This document shows positions 1 to 64,000 of a stretch of 64,000 nucleotides of DNA, one piece after another. The notes beneath the pieces are model-generated. The model had not been told where the DNA came from. It did not search any database and saw only the letters and a program-made list of their open reading frames with translations. Numbering within the stretch: position 1 is the stretch's first letter; the number at the start of each line of letters is the position of its first letter. The translations under genes and the position numbers were made by a program. Origin of the DNA: Tenacibaculum adriaticum (lineage in GTDB: Bacteria; Bacteroidota; Bacteroidia; Flavobacteriales; Flavobacteriaceae); contig NZ_VNIA01000001.1 of the NCBI RefSeq assembly GCF_008124875.1, forward strand, positions 512,721 through 576,720, in the 5' to 3' direction.

Positions 1-1503
1 GGAGGAGGAAGTGGAACAGCAGCGACAACGAATGTTACTACAACAGGAACGCCACCATTAAACTATTGTGATTCTAAAGGAAATAGTGTTGCAGATGAAT
101 ATATAGGAAGAGTTCAATTAGGAACTATTAATAATACTTCTGGAGGAGGAAGTGGATATACAGATCATACTTCAATTTCAACAACTTTATCAAAATCAGC
201 ATCAGCTACTATTACAATTACCCCTACTTGGACAGGAACCACGTATAATGAAGGTTATGCAGTGTTTATTGATTATAACCAAGATGGAGATTTTGCAGAT
301 AGTGGAGAAACAGTTTGGACGAAAACAGCTTCTAAAACGACGCCAGTTTCAGGATCATTTACGGTACCCGCAAGTGCAGCATCAGGAGCAACAAGAATGC
401 GTGTTTCTATGAAATATAATGGAATACCAACTTCATGTGAAACATTTTCTTATGGAGAAGTAGAAGATTATACTGTGGTAATTGGAGCAGGAGCACCAGA
501 TACACAGGCACCTAGTACACCAGGAAACGTTAGTGCATCAAGCGTTACACAAACATCAGCAACACTAAGCTGGTCAGCATCATCAGATAATGTTGGAGTA
601 ACAGGATATGATGTGTATAGAGGAGCAACTTTTGTAACTTCAACCACATCAACATCTACAAATGTATCAGGATTAACAGCAGCAACAAGTTATACGTATT
701 CAGTAAGAGCAAAAGATACAGCAGGAAATGAATCTGCATCAGGATCAGTAACATTTACTACATTAAGTAATCAAGTTTCTTACTGTGCATCAACAGGAAG
801 TAGAGTTACGTATGAGTGGATTGATTATGTATCATTTGGAGGTATGACAAATTCAACTGGAGCTAATGGAGGTTACGGAGATTTTACAAGTCAAGTAGCA
901 ACAGTAGCACCAGGATCTACAAACCAAATTATTTTTAGTGCAGGATTTAGCGGAAGCACTTATACTGAGTTTTTTACAATTTGGATTGATTTTAACCAAA
1001 ACGGAACATTCGAATCAAATGAAGAAGTGGTAGCAGGATCGTCATCAAGTGCCGGTAATTTATCAGCAGATATTATTGTGCCATCAGATGCGGTATTAGG
1101 AAATACGAGAATGCGTGTTTCTATGAAATATAATAGTAAATCTACAGCCTGCGAGTCTTTTGGAGATGGAGAGGTTGAAGACTACACGGTTAATATAACA
1201 AATTCGGCAGCGGTTGTTCAAACGTTTGGGGAAGTAGCCAATGTAAAAGCATCTACAATAGGTAATGAAGGCAGCTTTGTTCTAAAAGCGGTTCCAAATC
1301 CAGCGACTAATTTTGTTCATGTTAATTTACAAATTAGAGGAGATATTGCATCATATAGAATCCTAAATATTATAGGCCAATTAGTAAAAAAAGGAAAACT
1401 AAACGGAGAGAGTATTAGTCTATCTAATTTGAAAACAGGAATGTATATTTTAGAAGTTAATGATGGACAAAAGTTATTAAAAACCAAATTGGTAAAGAAA
1501 TAA
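1..1503 (+). CDS. T9SS-secreted GEVED / fibronectin type III protein (5' end outside window)
   Basis: The frame is open from base 1, so the start lies to the left of the window. The visible part has the end of a linker, a GEVED domain (ending in GEVEDYTVVI, about bases 58-483), one fibronectin type III domain (about 505-765), a second GEVED domain (about 780-1197), and a C-terminal T9SS type A sorting domain that begins at VPNPATNF and ends in LVKK. GEVED domains have a Ca-like DYNQDGDF loop, seen here at IDYNQDGDFADSGE. T9SS cargo is exported across the outer membrane and anchored or released at the surface. It is a tandem paralogue of the M43 metalloprotease gene downstream and matches that gene's C-terminal half, so the missing N-terminus may also be a protease domain; that is inference. 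Confidence 0.9.
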   Translation, partial: GGGSGTAATTNVTTTGTPPLNYCDSKGNSVADEYIGRVQLGTINNTSGGGSGYTDHTSISTTLSKSASATITITPTWTGTTYNEGYAVFIDYNQDGDFADSGETVWTKTASKTTPVSGSFTVPASAASGATRMRVSMKYNGIPTSCETFSYGEVEDYTVVIGAGAPDTQAPSTPGNVSASSVTQTSATLSWSASSDNVGVTGYDVYRGATFVTSTTSTSTNVSGLTAATSYTYSVRAKDTAGNESASGSVTFTTLSNQVSYCASTGSRVTYEWIDYVSFGGMTNSTGANGGYGDFTSQVATVAPGSTNQIIFSAGFSGSTYTEFFTIWIDFNQNGTFESNEEVVAGSSSSAGNLSADIIVPSDAVLGNTRMRVSMKYNSKSTACESFGDGEVEDYTVNITNSAAVVQTFGEVANVKASTIGNEGSFVLKAVPNPATNFVHVNLQIRGDIASYRILNIIGQLVKKGKLNGESISLSNLKTGMYILEVNDGQKLLKTKLVKK

Positions 1504-1527
1504 CCTATCAGTTTCATGAGGAAATAA

Positions 1528-1554
1528 AACCCCAAGATGATTTTGCTTGGGGTT
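1528..1554 (+). terminator. Rho-independent terminator
   Basis: A perfect 9-bp stem, AACCCCAAG / CTTGGGGTT, with a 9-base loop lies 24 bases after the stop of the upstream surface-protein gene. A modest T-rich tail (ctattctta) follows. Confidence 0.75.
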
Positions 1555-1663
1555 CTATTCTTATGATTAAACATAATTTTTTATGTTTTTTTACAGCTTA
1601 CACTTAAATATTTACGATTTATACATAATTTTTTAATTTTCTTTTAACTTTAAATAAAAAAAT

Positions 1664-1671
1664 TATATTTG
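1664..1671 (+). promoter_or_regulatory. Putative Bacteroidota -7 promoter element
   Basis: TATATTTG matches the TAnnTTTG consensus of Bacteroidota housekeeping promoters, about 100 bases before the metalloprotease start. No clear TTTG -33 box is seen. The 269-base gap between the two paralogues otherwise holds only AT-rich sequence and the terminator. Confidence 0.4.
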
Positions 1672-1772
1672 CTACTGCTTTAACAAAAATTTATGATTTT
1701 TTTTAGATTATTTATTTTTAAATAACCTAAAGGTTAAGCAAAATATAATATTAATTAAAACCCTTCAATCAA

Positions 1773-4436
1773 ATGAAAAAAATTACCCTAACACTTATGT
1801 GTTTATTATTTGTTGCTGTAAATTTTGCACAACAAAGAAACTGTCACTCAATGGAAAACCTTGAGTATAGACAATCTCTAGACCCGACATTACAACAACG
1901 TATGGGAGAAATAGAATCTTTTACTCAAAGAAAGGTAAGAGAAAAGGAAAGTAACCAAGCAAGAGTAGACGGTCAAATTATTACTATTCCTGTAGTAGTT
2001 CATGTTATTTATAGCAATTCTCAAGAAAATATTAGTGCTGCACAGATTCAGTCGCAATTAGATGTTTTAAATGAAGATTACCGTAGAACTAATTCTGATG
2101 CAAATAGTAAATGGTCTCAAGCAGCAGATACTCAAATTGAGTTTCAATTGGCGACTATAGATCCTAATGGTAACCCAACAACAGGTATTACTAGAAAATC
2201 TTCTTCTACAACTTCTTGGGGAACTAATGATGCAATGAAAAAATCATCTCAAGGAGGTGTGGACCCATGGGATGCTTCAGAATATTTAAATATGTGGGTT
2301 TGTAACATTGGAGGTGGAATTTTGGGATACGCTCAATTCCCAGGAGGTAGTGCTTCTACTGATGGTGTTGTTATGGGACCTCAATATTTTGGTAGTTCTG
2401 ATAAAGGAACAGGATTTTATTTATCTGCTCCTTTCGATAAAGGAAGAACAACAACTCACGAAGTTGGTCACTTTTTAAACTTACGTCATATTTGGGGTGA
2501 TGGAGGTTGTGGAGTAGATGATTTTGTATCAGATACTCCAGAATCAGATGCGGCTAATTATGGCTGTGAATCGTCACACTCTTCTTGTGGTTCTTTAGAT
2601 ATGGTAGAAAATTACATGGATTATTCTGATGATACTTGTATGAATTTATTTACGGTAGGACAAAAAGCAAGAATGCGTACTGTTTTAGAAGCAGGAGGGT
2701 CTCGTAGAAGTTTAGCATTATCTGATAAATTTGGAACCCCTTGTGATTTAGCAGCACCAGCCAGTTTATCGTCTTCAAGTGTTGGAGATAACGGATTTAC
2801 AGTATCATGGAGTTCGGTTTCTGGTGCAGTATCTTATGATGTTACTGTTGGTGGAAGTACCTCAAACGTTTCTGGAACTTCATTTACTGCCTCAGGTTTA
2901 ACAGCAGGAACTCAATATTCAGTATCTGTATCTGCTAAATGTTCAGATGGAGGAAGTGGAACAGCAGCGACAACGAATGTTACTACAACAGGAACGCCAC
3001 CATTAAACTATTGTGATTCTAAAGGAAATAGTGTTGCAGATGAATATATAGGAAGAGTTCAATTAGGAACTATTAACAATACTTCTGGAGGAGGAAGTGG
3101 ATATACAGATCATACTTCAATTTCAACAACTTTAGCAAAATCAGCATCAGCTACTATTACAATTACTCCTACTTGGACAGGAACCACGTATAATGAAGGT
3201 TATGCAGTGTTTATTGATTATAACCAAGATGGAGATTTTGCAGATAGTGGAGAAACAGTTTGGACGAAAACAGCTTCTAAAACGACACCAGTTTCAGGAT
3301 CATTTACGGTACCAGCAAGTGCAGCATCAGGAGCAACAAGAATGCGTGTTTCTATGAAATATGATGGAGTGCCGACTTCATGTGAGACATTTTCTTATGG
3401 AGAAGTAGAAGATTATACTGTGGTAATTGGAGCAGGAGCACCAGATACACAGGCACCTAGTACACCAGGAAACGTTAGTGCATCAAGCGTTACACAAACA
3501 TCAGCAACACTAAGCTGGTCAGCATCATCAGATAATGTTGGAGTAACAGGATATGATGTGTATAGAGGAGCAACTTTTGTAACTTCAACCACATCAACAT
3601 CTACAAATGTATCAGGATTAACAGCAGCAACAAGTTATACGTATTCAGTAAGAGCAAAAGATGCAGCAGGAAATGAATCTGCAGCAGGCACTGTATCATT
3701 TACAACGTTGAGTAATCAGGTTTCTTATTGTACATCAACAGGAAGCAGAGTTACGTATGAGTGGATTGATTATGTGTCATTTGGAGGTATGACAAATTCA
3801 ACAGGAGCTAATGGAGGTTATGGAGATTTTACAAGTCAAGTAGCAACAGTAGCTCCAGGATCATCAAATCAATTGTTAGTAAGTGCTGGTTTTAGCGGGT
3901 CTTCATATACAGAATTCTTTAGTGTATGGATTGATTTTAATCAAGATGGAACATTTGCTAGTAGTGAAAAAGTAGCATCAGGATCATCTAGTAGTGCAGG
4001 AAATTTAAGTTATACAGTTGCAGTACCTGCAAATGCAGTATTAGGAAATACAAGAATGCGTGTTTCTATGAAATATAACTCAGCATCAACTGCTTGTGAG
4101 TCTTTTGGAGATGGAGAAGTTGAAGATTATACGGTTAATATTTCAACATCTGCACGTTCTTACGGAGCTGATGTTTCTGCAGAAGCTTTAAGAAACGAGA
4201 AAGTTTTAGATGTAGTTGCATATCCAAATCCAGCAACCAGCTTTATTCAAGTAAAGTTAAATACTAAAGATACATCTAATGCAACGTATAGAATTGTGAA
4301 TACAATCGGTCAATCTGTACAAACAGGTAGATTAGACAATGCAAACATTAACGTTTCCAAATTACAAACGGGAATGTATATTTTAGAAGTTAACGATGGT
4401 CAAAAGCTATTAACAACTAAATTGGTTAAGAAATAA
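1773..4436 (+). CDS. M43-family zinc metalloprotease with fn3, GEVED and T9SS domains
   Basis: A secreted protease of 887 residues. Order of parts: signal peptide (residues 1-19, MKKITLTLMCLLFVAVNFAQ), propeptide, catalytic domain with zinc motif HEVGHFLNLRH (ligands H229, H233 and H239, general base E230) followed by the Met-turn region NYMDYSDD, fn3 domain (about 323-410), GEVED domain (about 413-550), second fn3 (about 556-645), second GEVED (about 650-790), and a T9SS type A sorting domain (about 815-887) ending KLVKK. The extended HExxHxxxxxH motif is that of pappalysin-like M43 peptidases, which cut extracellular proteins. The start is the only ATG with a signal peptide. Its last 500 residues nearly duplicate the gene upstream. 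Confidence 0.93.
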   Translation: MKKITLTLMCLLFVAVNFAQQRNCHSMENLEYRQSLDPTLQQRMGEIESFTQRKVREKESNQARVDGQIITIPVVVHVIYSNSQENISAAQIQSQLDVLNEDYRRTNSDANSKWSQAADTQIEFQLATIDPNGNPTTGITRKSSSTTSWGTNDAMKKSSQGGVDPWDASEYLNMWVCNIGGGILGYAQFPGGSASTDGVVMGPQYFGSSDKGTGFYLSAPFDKGRTTTHEVGHFLNLRHIWGDGGCGVDDFVSDTPESDAANYGCESSHSSCGSLDMVENYMDYSDDTCMNLFTVGQKARMRTVLEAGGSRRSLALSDKFGTPCDLAAPASLSSSSVGDNGFTVSWSSVSGAVSYDVTVGGSTSNVSGTSFTASGLTAGTQYSVSVSAKCSDGGSGTAATTNVTTTGTPPLNYCDSKGNSVADEYIGRVQLGTINNTSGGGSGYTDHTSISTTLAKSASATITITPTWTGTTYNEGYAVFIDYNQDGDFADSGETVWTKTASKTTPVSGSFTVPASAASGATRMRVSMKYDGVPTSCETFSYGEVEDYTVVIGAGAPDTQAPSTPGNVSASSVTQTSATLSWSASSDNVGVTGYDVYRGATFVTSTTSTSTNVSGLTAATSYTYSVRAKDAAGNESAAGTVSFTTLSNQVSYCTSTGSRVTYEWIDYVSFGGMTNSTGANGGYGDFTSQVATVAPGSSNQLLVSAGFSGSSYTEFFSVWIDFNQDGTFASSEKVASGSSSSAGNLSYTVAVPANAVLGNTRMRVSMKYNSASTACESFGDGEVEDYTVNISTSARSYGADVSAEALRNEKVLDVVAYPNPATSFIQVKLNTKDTSNATYRIVNTIGQSVQTGRLDNANINVSKLQTGMYILEVNDGQKLLTTKLVKK

Positions 4437-4463
4437 TCACCCTTCATTTTTTTAAAACCAATT

Positions 4464-4491
4464 AAACCCGAGCAAATTGCTCGGGTTTTTT
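4464..4491 (+). terminator. Rho-independent terminator
   Basis: A 12-bp inverted repeat, AAACCCGAGCAA / TTGCTCGGGTTT, followed by TTTTTTG, 28 bases after the metalloprotease stop. The ABC-F gene starts 25 bases later, so that gene needs its own promoter or read-through. Confidence 0.85.
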
Positions 4492-4515
4492 GTTTCTTTG
4501 CGTAAAATTATACAG

Positions 4516-6375
4516 ATGAATTACCTTACGGTTGAAAATATATCAAAAGCTTATGGCGAAAGAGTATTGTTTGAAGATATTTCTTTCGGAATTAATAAAG
4601 ATCAGAAAATTGCATTTGTAGCAAAAAATGGTAGTGGAAAGACTTCTATTTTAAATATTATAGCAGGTTTAGATACACCAGACACGGGGCAAATAACGAG
4701 TCGAAAAGGAATTTATATAGCTTATTTAGCACAAGACGATAAATTAAATCCTGAGTTAACAATAGAGGAAACTATTTTTTCAACAGAAAATAAAATTCTT
4801 ACGATTGTAAAACAATATGAAAAAGCACTAGAAAACCCTGATGAAGTTGAAGCTTATCAACATGCGTTTGAATTAATGGAGCAACACAATGCCTGGGATT
4901 TTGAAACACAATACAAACAAATTTTATCCAGATTGAAGTTGGATGACTTAAGTCAAAAAGTGGGTACGCTTTCTGGAGGCCAAAAAAAACGATTGGGGTT
5001 AGCGATTGTACTAATAAATAAACCAGATTTATTGATTTTAGATGAGCCAACCAACCATTTAGATTTAGAAATGATAGAATGGCTAGAGGCTTTTTTTGCA
5101 AAAGAAAAGATTACCTTGTTTATGGTAACGCACGACCGTTACTTTTTAGAGCGTGTATGCAATGAAATTATAGAGTTAGATAACGGACAGTTATATAAGT
5201 ATAAAGGAAACTACTCGTATTACCTTCAAAATAAAGAAGAACGACAAGCGCTTGAAGCTGTTAACTTGAGTAAAGCAAAAAGTTTGTTCAAAAAAGAGTT
5301 GGAATGGATGCGTCGTCAACCTAAAGCACGAACTACGAAGTCGAAATCACGTATTGATGACTTCACTGAAATTAAAGAAAAAGCACATCAGCGAAGAAAC
5401 GAACATGAAGTTCAGTTAGAAATTAACATGGAGCGCTTGGGAAGTAAAATTGTTGAGCTACATAAGTTAAAAAAATCTTTTGATGATAAAGTTATTTTAG
5501 ACGGATTTGACTATGTGTTTACAAGAGGAGAACGCATAGGGATTATCGGAAAAAACGGAACAGGTAAGTCGTCTTTTTTAAATATTTTAACAGGAAAAGT
5601 TCCTGTTGATGGAGGAAAAGTGATTGTAGGAGAAACCGTAAAATTTGGTTACTATACCCAAAAAGGTATTGTTATTAAAGAAGGACAGAAAGTAATAGAC
5701 GTTATTAAAGAATTTGGTGAGTATATTCCTTTAACGAAAGGAAGAAAAATTTCTGCAAGTCAATTATTAGAACGTTTTTTATTCGATAAAAAAAAGCAGC
5801 ATGATTTCGTTGAAAAACTAAGTGGTGGAGAACAAAAAAGATTGTATTTGTGTGCGGTACTTATTCAAAATCCTAATTTTTTAATTCTGGATGAACCTAC
5901 GAATGATTTAGATGTAGTTACTTTAAACGTGTTAGAAAACTTTCTATTAGATTACCCTGGTAATTTAATGGTTGTATCACATGACCGTTATTTTATGGAT
6001 AAAATAGTGGATAATTTGTTTGTGTTTAGAGGCGATGGAATTGTTGAAAATTTCCCTGGAAATTATTCTGATTTTAGAGCTTATGAAGATTCTAAAGAAG
6101 AAGAACCCAAGGAAGAGAAGAAAGAGGTTGTAGCACCCGTTAAAACACCTCAAAAAGGAAAGTTAAGTTTTAATGAAAACCGAGAATTTGGTTTGTTAGA
6201 AAAAGATATTGAAAAACTTCAGAAGAAAAAAGCAATTATTGAAACACAATTTATGAATAATGAAGTTTCATCAGAAGACATTAATGATAAATCAATAGAG
6301 CTCCAACAAATTATTGAAGATTTAGAAACAAAAGAAGAACGTTGGTTTGAGCTTTCCATGAAGTTGGAAGGATAG
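4516..6375 (+). CDS. ABC-F family ATPase (Uup-like)
   Basis: A soluble protein with two tandem ATP-binding cassettes and no membrane segments, as in ABC-F proteins that act on ribosomes. Cassette 1 has Walker A AKNGSGKT (residues 36-43; the first glycine is alanine), signature LSGGQKKR and Walker B LLILDEPTNHLD. Cassette 2 has GKNGTGKS, LSGGEQKR and FLILDEPTNDLD. The NDLD form and the charged C-terminal coiled coil (about 540-619) are like Uup rather than EttA. The start is the ATG of MNYLTVENIS; the longer open frame would begin inside the terminator hairpin. 619 residues, normal for the family. The precise role (translation factor, DNA-structure binding or antibiotic protection) cannot be told from sequence. 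Confidence 0.92.
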   Translation: MNYLTVENISKAYGERVLFEDISFGINKDQKIAFVAKNGSGKTSILNIIAGLDTPDTGQITSRKGIYIAYLAQDDKLNPELTIEETIFSTENKILTIVKQYEKALENPDEVEAYQHAFELMEQHNAWDFETQYKQILSRLKLDDLSQKVGTLSGGQKKRLGLAIVLINKPDLLILDEPTNHLDLEMIEWLEAFFAKEKITLFMVTHDRYFLERVCNEIIELDNGQLYKYKGNYSYYLQNKEERQALEAVNLSKAKSLFKKELEWMRRQPKARTTKSKSRIDDFTEIKEKAHQRRNEHEVQLEINMERLGSKIVELHKLKKSFDDKVILDGFDYVFTRGERIGIIGKNGTGKSSFLNILTGKVPVDGGKVIVGETVKFGYYTQKGIVIKEGQKVIDVIKEFGEYIPLTKGRKISASQLLERFLFDKKKQHDFVEKLSGGEQKRLYLCAVLIQNPNFLILDEPTNDLDVVTLNVLENFLLDYPGNLMVVSHDRYFMDKIVDNLFVFRGDGIVENFPGNYSDFRAYEDSKEEEPKEEKKEVVAPVKTPQKGKLSFNENREFGLLEKDIEKLQKKKAIIETQFMNNEVSSEDINDKSIELQQIIEDLETKEERWFELSMKLEG

Positions 6376-6405
6376 TTAGTTGTATAGTAACAAAAGTCTA
6401 TTTTT

Positions 6406-7083
6406 ATGAAACTTTTAATTATTGAAGATGAACATTTATTAGCTGAAACTATGATGGCTTATCTTAACAAAGAAGGATATCAATGTGAATGGGTTGATAA
6501 TTTAGAGAAAGCCAAAACTAAGAGTTGGGATTACGAGTATGATTGCTTGGTGGTAGATGTAAATTTACCAGACGGTAAAGGGTTTGAAGTCGTAAAGCAA
6601 CTGAAAGAAATGAGGTCTGATTGTGGTATTATCATTATTTCAGCTAAACACGCCCTTGATGATAAAATTTATGGCTTAGAAATAGGGGCTGATGATTATC
6701 TTACAAAACCATTTGATTTGGTAGAGCTTAATGCCAGAATTAAGTCCATTTTACGACGACGAAATTTTAACGCTCAAAACACCATTGTTTTTAACGAAAT
6801 TGAGGTTTTCCCAAATGATAAAAATGTAAAAGTTAATAATGAGTTTATAAAATTAACCAAAAAAGAGTACGATCTTTTACTATATTTTATAACTAATTTA
6901 CATAGGGTGATTCCGAAAAGTTCTATTGCAGAACACTTATGGGGAGATCAAATGGACATGGCGGATTCCTATGATTTTATATACTCCCACCTTAAAAATC
7001 TCCGGAAAAAAATCTTAAAGAAAAACGGAAAAGACTACATACAAACAGTATATGGAGTGGGTTATAAATTTACAGATGAATGA
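6406..7083 (+). CDS. OmpR/PhoB-family response regulator
   Basis: 225 residues. N-terminal receiver domain with acidic pocket E7/D8, phospho-acceptor D51 (VVDVNLPDG), S79 and K101 (TKPFD). A C-terminal winged helix (about 125-223) with the LTKKEYDLLLYF and TVYGVGYKF signatures binds DNA. The gene overlaps the kinase gene downstream by 4 bases (ATGA), so the two are translationally coupled and form a pair. It sits 30 bases after the ABC-F gene and may be co-transcribed with it. The stimulus cannot be inferred. Confidence 0.93.
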   Translation: MKLLIIEDEHLLAETMMAYLNKEGYQCEWVDNLEKAKTKSWDYEYDCLVVDVNLPDGKGFEVVKQLKEMRSDCGIIIISAKHALDDKIYGLEIGADDYLTKPFDLVELNARIKSILRRRNFNAQNTIVFNEIEVFPNDKNVKVNNEFIKLTKKEYDLLLYFITNLHRVIPKSSIAEHLWGDQMDMADSYDFIYSHLKNLRKKILKKNGKDYIQTVYGVGYKFTDE

Positions 7084-8378
7084 AATTACTTAGGTTTACC
7101 AATCAATATTACTTCATAGGGCTTTTGATTGCATCGTTAGTAGGAAGTGTTTTAGCATTTTATATTACGAAATACAATATAAACGAAGGGTTTAATCAAA
7201 AACTATATGCAGAAAAAGAACAATTAATACATGAGCTTAATGAGTTTGATGAATTACTATCAACTTACACACTTAACATTGGTGATAAAATTAACATAAA
7301 AAAGGTGGATGAGGATCCCAGAATAGAAACATTTATAAAAGATACTGTTATGTACAGTACTTATGAAAAAAATAATCTTAATCATAGACAGATACTATTT
7401 TCTGAAAAAATTAAAGAAAATTATTATATAATAAGTATTACTAAATCCTTACTATCACAAGAAAACTTAATCAAAGATGTTTTAGAAATTATTTTTGTTA
7501 TTATCATCCTGTTGTTTTTAACAATGGTATTATTAGCTAACATAGTATCTAAAATAGTTTGGAAGCCTTTTTATGACACATTATTCCAACTACGATCATA
7601 CAACATAAAAAAGTCAGAATCATTAAAGCTTCTACCAACAAAGGTGTTAGAATTTAATGAGTTAAACACAACAATTGAAAACATGACTTTTCAGGTTGAA
7701 AAAGATTATAAATTGTTAAGAGAATATACAGAGAACGTTTCACATGAAATACAAACACCATTAGCTATTATCAAAAACAAAATAGAGTTATTATTACAAG
7801 ATCAAACTCTTAATGAAGAACATTTAATTACATTAGCTCAGCTACATCAATCTACAGGGAGATTGTCTAGGTTAAGCAAAAACTTATCGATCTTAACTAA
7901 AATTGAAAACAATCAGTTTGTTGAAAATACAGAAATCTATTTAGCAGATTACATTAAAGAAAGAATAGAGGATTTTGAAGAATTATTAATTTTAAAAGAC
8001 ATTGAATTAACCACTAAATTTAAAGATAATCCCAAACTCTTATTAAACGAAACACTGGCGTATCTTCTTTTTAACAATTTAATTAGCAATGCCATTAAAC
8101 ACAATATCAAAGGAGGTGGGATTGCTATAGAAATTACAGATAAATCTTTTGTAATTACAAATACAGGAAAACCTCTTATTGTTTCTAAAGTAGAACTATT
8201 TAATAGATTTGTTAAATCTACAAATAGTTCAGAATCTACAGGTTTAGGATTATCTATGGTGAAAAAAATAATTTCTTTTTACAATTTTTATATTGCATAT
8301 AAAAATGAAGATAACTTACATGTTATCACTGTTTTATTTATTAAAAAAAATATTTTAAATACTAAAAATATTTTTTAG
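7080..8378 (+). CDS. Membrane sensor histidine kinase
   Basis: 432 residues. TM1 (about 11-30), an extracytoplasmic sensor of about 105 residues with no recognised fold, TM2 (about 137-160), a dimerisation domain with phospho-acceptor H222 in VSHEIQTPLAI, and a HATPase_c domain with N box NNLISNAIKHN and G2 box TGLGLSMVKK. The G1 (DxGxG) box is reduced (ITNTGKPL), a form often seen in short Bacteroidota kinases of the HisKA type. It is the cognate kinase of the overlapping OmpR-type regulator. The start ATG overlaps that regulator's TGA. Confidence 0.9.
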   Translation: MKLLRFTNQYYFIGLLIASLVGSVLAFYITKYNINEGFNQKLYAEKEQLIHELNEFDELLSTYTLNIGDKINIKKVDEDPRIETFIKDTVMYSTYEKNNLNHRQILFSEKIKENYYIISITKSLLSQENLIKDVLEIIFVIIILLFLTMVLLANIVSKIVWKPFYDTLFQLRSYNIKKSESLKLLPTKVLEFNELNTTIENMTFQVEKDYKLLREYTENVSHEIQTPLAIIKNKIELLLQDQTLNEEHLITLAQLHQSTGRLSRLSKNLSILTKIENNQFVENTEIYLADYIKERIEDFEELLILKDIELTTKFKDNPKLLLNETLAYLLFNNLISNAIKHNIKGGGIAIEITDKSFVITNTGKPLIVSKVELFNRFVKSTNSSESTGLGLSMVKKIISFYNFYIAYKNEDNLHVITVLFIKKNILNTKNIF

Positions 8379-8450
8379 GAGTTTTCTACAGATTCTCTCC
8401 AGATTTATATATCACTTTTGTGGCAAATAAAAATATAAATAAATAAAGTA

Positions 8451-8819
8451 ATGAAAGAAATATTAAAGTCTTTTAAAGAGAATGTAAAATCTATTAGTGG
8501 TTTTATTGCAGTTTCAGTAACAGAAATTGAATCAGGTATATCTTATGATTCGGAAGCTATTGATGGTTTCGATCCAGAATTAGCATCAGCCTATAACTTA
8601 GAAGTGGTTAAAGCTAAGTTAAACGCCATTAAAGTATTAGGGCTTAAAGAAGATATTGAGGATATAACAATTACCTTAAACGGACAAGTACATATAATTA
8701 ATGTAGCCCCTAGTGGTGCTTACTTTATTTATTTAGCAGTAGATTCTTCTAAAGCTAATTTAGGAATTACTAAGTCTTTATTAAATAAGCACAAACAAGA
8801 GTTATATAGCGCTTTATAA
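8451..8819 (+). CDS. Roadblock/LC7-like small protein
   Basis: 122 residues, no signal peptide or membrane segment. The pattern helix (KEILKSFKENVKSI) - strand (GFIAVSVTEIESGISYDS) - helix - strand pair (DITITLNGQVHIINVA / AYFIYLAVDSS) - helix is that of the roadblock/LC7 (MglB-like) fold, which typically binds small GTPases or forms dimeric scaffolds. No Ras-like GTPase gene is in the window, so a partner is not known. It lies 72 bases after the histidine kinase and is closed by a strong terminator. The fold call rests on pattern reading only. Confidence 0.6.
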   Translation: MKEILKSFKENVKSISGFIAVSVTEIESGISYDSEAIDGFDPELASAYNLEVVKAKLNAIKVLGLKEDIEDITITLNGQVHIINVAPSGAYFIYLAVDSSKANLGITKSLLNKHKQELYSAL

Positions 8820-8857
8820 TAAAGTTTCCGTAACGCAACAAAGTTTACCATTCATAT

Positions 8858-8890
8858 AAAAAGCATCTGTTTTAAAACAGATGCTTTTTT
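8858..8890. terminator. Bidirectional Rho-independent terminator
   Basis: AAAAAGCATCTGTTTT / AAAACAGATGCTTTTT forms a long hairpin with A and T runs on both sides, between the convergent roadblock-like and exonuclease genes. It can end transcription from either direction. Confidence 0.85.
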
Positions 8891-8932
8891 TGTAAATTAT
8901 AATAGTATTGTAAAAAGAATTCTGATTTATTA

Positions 8933-9649
8933 TTAAACTTTAATAATGTTTTTTTCTTCAACCAAGGATAAATTATTAAAACGCAATAATAATTGTGCTA
9001 CTGCAACGGTATCACGTTCACAATACTCAACAATACGCGGGAGGTTTTTCTCCTCGTAATATACGTTAGCGACCTCGCTACCATCAATATCTTGTTTTGG
9101 TGAAGGAACTCCTAAAATATGTGTTAATAACTTCAGCGAAGTATAGTGTTTATAATCACCAAACTTCCATAATTCTAAAGTGTCTAAATGCGGAACTTCC
9201 CATGGTTTTTTACCAAATAAATCGAGTTTTTTGGGTAACTCAACTTGCTGGATAATCATTCTACGAGCAATGTATGGAAAGTCAAACTCTTTTCCGTTAT
9301 GAGCACATAGTATATGTTGAGGTTTGTTAAAATGATCTTCTAATAAGGTTTTAAAATCGATGAGGAGTTGTTTTTCATCATCAGAATAAAAAGAAGTAAC
9401 TCTTAATTGATCAGCCCCTTTTAATTCTACGAAATACCCAACAGAAATACAGATTATTTTCCCAAACTCAGCCCAAATACCTGCTCTATGATAAAATTCT
9501 TCTGCAGTAAATTCATCTTTTCGTTGGTATTTGGTTTTAGCTTCGTATAGTTCTTGCATTTCTTTAGAAACGTCGTTCCAGTTTTCGTGTTGCGGAACAG
9601 TTTCTATATCTAGAAATAAAATATTTTTCAGATTGAGTTTATTGACCAT
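8933..9649 (-). CDS. PolB-type 3'-5' exonuclease (DEDDy)
   Basis: 238 residues, similar in layout to the DNA polymerase B exonuclease-like family (PF10108). Exo I FLDIETVP, Exo II AHNGKEFDFPYI and Exo III YCERD (YxxxD) give the four acidic metal ligands plus tyrosine of DEDDy exonucleases. No polymerase domain is attached, so it is a stand-alone nuclease likely used in DNA repair or RNA/DNA trimming. The ATG start overlaps the stop of the DUF4153 gene by 11 bases, so the two are probably coupled. Confidence 0.85.
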   Translation of the reverse strand: MVNKLNLKNILFLDIETVPQHENWNDVSKEMQELYEAKTKYQRKDEFTAEEFYHRAGIWAEFGKIICISVGYFVELKGADQLRVTSFYSDDEKQLLIDFKTLLEDHFNKPQHILCAHNGKEFDFPYIARRMIIQQVELPKKLDLFGKKPWEVPHLDTLELWKFGDYKHYTSLKLLTHILGVPSPKQDIDGSEVANVYYEEKNLPRIVEYCERDTVAVAQLLLRFNNLSLVEEKNIIKV

Positions 9650-11387
9650 TTTCTTTGATTAAAACATATCCGTTAGCAGAGTAAATATAATTTTTCTGAT
9701 TGTTTTTATCCATAGAAATATCAACAAACACAATTTTTACTTTTAAGGAATCTAAAATTTTTTCAATCGTCATTAGATCAGGATCTATACCGTTATTTTT
9801 ACTTTGCTTGTCAAGTGAATCCAAAAGGGAGGTGCAATCTAATATTCCTATTTCTGAATTGTTTTTCCAAATAGAGATTGTGTTAGATTTTTCTAACAGA
9901 ATAAACTCATAGCCCAAATATTCTTTACGATTATCTTTAAAACTATTGAAATACACACGTTTAAAAAAATCATACCCTTTGGTGTTTATTATGGTGTTGA
10001 ATTCATCTAAATTATAATATTTATTTTCAGAAGCTATTGTCGTTTTATCATCAATAGTAATATTCAAACTATCCATTAATTTATAAGGAATATCCCATTT
10101 GTTTTTACTTTTAAAAACTTCGTCTGGATTGTAGCCTAAAATATCGGTAATCTTATCAGTTTCATTTTTATTAGATAAATAGCGTATTATAGATTGTAAC
10201 TGATTTTTCTTCTCGTAAGTAGTTGTGAAATTCTGTGCTTTAATTTCGTGATACACTTTTTTAAACTGATGTACTTGACTTTTGGTAGAAACCGAAAAAG
10301 CACTCCAGAATCCGAAGGAAGTAAGCAAAGCTAGTACAGCTAAACTCAATGGAAAATAATTGGTTTTTTTGTTTTTACTAATAAGCATGTAAGCTGTCAT
10401 TCCTAAAATATAACATGCTAAAATGAGCACAAAATAACGATTTTCGGTAAATCCATATTCTGAAATTCTGCGAAAAATAGCTACAAAAAGTAATATGTTT
10501 AAAGGAAGTAACAACACATAAAACCACGGATAAAACCTTCGAATTGCTCTAGAATCTGTCGTTTGTTGAATCGGGCTGATTAAAATTTGAATAAGAAAAC
10601 CTAAAAAGGAAAGTGCTACAACCAAATAAGAAACCCATCCTTTAGGTAAGTTCCAGTTCAGTACAATTTTTAAACTATAAGCATATAAAATGATAAGGTA
10701 TAAAATTACTAAAGGAATCAAAACATACTTTACAAGAACCTCTAATGCTTTTGTATAGTTTACAATGGTTTTTTGGTGTATTTTCTTAGGAAAATCAGCT
10801 AAATACATCCAAGTATTTACAATACCTAAACAAATGATAAAAATTTGAAAGAAACGTTTTCCATCAACATCAATATTGAATAAATGTTTAAAAGCGAGAA
10901 GTGCAAGTGCAACACCAAGGTATAAGACTAAAGAGAAAAACAAGCTTCTAACAATGGCGATAAAAATGGATTTTATATAGTTGAAATAGGCGTTTTTATT
11001 CCACTTTAATAAAAAAGGAGCTACAAAAATCAGTAAATGTCCCGCTAATAAGTATAGCACAAACCGTGTGATGTTTGTATTGCTCATTCTACCTTCATTG
11101 GGCAGGCTTACATAAAACACAAAAATAAAGGATAATGTGATTAAGAAAATCCATTCTTTATCCGTTTTAAATTGTTCTTCAAAAAAACGAGTAGCGATTA
11201 ACCAACTAATTCCTAAAATAAAGGTGAGAATTACCTTACCATAAAAAATTTTATCAAAGGTTTCTATTTCAACAGACCACAAAGTAAAAAGGGTTCCAAT
11301 AATTGACCATGAAAGCGTAATAGGAAAGCGTTTAAAAGCTTCTTTACCTTTATGGGTAATTTCTCCTAATGAAGGAATTAATTTCAT
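9639..11387 (-). CDS. DUF4153-family polytopic membrane protein
   Basis: 582 residues from the ATG (MKLIPSLGEI); a TTG three codons earlier would add three residues. The first 375 residues contain about 11 hydrophobic segments. The last 200 are hydrophilic, with no recognised enzymatic motif, and probably lie in one compartment as a soluble domain. The pattern, including the opening ITHKGKEAFKRFPITL, fits the DUF4153 family, whose function is unknown. It is the upstream partner of the exonuclease gene (11-base overlap), though no functional link is evident. Confidence 0.75.
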   Translation of the reverse strand: MKLIPSLGEITHKGKEAFKRFPITLSWSIIGTLFTLWSVEIETFDKIFYGKVILTFILGISWLIATRFFEEQFKTDKEWIFLITLSFIFVFYVSLPNEGRMSNTNITRFVLYLLAGHLLIFVAPFLLKWNKNAYFNYIKSIFIAIVRSLFFSLVLYLGVALALLAFKHLFNIDVDGKRFFQIFIICLGIVNTWMYLADFPKKIHQKTIVNYTKALEVLVKYVLIPLVILYLIILYAYSLKIVLNWNLPKGWVSYLVVALSFLGFLIQILISPIQQTTDSRAIRRFYPWFYVLLLPLNILLFVAIFRRISEYGFTENRYFVLILACYILGMTAYMLISKNKKTNYFPLSLAVLALLTSFGFWSAFSVSTKSQVHQFKKVYHEIKAQNFTTTYEKKNQLQSIIRYLSNKNETDKITDILGYNPDEVFKSKNKWDIPYKLMDSLNITIDDKTTIASENKYYNLDEFNTIINTKGYDFFKRVYFNSFKDNRKEYLGYEFILLEKSNTISIWKNNSEIGILDCTSLLDSLDKQSKNNGIDPDLMTIEKILDSLKVKIVFVDISMDKNNQKNYIYSANGYVLIKENGQ

Positions 11388-11454
11388 AGTAATCAATTTT
11401 TATAAAGGTAGAAATATTTTTATAAATTGATTTTAATCTGAAGAAGATTGACTT

Positions 11455-12084
11455 TTACTTATCAGTAATTATTTCGTTTGATTTTACTAAACATTTGTTG
11501 TTTTCCCATTTTCCTCTTAATGTTTTTGTATTGATGAGATTTCCTTTACAGGTTAGAAAGCGTTTTTTAGCGTCTTTTTTAATGATGAGCATTTTACCTT
11601 GATGAATTGCATTCACAATTAGATAAATTAATCTATTTTTAGTGTATTTTTCACCTTTTCTGGTTAGCGACAATCCAATTTCATTGTTATGTAAATCCAT
11701 TTTCCTAGAAGCTTTGTCGGGTAAAACACCATCTTCTAATTTATTTTCTTTAAAATATTGATAATTTTCTTTTTCATGCGCTTTTCCTAAAGAACGTGCA
11801 GCAGATTCACCAATTTCTTGACGCAAACGTGCCATCCAAAAAGCATGACGAAAAGCATCTACCTGTCCACCTGCATGATCACCGTCTAATAAGCTTGTTT
11901 TTCGAATACTATCGGTTACACGACCAGCTTCTTTAGAAATAGCTAAGGCTTTTTTGGCTTTAAAAGGATGAAAGAAAATCCACCATTTTTTAGGACTCGA
12001 AAGGTTTTTAAATTTTTGATAATTAGATTGTGAAAACCCTGATATTGTAAAACACAAAATCAAAAGGAAAACAACATTTTTCAT
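11455..12084 (-). CDS. Secreted protein with conserved HAGG...DAFRHAFWMA domain (DUF6973-like)
   Basis: 209 residues with signal peptide MKNVVFLLILCFTISGFSQ. The core has the conserved run GDHAGGQVDAFRHAFWMA, then RSLGKAHE and MDLHNNEIGL; the repeated His/Asp/Glu residues look like a metal-binding or hydrolase-type site, but the function is not established. It resembles proteins annotated DUF6973; that assignment is from memory of the motif, not a search. It sits 13 bases from the DUF4442 gene and is probably in its transcript. Confidence 0.6.
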   Translation of the reverse strand: MKNVVFLLILCFTISGFSQSNYQKFKNLSSPKKWWIFFHPFKAKKALAISKEAGRVTDSIRKTSLLDGDHAGGQVDAFRHAFWMARLRQEIGESAARSLGKAHEKENYQYFKENKLEDGVLPDKASRKMDLHNNEIGLSLTRKGEKYTKNRLIYLIVNAIHQGKMLIIKKDAKKRFLTCKGNLINTKTLRGKWENNKCLVKSNEIITDK

Positions 12085-12097
12085 AGCAACTATTATA

Positions 12098-12610
12098 TTA
12101 TTTCTTCTTTTTTCTTTTCTCTTTGTAGTACTGTTTATCTGCGATGTAAATGATTTTTTCTAACTCACAGAAAACCGTTTTTTCTCCATCGGTTATATTC
12201 AGTTTTTTTATCAAGTCGATTTCCTTTTTTTCAGCGATATCTTTTTTGATGTTTTCTATTTCTTCCGAAGTAAAAACAAATTCAGCGTAAGCATTAGATT
12301 TTGCAGGCCTTCTGTATTTTATTTCGGCAGATTTATCCCAAACCACATAATCATCTCCTAAAATATGGAGTAACTGTATCATGTAAATAGGATCAGTTGC
12401 AGAGAATAAGCTTCCACCGAAAACACTACCAACATAGTTTTTGTTTTTATAACTAATAGGAATTTTAATTTTTACATCTAATAAATCATCCGAAGTATAA
12501 ATAATACGCCCTGTTAATCTTCTGTACATTGGCGAAAGGTTGAAGCCAGATTTAAAAATCTGTGACTTTGTAAAGACTTTTTCAGCAAGTTTGGTAAGTG
12601 TTTTATACAT
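12098..12610 (-). CDS. DUF4442 hotdog-fold thioesterase-like protein
   Basis: 170 residues. The arrangement SPMYRRLTGRIIYTSDDLLDVKIKIP ... YVGSVFGGSLFSATDPIYMIQL ... WDKSAEIKYRRPA is typical of the DUF4442 branch of hotdog proteins, related to acyl-CoA thioesterases, with FGGSLFSATD on the central helix. The C-terminus is a lysine/arginine-rich tail (KEKRKKKK). Substrate unknown. A 282-base gap upstream separates it from the divergent two-component pair. Confidence 0.75.
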   Translation of the reverse strand: MYKTLTKLAEKVFTKSQIFKSGFNLSPMYRRLTGRIIYTSDDLLDVKIKIPISYKNKNYVGSVFGGSLFSATDPIYMIQLLHILGDDYVVWDKSAEIKYRRPAKSNAYAEFVFTSEEIENIKKDIAEKKEIDLIKKLNITDGEKTVFCELEKIIYIADKQYYKEKRKKKK

Positions 12611-12860
12611 ACTTCAAAAGTATAAAAAAGAAAGGCTTGGTTATGTTCTAGTTATTTTTAAGTTGTTGTAAATGCAAATTTTTAAGGTAGTTAATTTTAA
12701 TTTACTACTTTAATGGTTAATATAAGAGTCAAGTAAAATACTAAAACTCACATTAATTAAAAGTTAAGCTTCTGATAGTAAGCGTAATTTTTAATAAAAG
12801 CCTTAACATTAAATCAATGTTAAGTTAAACAGGTGTTGATTGTTTTAATTATATAATAGT

Positions 12861-12868
12861 TATTTTTG
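12861..12868 (+). promoter_or_regulatory. Putative -7 promoter element for the response regulator gene
   Basis: TATTTTTG matches TAnnTTTG, 25 bases before the ATG at 12893. An ATTG about 18 bases upstream (12839-12842) could act as the -33 box. The rest of the 282-base divergent gap is AT-rich with no hairpin. Confidence 0.5.
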
Positions 12869-12892
12869 AGTTAAATTAATTAAACCAAAGAA

Positions 12893-13591
12893 ATGAATAC
12901 TAACGACATCAAGATTTTATTAGTCGATGACGAGCCAGATATTTTAGAAATTGTCGGGTATAATTTAAAATCAGAAGGATATCAGGTTTTTACTGCAAAC
13001 AATGGTGCAGAAGGTGTGAAATTAGCTAAAAAAATAACTCCCCATTTAATTTTACTTGACATCATGATGCCAGAGATGGATGGTATTGAAGCTTGTGAAA
13101 AGATACGTAAAATAAAATCACTTGAAAATGTAATAATTTCTTTTTTAACAGCAAGAGGAGAAGACTATTCTCAAGTTGCCGGGTTTGATGCAGGTGCAGA
13201 TGATTATATTACCAAACCAATAAAACCTAAAGTTTTAGTAAGCAAAGTAAAATCTCTCTTACGTCGCTTAAAAACAGAAACAGCAGAAGATACAACAACC
13301 AAAATTGGTGATATCTTAATTAACAGAGAAGAATATGTGGTTTTTAAAGCAGGAAAAAAAATCACATTACCTAGAAAAGAATTTGAACTTTTTTCTCTTT
13401 TAACCTCAAAACCAGGAAAAGTCTTTAAAAGAGAAACGATATTAGATAATGTTTGGGGTAATGAAGTTGTGGTTGGTGGAAGAACTATAGACGTACATAT
13501 TAGAAAATTACGTGAAAAAATAGGAGATGATTATTTTAAAACGGTAAAAGGAGTAGGTTATAAATTTGTACTTGAATCTGCAGAAAAATAA
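12893..13591 (+). CDS. PhoB-like response regulator
   Basis: 232 residues. Receiver domain with D11/D12, phospho-acceptor D56 (LLDIMMPEMDG), T87 (FLTARGE) and K108 (TKPI), followed by a winged helix (about 137-228) with LPRKEFELFSLLTSKPGKVFKR and TVKGVGYKF. This is the common Flavobacteriaceae PhoB-type regulator, paired with the PhoR-like kinase 64 bases downstream. A hairpin terminator sits between the two, so the regulator is probably made in excess of the kinase. Phosphate control is plausible from family but no pst genes are nearby. Confidence 0.93.
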   Translation: MNTNDIKILLVDDEPDILEIVGYNLKSEGYQVFTANNGAEGVKLAKKITPHLILLDIMMPEMDGIEACEKIRKIKSLENVIISFLTARGEDYSQVAGFDAGADDYITKPIKPKVLVSKVKSLLRRLKTETAEDTTTKIGDILINREEYVVFKAGKKITLPRKEFELFSLLTSKPGKVFKRETILDNVWGNEVVVGGRTIDVHIRKLREKIGDDYFKTVKGVGYKFVLESAEK

Positions 13592-13617
13592 CATTAGTAA
13601 CATACCAATAAAATTAT

Positions 13618-13648
13618 GTAGATTGCTGTTTTAGCAATCTACTTTTTG
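13618..13648 (+). terminator. Intercistronic terminator / attenuator between regulator and kinase
   Basis: GTAGATTGCT - gtttt - AGCAATCTAC, a perfect 10-bp stem followed by TTTTTG, lies between the response regulator stop and the kinase ATG (13656). It should stop most transcripts before the kinase gene. Confidence 0.8.
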
Positions 13649-13655
13649 TTTTAGA

Positions 13656-14705
13656 ATGAAAAAAATAAAAAAAACATATAATTACGCTCTTTTATCAGCA
13701 TTTTATTTAACCATATTATCTATTGCTATTGCATTACTTTCCTACTTGTTTTTCTTCCAATCATTAGGAGTTATTACGGTAGTTGTTTTTGGATTTTTAC
13801 TTTTTACCATATCCTTTTTCATAATACAGTACAGAGCAGAACATTTTATCTATCAAAGGATTAAAAAATTATATCAAGATATTTCAATTTTAGATATCAA
13901 TGATTTACATAGAGATAAAGTTACAACCGATGTAGAAGGTTTAACCAAAACAGTGCAGGAGTATGTTGAAGACAAAAAAGAAGAAATAGCTAATTTAACA
14001 GAAAGAGATTCTTTTAGAAGAGATTTCTTAGGAAATGTTGCGCATGAATTAAAAACACCACTCTTTACAGTACAGGGCTATATTTTAACACTTTTAGAAG
14101 GAGCTGCTAATAATAGAGAAATTAGGGAAAAATATTTAGAAAGAGCAAGTAAAGGTGTAGAAAGACTCACTTCTATTGTTAAAGATTTGGATATGATTGC
14201 TAAATTAGAAACAGAAGGAATGAAGATGAATATTGAAACATTTAATATTCTTGAGGTTATTCAAAATGTTTTTGATTTGTTTGAAATGAAAGCAAAAAAA
14301 CGCAATATCAAATTAAAGTTTGATAAGATTTACGAGTTTCCAGTACTTGTTAAGGGAGATGTAGAAAGAATAGAACAAGTATTAATTAATTTAATTGTTA
14401 ATTCCATTAAATATGGAAAAGTGGGTGGAGTTACTATTGCTTCTGTAGAAAACTATAATAAAAATAAATACATCATAAAAATAGCAGATAATGGAGAAGG
14501 CATAAAGCAAGAACACCTTCCTCGTTTGTTTGAACGTTTTTATCGAGTAGATCAAAGTCGTTCGAGAGAGCAAGGAGGTTCTGGTCTTGGTTTATCGATT
14601 GTAAAGCATATTATAGAAGCTCACAACGAAACAATTTTATTAAAAAGCACCTTCGGAGAAGGTTCTGAGTTTTCGTTTACGCTTGAAAAAGCTACCGTTA
14701 TTTAA
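13656..14705 (+). CDS. PhoR-like sensor histidine kinase
   Basis: 349 residues. Two closely spaced N-terminal membrane helices (about 11-34 and 37-58) leave almost no periplasmic loop, so sensing must be in the membrane or by a partner protein. The dimerisation domain has H130 in VAHELKTPLFTVQGY. The ATPase domain shows N box INLIVNSIKYG, G1 ADNGEGI, F box LFERFYRVD and G2 GGSGLGLSIVKH. Partner of the PhoB-like regulator upstream. The stop codon abuts the stop codon of purD on the other strand with no spacer. Confidence 0.92.
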   Translation: MKKIKKTYNYALLSAFYLTILSIAIALLSYLFFFQSLGVITVVVFGFLLFTISFFIIQYRAEHFIYQRIKKLYQDISILDINDLHRDKVTTDVEGLTKTVQEYVEDKKEEIANLTERDSFRRDFLGNVAHELKTPLFTVQGYILTLLEGAANNREIREKYLERASKGVERLTSIVKDLDMIAKLETEGMKMNIETFNILEVIQNVFDLFEMKAKKRNIKLKFDKIYEFPVLVKGDVERIEQVLINLIVNSIKYGKVGGVTIASVENYNKNKYIIKIADNGEGIKQEHLPRLFERFYRVDQSRSREQGGSGLGLSIVKHIIEAHNETILLKSTFGEGSEFSFTLEKATVI

Positions 14706-15980
14706 TTATTGTAAATCAAAGCCAATATCTTTTCGATAATTCATTTTATCAAAAGATATTTTATCAATGTTTTTGTAGGATGTTTCTAAGGCTTCATTGA
14801 TTGTTTTTCCTAATGAAGTAATAGCCATAACACGACCACCATTAGTAAGAACTTTATTGTTTTCTAATTTTGTTCCTGCGTGAAAAACGATAGAACCGTC
14901 AATGTTTTCTAACCCTAAAATTTCTTTCCCTTTTTCATACGATTCAGGATATCCACCAGAAACCAACATAACAGTTGTTGCTATCTTATCCGTTACTTTA
15001 AACGATTTTTCATGTAAATTTTGATGCGCAACTCCTTCAAATAAATCTAATAAATCCGATTCTATTCTTGGTAAAATTACTTCTGTTTCAGGATCACCCA
15101 TTCGTACGTTGTATTCAATAACTTGCGGATTTCCATCAACATTCATTAAACCGATGAAAATAAATCCACGATAATCGATTCCGTCCTTCTGTAAACCATT
15201 TATAGTTGGTTTTACGACGTGTTCTTCAACTTTAGTTAAGAAATCCTCACTAGCGAACGGAACTGGAGAAATGGCACCCATTCCACCTGTATTTAAACCT
15301 GTATCACCTTCACCTATTCGTTTATAATCTTTAGCAGACGGTAAAATTTTATAACTTTTTCCATCCGTTAACACAAAAACAGAAAGTTCAATTCCGTCTA
15401 AAAATTCTTCAATAACAACTGTAGAAGATGCTTCTCCAAATTTCTGATGCGTTAACATCTCTTTCAATTCAGCTTTTGCTTCTTCTAAATTATTAAGAAT
15501 TAAAACGCCTTTACCAGCAGCTAAACCATCTGCTTTTAAAACATAAGGAGGATTTAAAGTTTCTAAGAAATTAAACCCATCATTTAAATTTTCTTTGGTA
15601 AATGATTTATAACGAGCTGTTGGAATGTTATGTTTTTCCATGAATTGCTTAGAGAAATCTTTGCTACCCTCTAATAAAGCGCCATCTTTTTTAGGACCGA
15701 TTACTGGAATTGATTTTAACTCATCATCATCTAAGAAAAAATCATGAACTCCGTCTACCAAAGGAGCTTCAGGCCCCACAACCACCATATCAATTTTATG
15801 GGTTAAAATTGTTTCTTTAACAGCAGTAAAATCAGTAGGATTGATGTTGATGTTTTTAGCAATTTTATGAGTCCCTGCATTACCAGGCGCTACAAAAATT
15901 TGATTTATTTTTTTACTTTGTAAAAGTTTGTAAACAAAAGCATGTTCGCGACCTCCCGAACCTAAAATTAGAATATTCAT
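14706..15980 (-). CDS. purD: Phosphoribosylamine-glycine ligase
   Basis: 424 residues, full length. Catalyses step 2 of purine synthesis: 5-phosphoribosylamine + glycine + ATP to GAR. Visible signatures: N-terminal nucleotide-binding GSGGREHAF, VVVGPEAPLVDG, the ATP-grasp domain with VLKADGLAAGKGV, GLNTGGMGAISP, and the metal site region RMGDPETEVILPR. Monocistronic by position: own promoter on one side and convergent histidine kinase on the other. ATG start follows a clear TATATTTG box. Confidence 0.97.
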   Translation of the reverse strand: MNILILGSGGREHAFVYKLLQSKKINQIFVAPGNAGTHKIAKNININPTDFTAVKETILTHKIDMVVVGPEAPLVDGVHDFFLDDDELKSIPVIGPKKDGALLEGSKDFSKQFMEKHNIPTARYKSFTKENLNDGFNFLETLNPPYVLKADGLAAGKGVLILNNLEEAKAELKEMLTHQKFGEASSTVVIEEFLDGIELSVFVLTDGKSYKILPSAKDYKRIGEGDTGLNTGGMGAISPVPFASEDFLTKVEEHVVKPTINGLQKDGIDYRGFIFIGLMNVDGNPQVIEYNVRMGDPETEVILPRIESDLLDLFEGVAHQNLHEKSFKVTDKIATTVMLVSGGYPESYEKGKEILGLENIDGSIVFHAGTKLENNKVLTNGGRVMAITSLGKTINEALETSYKNIDKISFDKMNYRKDIGFDLQ

Positions 15981-16000
15981 GTTGTTGTGTTGTTGAGGTG

Positions 16001-16008
16001 CAAATATA
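16001..16008 (-). promoter_or_regulatory. Putative -7 promoter element for purD
   Basis: On the minus strand TATATTTG, 20 bases upstream of the purD ATG, matches TAnnTTTG exactly. Confidence 0.55.
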
Positions 16009-16025
16009 GGTTGGTTTATTAAAAT

Positions 16026-16055
16026 AAAAAAGAGAAGCTATAGCTTCTCTTTTTT
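16026..16055 (-). terminator. Rho-independent terminator
   Basis: A perfect palindrome, AAAAAGAGAAGCTA / TAGCTTCTCTTTTT, lies just after the stop of the fibronectin/T9SS gene and before the purD promoter. The flanking T run makes it work in the minus direction. Confidence 0.85.
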
Positions 16056-16073
16056 ATAATCTTGGTTTTAAAT

Positions 16074-17270
16074 TTATTCTTTAATCACTTTTTTAGTGAT
16101 TAATTCACCATTATTTAAAAAGACTCTTAAAACATAAATTCCTTTAGGTAAATTTTGAGTGTTAATTGTCTGTAGGTTCTCTTTTCCTTCAAATAGAACC
16201 TCATTAAATAGGGTAGTAAAGTTCCAATGATTTATTGATTCTTCACTTTTTATAAAAATATTCTCTTTTGTTGGGTTTGGATATACGCTTACAATTTCAT
16301 TAGATTTTAAAATATTAAGATCTTCACTATTTGTCGTAAGTTCTTCCTGAGAATTAGAACTTTTAGCTAAAGAAGGTCTACCTGCTGTACAATCTTCTAT
16401 AAATGCTCTGAAATTTGTACCTGATTGCACATGAAATCCAGGGTTTAAAATAACTTTATTTTCAGCTTTAAATGTGACAGGGTAGGATGTATTTATAATG
16501 TTTGTAGCTATTATGGTATTAGAAACTTCTACAGAAACGGTTCCTTGATTTTGATAGATATCCTCATCAATAGTAACATTTTCAGTACAACTGGCACTTG
16601 AAGTTGTGAAGTTTTTTATAGAGCCCCAATTATCACTATATATACCATTTGAACATTTGGAACGGACTCTCCATTGATAATCAGTATTTGCACTTAAATT
16701 AGTTATTGTTTTACTGGTACTACTAGTAGTACCAGTTGTCCAAGAACTAAAACTAGATTTCTTATACTGATATTGATAACCACTATTGTTTGCAACACTT
16801 GACCAATTTAATTTAGCACTGTTCTCTGTTATATCATTTGTGTTTGATGACGAGGGTGCATTTAAATTACAAGTAGCATAATTATATGTTACATTTATAG
16901 TTATAGGTTTTTCATGATATCCTCCTCTATTATCAAAATAGACAGCTTTAAAAGTATATGTTGATATTGTTGTGAAATTAACATTCCGTTTAAATCTAAA
17001 TACCATATCAGTGACATCACCGACAAACAAAATTGGATTTGTATAACCTATTGATAATAAACCATTATCTGGAATGGAAATATAATCAGTAGCACTTCCT
17101 GAACAAGAACCGGTTTCTCCTCCATAACAATTAACTCTTATACTCGCTAGTATTTCTTCATTAGAATTTCCAGAAACATTTAAGGTTTGTGGAGTGTAAG
17201 TAAGATAGTTTTGTGAAAAACCAGAAAGACATATAATTAAGGATAATGTAAATATTATTCTTTTCATCAT
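16074..17270 (-). CDS. T9SS-secreted fibronectin type III protein
   Basis: 398 residues. Signal peptide MKRIIFTLSLIICLSGFSQ; a beta-rich N-terminal domain (about 21-130) with two cysteines; an fn3 domain (about 136-226, NSAKLNWSSVANNSGYQYQYK); a short repeat of the 3-coathanger stack type around FKAENKVILNPGFHVQSGTNF (about 268-292, six-residue spacing of hydrophobics); then a T9SS type A sorting domain (about 325-398, VYPNPTKENIFI ... ITKKVIKE). It is probably a cell-surface protein that binds a ligand or polysaccharide; no catalytic motif. Two adjacent ATG codons; the first is used here. Confidence 0.85.
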   Translation of the reverse strand: MMKRIIFTLSLIICLSGFSQNYLTYTPQTLNVSGNSNEEILASIRVNCYGGETGSCSGSATDYISIPDNGLLSIGYTNPILFVGDVTDMVFRFKRNVNFTTISTYTFKAVYFDNRGGYHEKPITINVTYNYATCNLNAPSSSNTNDITENSAKLNWSSVANNSGYQYQYKKSSFSSWTTGTTSSTSKTITNLSANTDYQWRVRSKCSNGIYSDNWGSIKNFTTSSASCTENVTIDEDIYQNQGTVSVEVSNTIIATNIINTSYPVTFKAENKVILNPGFHVQSGTNFRAFIEDCTAGRPSLAKSSNSQEELTTNSEDLNILKSNEIVSVYPNPTKENIFIKSEESINHWNFTTLFNEVLFEGKENLQTINTQNLPKGIYVLRVFLNNGELITKKVIKE

Positions 17271-17306
17271 AATTTTAAAATTTTAAGTTAAACTTTGATG
17301 AAACAA

Positions 17307-18142
17307 TTACTTAACATCTGTTAATTTCTTCTCTAACGTTTTAATACGTTTTTCTTGTTCTATTGTATACAATGTTAATTCTTCAATTTTTTGAAGTAAT
17401 AAGTTGGTCATTTCTTTTAAATGTAAACCTTCTTCTTGTATTTGTTTTGCTGATGGCATTTCAGGTAAATGATTGTTCTTTTTGGTAAATATTTCAACTT
17501 CTTCTAAAGTTGGCATTTTATAATCTTCTTTTAAAGAAGAAGAACCTATATAATATTTTTCAAATACATAATCGGCAGGAACTGCTAAATCTACTTTTAC
17601 TTCTTCACAATGTATTTTACCTTTTACAGTAAGTTTGCTGTCTGGGTTTACTGAGCCTATACCAACATTACCATTATAGTTAATTCTTAATCTATTTTGA
17701 CCACCAGTAAAAAAATCCACTCCAAAATAACCAGACATATAAGCATTATTACCATTTGCTGGGCTTGAGTTATCCTGAAAATGATGAAAACCAAAACCAT
17801 AATGGTTTAAATATTTACCATCATATAAAAAATCGTCGCCTTCACTTTGATATTGTATTATACCTGCAGAGCTGTTATCCGTATTAGAAGCTTCATATAT
17901 TTTTGTATAGTCAATCCTTTACCACTTACTGTTACCCCACTTGAAAAATCTCCATCATAGTTTATTATTAATTCATTTGTTCCAGAAACTAATGCTCGTT
18001 TCCAGATCAAATCATTTGTAGAATAATTTCTCATTAATAAATCTCCATTATCATTATTTAAATTAAAGGAATTATTAAGTAACTGCCCAAAAGAGACAAA
18101 ACTGACTAAAGAAAGTAATAAAACAAAAAATAAATTTTTCAT
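17307..18142 (-). pseudogene. Frameshifted secreted coiled-coil surface protein
   Basis: Two open frames on the minus strand belong to one gene. The first (18142 down to about 17918) has signal peptide MKNLFFVLLLSLVSFVSFG and runs in frame through GVTVSGKGL. The sequence then continues in another frame, from DYTKIYEASNTDN through YLNHYGFGFHH to MSGYFGVDFFTGGQNRL, with no stop between. One base is missing near 17913-17917. The restored product would be about 278 residues: N-terminal beta-rich repeats like those of tail-fibre-type proteins (NGNVGIG), a conserved SSSLKEDYKMPTLEEVE segment, and a C-terminal coiled coil (LLLQKIEELTLYTIEQEKR). It may be a true pseudogene or a sequencing error; no slippery tract is seen. 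Confidence 0.8.
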
Positions 18143-18247
18143 AGTTAAAAAGGTTTAAGGTTAGAATACTCAAAGATTATAATTTTATAAACATTTGTAA
18201 ATACCATAATTAGGGTATTTTTTGTAAGTTTAAATAAAACTAAAACT

Positions 18248-18817
18248 ATGAAAAAGATAGAAGTAGTATTAGTTGATGATCATCAATTATTTATAGAAGG
18301 TGTAATAGCTTTAATGAAAACAGAACAATATTTTAATGTTATCTCTTTTAATAAAGCAGCAAGTGCTCTTGCCAAGTTAAGTGATTATTGTCCTGATATA
18401 TTGATTGCTGATATGTCTATGCCAGAAATGAATGGTTTAGAGTTAATACAAAAGGTAAAAAAGGTACATAAAAATTTAATAATATTGGTTGTAAGTGCAA
18501 ATGAAAAAATGATACCTTACCATTTAATTGATGGTTATCTTAATAAAAGTGAATGTGCATTTAAATTAATCTCAATTATAAAAAATATAGTTTTAGAAAA
18601 TATCGACTACTCTAAACCACAAAAACCGATTACAAATAGAGAAAAAGAAATAATAACATTAATTACAAAGGGACATAAACTTGAAAAAATAGCATCTTTA
18701 ACAAACACCAGTTCACATACTGTTATAACACATAAAAAAAATATTTATAAAAAATTAGAAATAAATAGTATTACAGAGCTTGTAAAGAAGGCTTTTTATT
18801 TAGGACTTGTTGACTAA
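18248..18817 (+). CDS. NarL/LuxR-type response regulator
   Basis: 189 residues. Receiver domain with D10/D11, phospho-acceptor D55 (IADMSMPEMNG) and K98-type lysine in GYLNKSE; C-terminal LuxR helix-turn-helix (about 125-187) with TNREKEIITLITKGH and SSHTVITHKKNIYKKL. The receiver is short: the segment between VVSAN and DGYLNK is about eight residues less than in usual NarL proteins, which removes part of the alpha-4 surface used for dimerisation. No kinase gene is adjacent. It is divergent from the frameshifted gene and convergent with the polysaccharide cluster, overlapping the last GT gene by 18 bases at the 3' ends. Confidence 0.88.
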   Translation: MKKIEVVLVDDHQLFIEGVIALMKTEQYFNVISFNKAASALAKLSDYCPDILIADMSMPEMNGLELIQKVKKVHKNLIILVVSANEKMIPYHLIDGYLNKSECAFKLISIIKNIVLENIDYSKPQKPITNREKEIITLITKGHKLEKIASLTNTSSHTVITHKKNIYKKLEINSITELVKKAFYLGLVD

Positions 18818-19570
18818 CCCCCACTTTTTAAAATATTTATAAGCTGAAGATAAATGATAATACAATAATTTAATTTTTTTTGAAGAACCTTGTCTCTTAA
18901 CGTGTTGGATTTTTACATTTGGATAATACATTTTTCGCTTACCAGTATTATCTATTTTTTTACAAATATCAACATCTTCCATATATAGAAAATAGCGTTC
19001 ATCAAATCCGTTAATTTTAACAAAATCATCAGTTTTAAATAACATAAAACAACCATGGATAAAATCAGGGTAAAAAGACCTTGACAAATCTAGATCTCTG
19101 TACTCTTGTTGATGAACTCTCGTTTTAAAAACATTTAACCTTCTAATAATTAAATCTAAAAATGCAGGGTATTTTCTGGCAGTAAACTGATATTTCCCAT
19201 TTGGGTATTCTACTTTTGGAGAAATCATAGTTAAAGTTTCATCTTTCTCTAATTGATGAATTAATTCTGATATAATTCCTGATTCAAATACAACATCAGG
19301 ATTTAAAATTAAATGATAATTAGAATAATTTTTTATATGATCAATAACTTGATTGTTTGCTTTTGAAAAACCTATATTTTTATTATTAAAGACATATTCA
19401 GTTTCAGGATGATTAAACTTTTCTTGTAGTATATTTTCTTTTGAGTTATCAATTAAAAAAAGTTTTTTTGAAAACGGAATTTGAAGAAAACTGTCAACCG
19501 TTTTTTTCAATTCGGTATAATTCTCATTGTAAAGAACAATCGTTGAAGATATTTGAGTTTTAGTGTTCAT
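18800..19570 (-). CDS. Glycosyltransferase family 2 (WbbL-like)
   Basis: 256 residues, GT-A fold. SSTIVLYNENYTELKKTVDSF opens the fold, the metal site is at LILNPDVVF, and the acidic catalytic region is FDERYFLYMEDVDICKK. The layout is like rhamnosyltransferase-type WbbL proteins, which add a deoxyhexose to a lipid-linked precursor; an rfbC gene in the same run makes dTDP-rhamnose a plausible donor (inference). Last gene of the polysaccharide run; its ATG overlaps the stop of the upstream gene (TAATG). Confidence 0.85.
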   Translation of the reverse strand: MNTKTQISSTIVLYNENYTELKKTVDSFLQIPFSKKLFLIDNSKENILQEKFNHPETEYVFNNKNIGFSKANNQVIDHIKNYSNYHLILNPDVVFESGIISELIHQLEKDETLTMISPKVEYPNGKYQFTARKYPAFLDLIIRRLNVFKTRVHQQEYRDLDLSRSFYPDFIHGCFMLFKTDDFVKINGFDERYFLYMEDVDICKKIDNTGKRKMYYPNVKIQHVKRQGSSKKIKLLYYHLSSAYKYFKKWGLVNKS

Positions 19571-20925
19571 TAATAAGCGTTTTCATCTCCTTTAAATACG
19601 TTTATAATGGTTTTAAAAATTATTTTAACATCTAAATAAAACGACCAATTTTCAATATAAAAAATATCGAATCGAACCCTATTTTTTATATCATTCTTTT
19701 TCTTAATTTCACCTCTGTAACCACTCACTTGTGCTAAACCCGTTATTCCTGGTTTTACAGCATGCCTATCCATATAATTATCAACTTCTTTTTCATATTC
19801 AACAGCTAAACTTCTCATATGAGGTCTTGGTCCCACTACACTCATATTTCCTAAAAAAACATTAAAAAACTGTGGGAGTTCATCAATACTAGTTTTTCGA
19901 ATAAAAGCACCTATTTTGGTTACTCTATGATCATTTTTTGTAGCATGTAATTGATCTGCTTCCTTGTTTTTTTGCATCGAACGAAATTTATAACACACAA
20001 AATGATGTCCATTCAAACCTTCACGTTCTTGTTTAAAAAACAAAGGTCCTTTAGATTCTAACTTTATGAATATCCACAAAAGTGGAGTTAACCAAGACAT
20101 GATAAGGAGAATGATAAAAAAAGAAAAAAGAACATCAAAAATTCTTTTTAAAATATGATTCTCAATAAAATCAAAAGGAAGCTTTTTTATACTTAAAACT
20201 TTAAAAGTATCATCATAAAATTGTACTTGTTGGTTTTTACTGTATAATTCATTAGCATTAGGAATTAACTTTAACTGTATATGATTCTCGTTCGTGAATT
20301 TAGTAAGTTTTTTTAGCTGCTTTTTTTCTAATACTGATAATGTTGCATAAACTTCATTGGTGTTATTCTTAATTATAAAATCAAAAATTTCTGTATCTAG
20401 ACCTAAATAAAGAGGGTTTTTAGATGGTTTCTTAGAAAAAAATCCTTGCACTGTATATCCTAAACTCTTTTTCTCTTGAAAAAGAGATATTATTTTTTTT
20501 GAGGTATTATCTCTTTCTAAAAACACAACTTTACGATAGTTTTTACCATGTTTTCTATACTTTTTTATAAGGATAAAGAAAATAAGTTTAACGAAAGCCA
20601 AAGAGATAATTGTTATGAAAAGGGTTTTAAATTGTGTGTTAACAACAACCCCTTCTTTAAAAATACCGAAATAGGCGAAAAAACCTAATGTAAAAAGAGT
20701 TGCTTGAATAAAAAGTTGAGAAACGAGTCTGAAAGGACTTGTATATCGATATACTTTATAATATCCGGTTATTAATGAGGTTATGATCCAAAATAATGAT
20801 AAAGAAAGATTGAAAAAATAATATTGATGTATTTTTTCAAAAATAGAAAGCACAACAATATTAATTATTAATACATCAATTATTAATAACAAAGGATATA
20901 TATATATTGAATATCTATTTTTCAA
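19570..20925 (-). CDS. Initiating undecaprenyl-phosphate sugar phosphotransferase (WcaJ/WbaP type)
   Basis: 451 residues. Four N-terminal membrane helices (about 8-115), a CoA-binding-like cytoplasmic domain (about 130-255), a re-entrant membrane helix (about 262-290), and the bacterial sugar transferase domain with [48 protein letters not shown] and [16 protein letters not shown]. It transfers a hexose-1-phosphate to the lipid carrier and so starts each polysaccharide repeat. Overlaps the upstream GT4 gene by 11 bases. Confidence 0.93.
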
Positions 20926-22042
20926 TGTTAACTTCTTTAGTATAAATTTTTTCTAAAACTTGAATATTGTTTTTTATATCAAACTCTAAAATAAATTTTT
21001 GTTTTGAGGCTACAGACATTTTATCTAGTAATTCTGTATTATAGTATAAACGTACAATTGCAGTAGCTAACTCTACTTCATTTTCTCCAACTAAAAAACC
21101 GTTTTTGGTATCTTCAACTAAATCTTTGTTGCCATCTATATTTGTTAATACACAAGCTTTAGATAACATTAATGCTTCTATAGCGGCATAAGGTAATCCT
21201 TCGTATCTTGATGATGAAATGTAAAATAAGCTTTTTTGTAATATTGATAAAGATTCTTCTCTAGGCAACCATTCTACTAGCGTAATATTAGAATCCAAAT
21301 CAAGCTTTTTAATTTGATTTTTTATATATTCCAAGGAAGGAGAGTATAAACCGACTCCCAAGATTACTAAATGAATATTTTTGATGCTTTTTTTAGCCAT
21401 GTGTATAGCATTTATTAACAACTCTGTGTTTTTTTGATAAGAAGGTCTACCAATGGTACAAATAAATTGAGAAGGAAGTTTTTCTGGTAATTTTGATTTA
21501 GTTTTAATGGTAGTTTCTTCAACAGAGTTATTCCATAAAAGAACTTTATTCTTCTGAAACTTTAAATCTTTAATGGCTCTTTTGTATTCTGATTGGGAAC
21601 AAGCAAGTGTTTTGGCAGGAGTTAATCTAAATAGTTTTTCAACAAATTTATAGAAAATAGCTTTAAGTTTACTTTCTGTACTTAAATAAGAAAAAGCGTG
21701 TGGTGTATATAGAACAGGTATCTTTAGATATATACCTGCTAATCTTCCTAAGATTCCTGCTTTAGCACTATGACAATGGATAAGATTAGGTTTTATTCTT
21801 TTTAAAACTCTAATAAGTTTTATTAGAACTTTTATATCGTTTATTATACTTATTTCACGTTGTATATTGATATGGTATTTTTCTAATTCTTCTCCTACTG
21901 AATTCTTTAACTCAATATTATTGTCTTTTTCATTACATACGATAATATTTAGATACTTATTAGCATTCAAATACTTAGATAATAGTTGAATATATACCCC
22001 AACACCACCAATTGGTTTCGCTATGTGAACTATTTTAATCAT
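20915..22042 (-). CDS. Glycosyltransferase family 4
   Basis: 375 residues from the ATG of MIKIVHIAKPIGGVGVYIQ. An ATG seven codons earlier (22063) is possible, but the chosen start overlaps the upstream stop by 8 bases, as in its neighbours, and puts the first strand at residue 2 as usual. GT-B fold; the acceptor loop GGVGVYI, the HCHSAKAG segment and the donor-site EGLPYAAIEALML (E-x7-E motif) are clear. Retaining sugar transfer onto the growing oligosaccharide on the cytoplasmic face. Confidence 0.9.
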   Translation of the reverse strand: MIKIVHIAKPIGGVGVYIQLLSKYLNANKYLNIIVCNEKDNNIELKNSVGEELEKYHINIQREISIINDIKVLIKLIRVLKRIKPNLIHCHSAKAGILGRLAGIYLKIPVLYTPHAFSYLSTESKLKAIFYKFVEKLFRLTPAKTLACSQSEYKRAIKDLKFQKNKVLLWNNSVEETTIKTKSKLPEKLPSQFICTIGRPSYQKNTELLINAIHMAKKSIKNIHLVILGVGLYSPSLEYIKNQIKKLDLDSNITLVEWLPREESLSILQKSLFYISSSRYEGLPYAAIEALMLSKACVLTNIDGNKDLVEDTKNGFLVGENEVELATAIVRLYYNTELLDKMSVASKQKFILEFDIKNNIQVLEKIYTKEVNIEK

Positions 22043-23390
22043 TCCAATAATTTTTGTTGACATATAAAAGATTAAAAAAAGTAAATAGTAATATTCCTTT
22101 TCCTCTAACTAAAATAGACTCGGTAATCATAACAATTAAAAAAAAGATAAAAATATACGGGTTGATATTACTGTTCTTACCTAGTTGAATTATTAAGAAT
22201 AAAAAAAACACTAGGCCTATACTCCCCATCCCTATAAAGAAATGTACATACTGATTATGAGAATTTATAGGATGATAATATTTATACCCATCATTAATGA
22301 TTTTATTAGATATATGAGGTCTTACGTTTTGCATTCCAACACCAAGAGGCCATTTACTTTTAAGCTCTTCAAACGTATATTTGTAGGTCAAATACCTAAG
22401 AGGTATGTTTTTCCAGGATTCTTTAATTAACTCTTTTTTATTATTTGTTTTTATAATTGTGTAAAGGTTTGAAAATTCATCAAGACCCTGGTTAAAACGA
22501 GGTGTTTTATAACCAATGAAAATCACACCAATTATAACTAGCCCTAGTGATAAAATCTTATGATAAGGTTTAAGAGTTACTTTTTTATATCCAAAAAATA
22601 AGAGTACTATAATAAAAGCAATTAAAGACATTCTTGCACCTACATATAAAAGCAAAAAAGTATTAAATATTATAATAAAAAAATCTTTTATTGGGTTAAA
22701 AACGGGAGTATTTTTAAGGTTGTTTGTTAAAAATAATATATTACAAATTGTTAAATACAAACCAAAATAAACATGTGTTAGCCCGATAGGCTCAGAAAAT
22801 TGAGGATTTGTTTTTAAAAATAATGTACCATTATAAAAATTAACTAAAAACAAAGAAACAGAAGCAATTAAACAAGATGTTATAAATACTCTTATAGTTT
22901 TTAGTAGTGAAATGGTAAACCCGTAATATTTTGTTCCAATGAATAAAAAAGGAATAATGAAAAAGTATATAAAAACATCTAATCCTTTAAAGCGAGGAGG
23001 GAAAATTATAGAGTTTATAGTTATAAGAGTAAATAGTAATAGAAATAAGTACTCAAAATAATTGAAATTTTTATCTCTTTCTGTTGATTTTGTCTTCTTG
23101 TAAATAGCTAAAAATAATAGTAATAATATAATAGTTATAACTTTAAAAACATCACCAACGTAAATAGAAGAAAAGACTAATAAGTAAAAAAAAGTATGAA
23201 AAAACTTATCTATTGTTGTTTTCTTTCTTAAAATTAAAAAAAATAAATAAAAGGCAAATAGCACTATACCTATTGTTGTGTAGGTTGCCAGTTTACCAAT
23301 ACTCAACATAACTAATAAATATAATAATATAGAAGAATAATTAGTTGCTCTATTTTGTGTATTAAATTGTATTTTATTTATTAATTTCAT
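22035..23390 (-). CDS. O-antigen ligase / Wzy-type polymerase family membrane protein
   Basis: 451 residues with about 11 hydrophobic segments. A long loop at about 310-380 ends in the conserved HNQYVHFFIGMGSIGL (residues around 378-393), the typical histidine-containing motif of the O-antigen ligase (WaaL/Wzy_C) family. It either joins the polymer to its lipid anchor or polymerises repeats. A second polytopic gene next to it could fill the other role. The ATG overlaps the stop of that gene by 4 bases. Confidence 0.8.
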   Translation of the reverse strand: MKLINKIQFNTQNRATNYSSILLYLLVMLSIGKLATYTTIGIVLFAFYLFFLILRKKTTIDKFFHTFFYLLVFSSIYVGDVFKVITIILLLLFLAIYKKTKSTERDKNFNYFEYLFLLLFTLITINSIIFPPRFKGLDVFIYFFIIPFLFIGTKYYGFTISLLKTIRVFITSCLIASVSLFLVNFYNGTLFLKTNPQFSEPIGLTHVYFGLYLTICNILFLTNNLKNTPVFNPIKDFFIIIFNTFLLLYVGARMSLIAFIIVLLFFGYKKVTLKPYHKILSLGLVIIGVIFIGYKTPRFNQGLDEFSNLYTIIKTNNKKELIKESWKNIPLRYLTYKYTFEELKSKWPLGVGMQNVRPHISNKIINDGYKYYHPINSHNQYVHFFIGMGSIGLVFFLFLIIQLGKNSNINPYIFIFFLIVMITESILVRGKGILLFTFFNLLYVNKNYWND

Positions 23391-24448
23391 TTTTTTTCTC
23401 TAAAACTATTGTAATATAATCCGTAATAAATAAAAGGAAAAATCCCTATTTTATGCCTTATTGCAGATCCTAAATCTGGCTCAAAAACTCCTTGAACTAT
23501 AAAGAAGGAAAAAATTATGTAAAAAATCCAGATATCATAATTATCAGAAATTCCTTGTTTAAGGCATCGTTCATATCTGATAAAAAGGATTATAAATAAT
23601 AGTATTTGCCATATTACAAAAGCTAAAATTTGAGGTGAAGTTATATGTTTTAATCCGTTAAAAGGTAAGTTTACAGAAAAGAAACCATAAACAATACCAA
23701 AAGATTCTCCATACCAAGTATCTGTTTTAACAGGAGAGTATATTGCAGAGTTATTTTCTCCATCATTTTTACGAAACTCATTAAAAGACTCTCTAGTTTT
23801 TTGAGAAATGAATTGTCCTTTAATAAGTCCATAGCTTAATGATACACCAATTGCAATCAATAAACCATAAAAGAGAGTTGCTAGCTTTTTATTTTTAATA
23901 TTAACTCTACTAATGAAATAAAATATTAAGGTTAATAATACGATCAACATATAGTATTCTCTGAAAAAATACCCAAAGAAAGTTAATATTAGAAGTGTTA
24001 TTATTACAGTTGTTTTTACTGAAAAGTTTTTTTTTATAAATAAAAGAACAATTAAAGCCACCAAAAGGTAATTTATAAATTCTTTAGTAGGCATACATAA
24101 AAACACGCCAATTAATAAAAAACTGATATATATAACAATATTTTTTGTGGTAATTTTATGAAAATTTTTAGGGACTCCAATTTTATAGGTTAACACTATT
24201 ACAATTAAAAACTGAATTAAACCTATTAAACTAAAAGAAAGGTGTTTCAAGCCAGTAATTTTATAAAACAAAATAGTAAAAGGGTAACTTCCTTTCCAAC
24301 CAATTTCATTATATAAATCGTAAACAATAATATCTGTGTCATTAAAAAAACGACTGGGTAAAAAGTAAACACCTAATGTTGCAATTAATAAACCCAAAAA
24401 AGAGAAAAACAGAAACGCAAGCGTGTTTTTAGGTATAGTAAGCTTCAT
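23387..24448 (-). CDS. Polytopic membrane protein of polysaccharide cluster (candidate Wzy polymerase)
   Basis: 353 residues with about nine hydrophobic helices and one sizeable extracytoplasmic loop (about 215-260, QKTRESFNEFRKNDGENNS). No recognised family motif beyond a general EpsG/Wzy-like shape. Its place between two glycosyltransferases and next to an O-antigen-ligase-type gene suggests repeat-unit polymerase. The start overlaps the preceding GT gene by 20 bases. Confidence 0.6.
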   Translation of the reverse strand: MKLTIPKNTLAFLFFSFLGLLIATLGVYFLPSRFFNDTDIIVYDLYNEIGWKGSYPFTILFYKITGLKHLSFSLIGLIQFLIVIVLTYKIGVPKNFHKITTKNIVIYISFLLIGVFLCMPTKEFINYLLVALIVLLFIKKNFSVKTTVIITLLILTFFGYFFREYYMLIVLLTLIFYFISRVNIKNKKLATLFYGLLIAIGVSLSYGLIKGQFISQKTRESFNEFRKNDGENNSAIYSPVKTDTWYGESFGIVYGFFSVNLPFNGLKHITSPQILAFVIWQILLFIILFIRYERCLKQGISDNYDIWIFYIIFSFFIVQGVFEPDLGSAIRHKIGIFPFIYYGLYYNSFREKK

Positions 24449-25493
24449 TATTAATTAATATTTGTTCAATAGAGTTGGTGGTAGTTTCCCAAGATAAACT
24501 ATCCTTCTTATTAGACAGCAATTTAGTTATTTTTAAATTTTTATGGGTGTTTGTAAAAGCTTCTTTAATTGTGTTAACTAAACTGTTTTTATTTGGTTCA
24601 CACCAAAAACATTCGTTTTTATTTAATTGCTCATTAAGTCCACCAACATTAGTGCAAATCATAGGTAAATTAGCACCAATACCTAAAGAAATTATACCAG
24701 ATTGGGTGGCTTCTGTATAGGGAATAACTAATACGTTTGCCCATGTCAATAATTCACCAATTTCTTTATCAGATAAATATTTATTTATTAATTTTATTTT
24801 TGGGTGCTTGGGTATTTTTAATGGATATAGTACAGATCCCGCTATAATTAACTCATCAAAATAGCTTTCAGCTTCAATGGCACTATCAATTAAAAGTTCA
24901 ATGCCTTTATATCTATCAATTCTTCCAATAAAAAGTAGGTTTTTTGTTGATATACTCCTGTTTTCTAATGAAAAATATTCATTATCTAAAACAGGGTGTG
25001 GTACAATATAATTAGGCTTATATACCTTAATTTTTTCTTCTACAGTTTTTTTAACATAATTGGTTAAAAAAATTAATTCTGATGAACTTTTAATTCTTAT
25101 GTTAGATAAATATTGTGTAAAAAAAGTTTTTTCTCCCGTATGTAAAATACCATCATGTACTGTAAAAACAATCCTTTTTTTTAATAGTTTAAAGGCTAAA
25201 ATAAAAGGAATATCCCATAAATGTTTATATGGTATATATAATACATTGTAGTTGTTTTTGATTTTGGGTAATAGTTTGATTAAAATAAAAGGGAGATAAA
25301 AGAACGTATTAATAACAAACGAGAATTTATTTTTGTATGTAGTTATTTCAATACTGTTTTTTAAAGGTTTTTTATTAATTCGATTTTTTGATACTAAAAT
25401 ATCATAATTCAAAGAAAAATTTTCTGATATATTTTCAGCATATTCGGGTAAAGAACCAGTTCTACCTAAAGATAAAATCAATGCTTTGTTCAT
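24429..25493 (-). CDS. Glycosyltransferase (GT-B fold, GT4-like)
   Basis: 354 residues from the ATG that overlaps the upstream TGA (ATGA); a GTG two codons earlier is less likely. The Rossmann halves are seen with LLFIGRIDRYKGIELLIDSA and the donor site LLTWANVLVIPYTEATQSGIISLGI. The usual E-x7-E is replaced by a TEATQSG motif, as in several flavobacterial GT1/GT4 proteins. Sugar donor unknown. Confidence 0.82.
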   Translation of the reverse strand: MNKALILSLGRTGSLPEYAENISENFSLNYDILVSKNRINKKPLKNSIEITTYKNKFSFVINTFFYLPFILIKLLPKIKNNYNVLYIPYKHLWDIPFILAFKLLKKRIVFTVHDGILHTGEKTFFTQYLSNIRIKSSSELIFLTNYVKKTVEEKIKVYKPNYIVPHPVLDNEYFSLENRSISTKNLLFIGRIDRYKGIELLIDSAIEAESYFDELIIAGSVLYPLKIPKHPKIKLINKYLSDKEIGELLTWANVLVIPYTEATQSGIISLGIGANLPMICTNVGGLNEQLNKNECFWCEPNKNSLVNTIKEAFTNTHKNLKITKLLSNKKDSLSWETTTNSIEQILINNEAYYT

Positions 25494-26794
25494 AACCACC
25501 CTAACATTAAAATTCTATCTTTTTTATAAATAATAATTACAGATAAAATATTCCAAAAGAAAAGACTAAAACTAAAAGATATGGCTGCTCCAACCATTCC
25601 ATATATCGGAATTAAATAAAAATTTAATATAAAGTTAATTAAAACAGCAACCGTTAAAATATTTTGAAATTGTTTTTGTTTACCTGTCATGTTTAAATAT
25701 ACTGCCGTTGATCCAAAAAAAGAACAAACACCTTGACTTAAAACCATAATTTTTAGTGCTGTTTCAGAGGCAATATACTCTTCACCAAAAAAACTTAAAA
25801 TTTGACTAGAAAAAGTAACAATTAATATACATAGAATTAAAGAACCTATGAACATAAATTTAGTGCCTTGGTTCAAGATTTTTTTTAATTCAATTATTTT
25901 TTTTAAGGTATATAATTCAGCGATTTTTGAGGCAATATTTATATTAATAGCATTTATAACTAAAGCAATTATAAGAACAAATTTAACCGCAACACTATAA
26001 TATGCAATCGTTTGATTATTGGTGTATTTTTTTAAAAACAAAACATCAATACTTTGTAATAAAAAGAATGCCATGCCGCTAATTGCCATAGGGTAAGATT
26101 TTTTAAAAACCTCCGTCATACCAATATAATTATTTGGTTTTGCTGCTGATTTTTTAAACTTATTAAAAACCTGATAGGTAGAAATAATTCCAATTAAAAT
26201 AAAACCAATTAAATATACATTTATGAGTAATTGATTTTCTTCAAGGTAATTAATTAAAATAGCGCCTAAAAAGAATGGAAGATATTTTATAATATTTCTG
26301 TATAATTCTGATAAGGTAGTGTAATTAAGAGTCCTTAGAACTTCAAAATTAAGAATAGAAATGCTATAAAAAAAGATAATCATTGTTGTATTAAATATCA
26401 AGAAATAAGTGTCTAAATCATTAAAAAAACTATTAATAAATTCCTTATTTAATAAAAAAACAATAGTAGTTAAAACCAAATAAGCCATAAAAATTAAGCT
26501 AATCATTTTTATATAAATAGATTTTATATGTTGTTTTTCTTTTACACCGTTAAGTTTACCAGCAAAGTATAAAATAGAGTGTTCTGTACCTAAAAGGGTT
26601 AAGCTACCAAAAACAAGTAAAAATGATCTAACAAAATCATATTTGCCAATAAGACTCGCAGAAAAATTATTAGTTAAAAATAACGTTACTCCAAATAGTA
26701 ATGTTACACCTAAAACCCTTAATATTAAAACGCTTAAAGTTTTAAAAAGTAAATTAAAACGGGGGTTTGATATATGTTTTTTAGGAAAAATCAA
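25490..26794 (-). CDS. wzx: Polysaccharide repeat-unit flippase (Wzx-type)
   Basis: 434 residues, about 12-14 membrane helices, MOP/MATE-like polysaccharide flippase with the usual opening (KTLSVLILRVLGVTLLFGVTLFLTNNFS) and FGEEYIASETALKIM before a late helix. It moves lipid-linked repeat units across the inner membrane. The frame has no ATG near the 5' end; TTG at 26792-26794, overlapping the 3' end of rfbC by 14 bases, is the only suitable start. Confidence 0.88.
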   Translation of the reverse strand: MIFPKKHISNPRFNLLFKTLSVLILRVLGVTLLFGVTLFLTNNFSASLIGKYDFVRSFLLVFGSLTLLGTEHSILYFAGKLNGVKEKQHIKSIYIKMISLIFMAYLVLTTIVFLLNKEFINSFFNDLDTYFLIFNTTMIIFFYSISILNFEVLRTLNYTTLSELYRNIIKYLPFFLGAILINYLEENQLLINVYLIGFILIGIISTYQVFNKFKKSAAKPNNYIGMTEVFKKSYPMAISGMAFFLLQSIDVLFLKKYTNNQTIAYYSVAVKFVLIIALVINAININIASKIAELYTLKKIIELKKILNQGTKFMFIGSLILCILIVTFSSQILSFFGEEYIASETALKIMVLSQGVCSFFGSTAVYLNMTGKQKQFQNILTVAVLINFILNFYLIPIYGMVGAAISFSFSLFFWNILSVIIIYKKDRILMLGWL

Positions 26795-27326
26795 TGGAAA
26801 ATGTAGTTAGTTTCTTATCCTTCTTTGATAAATTTATTTCATTTTCTGAAAGCATCCAATCAATACCTAAACCAGGGTCATTATAAATAATTCCACCTTC
26901 AGCTTTTGGATTGTAATAATTATCACATTTGTAACTAAAAATTGTATTGTCTTCTAATACAGCGTATCCATGGGCAAAACCTCTAGGAACAAATAATTGC
27001 TTTTTGTTTTCATCGGATAAAATGATTGAAAAATATTTACCGAAGGTTTTAGAACTTGGGCGAATATCCACTGCAACATCTAATACCTTTCCTTTGATTA
27101 CTCTAACCAGTTTAGCTTGTGCAAATTCTCCTTGTTGAAAATGTAAGCCCCTTAAAACACCTCGGTTTGAAAAAGCTTCATTATCTTGAACAAAATTTAT
27201 ATTTAATCCAGTTTGTTCTTTAAATACTTTTGAATTAAAACTTTCGTAAAAATAACCTCTATGATCACTAAAAACAGGTGGTTCAATTACAAAACAACCT
27301 TCTAAAAAAGTTTTTTCAATCTTCAT
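26781..27326 (-). CDS. rfbC: dTDP-4-dehydrorhamnose 3,5-epimerase
   Basis: 181 residues, cupin fold, full length. Signatures: FKEQTGLNINFVQDNEAFS, GVLRGLHFQ (catalytic histidine), VLDVAVDIRPSSKTFGK, and FAHGYAVLEDN. Converts dTDP-4-keto-6-deoxyglucose to the L-lyxo form on the way to dTDP-L-rhamnose. rfbA, rfbB and rfbD are not in the window, so the remaining steps are encoded elsewhere or the product differs. Confidence 0.95.
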   Translation of the reverse strand: MKIEKTFLEGCFVIEPPVFSDHRGYFYESFNSKVFKEQTGLNINFVQDNEAFSNRGVLRGLHFQQGEFAQAKLVRVIKGKVLDVAVDIRPSSKTFGKYFSIILSDENKKQLFVPRGFAHGYAVLEDNTIFSYKCDNYYNPKAEGGIIYNDPGLGIDWMLSENEINLSKKDKKLTTFSIDFS

Positions 27327-27375
27327 TTTTAATAAGAAATAAGTTATTGAAATACACTCAAAAAAACGTTACTGA

Positions 27376-28413
27376 TTAATTTTGGTAATTTTCTAAATAA
27401 CGATTCAATTTTATCAATAACAATAATAAAATCATTAAAATGGCTCCCAATAAAGCAAATTGAAATGCTTGATTTTTTTGAATTTCCTTAATTTCATGGC
27501 CAACAGGTTGAAAATTAGAGATGACATTAATCACAGCTGTTTTTTCTGCAAGGTCTTCACTAATTTTCTTTAAGTCTTTATTTAACTCTCGATTGGTTTT
27601 AAACAACTCCAATTCTTTGCTGATACTTTGTTTACCACCCAAATCGATATTGGTTCCAGAGGTTGTTTTTTTAGCCTCCTCCAATAAGACTTTTTTGTAT
27701 ACGTAATGTAAAGAATCTGCTTGAGCTAAGTTTTTACGAATTAATAACTCTGTCGTACTTAGATTTTCATTATTTATCTTTCTTAGATTATTAAAATATT
27801 CGTTTTCAGTAATAGACCCAATGATTGCCTTATCTAATTTTTTAAAAATATTGTTTTTAGTAGCCTGTACGTTAATGTTATGAATTTGATAATCGTATTG
27901 CGTAAACATATTTTTAAACTTGTTAAAAGAGTAACTTTTAACTGTTAGGGTGTCTACAGATAAGATTAATTCATCGTAAGAGGTTAAAATATCATTTTCA
28001 TTAATAATTGGATAAATTTCAAATTTTCTTAAAGAAGCGGCATCATCCATAGAAATATTGAATGTTTTAGCTAATAAAGCAGTGTCTTTCTGTTTTACCA
28101 AATCATTATAATAATTAATGTTGTTGTATAGCTGTCTAGAGCTCTTAAAGTTTGGTTGCACTTGAAGATTATCAACATATTTAGTATTGTTAGTATATTC
28201 AATAAATATACCTAGAACCCCACCTATTATAGCAGCTAATCCTATTTTTATAATATTAGACTTTAAGAATAATAAAACTTGAATAAAAAAATCAAAAATG
28301 CTATTGAAAAGTGAGCCTATAAAACTAAAAAAATTAGAAAATCCTTTGCCAATAATGACAAACAAAGAGCCTAAATCTACCTCTTCCTCGCTATTTTTAT
28401 TAATGTTCGGCAT
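27376..28413 (-). CDS. Wzz-like chain-length determinant
   Basis: 345 residues. One membrane helix near the N-terminus (about 55-75, IIKIGLAAIIGGVLGIFIEY), a long periplasmic region rich in heptads (about 190-310), and a C-terminal helix (about 318-338, FALLGAILMILLLLLIKL). Two-helix topology with a proline-poor C-terminal segment fits Wzz/polysaccharide co-polymerase proteins without the kinase domain. An extra amphipathic N-terminal stretch (about 18-50, phenylalanine-rich) is unusual. Only 3 bases separate it from the upstream gene. Confidence 0.72.
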   Translation of the reverse strand: MPNINKNSEEEVDLGSLFVIIGKGFSNFFSFIGSLFNSIFDFFIQVLLFLKSNIIKIGLAAIIGGVLGIFIEYTNNTKYVDNLQVQPNFKSSRQLYNNINYYNDLVKQKDTALLAKTFNISMDDAASLRKFEIYPIINENDILTSYDELILSVDTLTVKSYSFNKFKNMFTQYDYQIHNINVQATKNNIFKKLDKAIIGSITENEYFNNLRKINNENLSTTELLIRKNLAQADSLHYVYKKVLLEEAKKTTSGTNIDLGGKQSISKELELFKTNRELNKDLKKISEDLAEKTAVINVISNFQPVGHEIKEIQKNQAFQFALLGAILMILLLLLIKLNRYLENYQN

Positions 28414-28416
28414 GTA

Positions 28417-30114
28417 TTAAAAAATTTGTTCTAGTATTTTTAAGGTTATTGCATAGGTTGGAGTTACACCACTCATTCCTAAACCACCAGAAGCAAGTGT
28501 AGCTCCAGTTTCTAAAGGGTTATCGGAAGCATAGTATGCGTAACGAACTTTTACATCTTCTCGTATATTACCTCTAATTTTTGAAGCAGATTGAATCGCT
28601 TTTTGATAATGAGCTCCTTCCATTTCTAAACCAATTACATTCCATGTAGAATCATGGAAAAATCGTAAAAGGTCTTTATTCTGTAATGATGTTCCAAGTA
28701 CAGTAACCATGGCGCCGTCAAAAACTTTAACACCATAGCCGTCTAGATCTTCTTTCTTTAATTCGTTTTTAAAAGGATAATTATCTGCGGTTCCTTCAAA
28801 TATATGAGAAGTCGGAATCATAATATCCCCTTTGCCACCTTCTAAAATACCTGCTTTTCCCATTATTGAAACAGATTCAACATTCAAATGAATGGTTTTA
28901 TCATTCGTTTTATAAGGTTTTAAAAGCTCATCCATAGTTTCAAAAGCTTGCTCACCAAACGCATAATCCATTACAATAATTACTGGTTTTTCACCTTTAG
29001 AGTGATTCTTTATAAAAGAAGTGTTTTCAAAATTAATTTTATCAGTATCAATAATTTGAACATTGATATTCGTACCCGACTTATCTTTTATATAAATTAA
29101 TCCGTTTTCAGAAGCGTATGTTTTAACAGTAGTTTGTAAATCATTACTATTAATACTACTCAATAATTCGTATAATTCAAATTTTTTACTACTTTTTGCT
29201 TCTTTTGGCAATGCATTTGTTGCGTAAATCGAGTTCATTACACTATGCATATTCGCACTGATAATATGTATAGGGCGGTCTATCAAACCATTTTTAAATA
29301 AAGCTTTTTTAACATCATCCGCCCACATATCACCATAAATATGATGTCCTATTTCTTCATTCAACACAGAACTGAACCTAATAGAACGTTTATTATCGAA
29401 AAGCTCTTCGTTTATTGCTAACTTACCTAACCAGTATATTAGATGGAAAAAACGATCTGGATTTTTATCTGTAGAAAAGTTTTTATGTGCGCTATAGACT
29501 TCATCATAAGTTCGTCCTAAAATACTACCTAAATGTACGACTAAAACATCGCGTTCATTGTTCGATATTTGTTTGTTGTGTAGTACGATATCTTCAAGGT
29601 GAGCCCATTCTCTAATAGTATCTTTACCGTCATTAATTAAAACACGGTCTTTTATTTTATGAGATTCAATAAATAAGAAGGTGAGATGGGTAAGAATATC
29701 ATAAATTTCAGAACGTCCACGAGTAATTTCAATGACCATTTGATCTTTATCTATACGATAACAATTTCTCCTTCTTTTAGCAGGAATAATAGGTTTAAAA
29801 TGTGAATTTCTATATCCTTCATCTGCAGTTAAATTGATGTATTGACATTCTTCAATTCCTTCAGGCAAACGCTCTATTACGTATATAAGGCCGTTTAATT
29901 CTGATTTTTCTTCAGCAATAGATCCGTATATCTCTGGTCGAAGTAATAATAATGATTTACGTAAAGTTTCTCCTGAAACTCCCATTGGTTTATAAAATCC
30001 ACGACTAAATAAGTGACGCATAGAAATATATAATTTCTCAATAGCGTTGGTAGATTCTTGCGCACGAGTGCGTTCTTTCTGTTTTAGTTTTGACATAATT
30101 TTTTTAAAACTCAA
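28417..30114 (-). CDS. DUF6909-like protein with nucleoside-phosphorylase-like C-terminus
   Basis: 565 residues, soluble. The N-terminal 300 residues are unfamiliar. The C-terminal third has GDIMIPTSHIFEGTADNYPF and VIGLEMEGAHYQKAI, which resemble the phosphate/ribose-binding and ME-x-EGAA segments of purine nucleoside phosphorylase/MTAN proteins, and ends with GGLGMSGVTPTYAITLKIL. I recall this family as DUF6909 in Flavobacteria; no proven function. It sits between a tail protease gene and the Wzz-like gene in the same direction with very short spacers. Confidence 0.6.
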   Translation of the reverse strand: MSFKKIMSKLKQKERTRAQESTNAIEKLYISMRHLFSRGFYKPMGVSGETLRKSLLLLRPEIYGSIAEEKSELNGLIYVIERLPEGIEECQYINLTADEGYRNSHFKPIIPAKRRRNCYRIDKDQMVIEITRGRSEIYDILTHLTFLFIESHKIKDRVLINDGKDTIREWAHLEDIVLHNKQISNNERDVLVVHLGSILGRTYDEVYSAHKNFSTDKNPDRFFHLIYWLGKLAINEELFDNKRSIRFSSVLNEEIGHHIYGDMWADDVKKALFKNGLIDRPIHIISANMHSVMNSIYATNALPKEAKSSKKFELYELLSSINSNDLQTTVKTYASENGLIYIKDKSGTNINVQIIDTDKINFENTSFIKNHSKGEKPVIIVMDYAFGEQAFETMDELLKPYKTNDKTIHLNVESVSIMGKAGILEGGKGDIMIPTSHIFEGTADNYPFKNELKKEDLDGYGVKVFDGAMVTVLGTSLQNKDLLRFFHDSTWNVIGLEMEGAHYQKAIQSASKIRGNIREDVKVRYAYYASDNPLETGATLASGGLGMSGVTPTYAITLKILEQIF

Positions 30115-30136
30115 ATATACAAATAATGTGGTGTGC

Positions 30137-31762
30137 TTATTTGCCTAAAAAGTTATTGTATTTGTTGTTGTTATTAAGTAATTCTGAAGCTTTTTTTATT
30201 GCGATATCATTTTTTAATTGATATTGATAAACCCCTTTTTTATAAAAATAACGTTCAATGATTTCGTCTTGTAAAAGAGAAGTTAGAAGATCTTCATTTT
30301 TAGTTATTTCAGCGATTTTAAGACTCTTTAATTTTGTAATTAAATGGTTGTATTCTGAGGATATTTTACTGTTATTTTCCTCAGATTCATATGCAGTTAT
30401 AAATAATTTTTCTTGCTGACTAGTAAACGTAGTATCTTTTGTTATAAGATATTCTTTAAATTGATTAAAATCTGAAGAAGAAAAAGTAAACGTGTCTAAA
30501 TTTATAGAAGGGTTTTTACGAGCATATTCAGTTGCAAAATTAAAAATAGCTTTAGAATTTAATAAGCGATTTGTTTCTGCTGTTTTTTCAGAAATATCTA
30601 TTTTAACATCTGGCAATACACCACCACCATCTAAAACCGGACGTCCATTTTCTGTACTAAACTTGTTAACAATCCCATCAGAAAACTTTGGAACCCCTCC
30701 TGTTTTAGCATCTCGGTTTGCATAATCTAATTCCTGAATACAACGTCCGCTAGGAGTATAGTATTTAGAAATTGTTGCTTTCATTTGTGTGCCGTAATTA
30801 AGTTTAAAATAACGTTGCACCAAACCTTTTCCAAAAGATCGCTCTCCCATAATTACGGCTCTGTCATAATCTTGTAAAGCACCCGATACAATTTCTGAAG
30901 CTGAAGCCGAACGACCGTTAATTAAAACTACCATTGGCATCTCTAAATCTAAAGGAGACCTACTTGTATTGTAAGTTCTTGAGTTTTTCTTACTTTTTCC
31001 ACGAGTGTCCACCACTTTCTTACCCATTGGTATAAATAAATTGGTAATATTTACGGCATCATATAAAGAGCCCCCAGGATTGTTTCTAAGGTCGAAAACT
31101 AATTTCTTCATCCCTTTTTCTTTTAATTCCTTAAAAGCTTTGGTAACACCTTCTGTAGCTTTGTAATTGGTAAATTGCGTTAAAATAATATAGCCTGTAT
31201 CTTCATTTATCATTTCATAAAATGGAACAGGATCCATCATAATTTTGTCTAAGGTTAAATCGAAGGGTATTGTTTTCTCTGCACGTTTAACTTTTAGATT
31301 AACAGGAGTGTTTGGACTTCCTTTTAACATCTGAGAAAGTTGATCATCTTCTAAACCTCCAATATTTTGTCCATTTACATTAAAAATTACATCTCCAGCT
31401 TTTAAACCAGCTTTGTCGGCAGGGTAACCTTCTTTGATATCGGCAACAACAATTCCTTTTTTTGTGTAAAATGAAGAAATACCTATACCTCCATATTCTC
31501 CTTCTCGTCTAATTAAAGCGTCCTCCATTTGCTGCTCATTATAAAAGCGGGTATACGGATCAAGGTTCTTTAAAGTATTGTTTATTGCCTTATTGGTTAA
31601 GTCTCCAGGATTAATTTCATCTACATAATTCATATTCAGGGTTTTGAATAGGTTGTTGTAGATTTCTATTTGTTTGGCAATTTCGAAAAAACGCGATTGA
31701 AAAGAGAAGGAAACAGTTATGAGTGCAACCAAACTCAAAATCAGTATTTTTTTAGCTTTCAT
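30137..31762 (-). CDS. S41-family C-terminal processing peptidase
   Basis: 541 residues from the ATG of MKAKKILIL; a TTG six codons upstream is inside rnpA. Signal/anchor helix (residues 4-22), PDZ domain (about 85-165, GGIGISSFYTKKGIVVADI), and a C-terminal protease domain with catalytic serine in NGRSASASEIVSGAL and lysine in ERSFGKGLVQ. Homologues trim periplasmic or outer-membrane proteins. It overlaps rnpA by 11 bases and is 22 bases before the DUF6909-like gene. Confidence 0.92.
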   Translation of the reverse strand: MKAKKILILSLVALITVSFSFQSRFFEIAKQIEIYNNLFKTLNMNYVDEINPGDLTNKAINNTLKNLDPYTRFYNEQQMEDALIRREGEYGGIGISSFYTKKGIVVADIKEGYPADKAGLKAGDVIFNVNGQNIGGLEDDQLSQMLKGSPNTPVNLKVKRAEKTIPFDLTLDKIMMDPVPFYEMINEDTGYIILTQFTNYKATEGVTKAFKELKEKGMKKLVFDLRNNPGGSLYDAVNITNLFIPMGKKVVDTRGKSKKNSRTYNTSRSPLDLEMPMVVLINGRSASASEIVSGALQDYDRAVIMGERSFGKGLVQRYFKLNYGTQMKATISKYYTPSGRCIQELDYANRDAKTGGVPKFSDGIVNKFSTENGRPVLDGGGVLPDVKIDISEKTAETNRLLNSKAIFNFATEYARKNPSINLDTFTFSSSDFNQFKEYLITKDTTFTSQQEKLFITAYESEENNSKISSEYNHLITKLKSLKIAEITKNEDLLTSLLQDEIIERYFYKKGVYQYQLKNDIAIKKASELLNNNNKYNNFLGK

Positions 31763-32135
31763 CTTTTTTGATTTCTTCAATAAACAAGGTTAATAATTTC
31801 TTCATTTTATGCTCAATATCAGCATATTTCCATTCATCTTTTGCAAGATAAGAAATCATAAACACATAAGGTTTCTCTAGGGCGTCATATACCGTGTATT
31901 TTTCTTTTCTGTAAGTTTCACGAAGTAGTCTTTTAATACGATTTCTATCTACCGCACGTTTAAAATTTCGTTTTGGTACAGAAACACCCACTTGCGCAGG
32001 GTAACCTGAAGTATGTTCGGTTTGTAAATACACCATTCGCAAAGGAAAAGCTTTTACAGATTTTCCTTCAGTATAAAGCCTACCAATAAGTTTTCGGCTT
32101 TTTAATCTTTCTTCTTTTCCTAAGGTGTATTTCAT
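31752..32135 (-). CDS. rnpA: Ribonuclease P protein component
   Basis: 127 residues from the ATG of MKYTLGKEERLKSRKLI; the longer frame would use a non-ATG codon and would run into the promoter region. The RNR motif is KRAVDRNRIKRLLRETYR. Binds RNase P RNA and aids 5' maturation of tRNA. rpmH, its usual neighbour, is not here; instead it heads the run that leads to a protease and the polysaccharide genes. Confidence 0.95.
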   Translation of the reverse strand: MKYTLGKEERLKSRKLIGRLYTEGKSVKAFPLRMVYLQTEHTSGYPAQVGVSVPKRNFKRAVDRNRIKRLLRETYRKEKYTVYDALEKPYVFMISYLAKDEWKYADIEHKMKKLLTLFIEEIKKDES

Positions 32136-32140
32136 CAATA

Positions 32141-32148
32141 CAAACATA
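32141..32148 (-). promoter_or_regulatory. Putative -7 promoter element for rnpA
   Basis: TATGTTTG on the minus strand, close before the rnpA ATG, matches TAnnTTTG. It could drive the long minus-strand run. Confidence 0.45.
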
Positions 32149-32180
32149 CATAAACTAACGGGAATAACGGTTTTTTTGGT

Positions 32181-32188
32181 TATTTTTG
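32181..32188 (+). promoter_or_regulatory. Putative -7 promoter element for the acyl-CoA dehydrogenase
   Basis: TATTTTTG, 17 bases before the ATG at 32205, matches TAnnTTTG. The two divergent elements share a 69-base gap. Confidence 0.45.
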
Positions 32189-32204
32189 AACAAAACCAAA
32201 TCAC

Positions 32205-33383
32205 ATGAAACCCGACTTATTCCAAGCTCCAGATTATTATAATATTGATGATTTATTATCCGATGAACATAAACTAGTTCGTAATTCTGCAAGAGATTGG
32301 GTTAAGAAAAATTTGTCGCCAATTATAGAAGAGTATGCGCAACGTTCTGAATTTCCAAAAGTACTGGTAAATGGTTTAGCCGAAGTTGGTGCTTTTGGTT
32401 CTTACATTCCTACGGAATATGGCGGAGCAGGATTAGATCAAATTTCATACGGATTGATTATGCAAGAACTCGAAAGAGGCGATAGTGGAATACGTTCTAC
32501 GGCATCTGTACAATCATCCTTGGTAATGGGACCTATTTATAACTATGGAAATGAAGCACAACGCAAGAAATATTTACCAAAATTAGCTTCAGGAGAATGG
32601 ATAGGTAGTTTTGGACTTACAGAACCTAACCACGGAAGTAATCCTAGTGGAATGGAAACGAAGTTCAAAGATATGGGCGACTATTATTTGTTAAATGGTG
32701 CAAAAATGTGGATTTCTAATTCGCCAATTTGTGATGTCGCAGTTGTTTGGGCAAAAAATGAAGAAGGAAGAATTCACGGTTTAATTGTAGAACGTGGAAT
32801 GGAAGGTTTTTCTACGCCAGAAACTAAAAATAAATGGTCGTTACGTGCCTCCATAACTGGAGAGTTAATTTTTAACAATGTTAAAGTTCCGAAGGAGAAT
32901 TTATTACCTAATAAATCGGGTTTAGGAGCGCCTCTTAAATGTTTAGATGCTGCGCGTTATGGAATTTCTTGGGGAGCTATTGGTGCTGCGATGGATTGTT
33001 ATGATACAGCACTTCGTTATGCGAAGGAACGTACTCAATTTGGGAAACCGATAGGTCAGTTTCAGTTACAACAAAAGAAATTAGCGGAAATGATTACTGA
33101 AATAACGAAGGCTCAATTATTAGCGTGGAGATTAGGAACGCTAAAAAATGAAGGTCGAGCTACGTCTGCTCAAATTTCTATGGCAAAACGTAATAATGTA
33201 GATATGGCGCTGAAAATTGCGCGAGAAGCACGTCAAGTATTAGGAGCTATGGGAATTTCTGGTGAATATTCTATTATGCGCCATTCGATGAATTTAGAAA
33301 GTGTGGTTACTTATGAAGGAACTCACGATGTTCACTTGTTAATAACAGGTTTAGATATTACAGGATTGAATGCGTTTAAGTAG
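32205..33383 (+). CDS. Acyl-CoA dehydrogenase, glutaryl-CoA dehydrogenase type
   Basis: 392 residues, FAD-dependent. Conserved GSFGLTEPNHGSNPSGMETK, WISNSPICDVAVVWAK, RASITGELIFNNVKVP, RTQFGKPIGQFQLQQKKLAEM, and catalytic base glutamate E371 in YEGTHDVHLLITG. The late glutamate in YEGTH and the SITGEL segment point to glutaryl-CoA dehydrogenase, which makes crotonyl-CoA in lysine and tryptophan breakdown. No other genes of that route are adjacent. Confidence 0.88.
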   Translation: MKPDLFQAPDYYNIDDLLSDEHKLVRNSARDWVKKNLSPIIEEYAQRSEFPKVLVNGLAEVGAFGSYIPTEYGGAGLDQISYGLIMQELERGDSGIRSTASVQSSLVMGPIYNYGNEAQRKKYLPKLASGEWIGSFGLTEPNHGSNPSGMETKFKDMGDYYLLNGAKMWISNSPICDVAVVWAKNEEGRIHGLIVERGMEGFSTPETKNKWSLRASITGELIFNNVKVPKENLLPNKSGLGAPLKCLDAARYGISWGAIGAAMDCYDTALRYAKERTQFGKPIGQFQLQQKKLAEMITEITKAQLLAWRLGTLKNEGRATSAQISMAKRNNVDMALKIAREARQVLGAMGISGEYSIMRHSMNLESVVTYEGTHDVHLLITGLDITGLNAFK

Positions 33384-33892
33384 TGGTTTCGCTATCGGTT
33401 CAGCTATGAATCGTTTCGTTGTTTTAGTATAAATTTAATAAAATAAGCGAATTTTAGATCGTTCTGTTGATTTTCCTGAGTGGGAAAATTCACCAGCAAT
33501 GCTTTAGGTTTTGTTACCTTTTATTGCGTCATGTACAGCCATTTTTTAGCCTGTAGTTATCAACCTCGTAATTGATTAAGTCTGTCACAGTTTAAAATCC
33601 AAAGTATTATTTTCAGTCGTTTTATTCCGTAAAGATTGTCAGCAACGAGATTGGAAATCCTCCGTTTTGATTCAGTAGTTTTTCTCTGATTTTATTTCTT
33701 AAATTCTACTTTTAATCATTTTTTTCTGTCTATTTTGAGTCATTAAATCTACAATTATTGAAGGTTATCTTTAGTTTTCAAAATTGATTTTAAGCAATAA
33801 AAGGCAGGTAATTTGATAAAAATTTATTATTTTTAGATTTAATAAGAATTCTTTCGCGAGAAGATAGACATTAACCTTGAAATGTCTTTAAA
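33384..33892 (+). other. Non-coding 509-base stretch
   Basis: No open frame of note on either strand and no clear terminator after the acyl-CoA dehydrogenase. GC content and word use (for example GATTTTCCTGAGTGGGAAAA and CAACGAGATTGGAAATCC) differ from the AT-rich spacers nearby, so it may be a decayed gene or part of a dispersed repeat. I cannot identify it. Confidence 0.4.
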
Positions 33893-33928
33893 ATGTTCAA
33901 GGATTTAATCAATTTAATCATTATTATT

Positions 33929-34108
33929 ATGAAAAAACAAATTTTAAACCTAGGAAAAAGATTAAGTAGAGAAGATCAACAAGAAATTAAAGGAGGATTT
34001 CCATTTATAGATTGTGACCAATTTTGTAATATTAGTGGGAATAATCCAGAATTTTATTTACAGGATCAATTGAAATATGGTCTAGATTGGTCTCATTGTG
34101 TTTGTTAA
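33929..34108 (+). CDS. Double-glycine leader peptide (RiPP/bacteriocin-type precursor)
   Basis: 59 residues from the ATG of MKKQILNLGKRLSREDQQ; 12 codons of a longer frame upstream are judged not translated. The leader, ending at EIKGG (residue 23), has the form of Bacteroidota natural-product precursor leaders. The 36-residue core has four cysteines (Cys29, Cys33, Cys57, Cys59), aromatic residues, and ends in HCVC. A C39-type peptidase/transporter would cut after GG, and cysteines may form disulfides or be modified. None of these partner genes is in the window, so it is an orphan precursor. A terminator follows. Confidence 0.72.
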   Translation: MKKQILNLGKRLSREDQQEIKGGFPFIDCDQFCNISGNNPEFYLQDQLKYGLDWSHCVC

Positions 34109-34154
34109 CATTGAGGATGTAATGCTTTAATTAATATGGAAATATATTGATATG

Positions 34155-34187
34155 ATAGCCATCGGCTTAAAACGGTGGCTATTTTAG
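34155..34187 (+). terminator. Rho-independent terminator
   Basis: ATAGCCATCG / CGGTGGCTAT (one G-T pair) with an 8-base loop and TTTTAG tail, 46 bases after the peptide gene stop. Confidence 0.75.
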
Positions 34188-34212
34188 TTATAGATTTAAT
34201 AATCAAGATAAA

Positions 34213-34755
34213 TTAAACATCAATACCAGTCGGCAATCCATCAATACTTTGGGTGTTTTTCTCTTTCCAATAGTCTTCAATACCGTCTTTTCCTTTTTTA
34301 ATTGCCCATTCGTTTAGTTCTTCGCGTTCACCTTTGTATTCGTAAAAAGGGATAGACATTCCGCAGGAAGTTTGTGCACTTTCCACGGTTACATCAAAGA
34401 TTTGTCGTGCTCCTGGAGTTTCTGGTAATAAAGAGGCCAACTCTTCCCAGTTTTTATCTTTTGGTTTAACTTCTTTAGCTTTTCCATAGATACGAAGAAT
34501 GTTTGGGGTCCCTTCAAAAGCACATAGCATTAACGTTATTTTACCATTTTGATTTACATGAGTAGCAGTTTCATTTCCACTTCCAGTAACGTTGAGCCAA
34601 ATCAATCTATTTTGTTCAATTACACGCAAACTATCCATTCCTTTGGGTGATAAATTAATTCGACCTTCTATAGGAGCAGTTGCTACAAAAAATATTTTTT
34701 GTTCTTCAATGAATTTTTGAAGTCTCGGAGTTATTTTATCGTAGAATTTTGACAT
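34213..34755 (-). CDS. Pyridoxamine 5'-phosphate oxidase-family flavoprotein
   Basis: 180 residues, split-barrel FMN-binding fold. FFVATAPIEGRINLSPKGMDSLRV and LIWLNVTGSGNETATHVNQNGKITLMLCAF are typical of the general PNPOx-like branch; true PdxH residues for PLP are not evident, so the substrate is unknown. Monocistronic: flanked by a repeat on the 5' side and a terminator region on the 3' side. Confidence 0.85.
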   Translation of the reverse strand: MSKFYDKITPRLQKFIEEQKIFFVATAPIEGRINLSPKGMDSLRVIEQNRLIWLNVTGSGNETATHVNQNGKITLMLCAFEGTPNILRIYGKAKEVKPKDKNWEELASLLPETPGARQIFDVTVESAQTSCGMSIPFYEYKGEREELNEWAIKKGKDGIEDYWKEKNTQSIDGLPTGIDV

Positions 34756-34773
34756 ATTGTTTTATATTTATAA

Positions 34774-34842
34774 TGTCATATTGAGTAAGTTTTACTGTTG
34801 AAAACGTAAAATTTGTATCGAGATGTCTAGTTCTTGATACAT
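34774..34842 (+). repeat. Dispersed repeat family B, copy 1
   Basis: Begins GTCATATTGAGT and ends in hairpin TGTATCGAGA / TTCTTGATACA (34814-34841). It matches, by eye, the copy at 40434-40485 (GTCAGTTCGAGTGATTTT ... TTGTATCGAGA). Lies in the gap between the PNPOx-family gene and glpK. Confidence 0.55.
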
Positions 34843-34889
34843 TTTTGTTATGTTGTCACTTCACAAAAAAAACTCTAACAGACACGTTT

Positions 34890-36371
34890 TTAATCTATCC
34901 AATCTTTTGTTCTTTCCACGGCTTTTAGCCATTTTTTGTACAATATATCTCTTTTTTCCGATGAAAAGGAAGGAGAGAATTTTTTATCTATAGCTTTTTG
35001 CCTTGTTATATCTTCTTGTTTCCATAAGCCCACACAAATTCCAGCTAAGTAGGCACAACCCATTACTGTGGTTTCAATAATTTCTGGCCGCAGAACTTCT
35101 ACACCTAAAATATCTGCTTGAAATTGCATTAAATAATTATTTGCACATGCACCACCATCAACTTTTAAAGATGTTAAAGGTACTTCAGCATCTTTTTGCA
35201 TAACGTCTAAAATATCTTTGGTTTGATACGCAAGCGAGTCTAAAGTGGCTTTTACCAAGTGATTTTTACCTGTGTCACGAGTTAATCCAAACACAGCACC
35301 GCGTGCATACATATCCCAATACGGAGCCCCTAAACCAGCAAAAGCAGGAACTACATAAACAGGATTTTCACCTTCAACTAATTTTGCCAATTTTTCAGTG
35401 TCTTTAGCATTGTTAATGATTTGCAATCCGTCTCGTAACCATTGAATGGCAGAACCCGCTACAAAAACACTTCCTTCAAGAGCATAATATACTTTGTTGT
35501 CAATTCCCCAAGCAATGGTAGTCAACAGTCCATTTTTTGAATATTCGAGAGTTTCACCGGTATTCATTAGCATAAAGCATCCTGTTCCGTAGGTGTTTTT
35601 AGCTTCTCCTTTTTCAAAACAAGCTTGTCCAAATAAGGCAGATTGTTGGTCGCCTGCAATTCCTGCAATGGGAATCATATTTCCGTCTAATTCATAATTC
35701 CCGAAATGAAAAGAAGAGGGTTTTACTTCAGGTAGCATCGATTTAGGAATGTTTAATTCTTTTAATAATTTTTCATCCCAACATAAGTTTTTAATATCGA
35801 ATAACATGGTTCTAGAAGCGTTGCTATAATCTGTTGCATGAACTTTTCCATTCGTTAAATTCCAAAGTAACCAGGTATCGATGGTTCCAAATAGTAGGTT
35901 TCCTTTCTCAGCTTCTTTTCGAGCTCCCTCTACATTATTGAGAATCCAATTAATTTTGGTTCCAGAAAAATAAGAATCAATGACCAAGCCAGTTGTTTTA
36001 CGAACGTGATCTTCCAAACCTCGTTTTTTGAGTTGTTGACAAAAATCGGCAGTTCGCTTGTCTTGCCAAACAATGGCGTTGTATATGGGTTTTCCTGTGC
36101 TTTTATTCCAGACTACTGTTGTTTCTCGTTGATTGGTAACACCAATACCCACAACTTCCGAAGGAGAAATACTTGCTTTAGCCATTGCTTTTTTAAGCGT
36201 AGCTAATTGTGTTTTTAATATTTCTTCCGGATTATGTTCCACCCAACCCGAATGCGGAAAAATTTGCTCGAATTCTTGTTGTGCCAACCCAACAATTTGT
36301 CCGTTTTCGTTTATAATTACGGAACGAGAACTTGTAGTCCCTTGGTCTAGCGCGATAATATATTTTGCCAT
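34890..36371 (-). CDS. glpK: Glycerol kinase
   Basis: 493 residues, full length. [13 protein letters not shown] (phosphate-1 motif), [12 protein letters not shown], the glycerol-site [35 protein letters not shown] and [14 protein letters not shown] are all present. Phosphorylates glycerol to glycerol-3-phosphate. glpF and glpD are not adjacent. An attenuator-like hairpin with T run lies 50 bases before the ATG. Confidence 0.96.
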
Positions 36372-36420
36372 TTTAGAAAATAAAAAGACAATTTACAATT
36401 TAATGTGGTGGCAATAAAAA

Positions 36421-36452
36421 AAACCTTCTAGATAAATTTATCTAGAAGGTTT
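36421..36452 (-). terminator. Perfect 16-bp palindromic terminator / attenuator before glpK
   Basis: Two 16-base perfect arms, AAACCTTCTAGATAAA and TTTATCTAGAAGGTTT. On the minus strand it is followed by a run of eight T (36413-36420). It lies between the response regulator stop and the glpK start, so it acts as a terminator for upstream minus transcripts or as an attenuator in the glpK leader. Confidence 0.75.
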
Positions 36453-36562
36453 ACTAATCCCCTTTTTTTCGTTTTTATCCGTGTCGATTAATTTAATCCC
36501 CATTAATTAATTAAACGGAAGAGAACAAGTCAAAAGTAAAGTAAATTTTTAATATTAAAAAA

Positions 36563-36596
36563 GGGATTTCCGCAAATAAAAGTGTGATTTTCCGCA
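36563..36596. repeat. CCGCA-GTGTG-CCGCA element, copy A
   Basis: Reads ATTTCCGCA - 8 bases - GTGTG - ATTTTCCGCA. A near copy occurs at 36741-36772. Each copy lies beside a hairpin, so the 405-base gap 36372-36776 appears to be a diverged tandem duplication. Possible protein-binding site or part of a small RNA. Confidence 0.5.
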
Positions 36597-36614
36597 GTTT
36601 ATAGTTTAATAATC

Positions 36615-36658
36615 AAAGAAAAACCTCCCAAACAAATTTGCCTGAAAGGTTTTCTTTT
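36615..36658 (-). terminator. Imperfect hairpin terminator
   Basis: AAAGAAAAACCT pairs with AGGTTTTCTTT (one bulge) around an inner CAAATTTG palindrome. On the minus strand GGTTTTTCTTTG follows the stem, so it can end the response regulator transcript. Confidence 0.6.
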
Positions 36659-36740
36659 TTTTTTTCTTCAAGTAATCTTCCCCAAAATTACTAACAAAGT
36701 ATGATGCAAATTTATCAGTTTTATAGGTAGTGATAAAATG

Positions 36741-36772
36741 GTTTACCGCAGAAAAAAGTGTGGATTTCCGCA
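36741..36772. repeat. CCGCA-GTGTG-CCGCA element, copy B
   Basis: Reads GTTTACCGCA - 7 bases - GTGTGGATTTCCGCA; second copy of the element at 36563-36596. It ends 5 bases from the stop codon of the response regulator. Confidence 0.5.
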
Positions 36773-36776
36773 ATAA

Positions 36777-37454
36777 TTAATCTAATATTCCTAATTCTTT
36801 AGCTTTTAACACTAAGTCTGTATTATTTATAGCTTGTAAATCGGCACGAAGTTTGGCTAATTTATTTTCTATTGCTCTTATTTTCAATAGACTTCCGTCA
36901 CTTTTGGTAATGATTCCTTCCATATTACCAATCTTTGCGTGTTTTGGCAATTCTTTTAAAATTTGGATAGCAACATCATCCATTTGAATTTCTACCAAGG
37001 CTCTTTTTAAGATTTTCTGATGAATTTCATGTGTGTAATACACCTCGTTTGCCAACATTTTTTGAATGGCAAAATTTAATTCGGCGGTATCGCAATTTCC
37101 TTTTAAAATATAGGCAGATGGATTTAGATTGTGAATAACACTATAAACCCGGTTCGTTTCAGAATGACCAGTAATAACACCAATTTTTATGGGAATTTCT
37201 TCTTTTTGAAGCATTTTTATAAAAGACTCTCCACTGTCTATAAGAGAGTTCTCATCAGCATTATCAAAACTTAAATCGGTAAAAACAATTTGAAAAGGAT
37301 TGTTTTGTAAACATGTTTTTATTTTCGAAAAAGCCTCGTCGCACGAATTTGCAGTTTCAATTTCTAAATGAGGAATATCTTTAAGGTAAGAAAGAATTCC
37401 TTCTAATATCAACTGATGATCATCAACAATCAGTATTTTTATTTTGTTAGGCAT
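36777..37454 (-). CDS. Response regulator with diverged LuxR-type output domain
   Basis: 225 residues. Receiver domain with D11/D12, phospho-acceptor D60 (VFTDLSFDNADEN, followed by an unusually long acidic loop), T-type GVITGHS and AYILKGNC lysine. The C-terminal 70 residues line up with a LuxR helix-turn-helix at both ends (DDVAIQILKELPKH ... TDLVLKAKELGILD), but the recognition-helix region (GNMEGIITKSDGSLLKIRAIENKL) lacks the usual SxxTVKxH pattern. DNA binding may be altered or lost. It overlaps the TPR kinase by 8 bases (translational coupling). Confidence 0.85.
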   Translation of the reverse strand: MPNKIKILIVDDHQLILEGILSYLKDIPHLEIETANSCDEAFSKIKTCLQNNPFQIVFTDLSFDNADENSLIDSGESFIKMLQKEEIPIKIGVITGHSETNRVYSVIHNLNPSAYILKGNCDTAELNFAIQKMLANEVYYTHEIHQKILKRALVEIQMDDVAIQILKELPKHAKIGNMEGIITKSDGSLLKIRAIENKLAKLRADLQAINNTDLVLKAKELGILD

Positions 37455-39285
37455 TTATAGGTATTTGGATAGAAGTTTTGGTTCCTTCACCCACCTTACT
37501 TTCAATAGTAAGAGTTCCGTTTAACTCTTCTACACGTTCTTGTAGGTTGTGTAAACCAATTCCTTTTTTACTAATTTTGGTATCAAAACCTATACCATTA
37601 TCAGTAATACTCAAAAATACAAATTTTTTAGCGATTGAAAGATCAATTATAATTTTAGTTGCTTGTGCGTGTTTTTGGCTGTTTTGTATGCTCTCTCTTA
37701 TACTTAAATACAGTAGTCGTTTTATAGCGTTGTTTATGGCAGACCAATCGTAATCTTGTAATCCGTTTACTTTTATTTTTAAATCTAACGAAAAATAATC
37801 GCTCACTAAATTAATAACTTGATCTTTAAACGAAACTTTGTCAAAATTTACACTACTTAATTGATGCGATAAATTACGAACGTTTTCTTTTACCATTTCT
37901 AGCTTTTGTGCTTCTTCTATAAGTTGCGATTTCTCTAATTTTTGATGTAACATTCGCAAATCACCCGCAACTTCGTCGTGTAACGATTTTGCAATTTGTT
38001 GGCGTTCATGTTCACGGGCTTCAGCTCTTTGTAATTGTGCTTGGTATAGTTGTTTTCTACGTCTTAACACAAAAAAGGAAACACTTAATGCTAAGGCGAA
38101 TAAACACGCTGCTGCAAATAACCAACCAATTGTTTTTTGCTGTTTATGACGTACTATTTCTATTTGTTTTTTTTCATTCTCGGTTTTTAAAACAACGTTT
38201 TCCTTTTCTTTTTTATCGGTTTCGTACCTAATTTTTGCAAACTGGTTTTTTAACCTACGCTCTTGTTGAAATAAACTATCATTAAGCTGTATGTATTCTC
38301 GTAAGTATTGCCTTGATTGTTTGCCCGTTGTGAGTTCTGAAAGTAATTCCAGAGCTTCTAAAGTTCGTTTGTTATTATGGGCTTGTCTAGCGTATTTTAA
38401 AGCTTCGTTAACGTGGTAGAGTGCTTTTTCTTTTTGATTAAAACTTTTGTAATAATCTGATAAATTAATATTAATAGTACTTAATTCTTTAAAATCTTTA
38501 AGTTTACTTCTTATTTCTAACACTTCGTAATATTGTTTTAAGACATTTTTTTTATTTCCTGATAAAAAATTACTGGCGGCCAAGTTTTCTAATAAAAAAG
38601 CATATTCTTTAGGGTATTTTTCTTTAATATCATCGAATTTTAACCCTTTTTTAAAAAACTGAATAGCTTTTTCATGTAATTTTTGTTTTTGATATAATAA
38701 ACCTAAATTATTAAAAACACGAATGTATCCCAGTTCTTGTTTTTTATAGTCTTTATTTAATTTACTTATTTTGTATGCTTTTTTATAGTATGATATAGCT
38801 TCATTTATCTGATTTAATTCTTCAGAAGCCAAACCTAGGCAGTTATAGACACTTTCTAAAAAATTAAAAGCTTGAATAGGCTTCAAATATTTTAATGATT
38901 CGATTGATGAAATTTCACTACCTAAAAAATCTTTAGCATCTCTTTGTATTACAGCCATACTAAGAAATCTTTTACCTATTTCTAGTGAATCATTTAAAAG
39001 CAAGGAAATGTTTTTTGATTTATTATAATAATAATAAGTACTATCACTATTAAATTTAATTCTATGAAGTAAAGCTTTATAATGAAAATATTTAGCTAAA
39101 ACTGACAAATCTTGATTTTTTTTATATAAAAATAATAATTGATTTGTTGTTTTGTTTAGAGTTATTGAATCATTATTAAAATATGCTTCTAGTCCCTTTT
39201 TAATAATACTTTCTTTTGAAGAAAGAGCTATTTCTTGAGAGAAGATAGAAAAAAAACTAAAAAAAAACAGGAATCTTAAAAACAT
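37447..39285 (-). CDS. TPR-containing sensor histidine kinase (HisKA_3)
   Basis: 612 residues. Signal peptide (1-16), then a periplasmic array of about six TPR repeats (for example YNCLGLASEELNQINEAISYYKKAYKIS and FNNLGLLYQKQKLHEKAIQFFKKG), a coiled coil (about 335-380), a single membrane helix (about 384-406), phospho-acceptor H436 in LHDEVAGDLRML, and HATPase_c with DNGIGFDTK and GIGLHNLQERVEEL. This is the NarX-like kinase class that partners LuxR-type regulators. The TPR array probably binds a peptide or protein outside the cytoplasm. A 41-residue peptide gene and an attenuator lie just upstream. Confidence 0.92.
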   Translation of the reverse strand: MFLRFLFFFSFFSIFSQEIALSSKESIIKKGLEAYFNNDSITLNKTTNQLLFLYKKNQDLSVLAKYFHYKALLHRIKFNSDSTYYYYNKSKNISLLLNDSLEIGKRFLSMAVIQRDAKDFLGSEISSIESLKYLKPIQAFNFLESVYNCLGLASEELNQINEAISYYKKAYKISKLNKDYKKQELGYIRVFNNLGLLYQKQKLHEKAIQFFKKGLKFDDIKEKYPKEYAFLLENLAASNFLSGNKKNVLKQYYEVLEIRSKLKDFKELSTININLSDYYKSFNQKEKALYHVNEALKYARQAHNNKRTLEALELLSELTTGKQSRQYLREYIQLNDSLFQQERRLKNQFAKIRYETDKKEKENVVLKTENEKKQIEIVRHKQQKTIGWLFAAACLFALALSVSFFVLRRRKQLYQAQLQRAEAREHERQQIAKSLHDEVAGDLRMLHQKLEKSQLIEEAQKLEMVKENVRNLSHQLSSVNFDKVSFKDQVINLVSDYFSLDLKIKVNGLQDYDWSAINNAIKRLLYLSIRESIQNSQKHAQATKIIIDLSIAKKFVFLSITDNGIGFDTKISKKGIGLHNLQERVEELNGTLTIESKVGEGTKTSIQIPINA

Positions 39286-39299
39286 TTTATAGATAATAT

Positions 39300-39325
39300 A
39301 AAACCATCACAAGAGTGATGGTTTT
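39300..39325 (-). terminator. Hairpin terminator / attenuator before the TPR kinase
   Basis: Perfect 11-bp stem, AAAACCATCAC / GTGATGGTTTT, 4-base loop. On the minus strand it follows the small peptide gene and precedes the kinase ATG by 14 bases. Confidence 0.75.
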
Positions 39326-39359
39326 GTAGCTTATTTAAATAAAAATGATTAGCTCATGA

Positions 39360-39485
39360 TTAACCACCTTCACCATCACCACTTGTTCCACTACCTCCAG
39401 TATTGTCGTCACCTCCGCCAAGGGTCTCTGTTCCTTCAGGGTTTAAAATCATTGCTTGTTCTTCTAAGGGATTCATTTCTTTCAT
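39360..39485 (-). CDS. 41-residue glycine-rich peptide
   Basis: Open frame from ATG at 39485: begins MKEMNPLEEQAMILNPEGTE, then TLGGG, and a C-terminal tail of Gly, Ser, Asp and Thr only (ending GDGEGG). No signal peptide or cysteine. The TLGGG junction recalls double-glycine leaders, with the first 23 residues as leader and the tail as core; that is a guess. It lies upstream of, and in the same direction as, the TPR kinase and response regulator genes, separated by an attenuator, so it may be highly expressed and could be the kinase's ligand. No homologue is known to me. Confidence 0.6.
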   Translation of the reverse strand: MKEMNPLEEQAMILNPEGTETLGGGDDNTGGSGTSGDGEGG

Positions 39486-39706
39486 TTTCTTAATTTTTAA
39501 AAGTTAATATAATCTGAGCTAAATGTACTGTTTTATTCTAATTTACTCTAAAAAACAAAATAATTTAACATTAGTTTTACATTGTTGTTGTTAAAAGTTA
39601 AATTTTGGTATTATTTATTTAATAAATAAGGTTTTTTATTGAGAAATTTATTTATAGCTTTAAAAACAAGTTAGAAAAATAGAACGCCTCATTGCTTTTT
39701 TTAGCC

Positions 39707-39790
39707 CGTCATTGCGAGGGCAGCGAAGCAATCTTTCGGTTTTGAGTTCTCAATAGAGAGATTACTTCGTCATCCTTCCTAGTAATGACA
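39707..39790. repeat. Palindromic repeat family A, copy 1
   Basis: Left arm CGTCATTGCGAGGG and GAAGCAATCT; right arm AGATTACTTCGTC, ending AGTAATGAC. The arms pair with some G-T pairs and could form a long cruciform or RNA hairpin. The gap 39486-39706 upstream holds only the putative promoter area of the peptide gene. Confidence 0.8.
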
Positions 39791-39831
39791 ATTGCTTGAT
39801 GTTTTCATTTTTTAAAGAATTATATTTTACA

Positions 39832-39920
39832 CGTCATTGCGAGGGACGAAGCAATCTGTTAGTTTCGAGTTCCCAATTAAGAGATTACTTATTACTTCGT
39901 CATCCTTCCTCATAATGACG
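39832..39920. repeat. Palindromic repeat family A, copy 2
   Basis: CGTCATTGCGAGGGACGAAG ... ending CATAATGACG, with an extra TTACTTA inside the right arm. Ends 6 bases from the stop codon of the GIY-YIG gene. Confidence 0.8.
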
Positions 39921-39925
39921 TTAGG

Positions 39926-40222
39926 TTAAACATTAAACAACCAACCTTCAGATAAATCTTTCCAATCAGGATTTTCTTTATTTATTAAATCTTCTTTTCT
40001 TTTTCTATTGCCAGCTTTTAATTGCTTTTCTCGAGCTATAGCTTCCGTTATCGATTGAAAAGTTTCATAATAAACTAATTTGTTGCAATTATATTTAAAA
40101 GCAAAACCTTTGTATTTACCTGTTTTATGTTCGTAAATTCTTTTAATTAAGTTTGAAGTAATTCCAATATAAATGACAGTGTTGTTTTTATTGGTTAGAA
40201 AATAAACAGAAGGAGTTTTCAT
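39926..40222 (-). CDS. Single-domain GIY-YIG nuclease
   Basis: 98 residues. Motif VYFL (Y7) and IYIG (Y18-G20), R28 in LIKRIYEHK, and glutamate in AIAREKQLKAGNRKRKEDLI, which are the tyrosines, arginine and metal-binding glutamate of the GIY-YIG fold; C-terminal NPDWKDLSEGW is typical of the small YhbQ/UPF0213-like group. Acts on DNA, target unknown. No other genes belong to it. It is bracketed by palindromic repeats: copy 2 lies 6 bases past its stop and copy 3 begins 24 bases before its ATG. Confidence 0.9.
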   Translation of the reverse strand: MKTPSVYFLTNKNNTVIYIGITSNLIKRIYEHKTGKYKGFAFKYNCNKLVYYETFQSITEAIAREKQLKAGNRKRKEDLINKENPDWKDLSEGWLFNV

Positions 40223-40245
40223 GCATACAAATTACTAAAATCCCA

Positions 40246-40331
40246 CGTCATTGCGAGCGCAGTGAAGCAATCTTTCGGTTTCGAGTTCTCAATAGAGAGA
40301 TTACTTCGTCATTTCACTCCTCGTAATGACG
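40246..40331. repeat. Palindromic repeat family A, copy 3
   Basis: CGTCATTGCGAGCGCAGTGA ... ending TCGTAATGACG. Lies just upstream of the GIY-YIG ATG. Copy 1 shares its loop (TTTCGGTTTYGAGTTCTCAA), so copies 1 and 3 are closest to each other. Confidence 0.8.
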
Positions 40332-40376
40332 ATTGGTTAATTGTTTTTCGTTTTTTGAAGGAATTTATATTTTTTA

Positions 40377-40403
40377 CGTCATTGCGAGGGACGAAGCAAT
40401 CTG
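40377..40403 (+). repeat. Palindromic repeat family A, half copy
   Basis: Only the left arm is present (CGTCATTGCGAGGGACGAAG then CAATCTG). The right arm is replaced by a family B repeat, which suggests recombination between repeats. Confidence 0.7.
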
Positions 40404-40433
40404 TTTAAGGTTATCGAGAGTTTTCATATTGAT

Positions 40434-40518
40434 GTCAGTTCGAGTGATTTTATGAAGTAAAACGGAATAAAATTGTATCGAGAACAAGCTCATAGGTTCC
40501 TGCCTTCGCAGGAATGAC
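40434..40518 (+). repeat. Family B repeat fused to a TTCCTGC-cttc-GCAGGAA hairpin
   Basis: GTCAGTTCGAGTGATTTT ... TTGTATCGAGAAC, then a hairpin with arms TTCCTGC and GCAGGAA followed by TGAC (40497-40518). The hairpin is like the GCAGGAATGAC elements seen in many bacterial genomes. Lies between the GIY-YIG unit and the methyltransferase gene; with the family A copies it fills the gap 40223-40527. Confidence 0.55.
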
Positions 40519-40527
40519 AATTTATTT

Positions 40528-41058
40528 TTAAGCTCTCATTTTAGAAAACAAATCCCAAAGCACCACACCACAACTTACTGAGATATTCAATGAATGTTTG
40601 GTTCCTAATTGTGGGATTTCAAGACACATATCAGAAGCAGAAACTACGTTTTGTTGTACGCCTTTTACTTCGTTACCAAAAACCACAGCGTATTTTTGGT
40701 TCGATTTAGGGATAAAGGTATTTAGCATAGTACTGTTTTCAGCTTGCTCAATAGATAGTACTTTTACATTGTCTGCTTTTAGTTTTTCAACCAAAGTCAA
40801 CGTGTCTTCTACATACTCCCAATCTACCGATTCGGTGGCACCTAAGGCCGTTTTATGAATTTCTTTGTTGGGTGGCGTAGCCGTGATACCACACAGGTAA
40901 ATTTTTTCGATTAAAAAAGCATCCGAAGTTCTAAAAACTGAGCCCACATTATTCAAACTACGAACATTGTCTAACACCACAATAATGGGTGTTTTTTCAG
41001 TTTGTTTAAACTCATCAACCGTTATTCTTCCTAACTCGCTATTCTTCAGTTTTCTCAT
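40528..41058 (-). CDS. SpoU/TrmH-family RNA 2'-O-methyltransferase
   Basis: 176 residues. The trefoil-knot SPOUT motifs are IIVVLDNVRSLNNVGSVFRTSDAF (motif 1), VFGNEVKGV (motif 2) and LEIPQLGTKHSLNISVSCGVVLW (motif 3, SAM binding). Methylates ribose in tRNA or rRNA; the exact position cannot be told. No N-terminal RNA-binding extension. Confidence 0.9.
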   Translation of the reverse strand: MRKLKNSELGRITVDEFKQTEKTPIIVVLDNVRSLNNVGSVFRTSDAFLIEKIYLCGITATPPNKEIHKTALGATESVDWEYVEDTLTLVEKLKADNVKVLSIEQAENSTMLNTFIPKSNQKYAVVFGNEVKGVQQNVVSASDMCLEIPQLGTKHSLNISVSCGVVLWDLFSKMRA

Positions 41059-41086
41059 GCTTGGGCAATCTTTAAATAATTATGGT

Positions 41087-41158
41087 GAGATTACTTTGTT
41101 ATTGTTCCTCATAATGACGATTTTTTTACGTCATTGAGAGGAAAAGGAAGCAATCTGT
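41087..41158. repeat. Palindromic repeat family A, inverted-order copy
   Basis: The right arm (GAGATTACTTTGTTATTG ... CATAATGACG, 41087-41119) comes first, and the left arm (ACGTCATTGAGAGG ... GAAGCAATCTG, 41128-41158) comes second with 8 bases between. Suggests recombination or end-to-end joining of two elements. Confidence 0.7.
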
Positions 41159-41239
41159 TCATCAAATAATTAAATGAATTATTTAACAACAATAACACTT
41201 TTCATATCTTCGCAAAACTAACCCAAAAAATCCAAAAAC

Positions 41240-43849
41240 TTGGCAAAAACAAAGGCAAAAAAGGTTACGCCATTAATGAAACAGTACAACGGAATTAAAA
41301 CAAAATATCCTGATGCGATGTTACTGTTTCGAGTGGGCGATTTTTACGAAACCTTTGGAGAAGATGCGGTAAAAGCATCGGAAGTTTTAGGAATTATTTT
41401 AACAAAAAGAGGTGCAGGAAGCGAAAGCGAAACAGCTTTGGCAGGTTTTCCGCATCATTCGTTAAACACCTACTTACCTAAGTTAGTGAAATCGGGTCTT
41501 AGAGTTGCAATTTGCGATCAGTTAGAAGACCCAAAAATGACGAAAACCATCGTAAAACGAGGTGTTACTGAGTTGGTAACTCCTGGAGTTGCGTTAAATG
41601 ATGAGGTATTACAATCGAAAACGAATAACTTTTTAGCAGCGGTTCATTTTGGGAAGAAATTGCTAGGAGTTTCTTTTTTAGATGTTTCTACAGGAGAGTT
41701 TTTAATCGCGCAAGGAAACGAAGAATACATAGATAAATTATTACAGAATTTTGCTCCGAGTGAAGTTTTGGTACAAAAGCAAAATAAACAGCGGTTTTTA
41801 GAATTGTTTACCAACCGTTTTCATTCCTTTTATTTAGAGGATTGGGTGTTTCAAAAAGACTACGGAAACGAAGTTTTAACCAATCATTTTAAAGTTAACA
41901 ACTTAAAAGGTTTTGGTGTTGATGAATTAGAACAAGGCATTGTTGCTGGTGGTGCAGCAATGTATTATTTATCGGAAACACAACACAATAAAATTGAGCA
42001 CATACAATCTGTTGGAAGAATTGCAGAAGATAAGTATGTTTGGATGGATCGATTTACCGTTAAAAATCTAGAGTTGTATGGTGGAAATTCGATCAATTCG
42101 GTTTCGTTGTTAGATATTATCGACAAAACCATTTCGCCAATGGGCGGACGTTTATTAAAACGTTGGTTAGCCCTTCCATTAAAAGATATTGAGCAAATAC
42201 AACAACGCCATGAGTTGGTGAAGTTTTTAATTGACAAAGATGATTTTTTAGAAACGGTTACCTATCAGTTAAAGCAAATTTCAGATATAGAACGCTTAAT
42301 TTCTAAAGTGGCTACAGGTAAAGTTTCTCCTAGAGAAGTAGTGCTGTTGAAAAACTCACTTAAAGCAATTTTGCCGATAAAAACTTCTGCAGAGAAAAGC
42401 AAGAACAAGGCAGTTCAAGAGTTAGGGAAACAGCTCAAGGATTGTAAAGAACTAATTCATAAAATTTCGGAAACTGTTTTTGATGATGCTCCTGTAAATA
42501 TTAACAAAGGAAATGCAATTGCAAGTGGGGTTTCTGATGAATTAGACGATTTACGAGGTATTTCTAATTCAGGAAAAGAATATCTCGATAATATGTTGGC
42601 TCGAGAAACTGAGCGAACGGGAATTACGAGTTTAAAAATAGCTTTTAATAACGTTTTTGGGTATTATATAGAAGTAAGAAATACCCATAAAGACAAAGTA
42701 CCCAAAGAGTGGATTCGTAAACAAACTTTGGTAAACGCAGAGCGTTATATTACAGAAGAACTTAAGGAATACGAAACCAAAATTTTAGGAGCGGAAGAGA
42801 AAATTCAAGCCTTAGAAGTTGAGATTTTTGCTAAGTTGGTTCAATACATTATCGGTTTTGTACAGCCTGTGCAACAAAACGCACAAGCGATTGCAAAAAT
42901 TGATTGCTTATTGTCGTTTGCCAAATTAGCGATAGATAACAATTATGTGCGTCCGATTATTGATGAAAGTACGGATATTGAAATAAAAAATGGCCGTCAC
43001 CCAGTAATTGAAAAACAATTAGCAATAGGTGAAGAATATATCGCCAATGATGTGGTGCTGAACAATAATCAGCAGCAAATTATAATGATTACGGGTCCGA
43101 ATATGTCGGGTAAGTCAGCTATTTTACGTCAAACCGCATTGATAGTTCTGTTAGCACAAATGGGAAGTTATGTGCCTGCACAAAATGCGCGTATTGGTAT
43201 TGTAGATAAGATTTTTACGCGTGTTGGAGCAAGTGATAATATTTCGATGGGAGAATCGACCTTTATGGTGGAGATGAATGAAACAGCGTCTATCTTAAAT
43301 AACATTTCGGATCGTAGTTTGGTGTTGTTAGATGAAATTGGACGAGGAACGTCTACCTACGACGGAATTTCCATCGCTTGGGCCATTGCTGAATATTTAC
43401 ACGAATATCCTGCGAAGGCAAAAACGTTGTTTGCTACACATTACCATGAGCTAAATGAAATGACCACCACGTTTGAACGTATTAAAAACTTCAACGTTTC
43501 GGTAAAAGAATTAAAAGACAGTATAATCTTTTTAAGGAAATTAATTCCGGGCGGAAGTAATCATAGTTTCGGAATTCACGTAGCAAAACTAGCAGGAATG
43601 CCTAGTATGGTAATTCATAGAGCAAATAAAATTTTAAAAGAATTAGAAGACTCTCATTCACATAAAGAAGTTAAAGAGGTTCTAAAAGATGCGCAACACG
43701 AAGAAATGCAAATGAGCTTTTTTCAGTTAGATGATCCATTATTAGAAGACATTCGAGAAGAAATTTTAGCAACTAATATTGATGCGCTTACACCCATTGA
43801 AGCATTGATGAAGTTGAACGAAATTAAACGAATGTTGGTGAAGAAGTAG
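41240..43849 (+). CDS. mutS: DNA mismatch repair protein MutS
   Basis: 869 residues, MutS1 type. Mismatch-binding domain with [15 protein letters not shown] (Phe-x-Glu mismatch wedge), connector, lever and clamp domains, and the ATPase with TGPNMSGKS (Walker A, residues 618-626), [16 protein letters not shown] (Walker B) and FATHYHEL. C-terminus includes the helix-u-turn dimerisation part. TTG start (41240), with [20 protein letters not shown] as the first residues; the first ATG would remove residues in front of the QY motif, so TTG is preferred. Confidence 0.96.
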
Positions 43850-43879
43850 CCGTTCATCAAATAATTTTTCACCTCAAAT

Positions 43880-43929
43880 GGAGTCGAGAGGTTGTTAATT
43901 GTTAGATATCGACTCCGCTCGATCTGACA
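43880..43929. repeat. Family B-like palindromic repeat, reverse copy
   Basis: On the minus strand GTCAGATCGAGCGGAGTCGA, then TATC and, 20 bases on, CTCTCGACTC. Fills most of the gap between mutS and the MATE gene. Confidence 0.5.
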
Positions 43930-43942
43930 TAATACTTCTTAC

Positions 43943-45277
43943 ATGCAACAAGACATTAGCTTTAAACGAATAAATAAACTAGCAATTCCCGCCTTAATTG
44001 CGGGTGTTGCGGAACCATTACTTTCTACGACCGATTTAGCGATTGTTGGTAACATACAACACAATGCTACCGAAAGTATTGGAGCTATTGGTATTGTAGG
44101 AGCTTTTTTATCGATGTTAATTTGGGTATTCGGACAAACACGTAGCGGAATTTCAGCTATTTTATCTCAATATTTAGGAGCAAATAAGTTAAATGAGGTT
44201 AAAAATTTACCTGCACAAGCCATCGTAATTGTGGTGGCTACAAGTTTTTTAATTCTAGGATTGAGCTTTCCGTTTGCACGAGATATTTTTCAATTTTATA
44301 ATGCTTCTGGAATTATTTTAGACTATTCAGTTGAATATTATCAGATCAGAGTTTTTGGTTTTCCGTTTACACTTTTTGTAATTGCTGTTTTTGGTACATT
44401 TCGAGGATTGCAAAACACGTATTATCCAATGTTGATTGCGATTATTGGAACAATTATTAATATTGTTTTAGATCTTATTTTGGTGTATGGTGTAGAAGGT
44501 ATAATTCCAGCAATGAATATTCAAGGAGCAGCCTACGCCAGTGTTTTTGCACAAGTTTCTATGGCTGGTATAGCTGTTTATTTACTATTGAAGAAAACAG
44601 AAATCTCACTTAAACTTGAATTACCATTCAATAAAGAGATTTCGCGTTTTATCACTATGATTTTAAATTTGTTTGTGCGTACGATTGCCTTAAATGTTGC
44701 TTTGTATTTTGGTACTTCATATGCGACAAGCTTCGGAAACGAATATATTGCAGCTTATACCATTGGCCTTAATTTATGGTTGATAGGAGCATTTACCATT
44801 GATGGTTATTCATCCGCAGGAAATATTTTATCAGGGAAATTATTAGGAGCAAAAGCTTATAAAACACTCATAACATTAGGAAATCGATTGCTACTATATG
44901 GTTTTTTATTCGGAATTGTAATGGCGGTGATTGGTTTTATTTTTTATAAACCCATTGGAAGAATCTTTACGCAAGAACCCGAAGTCTTAGAACAGTTTTA
45001 TCATACTTTTTGGATTATTTTATTGATGCAACCGGTATGTGCAATTGCATTTATTTACGATGGAATGTTTAAGGGGTTAGGAGAAATGAAGTATATACGA
45101 AATGTTTTATTGGTTTCAACAACCTTTGTTTTTGTTCCTGTTTTGTTAATTTTTAATGAGCTTGATTACAAATTACACGCTGTTTGGATTGCTTTTTATT
45201 GTTGGATTCTCGTTCGTGGAATTCCATTAATTTTAAAATTTAGAGGAAAGTTTTTACCGCTAGCGCAAAAAATGTAA
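43943..45277 (+). CDS. MATE-family multidrug/cation efflux transporter
   Basis: 444 residues with 12 predicted membrane helices arranged in two halves; NKLAIPALIAGVAEPLLSTTDLAIVG at the N-terminus and GFPFTLFVIAVFGTFRGLQNTYYPM in the first half are typical of NorM/DinF-type MATE proteins. Probably uses Na+ or H+ gradient to expel organic cations. Starts 93 bases after mutS with a repeat between, so co-transcription is uncertain. Confidence 0.92.
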   Translation: MQQDISFKRINKLAIPALIAGVAEPLLSTTDLAIVGNIQHNATESIGAIGIVGAFLSMLIWVFGQTRSGISAILSQYLGANKLNEVKNLPAQAIVIVVATSFLILGLSFPFARDIFQFYNASGIILDYSVEYYQIRVFGFPFTLFVIAVFGTFRGLQNTYYPMLIAIIGTIINIVLDLILVYGVEGIIPAMNIQGAAYASVFAQVSMAGIAVYLLLKKTEISLKLELPFNKEISRFITMILNLFVRTIALNVALYFGTSYATSFGNEYIAAYTIGLNLWLIGAFTIDGYSSAGNILSGKLLGAKAYKTLITLGNRLLLYGFLFGIVMAVIGFIFYKPIGRIFTQEPEVLEQFYHTFWIILLMQPVCAIAFIYDGMFKGLGEMKYIRNVLLVSTTFVFVPVLLIFNELDYKLHAVWIAFYCWILVRGIPLILKFRGKFLPLAQKM

Positions 45278-45298
45278 TTTTGAGAAAAATCAATAACT

Positions 45299-46066
45299 AT
45301 GAGTACAACCAGAGCTAACGGAAGTTTATATACCAATATTGAAAACAAGATTGCTACTGTAGAATTTGGTCATCCGGCAAGTAATTCATTTCCTAGTGAA
45401 TTGCTAGATAGATTAGCCAAAGAGTTTGATTCATTGTCTGAAAATGAAAACGTTTCTGTAATCATCTTAAAATCGGAAGGAGACCGAGCGTTTTGTGCAG
45501 GAGCTTCCTTTGATGAGTTAGTCTCAATTTCTAATTTAGAAGATGGTAAAGCTTTCTTTTCAGGGTTTGCAAATGTAATTAACGCAATGCGTACATGTTC
45601 AAAATTAATTATTGGTAGGGTGCAAGGAAAAACAGTTGGTGGTGGAGTTGGATTAGCTGCTGCTTGTGATTATGTGTTGGCTACGGAAGGAGCGTCGATA
45701 AAATTATCAGAATTAACCATTGGTATCGGTCCATTTGTAATTGCTCCTGCGGTTGAACGTAAAGTAGGAGTGAGTGGTTTAGCAGAATTAACGTTAGATG
45801 CTACTAGTTGGAAAAACGCGTATTGGGCTAAAGAAAAAGGGTTATATGCACGAGTTTTTGAAAGCATTTCTGAATTAGATAAAGAAGTTGAATTATTATC
45901 AGAAAAATTAGCATCGTATAATCCGGAAGCTTTGCTTGAAATGAAAAAAGCATTGTGGTTAGGAACAGATCATTGGGATCGTTTATTAATTGGAAGAGCA
46001 GAAACTTCTGGAAAGTTGGTATTATCAGAGTTTACTAAACATGCGTTAGCAAAGTTTAAAAAGTGA
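45299..46066 (+). CDS. Enoyl-CoA hydratase/isomerase family protein
   Basis: 255 residues, crotonase fold. VIILKSEGDRAFCAGASFDELVS forms the oxyanion hole; GRVQGKTVGGGVGLAAACDYVLA follows; the usual catalytic glutamates around LSELTIGIGP (E near residue 141) are kept in part. 21 bases after the MATE gene. The acyl-CoA substrate is not evident. Confidence 0.9.
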   Translation: MSTTRANGSLYTNIENKIATVEFGHPASNSFPSELLDRLAKEFDSLSENENVSVIILKSEGDRAFCAGASFDELVSISNLEDGKAFFSGFANVINAMRTCSKLIIGRVQGKTVGGGVGLAAACDYVLATEGASIKLSELTIGIGPFVIAPAVERKVGVSGLAELTLDATSWKNAYWAKEKGLYARVFESISELDKEVELLSEKLASYNPEALLEMKKALWLGTDHWDRLLIGRAETSGKLVLSEFTKHALAKFKK

Positions 46067-46515
46067 TACAATTAATACGAACTGATTCTCAAAATCAGGA
46101 CTTTGTTGAGTTGGTTAAAAAACTAGATGAATATCTTTCTATATCAGACGGAGAAGATCATTTATTTTACGATCAGTTTAATAAGATTGATACGATTAAC
46201 CATGTTGTGGTTGCATATTTCAATGAAAAACCTGTTGGATGTGGTGCTATAAAAGAATATGATGATGCAACAATGGAAGTGAAACGAATGTTTACGTCTA
46301 ATGAAAGTAGAGGAAAAGGAGTTGCTTCTTTAATATTATTTGAGTTAGAGAAATGGGCTGTTGAATTGTTATACAATCGATGCTTGTTAGAAACAGGGAT
46401 TAGACAAGTTGAGGCAATTGGGTTGTATAAGAAAAATAAATATGCTGTTGTAGATAATTACGGACAATACGTCGGAATTAAAGACAGTGTTTGCTTTGAA
46501 AAAAAATTATTATGA
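46063..46515 (+). CDS. GNAT-family N-acetyltransferase
   Basis: 150 residues. Acetyl-CoA binding motif A is VKRMFTSNESRGKGVASLIL (R/Q-x-x-G-x-G/A form), with LETGIRQVEAIGLYKKNKY at motif B. GTG start overlapping the upstream TGA by 4 bases (GTGA), so translationally coupled. Substrate unknown. Confidence 0.88.
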   Translation: MIQLIRTDSQNQDFVELVKKLDEYLSISDGEDHLFYDQFNKIDTINHVVVAYFNEKPVGCGAIKEYDDATMEVKRMFTSNESRGKGVASLILFELEKWAVELLYNRCLLETGIRQVEAIGLYKKNKYAVVDNYGQYVGIKDSVCFEKKLL

Positions 46516-46516
46516 A

Positions 46517-46690
46517 ATGTTTTTATATCAAAATTTAGAAAAGACAGATGCTTATAAAGCTGGTTATGAAACAGGAAAGTGGGTGGCACATCATCCAACA
46601 GTTTCTGTTATTATTGGTGTACTTTTATTAGCTGTATTAATATGGGGTTTTATCAAAGTTGTTAAACAAATTCGTACTTTTGGTGAATAA
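46517..46690 (+). CDS. Small single-helix membrane protein
   Basis: 57 residues from the ATG of MFLYQNLEKTDAYKAGYETG, starting one base after the GNAT TGA. One membrane helix (about residues 30-50, VSVIIGVLLLAVLIWGFIKVV). The short soluble part before it has GYETGKWVAHHP. No known family; it may be a membrane regulator or subunit. The whole group 45299-47247 is tightly packed, so it is probably co-translated. Confidence 0.6.
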   Translation: MFLYQNLEKTDAYKAGYETGKWVAHHPTVSVIIGVLLLAVLIWGFIKVVKQIRTFGE

Positions 46691-46702
46691 AAAACAATAA
46701 AA

Positions 46703-46798
46703 ATGGGAGGAAATTCTTTATTTGCAGTTTTAGCTCTAGTTGTTGCTATCGTGTATTTTTTTAACAAGTACAGAAGTAATAAAAAATTTAAAAGATAA
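46703..46798 (+). CDS. 31-residue membrane peptide
   Basis: ATG at 46703: MGGNSLFAVLALVVAIVYFF followed by NKYRSNKKFKR and TAA at 46796-46798. One helix (about 5-20) and a basic tail. The stop overlaps the queD ATG by one base (TAATG), which supports real translation. 12 bases after the 57-residue membrane protein. Function unknown. Confidence 0.55.
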   Translation: MGGNSLFAVLALVVAIVYFFNKYRSNKKFKR

Positions 46799-47247
46799 TG
46801 AGCAATATTCGTATTACCAAACAATTCAATTTTGAAACGGGTCATGCTTTATACGGTTACGATGGTAAGTGTAAAAATGTACACGGACACAGTTATAAAT
46901 TATCGGTAACAGTTATTGGTGAGCCAATTATGGATACTTCCAATGTTAAATTTGGAATGGTAATCGATTTTGGGGATTTAAAAAAGATAGTAAAAGAAGA
47001 AATTGTAGATGTTTTTGATCATGCAACGGTTTTTAATAAAAACACTCCTCATGTTGAGTTAGCAAAAGAATTAAAAGACAGAGGACACGATGTTATTTTA
47101 GTAGATTATCAACCAACTAGTGAAATGATGGTAATCGATTTTGCTAAAAAGATCAAAGATCGTTTACCAAAGCATATCAGTTTACATTCTATAAAATTAC
47201 AGGAAACAGAAACCAGTTTTGCCGAGTGGTTTGCTGGTGATAATTAG
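46798..47247 (+). CDS. queD: 6-carboxytetrahydropterin synthase
   Basis: 149 residues, tunnelling fold. Zinc ligands H16, H29 and H31 (NVHGHSYKL), C25 (GKCKNVHGH; catalytic), and DFGDLKKIVKEEIVDVFDHATVF. It makes the pterin precursor of queuosine from dihydroneopterin triphosphate; the family also includes PTPS. The glutamate in QETETSFAEWF is the substrate anchor. Not near queC/queE here. Confidence 0.93.
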   Translation: MSNIRITKQFNFETGHALYGYDGKCKNVHGHSYKLSVTVIGEPIMDTSNVKFGMVIDFGDLKKIVKEEIVDVFDHATVFNKNTPHVELAKELKDRGHDVILVDYQPTSEMMVIDFAKKIKDRLPKHISLHSIKLQETETSFAEWFAGDN

Positions 47248-47288
47248 TATATACTATTCTTGTAAAAAAGAAATCTATTCATATAAAT

Positions 47289-47918
47289 TTACTTTCCATT
47301 AAAGGCATTCATGGTATTTGCTAATCCAGCAGTAATAAATGAAGTTACGGCGTTAACACAAGTAGGAATACGTTCTATCATAGCGCTTTCTTCTTCTTTG
47401 CTCCATTCACCCAACACAAAGTCTACTTGTTCACCTTTTCTATATTGAGAACCTACTCCAAAACGAAAACGAGGATAAGCACCTGTATTAAATTTTTCTT
47501 GAATATCCTTTAATCCATTATGCCCACCAGAACTTCCTTTTCCTTTCATTCGAAGTGTGCCAAAATCGATGTTTAGATCATCTGTAATCACCAATAAATT
47601 TTCTACTTGAATATTTTCTTGTTTCATCCAATACATGACTGCTTTTCCGCTTAAATTCATGTAGGTGTTCGGTTTCAATACAATTACTGGTTTTCCTTTA
47701 ATTTTTAGTTTTGCAATATCTCCTAATTTTTCTGTAGTAAAACTTCCTTCATGTTCTTTTACAAAGGCATCAACAATTTTAAATCCGATATTGTGACGTG
47801 TGTTTTCGTATTTAGGACCAATGTTTCCTAATCCTACAATTAAAAATTTTTTCATGAATGGTTCTTGTGTTTCAGTTTTAATTCCGAATAGTTTCTTAAA
47901 AAAAACAGTAATATTCAT
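47289..47918 (-). CDS. pth: Peptidyl-tRNA hydrolase
   Basis: 209 residues from the ATG at 47918; the core starts at MKKFLIVGLGNIGPKY (residue 22), and the N-terminal 21 residues (MNITVFFKKLFGIKTETQEP) form a basic extension seen in some flavobacterial homologues, so both starts are possible. Catalytic H in ENTRHNIGFKIVD, N in KPNTYMNLSGKAV, D in LLVITDDLNIDFG, and GKGSSGGHNGLKDI. Recycles peptidyl-tRNA. Separated from rplY by a terminator. Confidence 0.95.
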   Translation of the reverse strand: MNITVFFKKLFGIKTETQEPFMKKFLIVGLGNIGPKYENTRHNIGFKIVDAFVKEHEGSFTTEKLGDIAKLKIKGKPVIVLKPNTYMNLSGKAVMYWMKQENIQVENLLVITDDLNIDFGTLRMKGKGSSGGHNGLKDIQEKFNTGAYPRFRFGVGSQYRKGEQVDFVLGEWSKEEESAMIERIPTCVNAVTSFITAGLANTMNAFNGK

Positions 47919-47932
47919 TTTTCAAAAATAAA

Positions 47933-47960
47933 AAAAGCGTTACACATTGGTAACGCTTTT
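47933..47960 (-). terminator. Rho-independent terminator
   Basis: AAAAGCGTTAC / GTAACGCTTTT with a 6-base loop and T run on the minus strand, between rplY and pth. Confidence 0.85.
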
Positions 47961-47981
47961 GTAAACTTACTTAAGCAAAAA

Positions 47982-48557
47982 TTATTTTTCTGCTTCAGCA
48001 GCAGCTTTTGCAGCATTACGAGACATACGTACTTGAGCAACTACAGTGTTATCTGGATGCATGATTGTATAATCATCATTCTGTAAAGCTGTAACATATA
48101 ATTTATTACCAATTTGTAACTCAGTAACATTAGCTTCGATAAAATCTGGTAATTTAGCTGGTAATGCTTTTACTTTTAGTTTACGTGTGTTATGACGTAA
48201 AGCACCACCGACAGCTACACCTTTAGATTTACCTACTATACGTACTGGAATTTCCATAGTAATAGCTTTGTCGTCAAACAACTGATAAAAATCTACGTGT
48301 AAAATATTATCAGTTACCGGATGAAACTGGATGTCTTGTAAAACAGCATTGTATTTTGATCCTTCAACATCAATCGTTGCAGTATATACGTTTGGAGTAT
48401 AAACTAATTTCTTGAACGAAATTTCTTCTGTTGAAAAATGAACAGGTTTGTCTCCTCCGTATAATACGCAAGGAACCATTCCAGCATTACGTAAGGCTTT
48501 TGTTGCTTTTTTACCTACGCTTTCTCTTTTTGATCCTTTGATTGTAATTGATTTCAT
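47982..48557 (-). CDS. rplY: 50S ribosomal protein L25/general stress protein Ctc
   Basis: 191 residues, the long Ctc form: N-terminal 5S rRNA-binding domain ([34 protein letters not shown]) and a C-terminal TL5 domain; ends with an alanine-rich basic tail ([14 protein letters not shown]). 21 bases from prs, so prs-rplY form a unit, a common pairing. Confidence 0.95.
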
Positions 48558-48578
48558 TACTTTTTTATTAATTAAAAT

Positions 48579-49520
48579 TTACATTAAAAATTGTCCGCTA
48601 ATAGATGTATTGTCTTGAACTTTATGCATCACATCAGCGAATAAGGGCGCGCAAGATACAACTTTTATTTTAGAAACTTGTCTTTTTAAAGGAATTGTAT
48701 CTGAGACAATTAGCTCTGTTAATTTAGAGTTTTGAATCTTTTCATATGCATCACCAGATAGTATTGGGTGCGTACAAATCGCTCTTACCGATATTGCACC
48801 TCTTTCTATCATTAAATTAGCTGCTCTTGCAAGCGTACCACCTGTATCGATCATGTCATCAACAAGAATTACATTTTTGCCTTCAACTTCACCGATAAGT
48901 TCCATATGATCAATTATGTTTGCTTTTTTTCTTTGTTTATAGCAAATAACTACGTCGCTTTCTAAATACTTAGAATATGCATAGGCTCTTTTAGACCCCC
49001 CCATATCTGGTGAAGCGATAGTTAAGTTATCTAGTTTTAAGCTTTCTATATATGGCATAAAAATGGTTGAAGCGAATAAATGATCTACAGGTTTTTCAAA
49101 AAAGCCTTGAATTTGATCTGCATGTAAATCCATAGTCATAATACGAGTCGCACCAGCAGCTTCTAATAATTTTGCCACCAATTTTGCGCCTATTGCAACT
49201 CTTGGTTTGTCTTTTCTGTCTTGACGTGCCCAGCCAAAATATGGCATTACTGCAGTAATATGTCTTGCAGATGCACGTTTAGCAGCATCTATCATTAGTA
49301 GCATTTCCATTAAATTATCTGCTGTAGGAAAAGTAGAGCCAATAAGAAAAACTCTTCTTCCACGAACAGATTCTTCAAAAGCAGGTTGAAATTCCCCATC
49401 ACTAAAGTGAGTTGTATTTACTTTACCTAAAGGAATACCGAATTCTTTTGCAATTTTTTCAGCCAATTCTGTACTTTGAGAACAAGCAAACAATTTTGGA
49501 CTTAATTGTATTGGAGTCAT
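48579..49520 (-). CDS. prs: Ribose-phosphate pyrophosphokinase
   Basis: 313 residues, class I. FACSQSTELAEKIAKEFG, FSDGEFQPAFEESVRGRRV (flexible/ATP loop), MPYFGWARQDRKDKPR, DLHADQIQGFF and the PRPP-binding NVILVDDMIDTGGTLARAA are all seen. Makes PRPP for nucleotides, His and Trp. Promoter TATTTTTG upstream. Confidence 0.97.
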   Translation of the reverse strand: MTPIQLSPKLFACSQSTELAEKIAKEFGIPLGKVNTTHFSDGEFQPAFEESVRGRRVFLIGSTFPTADNLMEMLLMIDAAKRASARHITAVMPYFGWARQDRKDKPRVAIGAKLVAKLLEAAGATRIMTMDLHADQIQGFFEKPVDHLFASTIFMPYIESLKLDNLTIASPDMGGSKRAYAYSKYLESDVVICYKQRKKANIIDHMELIGEVEGKNVILVDDMIDTGGTLARAANLMIERGAISVRAICTHPILSGDAYEKIQNSKLTELIVSDTIPLKRQVSKIKVVSCAPLFADVMHKVQDNTSISGQFLM

Positions 49521-49557
49521 TTATTGTATGATATTTTAGTTAGTGTTGTTGTTGCAA

Positions 49558-49565
49558 CAAAAATA
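49558..49565 (-). promoter_or_regulatory. Putative -7 promoter element for prs
   Basis: TATTTTTG on the minus strand, 38 bases upstream of the prs ATG, matches TAnnTTTG. Confidence 0.5.
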
Positions 49566-49610
49566 TAACTATTTTAAGAGTTAAAAAGGTATTTTAAATG
49601 AAATATTTTA

Positions 49611-49618
49611 TAGCTTTG
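49611..49618 (+). promoter_or_regulatory. Putative -7 promoter element for tRNA-Leu
   Basis: TAGCTTTG matches TAnnTTTG, 16 bases before the tRNA 5' end. Confidence 0.5.
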
Positions 49619-49633
49619 CATCTTCCATATAAT

Positions 49634-49715
49634 GCTCGAGTGGCGGAATTGGTAGACGCGCTGGATTCAAAATCCAGTTCTTTTGGGAGTGTGGGTTCGA
49701 TTCCCACCTCGAGTA
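49634..49715 (+). tRNA. tRNA-Leu (anticodon CAA)
   Basis: Type II tRNA. Acceptor GCTCGAG / CTCGAGT (with a G-T pair), D arm GGCGGAATTGGTAGACGC, anticodon stem-loop CTGGA-TTCAAAA-TCCAG giving CAA, long variable arm, T arm GTGGG-TTCGATT-CCCAC. CCA is not encoded. Reads UUG. Confidence 0.93.
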
Positions 49716-49717
49716 CA

Positions 49718-49748
49718 AAAAACTCAACTTTTTTAGTTGAGTTTTTTT
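49718..49748 (+). terminator. Rho-independent terminator after tRNA-Leu
   Basis: AAACTCAACT / AGTTGAGTTT, 5-base loop, then TTTTG, a few bases after the tRNA. Confidence 0.85.
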
Positions 49749-49797
49749 GTTTTATAAATACAATTTATTAATTTTAATAAAACTCTTTTTCAAGATT

Positions 49798-50337
49798 ATG
49801 GTAGCTTATAAAATAACTTCAACACGAGAAGAATTAGAGCAAATTTTAAACCTTCAACAAAAGAATCTGCTCAAAAACCTTTCAGAAGAAGAGAAAAAAG
49901 AGCAGGGTTTTGTTACTGTCGAACATACTCTAGGTATTTTACAGAACATGCATGATGTACAACCACATATTATAGCAACTCATCAAAATAAGGTGGTAGG
50001 ATACGCACTTTCAATGCATCAAAGTTTTAAAAATGACATTCCTGTTTTGGTTCCTATGTTTGATGTAATTGAAAAAACAGTAGAAAATTCTTTAAATTAT
50101 ATTGTAATGGGACAAATCTGTATTGATAAAGATTACAGGGGAAAAGGAATTTTTAGAGGTTTGTACGATAAAATGAAAAAAGAAGTTTTTAAAAATTTTG
50201 ATGCAATAATCACAGAAGTCGATGCTTTAAATACTCGCTCTTCAAACGCACATAAAGCTATTGGGTTTAAAGAATTGGTAAAATATGAATCAGGAGGGCA
50301 ACTTTGGGAATTGATAATTATAGAGACAAATAGCTAG
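49798..50337 (+). CDS. GNAT-family N-acetyltransferase
   Basis: 179 residues from the ATG of MVAYKITSTREELEQIL; the longer frame would begin in the tRNA terminator. Acetyl-CoA site QICIDKDYRGKGIFRGLYDKM and late motif NAHKAIGFKELVKYESGGQLWEL. Substrate unknown. Overlaps moeB by 20 bases at the 3' ends (convergent). Confidence 0.87.
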   Translation: MVAYKITSTREELEQILNLQQKNLLKNLSEEEKKEQGFVTVEHTLGILQNMHDVQPHIIATHQNKVVGYALSMHQSFKNDIPVLVPMFDVIEKTVENSLNYIVMGQICIDKDYRGKGIFRGLYDKMKKEVFKNFDAIITEVDALNTRSSNAHKAIGFKELVKYESGGQLWELIIIETNS

Positions 50338-51403
50338 AAATTCCATTCTCTAAACTATAAATTTGAGCTTCTGGAAATTGTTTTTTTAACATAGCAGTTG
50401 CTTCGTAACTGGTAATACCTTTAACACATACCATTATATATTTTTTGTTTTTCTGCGGATGAAAATTTGAATTCGGTAAATCAGAAAAATGAATGGTTTT
50501 ATAATTTGAAAAAGGAAGTTTTAAATTTTCTAAAACACTAATAACTTCTATATTTTCATTTAGTAATTCTGATTTTAATTCTTCAGAAGAAATTAACCAA
50601 TCAGGATTATGAACCTCACAACTTGTGGCAAAATAATTCTCTGTCTCAAATAATTTTTGAATTTCATCTTTTGATGTTCTTGGACTCAACTTCATTTTTA
50701 ACTGAGAATTCTGTAAAGAATTATAAATCAATAGCTCGTTGGCTAAGGGTTTTCCAACTTTGGTGATGAGTTTTAAAACTTCATTTACTTGTTGAGTGGC
50801 AATCATCCCCACTATAGAATTCAAAGTTCCGGCTTCTTCACAATTAGGAATATCAGTTGCCATGGTTGGAAAAGCGTCGCGTAAATTTGCACTTCGAGTT
50901 CCACCTTTTAAAGTAATGTTGAAAACAGAAAGATAACCATCAAACTTGTACAATGAGCCATACACTAAAGGTTTGTTTGTTAAAACACAGGCATCGTTCA
51001 ATAAATATTTTGTGGGTAGAGAGTCAGTTCCGTCAACAATAATGTCGTAATCCGAAATGAGTTTTAAAACATTTTCTTTATTAATAGGAGAGTTGGTGTA
51101 GCTAACTTTTGTAAACGGAGCTCTTTGTTTTATAAAATTTGCTAAAACTTCAGCTTTTGGCTTGCTAATATCATCTAAAGAATAAAAAACTTGACGATGT
51201 AAATTAGTAACATCAACCATATCAAAATCAACCAAGTGTAATTCTCCAACCCCACTGGAAGCTAAATACACTGCAACAGGACTTCCTAATCCGCCACAAC
51301 CAACTATCAAAACTTTTGCATTTTGTAATTTCTGTTGACCTTCCTCACCAATTTCTGATAAAGTGATCTGGCGTTTAAAAAGCTGTTCTTTGGTGATTTT
51401 CAT
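50318..51403 (-). CDS. moeB: MoeB/ThiF-type adenylyltransferase with rhodanese-like tail
   Basis: 361 residues from the ATG of MKITKEQLFKRQITLSEIGE; two ATGs further up fall in a palindromic repeat. Nucleotide-binding GCGGLGSPVAVYLASSGVG, and DGTDSLPTKYLLNDACVL. The NCEEAGTLNSIVGMI segment keeps the adenylate-site neighbourhood, but the first CxxC zinc pair of classical MoeB (CYRCLFP-type) is absent, replaced by ANLRDAFP. C-terminal 100 residues form a rhodanese-like domain with loop CVKGITS. It activates the sulfur carrier (MoaD) in molybdopterin synthesis; moaD/moaE are not in the window. Confidence 0.88.
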   Translation of the reverse strand: MKITKEQLFKRQITLSEIGEEGQQKLQNAKVLIVGCGGLGSPVAVYLASSGVGELHLVDFDMVDVTNLHRQVFYSLDDISKPKAEVLANFIKQRAPFTKVSYTNSPINKENVLKLISDYDIIVDGTDSLPTKYLLNDACVLTNKPLVYGSLYKFDGYLSVFNITLKGGTRSANLRDAFPTMATDIPNCEEAGTLNSIVGMIATQQVNEVLKLITKVGKPLANELLIYNSLQNSQLKMKLSPRTSKDEIQKLFETENYFATSCEVHNPDWLISSEELKSELLNENIEVISVLENLKLPFSNYKTIHFSDLPNSNFHPQKNKKYIMVCVKGITSYEATAMLKKQFPEAQIYSLENGISSYLSL

Positions 51404-51410
51404 TGTTTTA

Positions 51411-51472
51411 GTCATTGCGAACATAGTGAAGCAATCTTAAAGATTACTTCGTCGTTTCTCCTCGTAATGACG
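51411..51472. repeat. Palindromic repeat family A, copy between moeB and mobA
   Basis: GTCATTGCGAACATAGTGAA ... CTCGTAATGACG with a short loop. It overlaps the 3' end of mobA: the last nine codons (SSLRGETTK and stop) of mobA are repeat sequence. Confidence 0.85.
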
Positions 51473-52574
51473 AGGTAATTTCTCTTTTTGCTTTTTCAAA
51501 TTCCTCTGGAGTATTGATATTTCTAATCAAATCATCATCTACCTCAACAATTTCCACATCCGAATTGATTAACATTTTACGCGGACAAGAATATCCTTGA
51601 GCTAAATATTGTAATAAAATAGGATATGCTTTAGGCTCATAAATAGTGATTAACGGTTCAGGAAACTCTTTACTTTTTCCTTTCACCGTAGTTGCCACTT
51701 TACTCGGATTTCTCTTTTGTAATAATAATTGAATTAAGTCATCATTTACAAAAGGTACATCGGTTGCTAAGACAAACCACGCTGAATTTGGGTCTTTTTG
51801 AAATGCTGAACAAATTCCTCCAAATGGGCCTAAATTTAAAAACACATCGTGAATTTCTTTCGGATCATCTGATTTGTTCTGAACCGAGTGGAAAGTTTCT
51901 ACTAAATGTTCACTCAACAATTCTTTTACAACTACTTTTTGAGGCTTTCCATGATAATTCAATTCCGATTTATCTGTTCCCATTCGGGTACTTTTCCCTC
52001 CAGTTAATACTAACCCTTTTATTGGAGTAATATGTTCTTCAATAAGATTTTTGATGTGTTGCGTTATTTTATCAACCTCATCAATAGTGTAAGAAGTAAT
52101 GTTTTTTATCTGCGGATATTTCTCTGTTAAAAATGAAAAGTATTCCGTTTCAGGTTTCAATTTTATAACAAATTGAATTCGATCTAATTGATCTAAACGT
52201 TTTAAAACGGAAGCTTCTTTTTCCTCGTCTAAAATTAAGATTTGTTTTGCTCCGTTGTAATGATTTCCATTAATAAACACAAAATCATATTGCGAAAATT
52301 GAATTCTTTGAACATACTTATTCACAGGTGAATTAGTGTTGATTTGTAAATTCCCTTCGTGATGAAAAGTATATTCAGATACTATGTTTTTTTCAATGTC
52401 TTTTGCGTGAGAAGCATCAAAATACGCCAATTTATAGTTGGATAATTTATCTGAAACCTGACGAACCAAATCTGTAATAATTCCACATTTTGTTCCGAGA
52501 ATTGCAATTTCATTAGGCGCGAAATTATCGTTGTGTTTTCGTGTTAAGTTAGTATGTTTTTGGTGTTTTTCCAT
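51444..52574 (-). CDS. mobA: Molybdenum cofactor guanylyltransferase with MobB-like N-terminal region
   Basis: 376 residues from the ATG of MEKHQKHTNLTRKHN; five codons more upstream are in a repeat. The C-terminal half (from about residue 187) has GLVLTGGKSTRMGTDKSEL (nucleotide site), FVLATDVPFVNDDLI and the molybdopterin region, as in MobA. The first 180 residues look like a P-loop-type alpha/beta domain of the MobB kind, but the expected GxxGxGKT is not seen (GTKCGIITDLV), so the domain may be inactive or different. Ends with a C-terminal segment (SSLRGETTK) encoded by a palindromic repeat. Confidence 0.85.
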   Translation of the reverse strand: MEKHQKHTNLTRKHNDNFAPNEIAILGTKCGIITDLVRQVSDKLSNYKLAYFDASHAKDIEKNIVSEYTFHHEGNLQINTNSPVNKYVQRIQFSQYDFVFINGNHYNGAKQILILDEEKEASVLKRLDQLDRIQFVIKLKPETEYFSFLTEKYPQIKNITSYTIDEVDKITQHIKNLIEEHITPIKGLVLTGGKSTRMGTDKSELNYHGKPQKVVVKELLSEHLVETFHSVQNKSDDPKEIHDVFLNLGPFGGICSAFQKDPNSAWFVLATDVPFVNDDLIQLLLQKRNPSKVATTVKGKSKEFPEPLITIYEPKAYPILLQYLAQGYSCPRKMLINSDVEIVEVDDDLIRNINTPEEFEKAKREITSSLRGETTK

Positions 52575-52584
52575 TTTGTTATAG

Positions 52585-52653
52585 GTCATTGCGAATGTAG
52601 TGAAGCAATCTCTAATTTTAAAGATTACTTCGTCGTACCTTCTCGTAATGACG
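52585..52653. repeat. Palindromic repeat family A, copy between mobA and moaC
   Basis: GTCATTGCGAATGTAGTGAA ... CTCGTAATGACG. It lies upstream of the mobA ATG and ends 3 bases from the moaC stop. Confidence 0.85.
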
Positions 52654-52655
52654 GT

Positions 52656-53129
52656 TTAATTTTTTACATCCGATTTTCCGCCAGTTTTCTCAATTAATTT
52701 TACTTCTTGAATCACCATTTTTTGACTGATAGCTTTACACATATCGTAAATGGTTAAACATGTCGCAGAAGCTCCAGTTAAGGCTTCCATTTCCACTCCT
52801 GTTTTTCCTTCAATAGTAACTTTACAAAAAACATCAACATGTTCTTTGTCGGTGATATTAATATCGATATCAACTCCGTTAATTAGTAGTGGGTGACACA
52901 TAGGAATAATATCAGACGTTTTCTTTACAGCTTGAATTCCCGCAATAATTGCCGTTTGAAAAACAGGACCTTTTTTGGTCATCAATTCATCATTGGTAAA
53001 GTGACTGATTATTTCTTCGCCTAAATACATGGTAGCTTTTGCGATAGCAGTACGTTTCGTGATTTTTTTATCAGAAACATTGACCATTTTAGGTTGGTTT
53101 TGTTCGTTTATATGGGTGAAGTTGTTCAT
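52656..53129 (-). CDS. moaC: Cyclic pyranopterin monophosphate synthase
   Basis: 157 residues. KMVNVSDKKITKRTAIAKATM, PMCHPLLINGVDIDI (active site), EGKTGVEMEALTGASATCLTIYDMCKAI and MVIQEVKLIEKTGGKS are typical. Converts the MoaA product to cPMP. 2 bases from the upstream unknown gene. Confidence 0.96.
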   Translation of the reverse strand: MNNFTHINEQNQPKMVNVSDKKITKRTAIAKATMYLGEEIISHFTNDELMTKKGPVFQTAIIAGIQAVKKTSDIIPMCHPLLINGVDIDINITDKEHVDVFCKVTIEGKTGVEMEALTGASATCLTIYDMCKAISQKMVIQEVKLIEKTGGKSDVKN

Positions 53130-53131
53130 TG

Positions 53132-53653
53132 TTAATTCAACAGTTTATTGTCTTTAAAAACATCAATAATAGTTTCTTTCACTTCACTAGTCAAATCACC
53201 TAGCCCCATGTCTATAAGTTTACCTTTTAAGACCTCTTTCCAATTTTTCTTATTTAGAATTTTCAATAATTCTTTTAACTCTTCAAATTCGTTACTTAAA
53301 TCATCGTAAATAATTTGTTGACCCAATTGAATTTCTTCGATTTTCGTAAAAAAGTTATCCAACCTCTTTATTATTTCTTTTTTCTCATCATTTGAAAAGA
53401 AGTCGATTTCTTTTTTAGAGTTGTCATCTTCAATAAATTCAATTCCCTTAGCAATTATATCTAAGAAAGTTCCATCCTTAGTGCTTATCATTCTTACATG
53501 TCCCATTTTTTCAAGAGAAATTGCTAACTCGTAGGCTTCACTAGGGTTTACATCTAAGTCTTTTAATAATTTTACTACATCAAAATAGCCTCCTTGAAAT
53601 CGATTTTCATAAAGAAGTTGTAATAGATGAGTTTTCTTTTCTTTGAATGTCAT
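53132..53653 (-). CDS. Unknown protein inside the molybdenum cofactor cluster
   Basis: 173 residues, soluble, charged, no cysteine-rich or catalytic motif. Residues 1-70 (EKKTHLLQLLYENRFQGGYFDVVKLLKDL and EAYELAISLEKMGHVRMIST) look like a winged-helix domain; residues 85-165 are helical, with coiled-coil-like heptads. I do not recognise a family. It lies between moeA and moaC with spacers of 2 and 14 bases and is transcribed with them, so it could be a regulator or accessory factor; equally, it may be an unrelated insertion. Confidence 0.6.
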   Translation of the reverse strand: MTFKEKKTHLLQLLYENRFQGGYFDVVKLLKDLDVNPSEAYELAISLEKMGHVRMISTKDGTFLDIIAKGIEFIEDDNSKKEIDFFSNDEKKEIIKRLDNFFTKIEEIQLGQQIIYDDLSNEFEELKELLKILNKKNWKEVLKGKLIDMGLGDLTSEVKETIIDVFKDNKLLN

Positions 53654-53667
53654 TGCTTCAATATTAA

Positions 53668-54858
53668 TTATCTAAATCTAATTACTGGATAAACTTCTCC
53701 TTTTTTAAACTCCGCTTCTTCTGTTTTTGGCAGTTCAATAAACCCGTCAGCTTCAACCAAACTTGCTAAATCACCAGATCCATTTCCTTTTATGGGTGTT
53801 GCGAATAATTGTCCGTTTTCGGTTGTTAGTTTTACTTGTAAAAAGTACGTTAAATCAGGTTTAAAACTTACATTTTCAGTAAGAATTGCTGTTTGAGGTT
53901 GCTGTTTAACCCCAGCCGATTTATAATACCACGGATAAAAATACACCAAACAATTCACAAAAGTTGAAACTGGATTTCCAGGAAACGCGAAGACTTTACA
54001 AGTATCTGTTTGCCCCATCCAAAATGGTTTTCCAGGACGTTGTGAAACTCGATGAAATAATTTTTCAACTCCTAATTCCTCTAAAACCTCAGGCAGAAAA
54101 TCAAACTTCCCTTTGCTTACTGCACCGCTGAATAGTAAAACATCGAAGTCGTTTAAAAACGAGGTTATTTTTTGTTGTAAAACCTCTTTTTTATCTGTTA
54201 AATGTTCGATTTCCGAAGGAATTTTCAATTCATTCAACAAAGAAACTAAGGTAAATACATTGCTTCTACGTATTTGATGTGCTTCAGGATTTTTATCAAC
54301 ACCAACCAATTCATCACCTGTAGAAACAATCATCACTTTAGGTAGTTTAGCAACTTTCACTTTAGACTTCCCTACAGTTGCTAACACACCAATTTCTGAG
54401 GGAGAAATAACAGTATTCTTTTTGATAAGTATATCTCCTTCATTCCTATCTTTTCCTTGGTAGTGAATGTTTTGGCCTTCGGTAATTTCATCAATGTTTA
54501 CGGTTGCCATTAACGTATTGATGCTAACATCTTCATACCGAATTACAGTATCACAGTTTTCTGGTAATACAGCACCTGTCATTACTTCGTAGCAATTAGA
54601 AGCGTTTATCATGGCTTCTTGTTCACTTCCTGCGGGTTGAACACCTTCAATTTTAAAATCACGAACTCCGTATTGAAAGAAACGATAATTAATCGCAATT
54701 CCGTCCATAGCCACACGATTGAATGGTGGAAAATCTCTATCGGCAACAATATCTTCTTTTAAAACGCGTCCGACCGAATCTAAAAACGGAATTTCCTCAA
54801 CACCAAAATCTTGTGTGTTTTGTAATATGATATGTTTTGCTTCTTCTACTGTAATCAT
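53668..54858 (-). CDS. moeA: Molybdopterin molybdenumtransferase
   Basis: 396 residues. Domain order: LPPFNRVAMDGIAI-type loop (seen as FPPFNRVAMDGIAINY), EVMTGAVLPENCDTVIRYED, the MPT-binding MoCF domain with MIVSTGDELV, LFSGAVSKGKFDFLPEVLEELG and FAFPGNPVSTFVNC, and a C-terminal beta-barrel. Inserts molybdate into adenylated molybdopterin. 1 base from moaA. Confidence 0.95.
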   Translation of the reverse strand: MITVEEAKHIILQNTQDFGVEEIPFLDSVGRVLKEDIVADRDFPPFNRVAMDGIAINYRFFQYGVRDFKIEGVQPAGSEQEAMINASNCYEVMTGAVLPENCDTVIRYEDVSINTLMATVNIDEITEGQNIHYQGKDRNEGDILIKKNTVISPSEIGVLATVGKSKVKVAKLPKVMIVSTGDELVGVDKNPEAHQIRRSNVFTLVSLLNELKIPSEIEHLTDKKEVLQQKITSFLNDFDVLLFSGAVSKGKFDFLPEVLEELGVEKLFHRVSQRPGKPFWMGQTDTCKVFAFPGNPVSTFVNCLVYFYPWYYKSAGVKQQPQTAILTENVSFKPDLTYFLQVKLTTENGQLFATPIKGNGSGDLASLVEADGFIELPKTEEAEFKKGEVYPVIRFR

Positions 54859-54859
54859 T

Positions 54860-55849
54860 TTATCCCCCTATTGTACTCATACTTTCCGTTACGTTTCCTT
54901 TTCTGTTGGCTTCAGCTTCAAAACCGTCTTTAGGTTTTTCTTTTACTAACGATAAAAACAACTCTTTTAAATCTTCATTACTCGCTCCGTTTCGTATAAA
55001 ATTCCTCAAATTGAAAACACCATCATCAAACAAACAGTTTTTAAATGTTCCGGTTGAGGTGATGCGAATTCGATTACAATCATTACAAATAGTTCGGGTA
55101 AAAGCAGGGATAATTCCAACAGTTCCTAAATGACCTTCTATCGAATAATTTCGTGAAGTTGATGATTTTTCCGAAGAAATTTTAGTAATCGTATATTGAG
55201 ATTTTATTTCTTCTAAAATTCGATTAAAGCTCCAGTTTTCGTTTGTTTCACGTTGCCCGTTTCCATTAAAAGGCATTTCTTCAATAAAACGAACAGCAAT
55301 ATCTTTATCCTTAGTCAATGCAACAAAACCATTGATTTCATCGGTATTAAAACCCGATTGCACCACAACATTCAGTTTTAAATTTAGGTTGCTTTTTTCC
55401 AGTAGCTCAAAAGTGTTATATACTTCGGGAAACACATCACGACGTGTTATTTTAGCGAACTTTTCTCGTTGTAAACTATCAATACTTAAATTGATGTTTT
55501 TTACTTTTTTGATTTTTTCAAGCGTTTCAATGTGATTAGAAATCAAAGCTCCGTTGGTGGTAATATTAATGTCGTCTAACAAATCATTAAAAGACAGCAT
55601 TTCTAAGAAACTCATAAAATCTTTTCTAACAAAAGGCTCACCACCTGTTAATCTAACTTTATTCACACCGAGTTCGGTTAATACTCGAACAATTCGATAC
55701 ATTTCTTTATAAGTAAGCAGTTCTTTTCTCGGAACAATATCTATTCCGTGCGCTGGCATACAATATTGGCAACGCAGGTTACAACGATCGGTAACCGCTA
55801 ACCTTACATAGCTAATTTGTCGCCCAAAATTATCAACTAACTTACTCAT
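54860..55849 (-). CDS. moaA: GTP 3',8-cyclase
   Basis: 329 residues, radical SAM. N-terminal cluster C23-x3-C27-x2-C30 (DRCNLRCQYC), GGEPFVRKD for SAM, and C-terminal cluster CNDCNRIRITSTGTFKNCLF for the substrate. The conserved C-terminal double glycine (STIGG) needed for activity is present. First step of molybdenum cofactor synthesis. First gene of the minus-strand cluster; 65-base gap to the divergent uvrC. Confidence 0.97.
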   Translation of the reverse strand: MSKLVDNFGRQISYVRLAVTDRCNLRCQYCMPAHGIDIVPRKELLTYKEMYRIVRVLTELGVNKVRLTGGEPFVRKDFMSFLEMLSFNDLLDDINITTNGALISNHIETLEKIKKVKNINLSIDSLQREKFAKITRRDVFPEVYNTFELLEKSNLNLKLNVVVQSGFNTDEINGFVALTKDKDIAVRFIEEMPFNGNGQRETNENWSFNRILEEIKSQYTITKISSEKSSTSRNYSIEGHLGTVGIIPAFTRTICNDCNRIRITSTGTFKNCLFDDGVFNLRNFIRNGASNEDLKELFLSLVKEKPKDGFEAEANRKGNVTESMSTIGG

Positions 55850-55902
55850 AATGTAAAAATACTAATTCTATAAACGATGGGGCTTTAAAACCCAAAAAAT
55901 TG

Positions 55903-55910
55903 TACTTTCG
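55903..55910 (+). promoter_or_regulatory. Putative -7 promoter element for uvrC
   Basis: TACTTTCG, close to TAnnTTTG (one mismatch), only 5 bases before the chosen ATG, so the transcript may be nearly leaderless. Confidence 0.35.
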
Positions 55911-55914
55911 TTAT

Positions 55915-57708
55915 ATGCCAACACCACTAGAACTTCAGGTACAAACATTGCCCAATTCTCCGGGAGTTTATCAGTATTTTGATAAAGAAGATGTGATTAT
56001 TTATGTAGGAAAGGCTAAGAATTTAAAAAAACGTGTTTCGTCATATTTTACTAAGAATCATGAAAATGGAAAAACACGAATTCTAGTAAAAAAAATTGTT
56101 CGGATTGAGCATGTGGTGGTTGATACAGAAACGGATGCCTTATTATTAGAGAATAATCTGATAAAGAAATATAGACCACGCTATAATGTTTTGTTGAAAG
56201 ATGATAAATCATATCCGTGGATTTGTATAAAAAAAGAACGCTTCCCAAGAGTTTTTTCTACTAGAAGAGTGATAAAAGATGGATCTGAATATTTTGGTCC
56301 ATATACGAATATGAGAACGGTACATGCGTTGTTGGATTTAATTAAAGAGTTATATCCGTTACGAACATGTAGTTACGATTTAAGTCAAGAAAAGATTGAT
56401 AGCGGAAAGTATAAGGTTTGTTTAGAGTATCATTTAGGAAACTGTAAAGGTCCTTGTGAAGGATATCAACATGAAGATAACTATCTGGAAGATATTACAG
56501 CAATCCGTAATATTATAAAAGGAAACTTTAAGGAAAGTTTAGAGCGTTTACAAACCATGATGATGAATTTTGCTTCGGAGATGAAGTTTGAAGAAGCTCA
56601 AAAAATTAAAGATAAATTAGATTCTTTAAAAAATTATCAGGCAAAATCTACGATTGTAAATCCGTCTATTAACAATGTTGATGTGTTTTCTATTATTTCT
56701 GATGAAACACATGGTTATGCGAATTTCTTTAAGATTATGAATGGGTCTATAGTTCAGTCTTATACTACTGAGATTAAGAAAAAGCTAGACGAAACCGATA
56801 AAGAATTATTAGAGCTTTTTATTGTGGAAACACGCCAGCGATTTAATTCGCTTTCAAGAGAAATTTATGTTCCTTTTAAAGTTGACGTTGGTGATGAGGT
56901 TAAAGTAACCATTCCTAAATTAGGAGATAAAAAACGTATTGTTGAATTATCAGAAAGAAATGCAAAATATTACAGACAAGAGCAGTTTAAACAAATAAAA
57001 ATTGTAGATCCAGATCGTCATGTAAAAAGAATTATGGCACAAATGCAAAAGGATTTGCGTTTGCAAGTAGAACCTCGTCATATTGAATGTTTTGACAATT
57101 CAAATATTCAAGGAACGCATCCTGTAGCTGCTTGTGTGGTTTTTAAAGATGGTAAACCAAGTAAAAAAGAGTATAGGCATTATAATATAAAAACTGTTGA
57201 TGGACCCGATGATTTTGCATCGATGGAAGAGGTTGTTTTTCGTAGGTATAAACGATTATTAGAAGAAAACGAACCGCTTCCGCAGTTAATTGTAATTGAT
57301 GGGGGAAAAGGCCAGCTATCATCCGCCTTAAAAAGCTTAGATGTTTTAGGGTTACGAGGAAAAATTGCCATTATCGGTATTGCAAAGCGTTTAGAAGAGA
57401 TTTATTATCCAGGAGATTCTGTTCCGTTGTATTTAGATAAAAAGTCAGAAACGCTTAAGATTATTCAATACTTACGCAATGAAGCGCATCGTTTTGGAAT
57501 TACTTTTCATCGAAATAAAAGAAGTAAAAGTGCCATTCAATCAGAATTAGAACAAATACCTGATATTGGTCAGCAAACCATAACCAATTTATTACGTAAA
57601 TTTAAATCGGCAAAAAGAGTTAAAGAGTCTACTATAGAAGAACTTAAAGAAGTTGTCGGTAACTCTAGAGCTCAAAAAATATATAACTACTACCATTCCA
57701 AACAATAA
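55915..57708 (+). CDS. uvrC: Excinuclease ABC subunit C
   Basis: 597 residues from the ATG of MPTPLELQVQTLPNSPGVYQYF; a TTG five codons earlier overlaps the promoter. GIY-YIG domain (PGVYQYFDKEDVIIYVGKAKNLKKR), UVR motif FASEMKFEEAQKIKDKLDSL, RNase H-like endonuclease domain with CFDNSNIQGTHPVAACVVF and DGGKGQL, and helix-hairpin-helix (IPDIGQQTITNLLRKFKSAKRV). Makes both incisions in nucleotide-excision repair. One base overlap with the next gene (TAATG). Confidence 0.96.
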   Translation: MPTPLELQVQTLPNSPGVYQYFDKEDVIIYVGKAKNLKKRVSSYFTKNHENGKTRILVKKIVRIEHVVVDTETDALLLENNLIKKYRPRYNVLLKDDKSYPWICIKKERFPRVFSTRRVIKDGSEYFGPYTNMRTVHALLDLIKELYPLRTCSYDLSQEKIDSGKYKVCLEYHLGNCKGPCEGYQHEDNYLEDITAIRNIIKGNFKESLERLQTMMMNFASEMKFEEAQKIKDKLDSLKNYQAKSTIVNPSINNVDVFSIISDETHGYANFFKIMNGSIVQSYTTEIKKKLDETDKELLELFIVETRQRFNSLSREIYVPFKVDVGDEVKVTIPKLGDKKRIVELSERNAKYYRQEQFKQIKIVDPDRHVKRIMAQMQKDLRLQVEPRHIECFDNSNIQGTHPVAACVVFKDGKPSKKEYRHYNIKTVDGPDDFASMEEVVFRRYKRLLEENEPLPQLIVIDGGKGQLSSALKSLDVLGLRGKIAIIGIAKRLEEIYYPGDSVPLYLDKKSETLKIIQYLRNEAHRFGITFHRNKRSKSAIQSELEQIPDIGQQTITNLLRKFKSAKRVKESTIEELKEVVGNSRAQKIYNYYHSKQ

Positions 57709-59915
57709 TGAATAAGAAACTATTATTTGCTTTGATTTTCCCTTTAGTATTATTTGCGCAAAATCAGCCTAAAGTTGGCTTGGTTTTAAGTGGAGGAGGT
57801 GCAAAAGGGTTTGCTCATATAGGTGTATTACGTGAATTAGAAAAAGCGGGTGTTCAGGTTGACTATATTGGAGGAACTAGTATGGGGGCAATTATTGGAG
57901 GATTGTATGCGGTTGGATATAATTCTTATCAAATTGAAGAAATTATTAAGGATACTGATTTTATGTCTTTGCTACAAGATAAAGTGCCCCGAAGAGAAAA
58001 AACATATTTTGAAAAAGCATTTGTAGAAAAACATGCTATTTCTTTACCCTTTAATAAAGGAACAATAGGGTTACCATTAGGGTTGTCAAAAGGACAAAAT
58101 GCACTTAATTTATTAACAGAGTTACTTTCTTCAGTAGATGATGTGAATGACTTTACTAAACTTCCAATTCCTTTTTATTGTATTGGAACAGATATAGAAA
58201 CAGGCGGTGAGGTATTATTAGAAAAAGGATCTTTACCTTTAGCGATTAGAGCGAGTTCTTCATTTCCCACATTGTTAAACCCTGTTGAGATTGATAATCG
58301 TTTACTGGTTGATGGAGGTGTTGTAAATAATTTCCCTGTAGATATAATGAAAAAGAAAGGGGTAGATATTATTATTGGTGTTAATGTTCAAGGACAACTA
58401 TCAAATAGAAATAAGCTATCATCAGTAACAACAATTTTAGGGCAAATTATTAATTTTCAAATGTATCGTAAATCTGACGAGCAAATTAAATTAGTAAATA
58501 TTTATATGCGTCCTAAAGTACTGGAATATACAGTTACTTCATTTGAAGATTGTGAGGCAATTATAGCTGAAGGAATAAAAGAAGCAAAGCCTCACAAATC
58601 TACTTTTGAAAACATTGCGAAGCAACAAATAATTAAAAGAGAATTACCAAAAATTAGTCAGAAGGTTAACGAATTTTTGGTAGATAGAATTATTATTAAC
58701 GGAAATAAAAATTATACTAGAAATTATATACTTGGTAAACTTCAATTAAAGGAAGGAGATTATGCTTCTTATAAAGATATTTCTAGAAAAATAAATACGT
58801 TAACTGCTACCAATAATTTTGAACGAATAGACTATCATTTTGAAAAATCTTTTAAAGGAAAAAAACTCACGCTGACAATTAAAGAAGATAAAGTAAAAAC
58901 GTATTTGAGATTAGGGTTACATTACGATTTATTATATGAATCAGGGATCTTGTTAAATTATAATCATAAAAAAGTGCTTTTTCAAAATGATGAACTTTCA
59001 GCAGATATTGTTATAGGAGATAATATTAGATATGATTTGCAATATTTTGTAGATAATGGTTTTTTAACTAGTTATGGGTTCTCGTCAAGGTACAATGGTT
59101 TTTCTTCTAACATTTTATTTAATAATAACAACGTTGATAGGCTTAATATTGAGTATAAAGATTTTACAAATAGGTTGTTTATGCAAACAACTATTGATAA
59201 AAAATTCGGCTTTGGCTTTGGTCTTGAGTCAAAAGCCATTAAAGCTAAAACTGAAACCATATTAACTAATGAAGGGAAAGAGACTTACTTAGAAAAAAGT
59301 CATTATTTAAACTCATTTGTGTTTTTACGATTAGACACCTTTAACAAAACAATGTTTCCTACTAAAGGGTTTTATGCAGATGTTGGTTTTAAATGGTATA
59401 TGTTGTCTGATAGAAATGATAAATTATCTCAATTTTTGGAAGGAAGTAATGAGCCATTTAATCAATTTTCACAAATAGGAGGGAAAATTAGTGCAGCTTT
59501 TACGTTAAAAGATAAACTTACTTTTCAATACATTTCAGAAGCAGGTTATACTCTTGGAGAAGAAAAGTCTCAAGTATTTGATTATCGTTTAGGAAGTTAT
59601 AATAAAAACTTTATAAATAACTTCATATCATTATATGGTTATGAAATAGCCTCTTTAAGTGATCAATCATTTTTAAAATCAGAATTTGATATTCGCTATA
59701 AGGTTTTAGACAAACACTATGCAACATTTACTGTTAATTTTGGTCGTGTTGCAGAAAATGTTTTTGAAAAAGGAAGTCTTTTTAAAGATACAAAAACAGG
59801 GTGTGCTTTAGGTTATGGCGTAGAAACTCTTTTAGGACCCATAGAGTTAAAATACAGTTGGTCTCCAGATCACAGTCAAAAATATTGGTTGTTTAATTTA
59901 GGGTTTTGGTTTTAA
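57708..59915 (+). CDS. Patatin-like phospholipase fused to BamA-type barrel
   Basis: 735 residues. Signal peptide (1-17). Patatin domain (about 22-310) with oxyanion loop SGGGAKG (28-34), nucleophile S58 (GGTSMGAI) and acid D202 (DGGVVNNFP). A POTRA-like domain (about 325-395, VDRIIINGNKNYTRNYIL), then a 16-strand-type beta-barrel (about 400-735, Omp85 surface antigen fold) ending in the aromatic WLFNLGFWF. This is the PlpD-like autotransporter arrangement: the phospholipase domain is thought to pass or sit at the outer membrane. Translationally coupled to uvrC, probably by chance of packing. Confidence 0.9.
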   Translation: MNKKLLFALIFPLVLFAQNQPKVGLVLSGGGAKGFAHIGVLRELEKAGVQVDYIGGTSMGAIIGGLYAVGYNSYQIEEIIKDTDFMSLLQDKVPRREKTYFEKAFVEKHAISLPFNKGTIGLPLGLSKGQNALNLLTELLSSVDDVNDFTKLPIPFYCIGTDIETGGEVLLEKGSLPLAIRASSSFPTLLNPVEIDNRLLVDGGVVNNFPVDIMKKKGVDIIIGVNVQGQLSNRNKLSSVTTILGQIINFQMYRKSDEQIKLVNIYMRPKVLEYTVTSFEDCEAIIAEGIKEAKPHKSTFENIAKQQIIKRELPKISQKVNEFLVDRIIINGNKNYTRNYILGKLQLKEGDYASYKDISRKINTLTATNNFERIDYHFEKSFKGKKLTLTIKEDKVKTYLRLGLHYDLLYESGILLNYNHKKVLFQNDELSADIVIGDNIRYDLQYFVDNGFLTSYGFSSRYNGFSSNILFNNNNVDRLNIEYKDFTNRLFMQTTIDKKFGFGFGLESKAIKAKTETILTNEGKETYLEKSHYLNSFVFLRLDTFNKTMFPTKGFYADVGFKWYMLSDRNDKLSQFLEGSNEPFNQFSQIGGKISAAFTLKDKLTFQYISEAGYTLGEEKSQVFDYRLGSYNKNFINNFISLYGYEIASLSDQSFLKSEFDIRYKVLDKHYATFTVNFGRVAENVFEKGSLFKDTKTGCALGYGVETLLGPIELKYSWSPDHSQKYWLFNLGFWF

Positions 59916-59932
59916 ATTAATAGTATAAAACA

Positions 59933-59964
59933 AAAAAATCCCACTCTATTGAGTGGGATTTTTT
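59933..59964. terminator. Bidirectional Rho-independent terminator
   Basis: AAAAAATCCCACTC / GAGTGGGATTTTTT with loop TATT, perfect 14-bp pairing, between the convergent phospholipase and RNase genes. Confidence 0.9.
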
Positions 59965-59989
59965 TTGATAATAAGATATGCCTTACTTA

Positions 59990-61528
59990 CTAAAGATCCT
60001 TCTTTTTAAAGAAGAATTTATATTCTAAGTATTGGTAAGCATCTCTAGGTAAAATTTTAATCCACTTTTTGTGTTTTACAAACCATTTAAAACGAATAGA
60101 GTTGATTCCTTTAGTTAAATAGGCAGCTATAAAAGGATGAGCATTTAATGTTATATCTTTATAATCATTTTTATTACTCAAAATTCTTTCAATTTCTGCC
60201 TCTATTTTATCTATTAAAACAATAGGAGCTTCAACTTCACCATTTTTATTTGGGTTTGCTTCACGTGTTTTTATTTCTAATTCAGGTCGCACACGTTGAC
60301 GTGTTATTTGCACTAATCCAAACTTACTTGGAGGTAAAATTTTATGTTTTGTACGGTCTAACGCCATAGCATCTTTTAGATGTTGATATAATTTTTGTCT
60401 GTTTTCAACAGTTTTCATATCAATAAAGTCCACTACAATAATTCCTCCCATATCGCGTAATTGTAATTGTCTTGCAATCTCTGTTGCAGCAATCAAATTT
60501 ACTTCTAACGCGGTTTCTTCTTGGTTTTTAGCTTTGTTTGAGCGGTTACCACTGTTTACATCAATTACGTGTAACGCTTCGGTGTGTTCTATAACTAAAT
60601 AGGCACCTTTGCTCATAGAAACTGTTTTGCCAAACGATGTTTTTATTTGTCTTTCAATCCCGTATTTTTCGAAAATCGGAGTTGGAGAATTGTGTAGTTT
60701 TACAATGCTTTCCTTTTCAGGATATATTTCTTGTAAATACTCTTTAATTTCAACGTTTAAGACTTCATCATTGGTAACTATACTTGTAAAAGAATCGTTC
60801 ATCACATCTCTTAAAATAGAAGATGCTCTGTTTAATTCACTCAAAATTTTAGTTGGAGTATTTGTGTTTGCAATACGTTTGCAAGTTGTTTTCCAACGTT
60901 CGAGAGAGTTTTGTAAATCTTTGTCTAGTTCTGCTACTTTTTTTCCTTCAGCAACAGTACGTAAAATAAGCCCAAACCCTTTTGGGCGGATACTTTTTGC
61001 TAATCTTTTTAAACGTTCCTTTTCTTTGTTATCTTCTATTTTTTGAGATACAGATATTCTATTAGAAAAAGGAACTAATACTAAATATCTACCAGCAATC
61101 GAAAGCTCTGAACTAATTCGAGGTCCTTTGGTAGATATAGGTTCTTTTACGATTTGTACTAATAAATTTTGACCTGATTTTAGTACATCATTAATACTTC
61201 CATCTTTATTGATGTCGTTTTCAAAACGGAAGTTTTTTAAAGTGAATTCTTTAAATTTACCTGTGCTTACTTTCTTGATGAAATTATTTAAAGATTGTAC
61301 TTGTGGTCCTAAATCGTGATAGTGTAAAAAACCATCTTTAGGATATCCAACATTTACAAAAGCGGCATTTAAACCAGTCATTACTTTTCCGATTTTAGCA
61401 AGAAAAATATCTCCGACCGAGAATTTATTGTCGTTTGTTTCTTTATTTAATTCAACAAGTCTACCATCACGTAGTAAGGCAAAATCAATATCAGAAGAAT
61501 TTGAACGTATTATTAATTCGGTTTTCAT
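59990..61528 (-). CDS. rng: Ribonuclease E/G family protein
   Basis: 512 residues. N-terminal S1-type RNA-binding domain (GDIFLAKIGKVMTGLNAAFVNVGYPKDGFLHYHDLG), RNase H-like region, and catalytic DNase I-like domain with HVIDVNSGNRSNKAKNQEETALEVNLIAA and GGIIVVDFIDM (metal-binding Asp residues); the Zn-link CPxC motif of RNase E is not seen; ends as RNase G without the degradosome tail. It processes rRNA and mRNA. A structured leader precedes the ATG. Confidence 0.92.
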   Translation of the reverse strand: MKTELIIRSNSSDIDFALLRDGRLVELNKETNDNKFSVGDIFLAKIGKVMTGLNAAFVNVGYPKDGFLHYHDLGPQVQSLNNFIKKVSTGKFKEFTLKNFRFENDINKDGSINDVLKSGQNLLVQIVKEPISTKGPRISSELSIAGRYLVLVPFSNRISVSQKIEDNKEKERLKRLAKSIRPKGFGLILRTVAEGKKVAELDKDLQNSLERWKTTCKRIANTNTPTKILSELNRASSILRDVMNDSFTSIVTNDEVLNVEIKEYLQEIYPEKESIVKLHNSPTPIFEKYGIERQIKTSFGKTVSMSKGAYLVIEHTEALHVIDVNSGNRSNKAKNQEETALEVNLIAATEIARQLQLRDMGGIIVVDFIDMKTVENRQKLYQHLKDAMALDRTKHKILPPSKFGLVQITRQRVRPELEIKTREANPNKNGEVEAPIVLIDKIEAEIERILSNKNDYKDITLNAHPFIAAYLTKGINSIRFKWFVKHKKWIKILPRDAYQYLEYKFFFKKKDL

Positions 61529-61547
61529 CTGAATAAAGTTTTGTGCC

Positions 61548-61610
61548 AGCGCAATATGATTGTATTGCGTTAACGGATTAAAATTTGTAAACAGGTATAA
61601 TTTTTATACC
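61548..61610 (-). promoter_or_regulatory. Two stem-loops in the leader of the RNase E/G gene
   Basis: GGTATAA-ttt-TTATACC (61594-61610), and CGCAATA / TATTGCG arms (61548-61569), both in the leader just before the ATG (61528). RNase E in other bacteria controls its own mRNA through such leaders; here that is inference. Confidence 0.4.
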
Positions 61611-61666
61611 GGCTGAGATTTTTAAAAACCTCAATGTCAATGAACTTTTGCGTTTTTTAGCAAACG

Positions 61667-61694
61667 GAAAAAGTAAGCGAATGCTTACTTTTTC
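61667..61694 (-). terminator. Hairpin over the stop codon of the 29-residue gene
   Basis: GAAAAAGTAAGC / GCTTACTTTTTC, perfect 12-bp stem with 4-base loop. It includes the TAA of the small gene (61685-61687), and on the minus strand ends in CTTTTTC, so it acts as a terminator that begins inside the coding region. Confidence 0.7.
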
Positions 61695-61774
61695 TTATGA
61701 CGGTTTGCTCTTGCTCTTTTCTTTCTTTTGTGTGTAGAGATCTTAGCTCTCTTTCTTTTTTTACCACTTGGCAT
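61685..61774 (-). CDS. 29-residue basic protein, ribosomal type (Bacteroidota-specific)
   Basis: Sequence begins MPSGKKRKRAKISTH and ends NRHKKK: 17 of 29 residues are Lys, Arg or His. It is a widely conserved small protein in Bacteroidota that is often left out of gene calls because of its size; composition is that of an rRNA-binding peptide. ATG start with 54 bases to the HU gene upstream (HU stop at 61829), which may be its co-transcribed partner. Assignment as a ribosomal protein is inference from composition and recall of homologues. Confidence 0.75.
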   Translation of the reverse strand: MPSGKKRKRAKISTHKRKKRARANRHKKK

Positions 61775-61828
61775 AATAAATCGTTTTTAGAAACTCTTTC
61801 GAGTTTAGTTAATACTGTCTGATATTTT

Positions 61829-62119
61829 TTACTTTACAGAAACCTTTGTCTTTACTCCATCAGTAAAGGTTTTAGCAGGCTTAAATGCAGGTATGTTGTG
61901 TGCTGGAATTTTAATAGTAGTATTTTTAGAAATATTTCTACCAGTTTTCTCAGCTCTAGTTTTGATGATAAAACTACCAAAACCTCTTAAATATACGTTA
62001 TCTCCACTTTCTAATGAATCTTTTACTTCAGACATAAATGCCTCAACAGCTGCTAATACATCAGCTTTCTCTATTCCTGTTTTGTCTGAAATATTCGATA
62101 CGATATCTGCTTTTGTCAT
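61829..62119 (-). CDS. HU-family DNA-binding protein
   Basis: 96 residues. TKADIVSNISDKTGIEKADVLAAVEAFMSEV (helical dimer part), VYLRGFGSFIIKTRAEKTGRNISKNTTIKIPAHNIPAFKPAK (beta arm with proline). Bends and compacts DNA. Promoter TATATTTG upstream. Confidence 0.95.
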   Translation of the reverse strand: MTKADIVSNISDKTGIEKADVLAAVEAFMSEVKDSLESGDNVYLRGFGSFIIKTRAEKTGRNISKNTTIKIPAHNIPAFKPAKTFTDGVKTKVSVK

Positions 62120-62161
62120 TATAAATATATTTTTGTTTATTTTTTAAAAATTTCAAGGGTG

Positions 62162-62169
62162 CAAATATA
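62162..62169 (-). promoter_or_regulatory. Putative -7 promoter element for the HU gene
   Basis: TATATTTG on the minus strand, 43 bases before the HU ATG, matches TAnnTTTG. Confidence 0.55.
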
Positions 62170-62252
62170 TGATAATTAATCTATTCCGAAAATATTTGTT
62201 CTTAAAAATATCTGAATAAAATACATTAATTTCGCATTGCAAATTTTGATAA

Positions 62253-63299
62253 ATGCATTTTCATAACACTTTAATTTACTGGTATTTACAAAATCAACGT
62301 GAATTGCCTTGGAGAAAAACACAAAACCCTTATTATGTTTGGTTAAGTGAAATTATGTTGCAACAAACAAGAGTAGCTCAAGGATTACCTTATTTTTTGA
62401 AGTTTAAAGAAGCCTTTCCAACAGTTTTCGATTTAGCAAATGCAGAAGAAAGTATGGTGTTAAAATTATGGCAAGGGCTTGGGTATTATTCGCGGGCAAG
62501 AAATCTTCACTTTACTGCTAAATATATTGCAAACGATTTAAATGGCGAATTTCCAAGTTCTTATAAAGAGTTACTGAAGTTAAAGGGAGTTGGAGATTAC
62601 ACTGCATCTGCCATTGCATCCATCTGTTTTAATGAACCTGCCGCAGTTGTAGATGGAAATGTTTATCGAGTGCTTTCTCGTTACTTCGGAATTAAAACTC
62701 CTATAAATTCATCCACAGGAATAAAGGAGTTTAAAATATTAGCGCAAACCTTAATTGATTTAACACAACCAGGAACATACAATCAGGCTATTATGGATTT
62801 CGGCGCACTACATTGCAAGCCTCAAAATCCATTATGTAACAAATGTCCTTTTTCTAGTAGTTGTGTGGCTTTTGAAAAAGGGTTGGTTAACGATTTACCT
62901 ATTAAGGAGATGAAGCTAAAAGTAAAAAAGAGATTTTTTAATTATTTAGTTATAAATACTTGGGATGAAAAAACAGTTTTATCGCAAAGAACAGGAAAAG
63001 GGATATGGCAAGGATTGTATCAATTTCCATTAATAGAAACGGATAAAGCGATTAACGAACAAAAATTAATCGCATCAGAGAAATTTCAAAGCTTATTTCT
63101 AAAGGAAGCAACAATTTCATTATTTAATCAAGTAGATGTAGTGCACAAACTTTCACATCAACATTTATATACAAAATTCTGGATTGTAAAAACTCCCGAG
63201 GTTGAAATAAAAACAATTCCATGGAACGAAGTTGATAAACATCCAGTACCTGTATTAATTGATAAGTTTTTAGATGCATTTCTGAACAAGAAAAAGTAA
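62253..63299 (+). CDS. mutY: Adenine DNA glycosylase
   Basis: 348 residues. LPWRKTQNPYYVWLSEIMLQQTRV (catalytic Glu in EIMLQQT), helix-hairpin-helix LLKLKGVGDYTASAIASI, catalytic Asp in VVDGNVYRVLSR, iron-sulfur cluster C-x6-C-x2-C-x5-C in CKPQNPLCNKCPFSSSC, and a C-terminal NUDIX-like domain for 8-oxoG recognition. Removes A opposite 8-oxoG. 36 bases before ssb. Confidence 0.95.
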   Translation: MHFHNTLIYWYLQNQRELPWRKTQNPYYVWLSEIMLQQTRVAQGLPYFLKFKEAFPTVFDLANAEESMVLKLWQGLGYYSRARNLHFTAKYIANDLNGEFPSSYKELLKLKGVGDYTASAIASICFNEPAAVVDGNVYRVLSRYFGIKTPINSSTGIKEFKILAQTLIDLTQPGTYNQAIMDFGALHCKPQNPLCNKCPFSSSCVAFEKGLVNDLPIKEMKLKVKKRFFNYLVINTWDEKTVLSQRTGKGIWQGLYQFPLIETDKAINEQKLIASEKFQSLFLKEATISLFNQVDVVHKLSHQHLYTKFWIVKTPEVEIKTIPWNEVDKHPVPVLIDKFLDAFLNKKK

Positions 63300-63304
63300 T
63301 TTTG

Positions 63305-63312
63305 TATCTTTG
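63305..63312 (+). promoter_or_regulatory. Putative -7 promoter element for ssb
   Basis: TATCTTTG matches TAnnTTTG, between mutY and ssb, 22 bases before the ssb ATG. Confidence 0.5.
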
Positions 63313-63334
63313 ATTGTACACAAACTTTTATGCT

Positions 63335-63766
63335 ATGGCAGGAACAATTAATAAAGTGATTTTAATAGGGCATTTAGGAGATGAAGTTAAAATGCATTAT
63401 TTCGATGGAGGAAATTCTATCGGTCGTTTTCCTTTAGCAACTAATGAAACCTATACAAATCGTCAAACTGGAGAAAAAGTTACAAATACCGATTGGCATA
63501 ATATTGTGGTTCGCAATAAATTAGCTGAAATTTGTGAAAAGTATTTAACGAAAGGAGACAAGGTGTATGTTGAAGGACGTTTAAAAAACCGTCAATACGA
63601 AGTTGAGGGTCAAAAGCGTTATACAACAGAAATACATGTGCAAGAAATGACTTTTTTAACCACTAAAAAAGATCCTAACGCACCAACAACATCGGTAGGT
63701 CAATCACAAAGTAGTGCTGCTACAAGTTCGGTAGCATCTCAAGAGGAAGATGATTTACCATTTTAG
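63335..63766 (+). CDS. ssb: Single-stranded DNA-binding protein
   Basis: 143 residues from the ATG of MAGTINKVILIGHLGDEV; the longer frame begins in the promoter. OB fold with NTDWHNIVVRNKLAEICEKYL and GRLKNRQYEVEGQKRYTTEI; disordered Ser/Thr/Gln tail and the acidic tip EEDDLPF that binds partners. Order mutY-ssb-gldE is common in Flavobacteriaceae. Confidence 0.96.
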   Translation: MAGTINKVILIGHLGDEVKMHYFDGGNSIGRFPLATNETYTNRQTGEKVTNTDWHNIVVRNKLAEICEKYLTKGDKVYVEGRLKNRQYEVEGQKRYTTEIHVQEMTFLTTKKDPNAPTTSVGQSQSSAATSSVASQEEDDLPF

Positions 63767-63785
63767 TTTAATTAAATTTTAAAAT

Positions 63786-64000
63786 TTGGATCCAGACCCC
63801 GAACTTTTATTAATTTCTAGTTTTAGTTTTTTAACCACGCTTAATTTTATTGTTTTGTTGGTTCTACTTATTTGTTCTGCCTTAATATCTGGAGCAGAAG
63901 TGGCTTTTTTTTCATTATCTCAAACAGAAATTGATGAGTTGTCAGAAAAAACTAAAGGAAAAAACGCTGTTGTACAGCTGCTAGAAGATCCTAAAAAACT
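63786..64000 (+). CDS. gldE: Gliding motility-associated protein GldE (partial, runs off right edge)
   Basis: TTG start at 63786, 19 bases after ssb. The first 71 residues are visible: MDPDPELLLISSFSFLTTLN, a membrane helix (FIVLLVLLICSALISGAEVAFF) and SLSQTEIDELSEKTKG. This is the DUF21/CNNM opening of the GldE/CorC-like family, needed for gliding and T9SS function together with GldD. The usual CBS and CorC domains lie outside the window. Confidence 0.85.
   Translation, partial: MDPDPELLLISSFSFLTTLNFIVLLVLLICSALISGAEVAFFSLSQTEIDELSEKTKGKNAVVQLLEDPKK

Follow-up and report, generated by a model that had tools for sequence, protein, structure and literature searches.

A Gly-rich micro-gene beside a TPR sensor kinase in Tenacibaculum adriaticum and its relatives: a candidate peptide signal

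In the window, the 64 000-nucleotide stretch of Tenacibaculum adriaticum DNA analysed here, a 41-codon frame for a Gly-rich peptide precedes the genes for a TPR sensor histidine kinase and a response regulator; such small, readily overlooked genes adjoin a membrane sensor kinase in many marine bacteria. Across related genomes the pairing of such a frame with the kinase is conserved, the peptide is under coding selection, tandem copies of its tail differ mostly by synonymous changes, and a hairpin and a promoter pattern accompany the frame. We consider it probable, judging from sequence, that the peptide is exported and acts as cognate ligand for the periplasmic TPR kinase encoded beside it.

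The locus and its sensor kinase

The original prediction had described positions 36777–39485 as a possible peptide-sensing locus; all four parts, from the frame and its 11-bp hairpin to the TPR kinase and regulator, lie where it had placed them. The features are:

36619..36654, minus strand: terminator-like hairpin beyond the regulator, read from the sequence
36777..37454, minus strand: response regulator, 225 aa, with a receiver domain; 8-base overlap with the kinase gene
37447..39285, minus strand: sensor histidine kinase, 612 aa, from Pfam matches, with topology and His436 assigned by eye
39300..39325, minus strand: perfect 11-bp terminator-like hairpin with a 4-nt loop, in the spacer between peptide frame and kinase
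39360..39485, minus strand: peptide frame of 41 codons, translation MKEMNPLEEQAMILNPEGTETLGGGDDNTGGSGTSGDGEGG
39360..39485, minus strand: the same peptide divided into leader MKEMNPLEEQAMILNPEGTETLGGG and an acidic Gly/Asp/Ser/Thr tail, from syntenic relatives and coding selection among relatives
39519..39527, minus strand: promoter-like -7 box TACATTTAG, weak, read from the sequence, 33 nt ahead of the peptide start codon

Along the minus strand the order is 41-codon frame, hairpin, kinase and regulator, and the 74-nt spacer that holds the hairpin folds with z = -4.4 against shuffles. Elsewhere in the window, a MATE-like transporter gene has its start at 43943.

The kinase scored above the Pfam cut-offs for TPR_12, TPR_1, TPR_8, TPR_2 and HATPase_c, and below the cut-off for HisKA_3. 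Its layout, read by eye, comprises a signal sequence (residues 1–17), a TPR array at about residues 20–320 followed by a linker, a single further membrane helix at about 386–408, and His436 in the HisKA_3-like part; with a signal sequence and one membrane helix, the TPR array would be periplasmic. The catalytic half resembles kinases of the UhpB and DesK types. Structures predicted for the full kinase and for its sensor, from two sequences, had mean pLDDT values of 45 and 58 and were unusable. A scan of genome contigs with the kinase gave three loci, among them one full-length ortholog, in Tenacibaculum skagerrakense DSM 14836 (L127/L009), a member of the Flavobacteriaceae.

The regulator has a receiver domain over the cut-off and, C-terminally, a region like a diverged LuxR/NarL-type domain; its match to the response-regulator model NF011896 is nearly full-length and far below that model's cut-off. 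A regulator homolog lies 3' of the kinase in 89 of the 101 genus copies examined. Ten of the 12 regulator-less copies fall in one group of kinase paralogs and are without the peptide as well; L049x1 was placed in this group through its 91.5% identity to L048x1, and one member, L095, has a regulator.

Conservation of the Gly-rich frame within the genus

With the bare 41-aa peptide as query, no relative except itself was recovered from 299 genomes of the family, so that synteny anchored on the kinase was needed to find relatives. Of 166 genomes in the window's genus, 91 have the kinase at E ≤ 1e-100; 103 copies from 90 of these genomes were read, and the 101 with at least 300 nt of upstream sequence were counted. 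A frame was accepted by a fixed rule: 24–110 aa, at least 4 Gly, more than 15% Gly past residue 12, and no more than 500 nt upstream of the kinase. Similar frames upstream of related kinases, which the original prediction had proposed as a check, were present by this rule at 58 of the 101 copies, and the frame is in that sense conserved beside the same kinase.

Its presence varied with kinase identity to the window's: 29/29 at 60% or more, 13/19 at 55–60%, 4/4 at 50–55%, 11/32 at 45–50% and 1/17 below 45%. Dinucleotide-preserving shuffles of the upstream DNA gave 19 frames in 2020 (about 1%), the antisense strand 4 in 101, and 500-nt pieces from elsewhere in these loci 13 in 2818. All 58 frames adjoin the best kinase copy of their genome; the 13 extra kinase copies are all without such a frame. 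By the same rule, 30 of the 88 genomes with enough upstream sequence have a best kinase copy with no Gly-rich frame, and the peptide is therefore dispensable for retention of the kinase. Three of these 30 genomes, G326, G360 and G435, have weaker frames with a leader; at the loci L021, L084 and L096, acidic frames with a leader are likewise too weak to pass the rule.

The substitution pattern of these frames is that of coding sequence. In 14 non-overlapping species pairs, pN/pS was 0.45 in frame as compared with 1.31 and 0.83 in the two shifted frames; the leader by itself gave 0.39 and the tail 0.50. A larger set of 52 pairs, which are non-independent, gave 0.50. For this comparison the window species lacks a sufficiently close partner, so the evidence for coding selection comes from its relatives. 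The original prediction had named two observations that would speak against it, namely lack of the frame in relatives with the same kinase and substitutions like those of non-coding DNA. Neither was seen, and its interpretation is thereby supported. That the open frame is a product of chance over a conserved DNA element, as low-complexity codons and a direct query without homologs might suggest, is scarcely credible when a null of about 1% is set against the 57% observed and the substitutions are of the coding kind.

In the 35 peptides that have a GG junction, Gly makes up 43% of the tail, Asp 16% and Thr 11%, and the tail's mean charge is -4.3. The TLGGG junction, to which the original prediction drew attention, recurs as a GG junction, scored by a fixed pattern, in 35 of the 58 leaders and is absent from the other 23, so that it is general in part only. 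The window peptide had no match in Pfam or NCBIfam, and none of 10 related peptides exceeded any Pfam or NCBIfam cut-off.

Peptide and kinase are separated by a T-rich hairpin (7 bp or longer) in 24 of the 58 spacers, where 0.1 would be expected from shuffles. Ahead of the peptide, the pattern TTG-N17-23-TAnnTT(T/A), which we take to be the Bacteroidota-type promoter, occurs within 120 nt at 46 of 58 loci; shuffled controls had a mean of 7.5 and a maximum of 16, and the reverse strand gave 14/58. The strict two-box pattern does not occur in the window itself. A k-mer search for a conserved operator upstream of the peptide returned A/T-rich words and the presumed coding end of the upstream gene, and this candidate was rejected.

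The spacer hairpin had been put forward as an attenuator. The frame would then be a leader peptide, translation of whose Gly codons controls the hairpin of the kinase genes, a notion to which the order of frame, hairpin and kinase and the Gly-rich codons lend themselves. The hairpin is, however, terminator-like, matches no Rfam family and has similar counterparts in those 24 related spacers; the gaps between peptide and kinase vary from 24 to 291 nt; and related loci keep signal sequences, a lipobox and repeated tail units as protein. The attenuator proposal is thus unsupported, and we regard attenuation as very improbable.

Window-type peptides have no visible signal sequence or anchor, the exception being in G431, where a second frame combines a Gly tail with a start that resembles a signal sequence. 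A C39 exporter was found in 45 of the 58 peptide-bearing genomes of the genus as compared with 28 of the 108 others (Fisher p 1.5e-10, uncorrected for kinship). In 13 of the 58, several of them near-complete, no C39 domain was detected at E ≤ 1e-10, and within the limits of that search this rules out C39 export as a necessity. Upstream of the locus, eight genomes (L009, L031, L039, L041, L052, L053, L054 and L057) encode further GG-leader peptides with Gly-rich segments, and a ninth, G301, has one with a truncated leader. When one of these peptides, with a GG leader and a Gly-rich tail, was searched across the genus, it matched 6 of 166 genomes, in all six cases 0.4–1.0 kb upstream of this kinase. 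The upstream GG-leader peptides support export of a Gly-rich peptide as such rather than a particular route.

The same peptides also fit a rival reading, in which the peptide encoded beside the kinase is a secreted effector, bacteriocin- or RiPP-like, that is controlled by the two-component system while the kinase reads something else; elsewhere in the window's genome, a C39 exporter is accompanied by 13 GG-leader peptides. We think an effector improbable, since no peptide-modification enzyme or peptide exporter was recognized by eye among the frames at 33000–44000, the main peptide and four relatives have no NCBIfam or Pfam match, and the tails are acidic and non-hydrophobic.

Signal-peptide micro-genes and the proposed ligand

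Outside the genus, distant relatives of the kinase (31–34% identical) were found at 16 loci, and at 14 of these a micro-gene of signal-peptide type was recognized upstream by eye. Its product combines a signal sequence with an EETxALYE-like segment and an acidic tail, which is short and often of the TDGDDxxxDDRE type; nearly all forms have a cysteine at a lipobox-like site. Fourteen signal-peptide forms, 13 from the distant-kinase loci and one from G131, were combined in a profile (A4) that was searched in 299 genomes of the family; the 30 best loci were examined, together with a selection of 20 others among those listed. A kinase homolog adjoins the peptide at all 30 best loci (29 by script, L149 being the same place as L123), including 17 of 17 outside the profile, and at 17 of 19 further distinct loci, so that a TPR kinase is next door at 34 of 36 loci outside the profile. 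At L164 and L169 the peptide matches the profile and no kinase homolog lies downstream. At the loci for which the script reported a late start (L130, L138, L154, L162, L163, L168 and L178), translated search places the kinase about 50–320 nt after the peptide. Weak A4 matches, at E ≤ 0.01 in 252 of the 299 genomes, were left out of the counts because, among the weaker ones listed, many match through the signal-sequence part alone or sit in longer frames. Across the phylum, a search of 296 genomes with the lipoprotein profile at E ≤ 1e-6 gave matches in eight. Seven belong to the window's family; the remaining match, L184 from another family, is a 136-residue protein that by eye is not of this peptide type and was set aside.

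By eye, the kinase–regulator pairs near these micro-genes seem to be of two sub-types. In a quick tree of 116 kinases, in which the long-branched L121 of another genus falls among the window's genus, lipoprotein-linked and Gly-peptide-linked kinases stand on opposite sides of a branch with SH-aLRT 97, and the peptide-less kinases of the genus are scattered. G131 carries both peptide types, each adjoining a kinase of the matching lineage. Some lipoprotein-type tails are Gly-rich at the end (SGGSGGR, GSSGGSGGE) and resemble the window type, which we read as a likeness and not as established homology.

In six genomes the tail unit is tandemly repeated, with 3–7 copies of a 12–28-residue unit:

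L160: seven copies of a 14-mer
L145: five copies of a 13-mer
L161: three copies of a 12-mer
L162: five copies of a 17-mer
L179: three copies of a 13-mer
L177: six copies of a 28-mer

Codon differences among the copies, counted over all copy pairs and therefore non-independent, leave the residue the same in 311 cases and change it in 104, of which 66 come from L177. As the differences are mostly synonymous, the copies seem to be kept as peptides, and they seem to follow the logic of multi-copy hormone precursors that yield several near-identical ligands. We take the tandem copies as the strongest hint of function, and such precursors offer natural hints to the start and end of the mature signal.

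The lipoproteins bear on the main rival explanation, in which the peptide or anchored lipoprotein regulates its own kinase in cis, as an accessory factor that might hold the kinase off or report on export or on the state of the envelope, and is not a diffusible signal. Lipidated precursors would stay anchored unless cleaved, which counts against the ligand reading; the cysteine at the lipobox position is nearly invariant (at least 90% in the 14 aligned forms), the peptide closely adjoins the kinase, and the kinase is retained without it in 30 of 88 genomes. Nevertheless, conserved tandem tail copies are more natural for a released ligand, and window-type peptides have no visible anchor; we judge an accessory regulator unlikely.

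If the peptide is the ligand, as we favour, the small frame would yield an exported peptide whose acidic, Gly/Asp-rich C-terminal tail would reach the periplasm or the medium, bind the periplasmic TPR array and so alter phosphorylation of the regulator encoded beside the kinase. Expressed from its own promoter and followed by a terminator-like hairpin, the peptide may be more abundant than the kinase. In the window's genus the precursor would carry a short signal-less leader, often with a Gly-Gly end, and leave the cell perhaps by a C39 (PCAT) transporter; in other genera of the Flavobacteriaceae it would be a small signal-peptide protein, usually a lipoprotein. We infer the export of window-type peptides, and likewise cleavage, binding, the direction of the effect, the relative abundance and the regulon.

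For the 41 peptide-bearing kinases that share at least 55% identity with the window's (820 pairs), mean pairwise identity was 0.54 in the TPR part as compared with 0.73 in the kinase part. Faster divergence of the TPR part is what joint change of sensor and ligand would produce, and is no test of co-evolution. Net charge of the sensor, considered as a mark of an acidic ligand, gave no separation between peptide-bearing (+16.4) and peptide-less (+18.3) kinases. A peptide-sensing locus nevertheless accords with the signal-peptide relatives, the tandem-repeat precursors and the fast-diverging TPR domain, as the original prediction would have it. More tentatively, and with somewhat less than even confidence, we suggest a widespread system of peptide communication in the Flavobacteriaceae, with no counterpart among those described, in which acidic peptides released from small lipoprotein or leader-peptide precursors, in some species with 3–7 tandem signal copies, would be read by periplasmic TPR kinases, with species-specific tails and their receptors diverging together.

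Comparison with known peptide-sensing systems

ComC/ComD and related double-glycine systems are Gram-positive pairs of peptide pheromone and histidine kinase, in which the sensor is a polytopic membrane kinase of the HPK10 type. The present locus resembles them in having a small peptide gene that adjoins a histidine kinase and regulator. A GG-like junction is present in 35 of the 58 window-type leaders and absent from 23, and a C39 exporter was found in 45 of the 58 peptide-bearing genomes and not in 13. The locus differs in that the kinase is HisKA_3-like and consists, in place of a polytopic HPK10 sensor, of TPR repeats and a DesK/UhpB-like half with one helix by eye; in its Gram-negative envelope; in that no peptide exporter was seen beside the locus; and in having two precursor forms, including lipoproteins, and tandem-repeat precursors. 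In the RRNPP systems (Rap/Phr, PlcR/PapR, NprR) a cytoplasmic TPR receptor binds a re-imported peptide. The receptor here likewise has a TPR domain (Pfam, over cut-off) and a small precursor gene beside it, whereas its TPR array is predicted by eye to be periplasmic and is fused to a kinase with a signal sequence and a helix.

Nearer to hand, the well-studied FimS of Porphyromonas gingivalis is described as a TPR histidine kinase of unknown signal, for which its authors suggest a polypeptide ligand (PMC11053733). Both are TPR sensor histidine kinases of Bacteroidota with a periplasmic sensor, predicted by eye for the window kinase. The window kinase matches the FimS model NF053520 weakly (residues 131–418, E 3.7e-11), and at 42 bits against a cut-off of 600 it is not FimS. 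Natural-product precursors of Bacteroidota (NCBIfam lant_leader and leader_Chryseo) have a short leader ending in GG, as do the peptides found near the locus in eight genomes, whereas the kinase-linked window peptide and four relatives match neither family. In an account of Bacteroidales RiPP clusters, HK/RR and TPR genes are described near other peptides (PMC10352776). Among the open-access matches listed, as judged by titles and the beginnings of abstracts and with preprints excluded, no peptide signal for a Bacteroidota TPR kinase is described, in agreement with the original statement that no system with these parts was known from the phylum.

In conclusion, the locus would work like peptide-sensing two-component systems and, on the defining features that could be assessed, appears to fall outside the named families. 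Since a candidate ligand gene accompanies the kinase, ligand, receptor and specificity become testable with synthetic peptides of about 12–28 residues.

Second GG-leader peptides

Second peptides with a GG leader and Gly-rich segments lie 5' of the kinase locus at the following loci (offsets counted in kinase orientation):

L009:664, second GG-leader peptide
L031:887, second GG-leader peptide
L039:325 and 543, second GG-leader peptides
L041:475, second GG-leader peptide
L052:2884, second GG-leader peptide
L053:3162, second GG-leader peptide
L054:3116, second GG-leader peptide
L057:2850, second GG-leader peptide

Several carry a cysteine pair close to the C-terminus, and a genus-wide search with one of them gave matches in 6 genomes, at the kinase locus only. 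Away from the kinase locus, the window holds a GG-leader peptide as well:

33926-34108 (+), orphan GG-leader peptide, beginning MKKQILNLGKRLSREDQQEIKGG

Its leader is of the type found in the 13 peptides adjoining the C39 exporter elsewhere in this genome (L126:10635-16837), and it scores under the cut-offs of the NCBIfam lanthipeptide-leader models.

Kinase paralogs and neighbouring repeats

Ten loci in the genus (L048, L049, L050, L067, L086, L091, L094, L095, L099 and L100) carry kinase paralogs that have no peptide, with a regulator homolog 3' of the paralog at L095 only. At some of them, a peptide-bearing kinase and a peptide-less paralog are arranged in tandem.

Near the window's kinase locus are:

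39707-40522, dispersed short repeats (67 nt x3, 41 nt x2, 20 nt x4)
39926-40222 (-), GIY-YIG domain gene

Short dispersed repeats flank the gene; the two are perhaps a repeat/nuclease pair, mobile as one unit.

Unusual tails

Two consecutive Gly-tail frames precede the kinase at L030:936 (genome G431), the second with a signal-sequence-like start; it is a possible intermediate linking the signal-less and signal-peptide/lipoprotein export forms. The tandem tail of the L161 precursor comprises 3 copies of CTDCTDVDEDSV, with two cysteines per unit that could form disulphides, and in this differs from the other tails, which are acidic.
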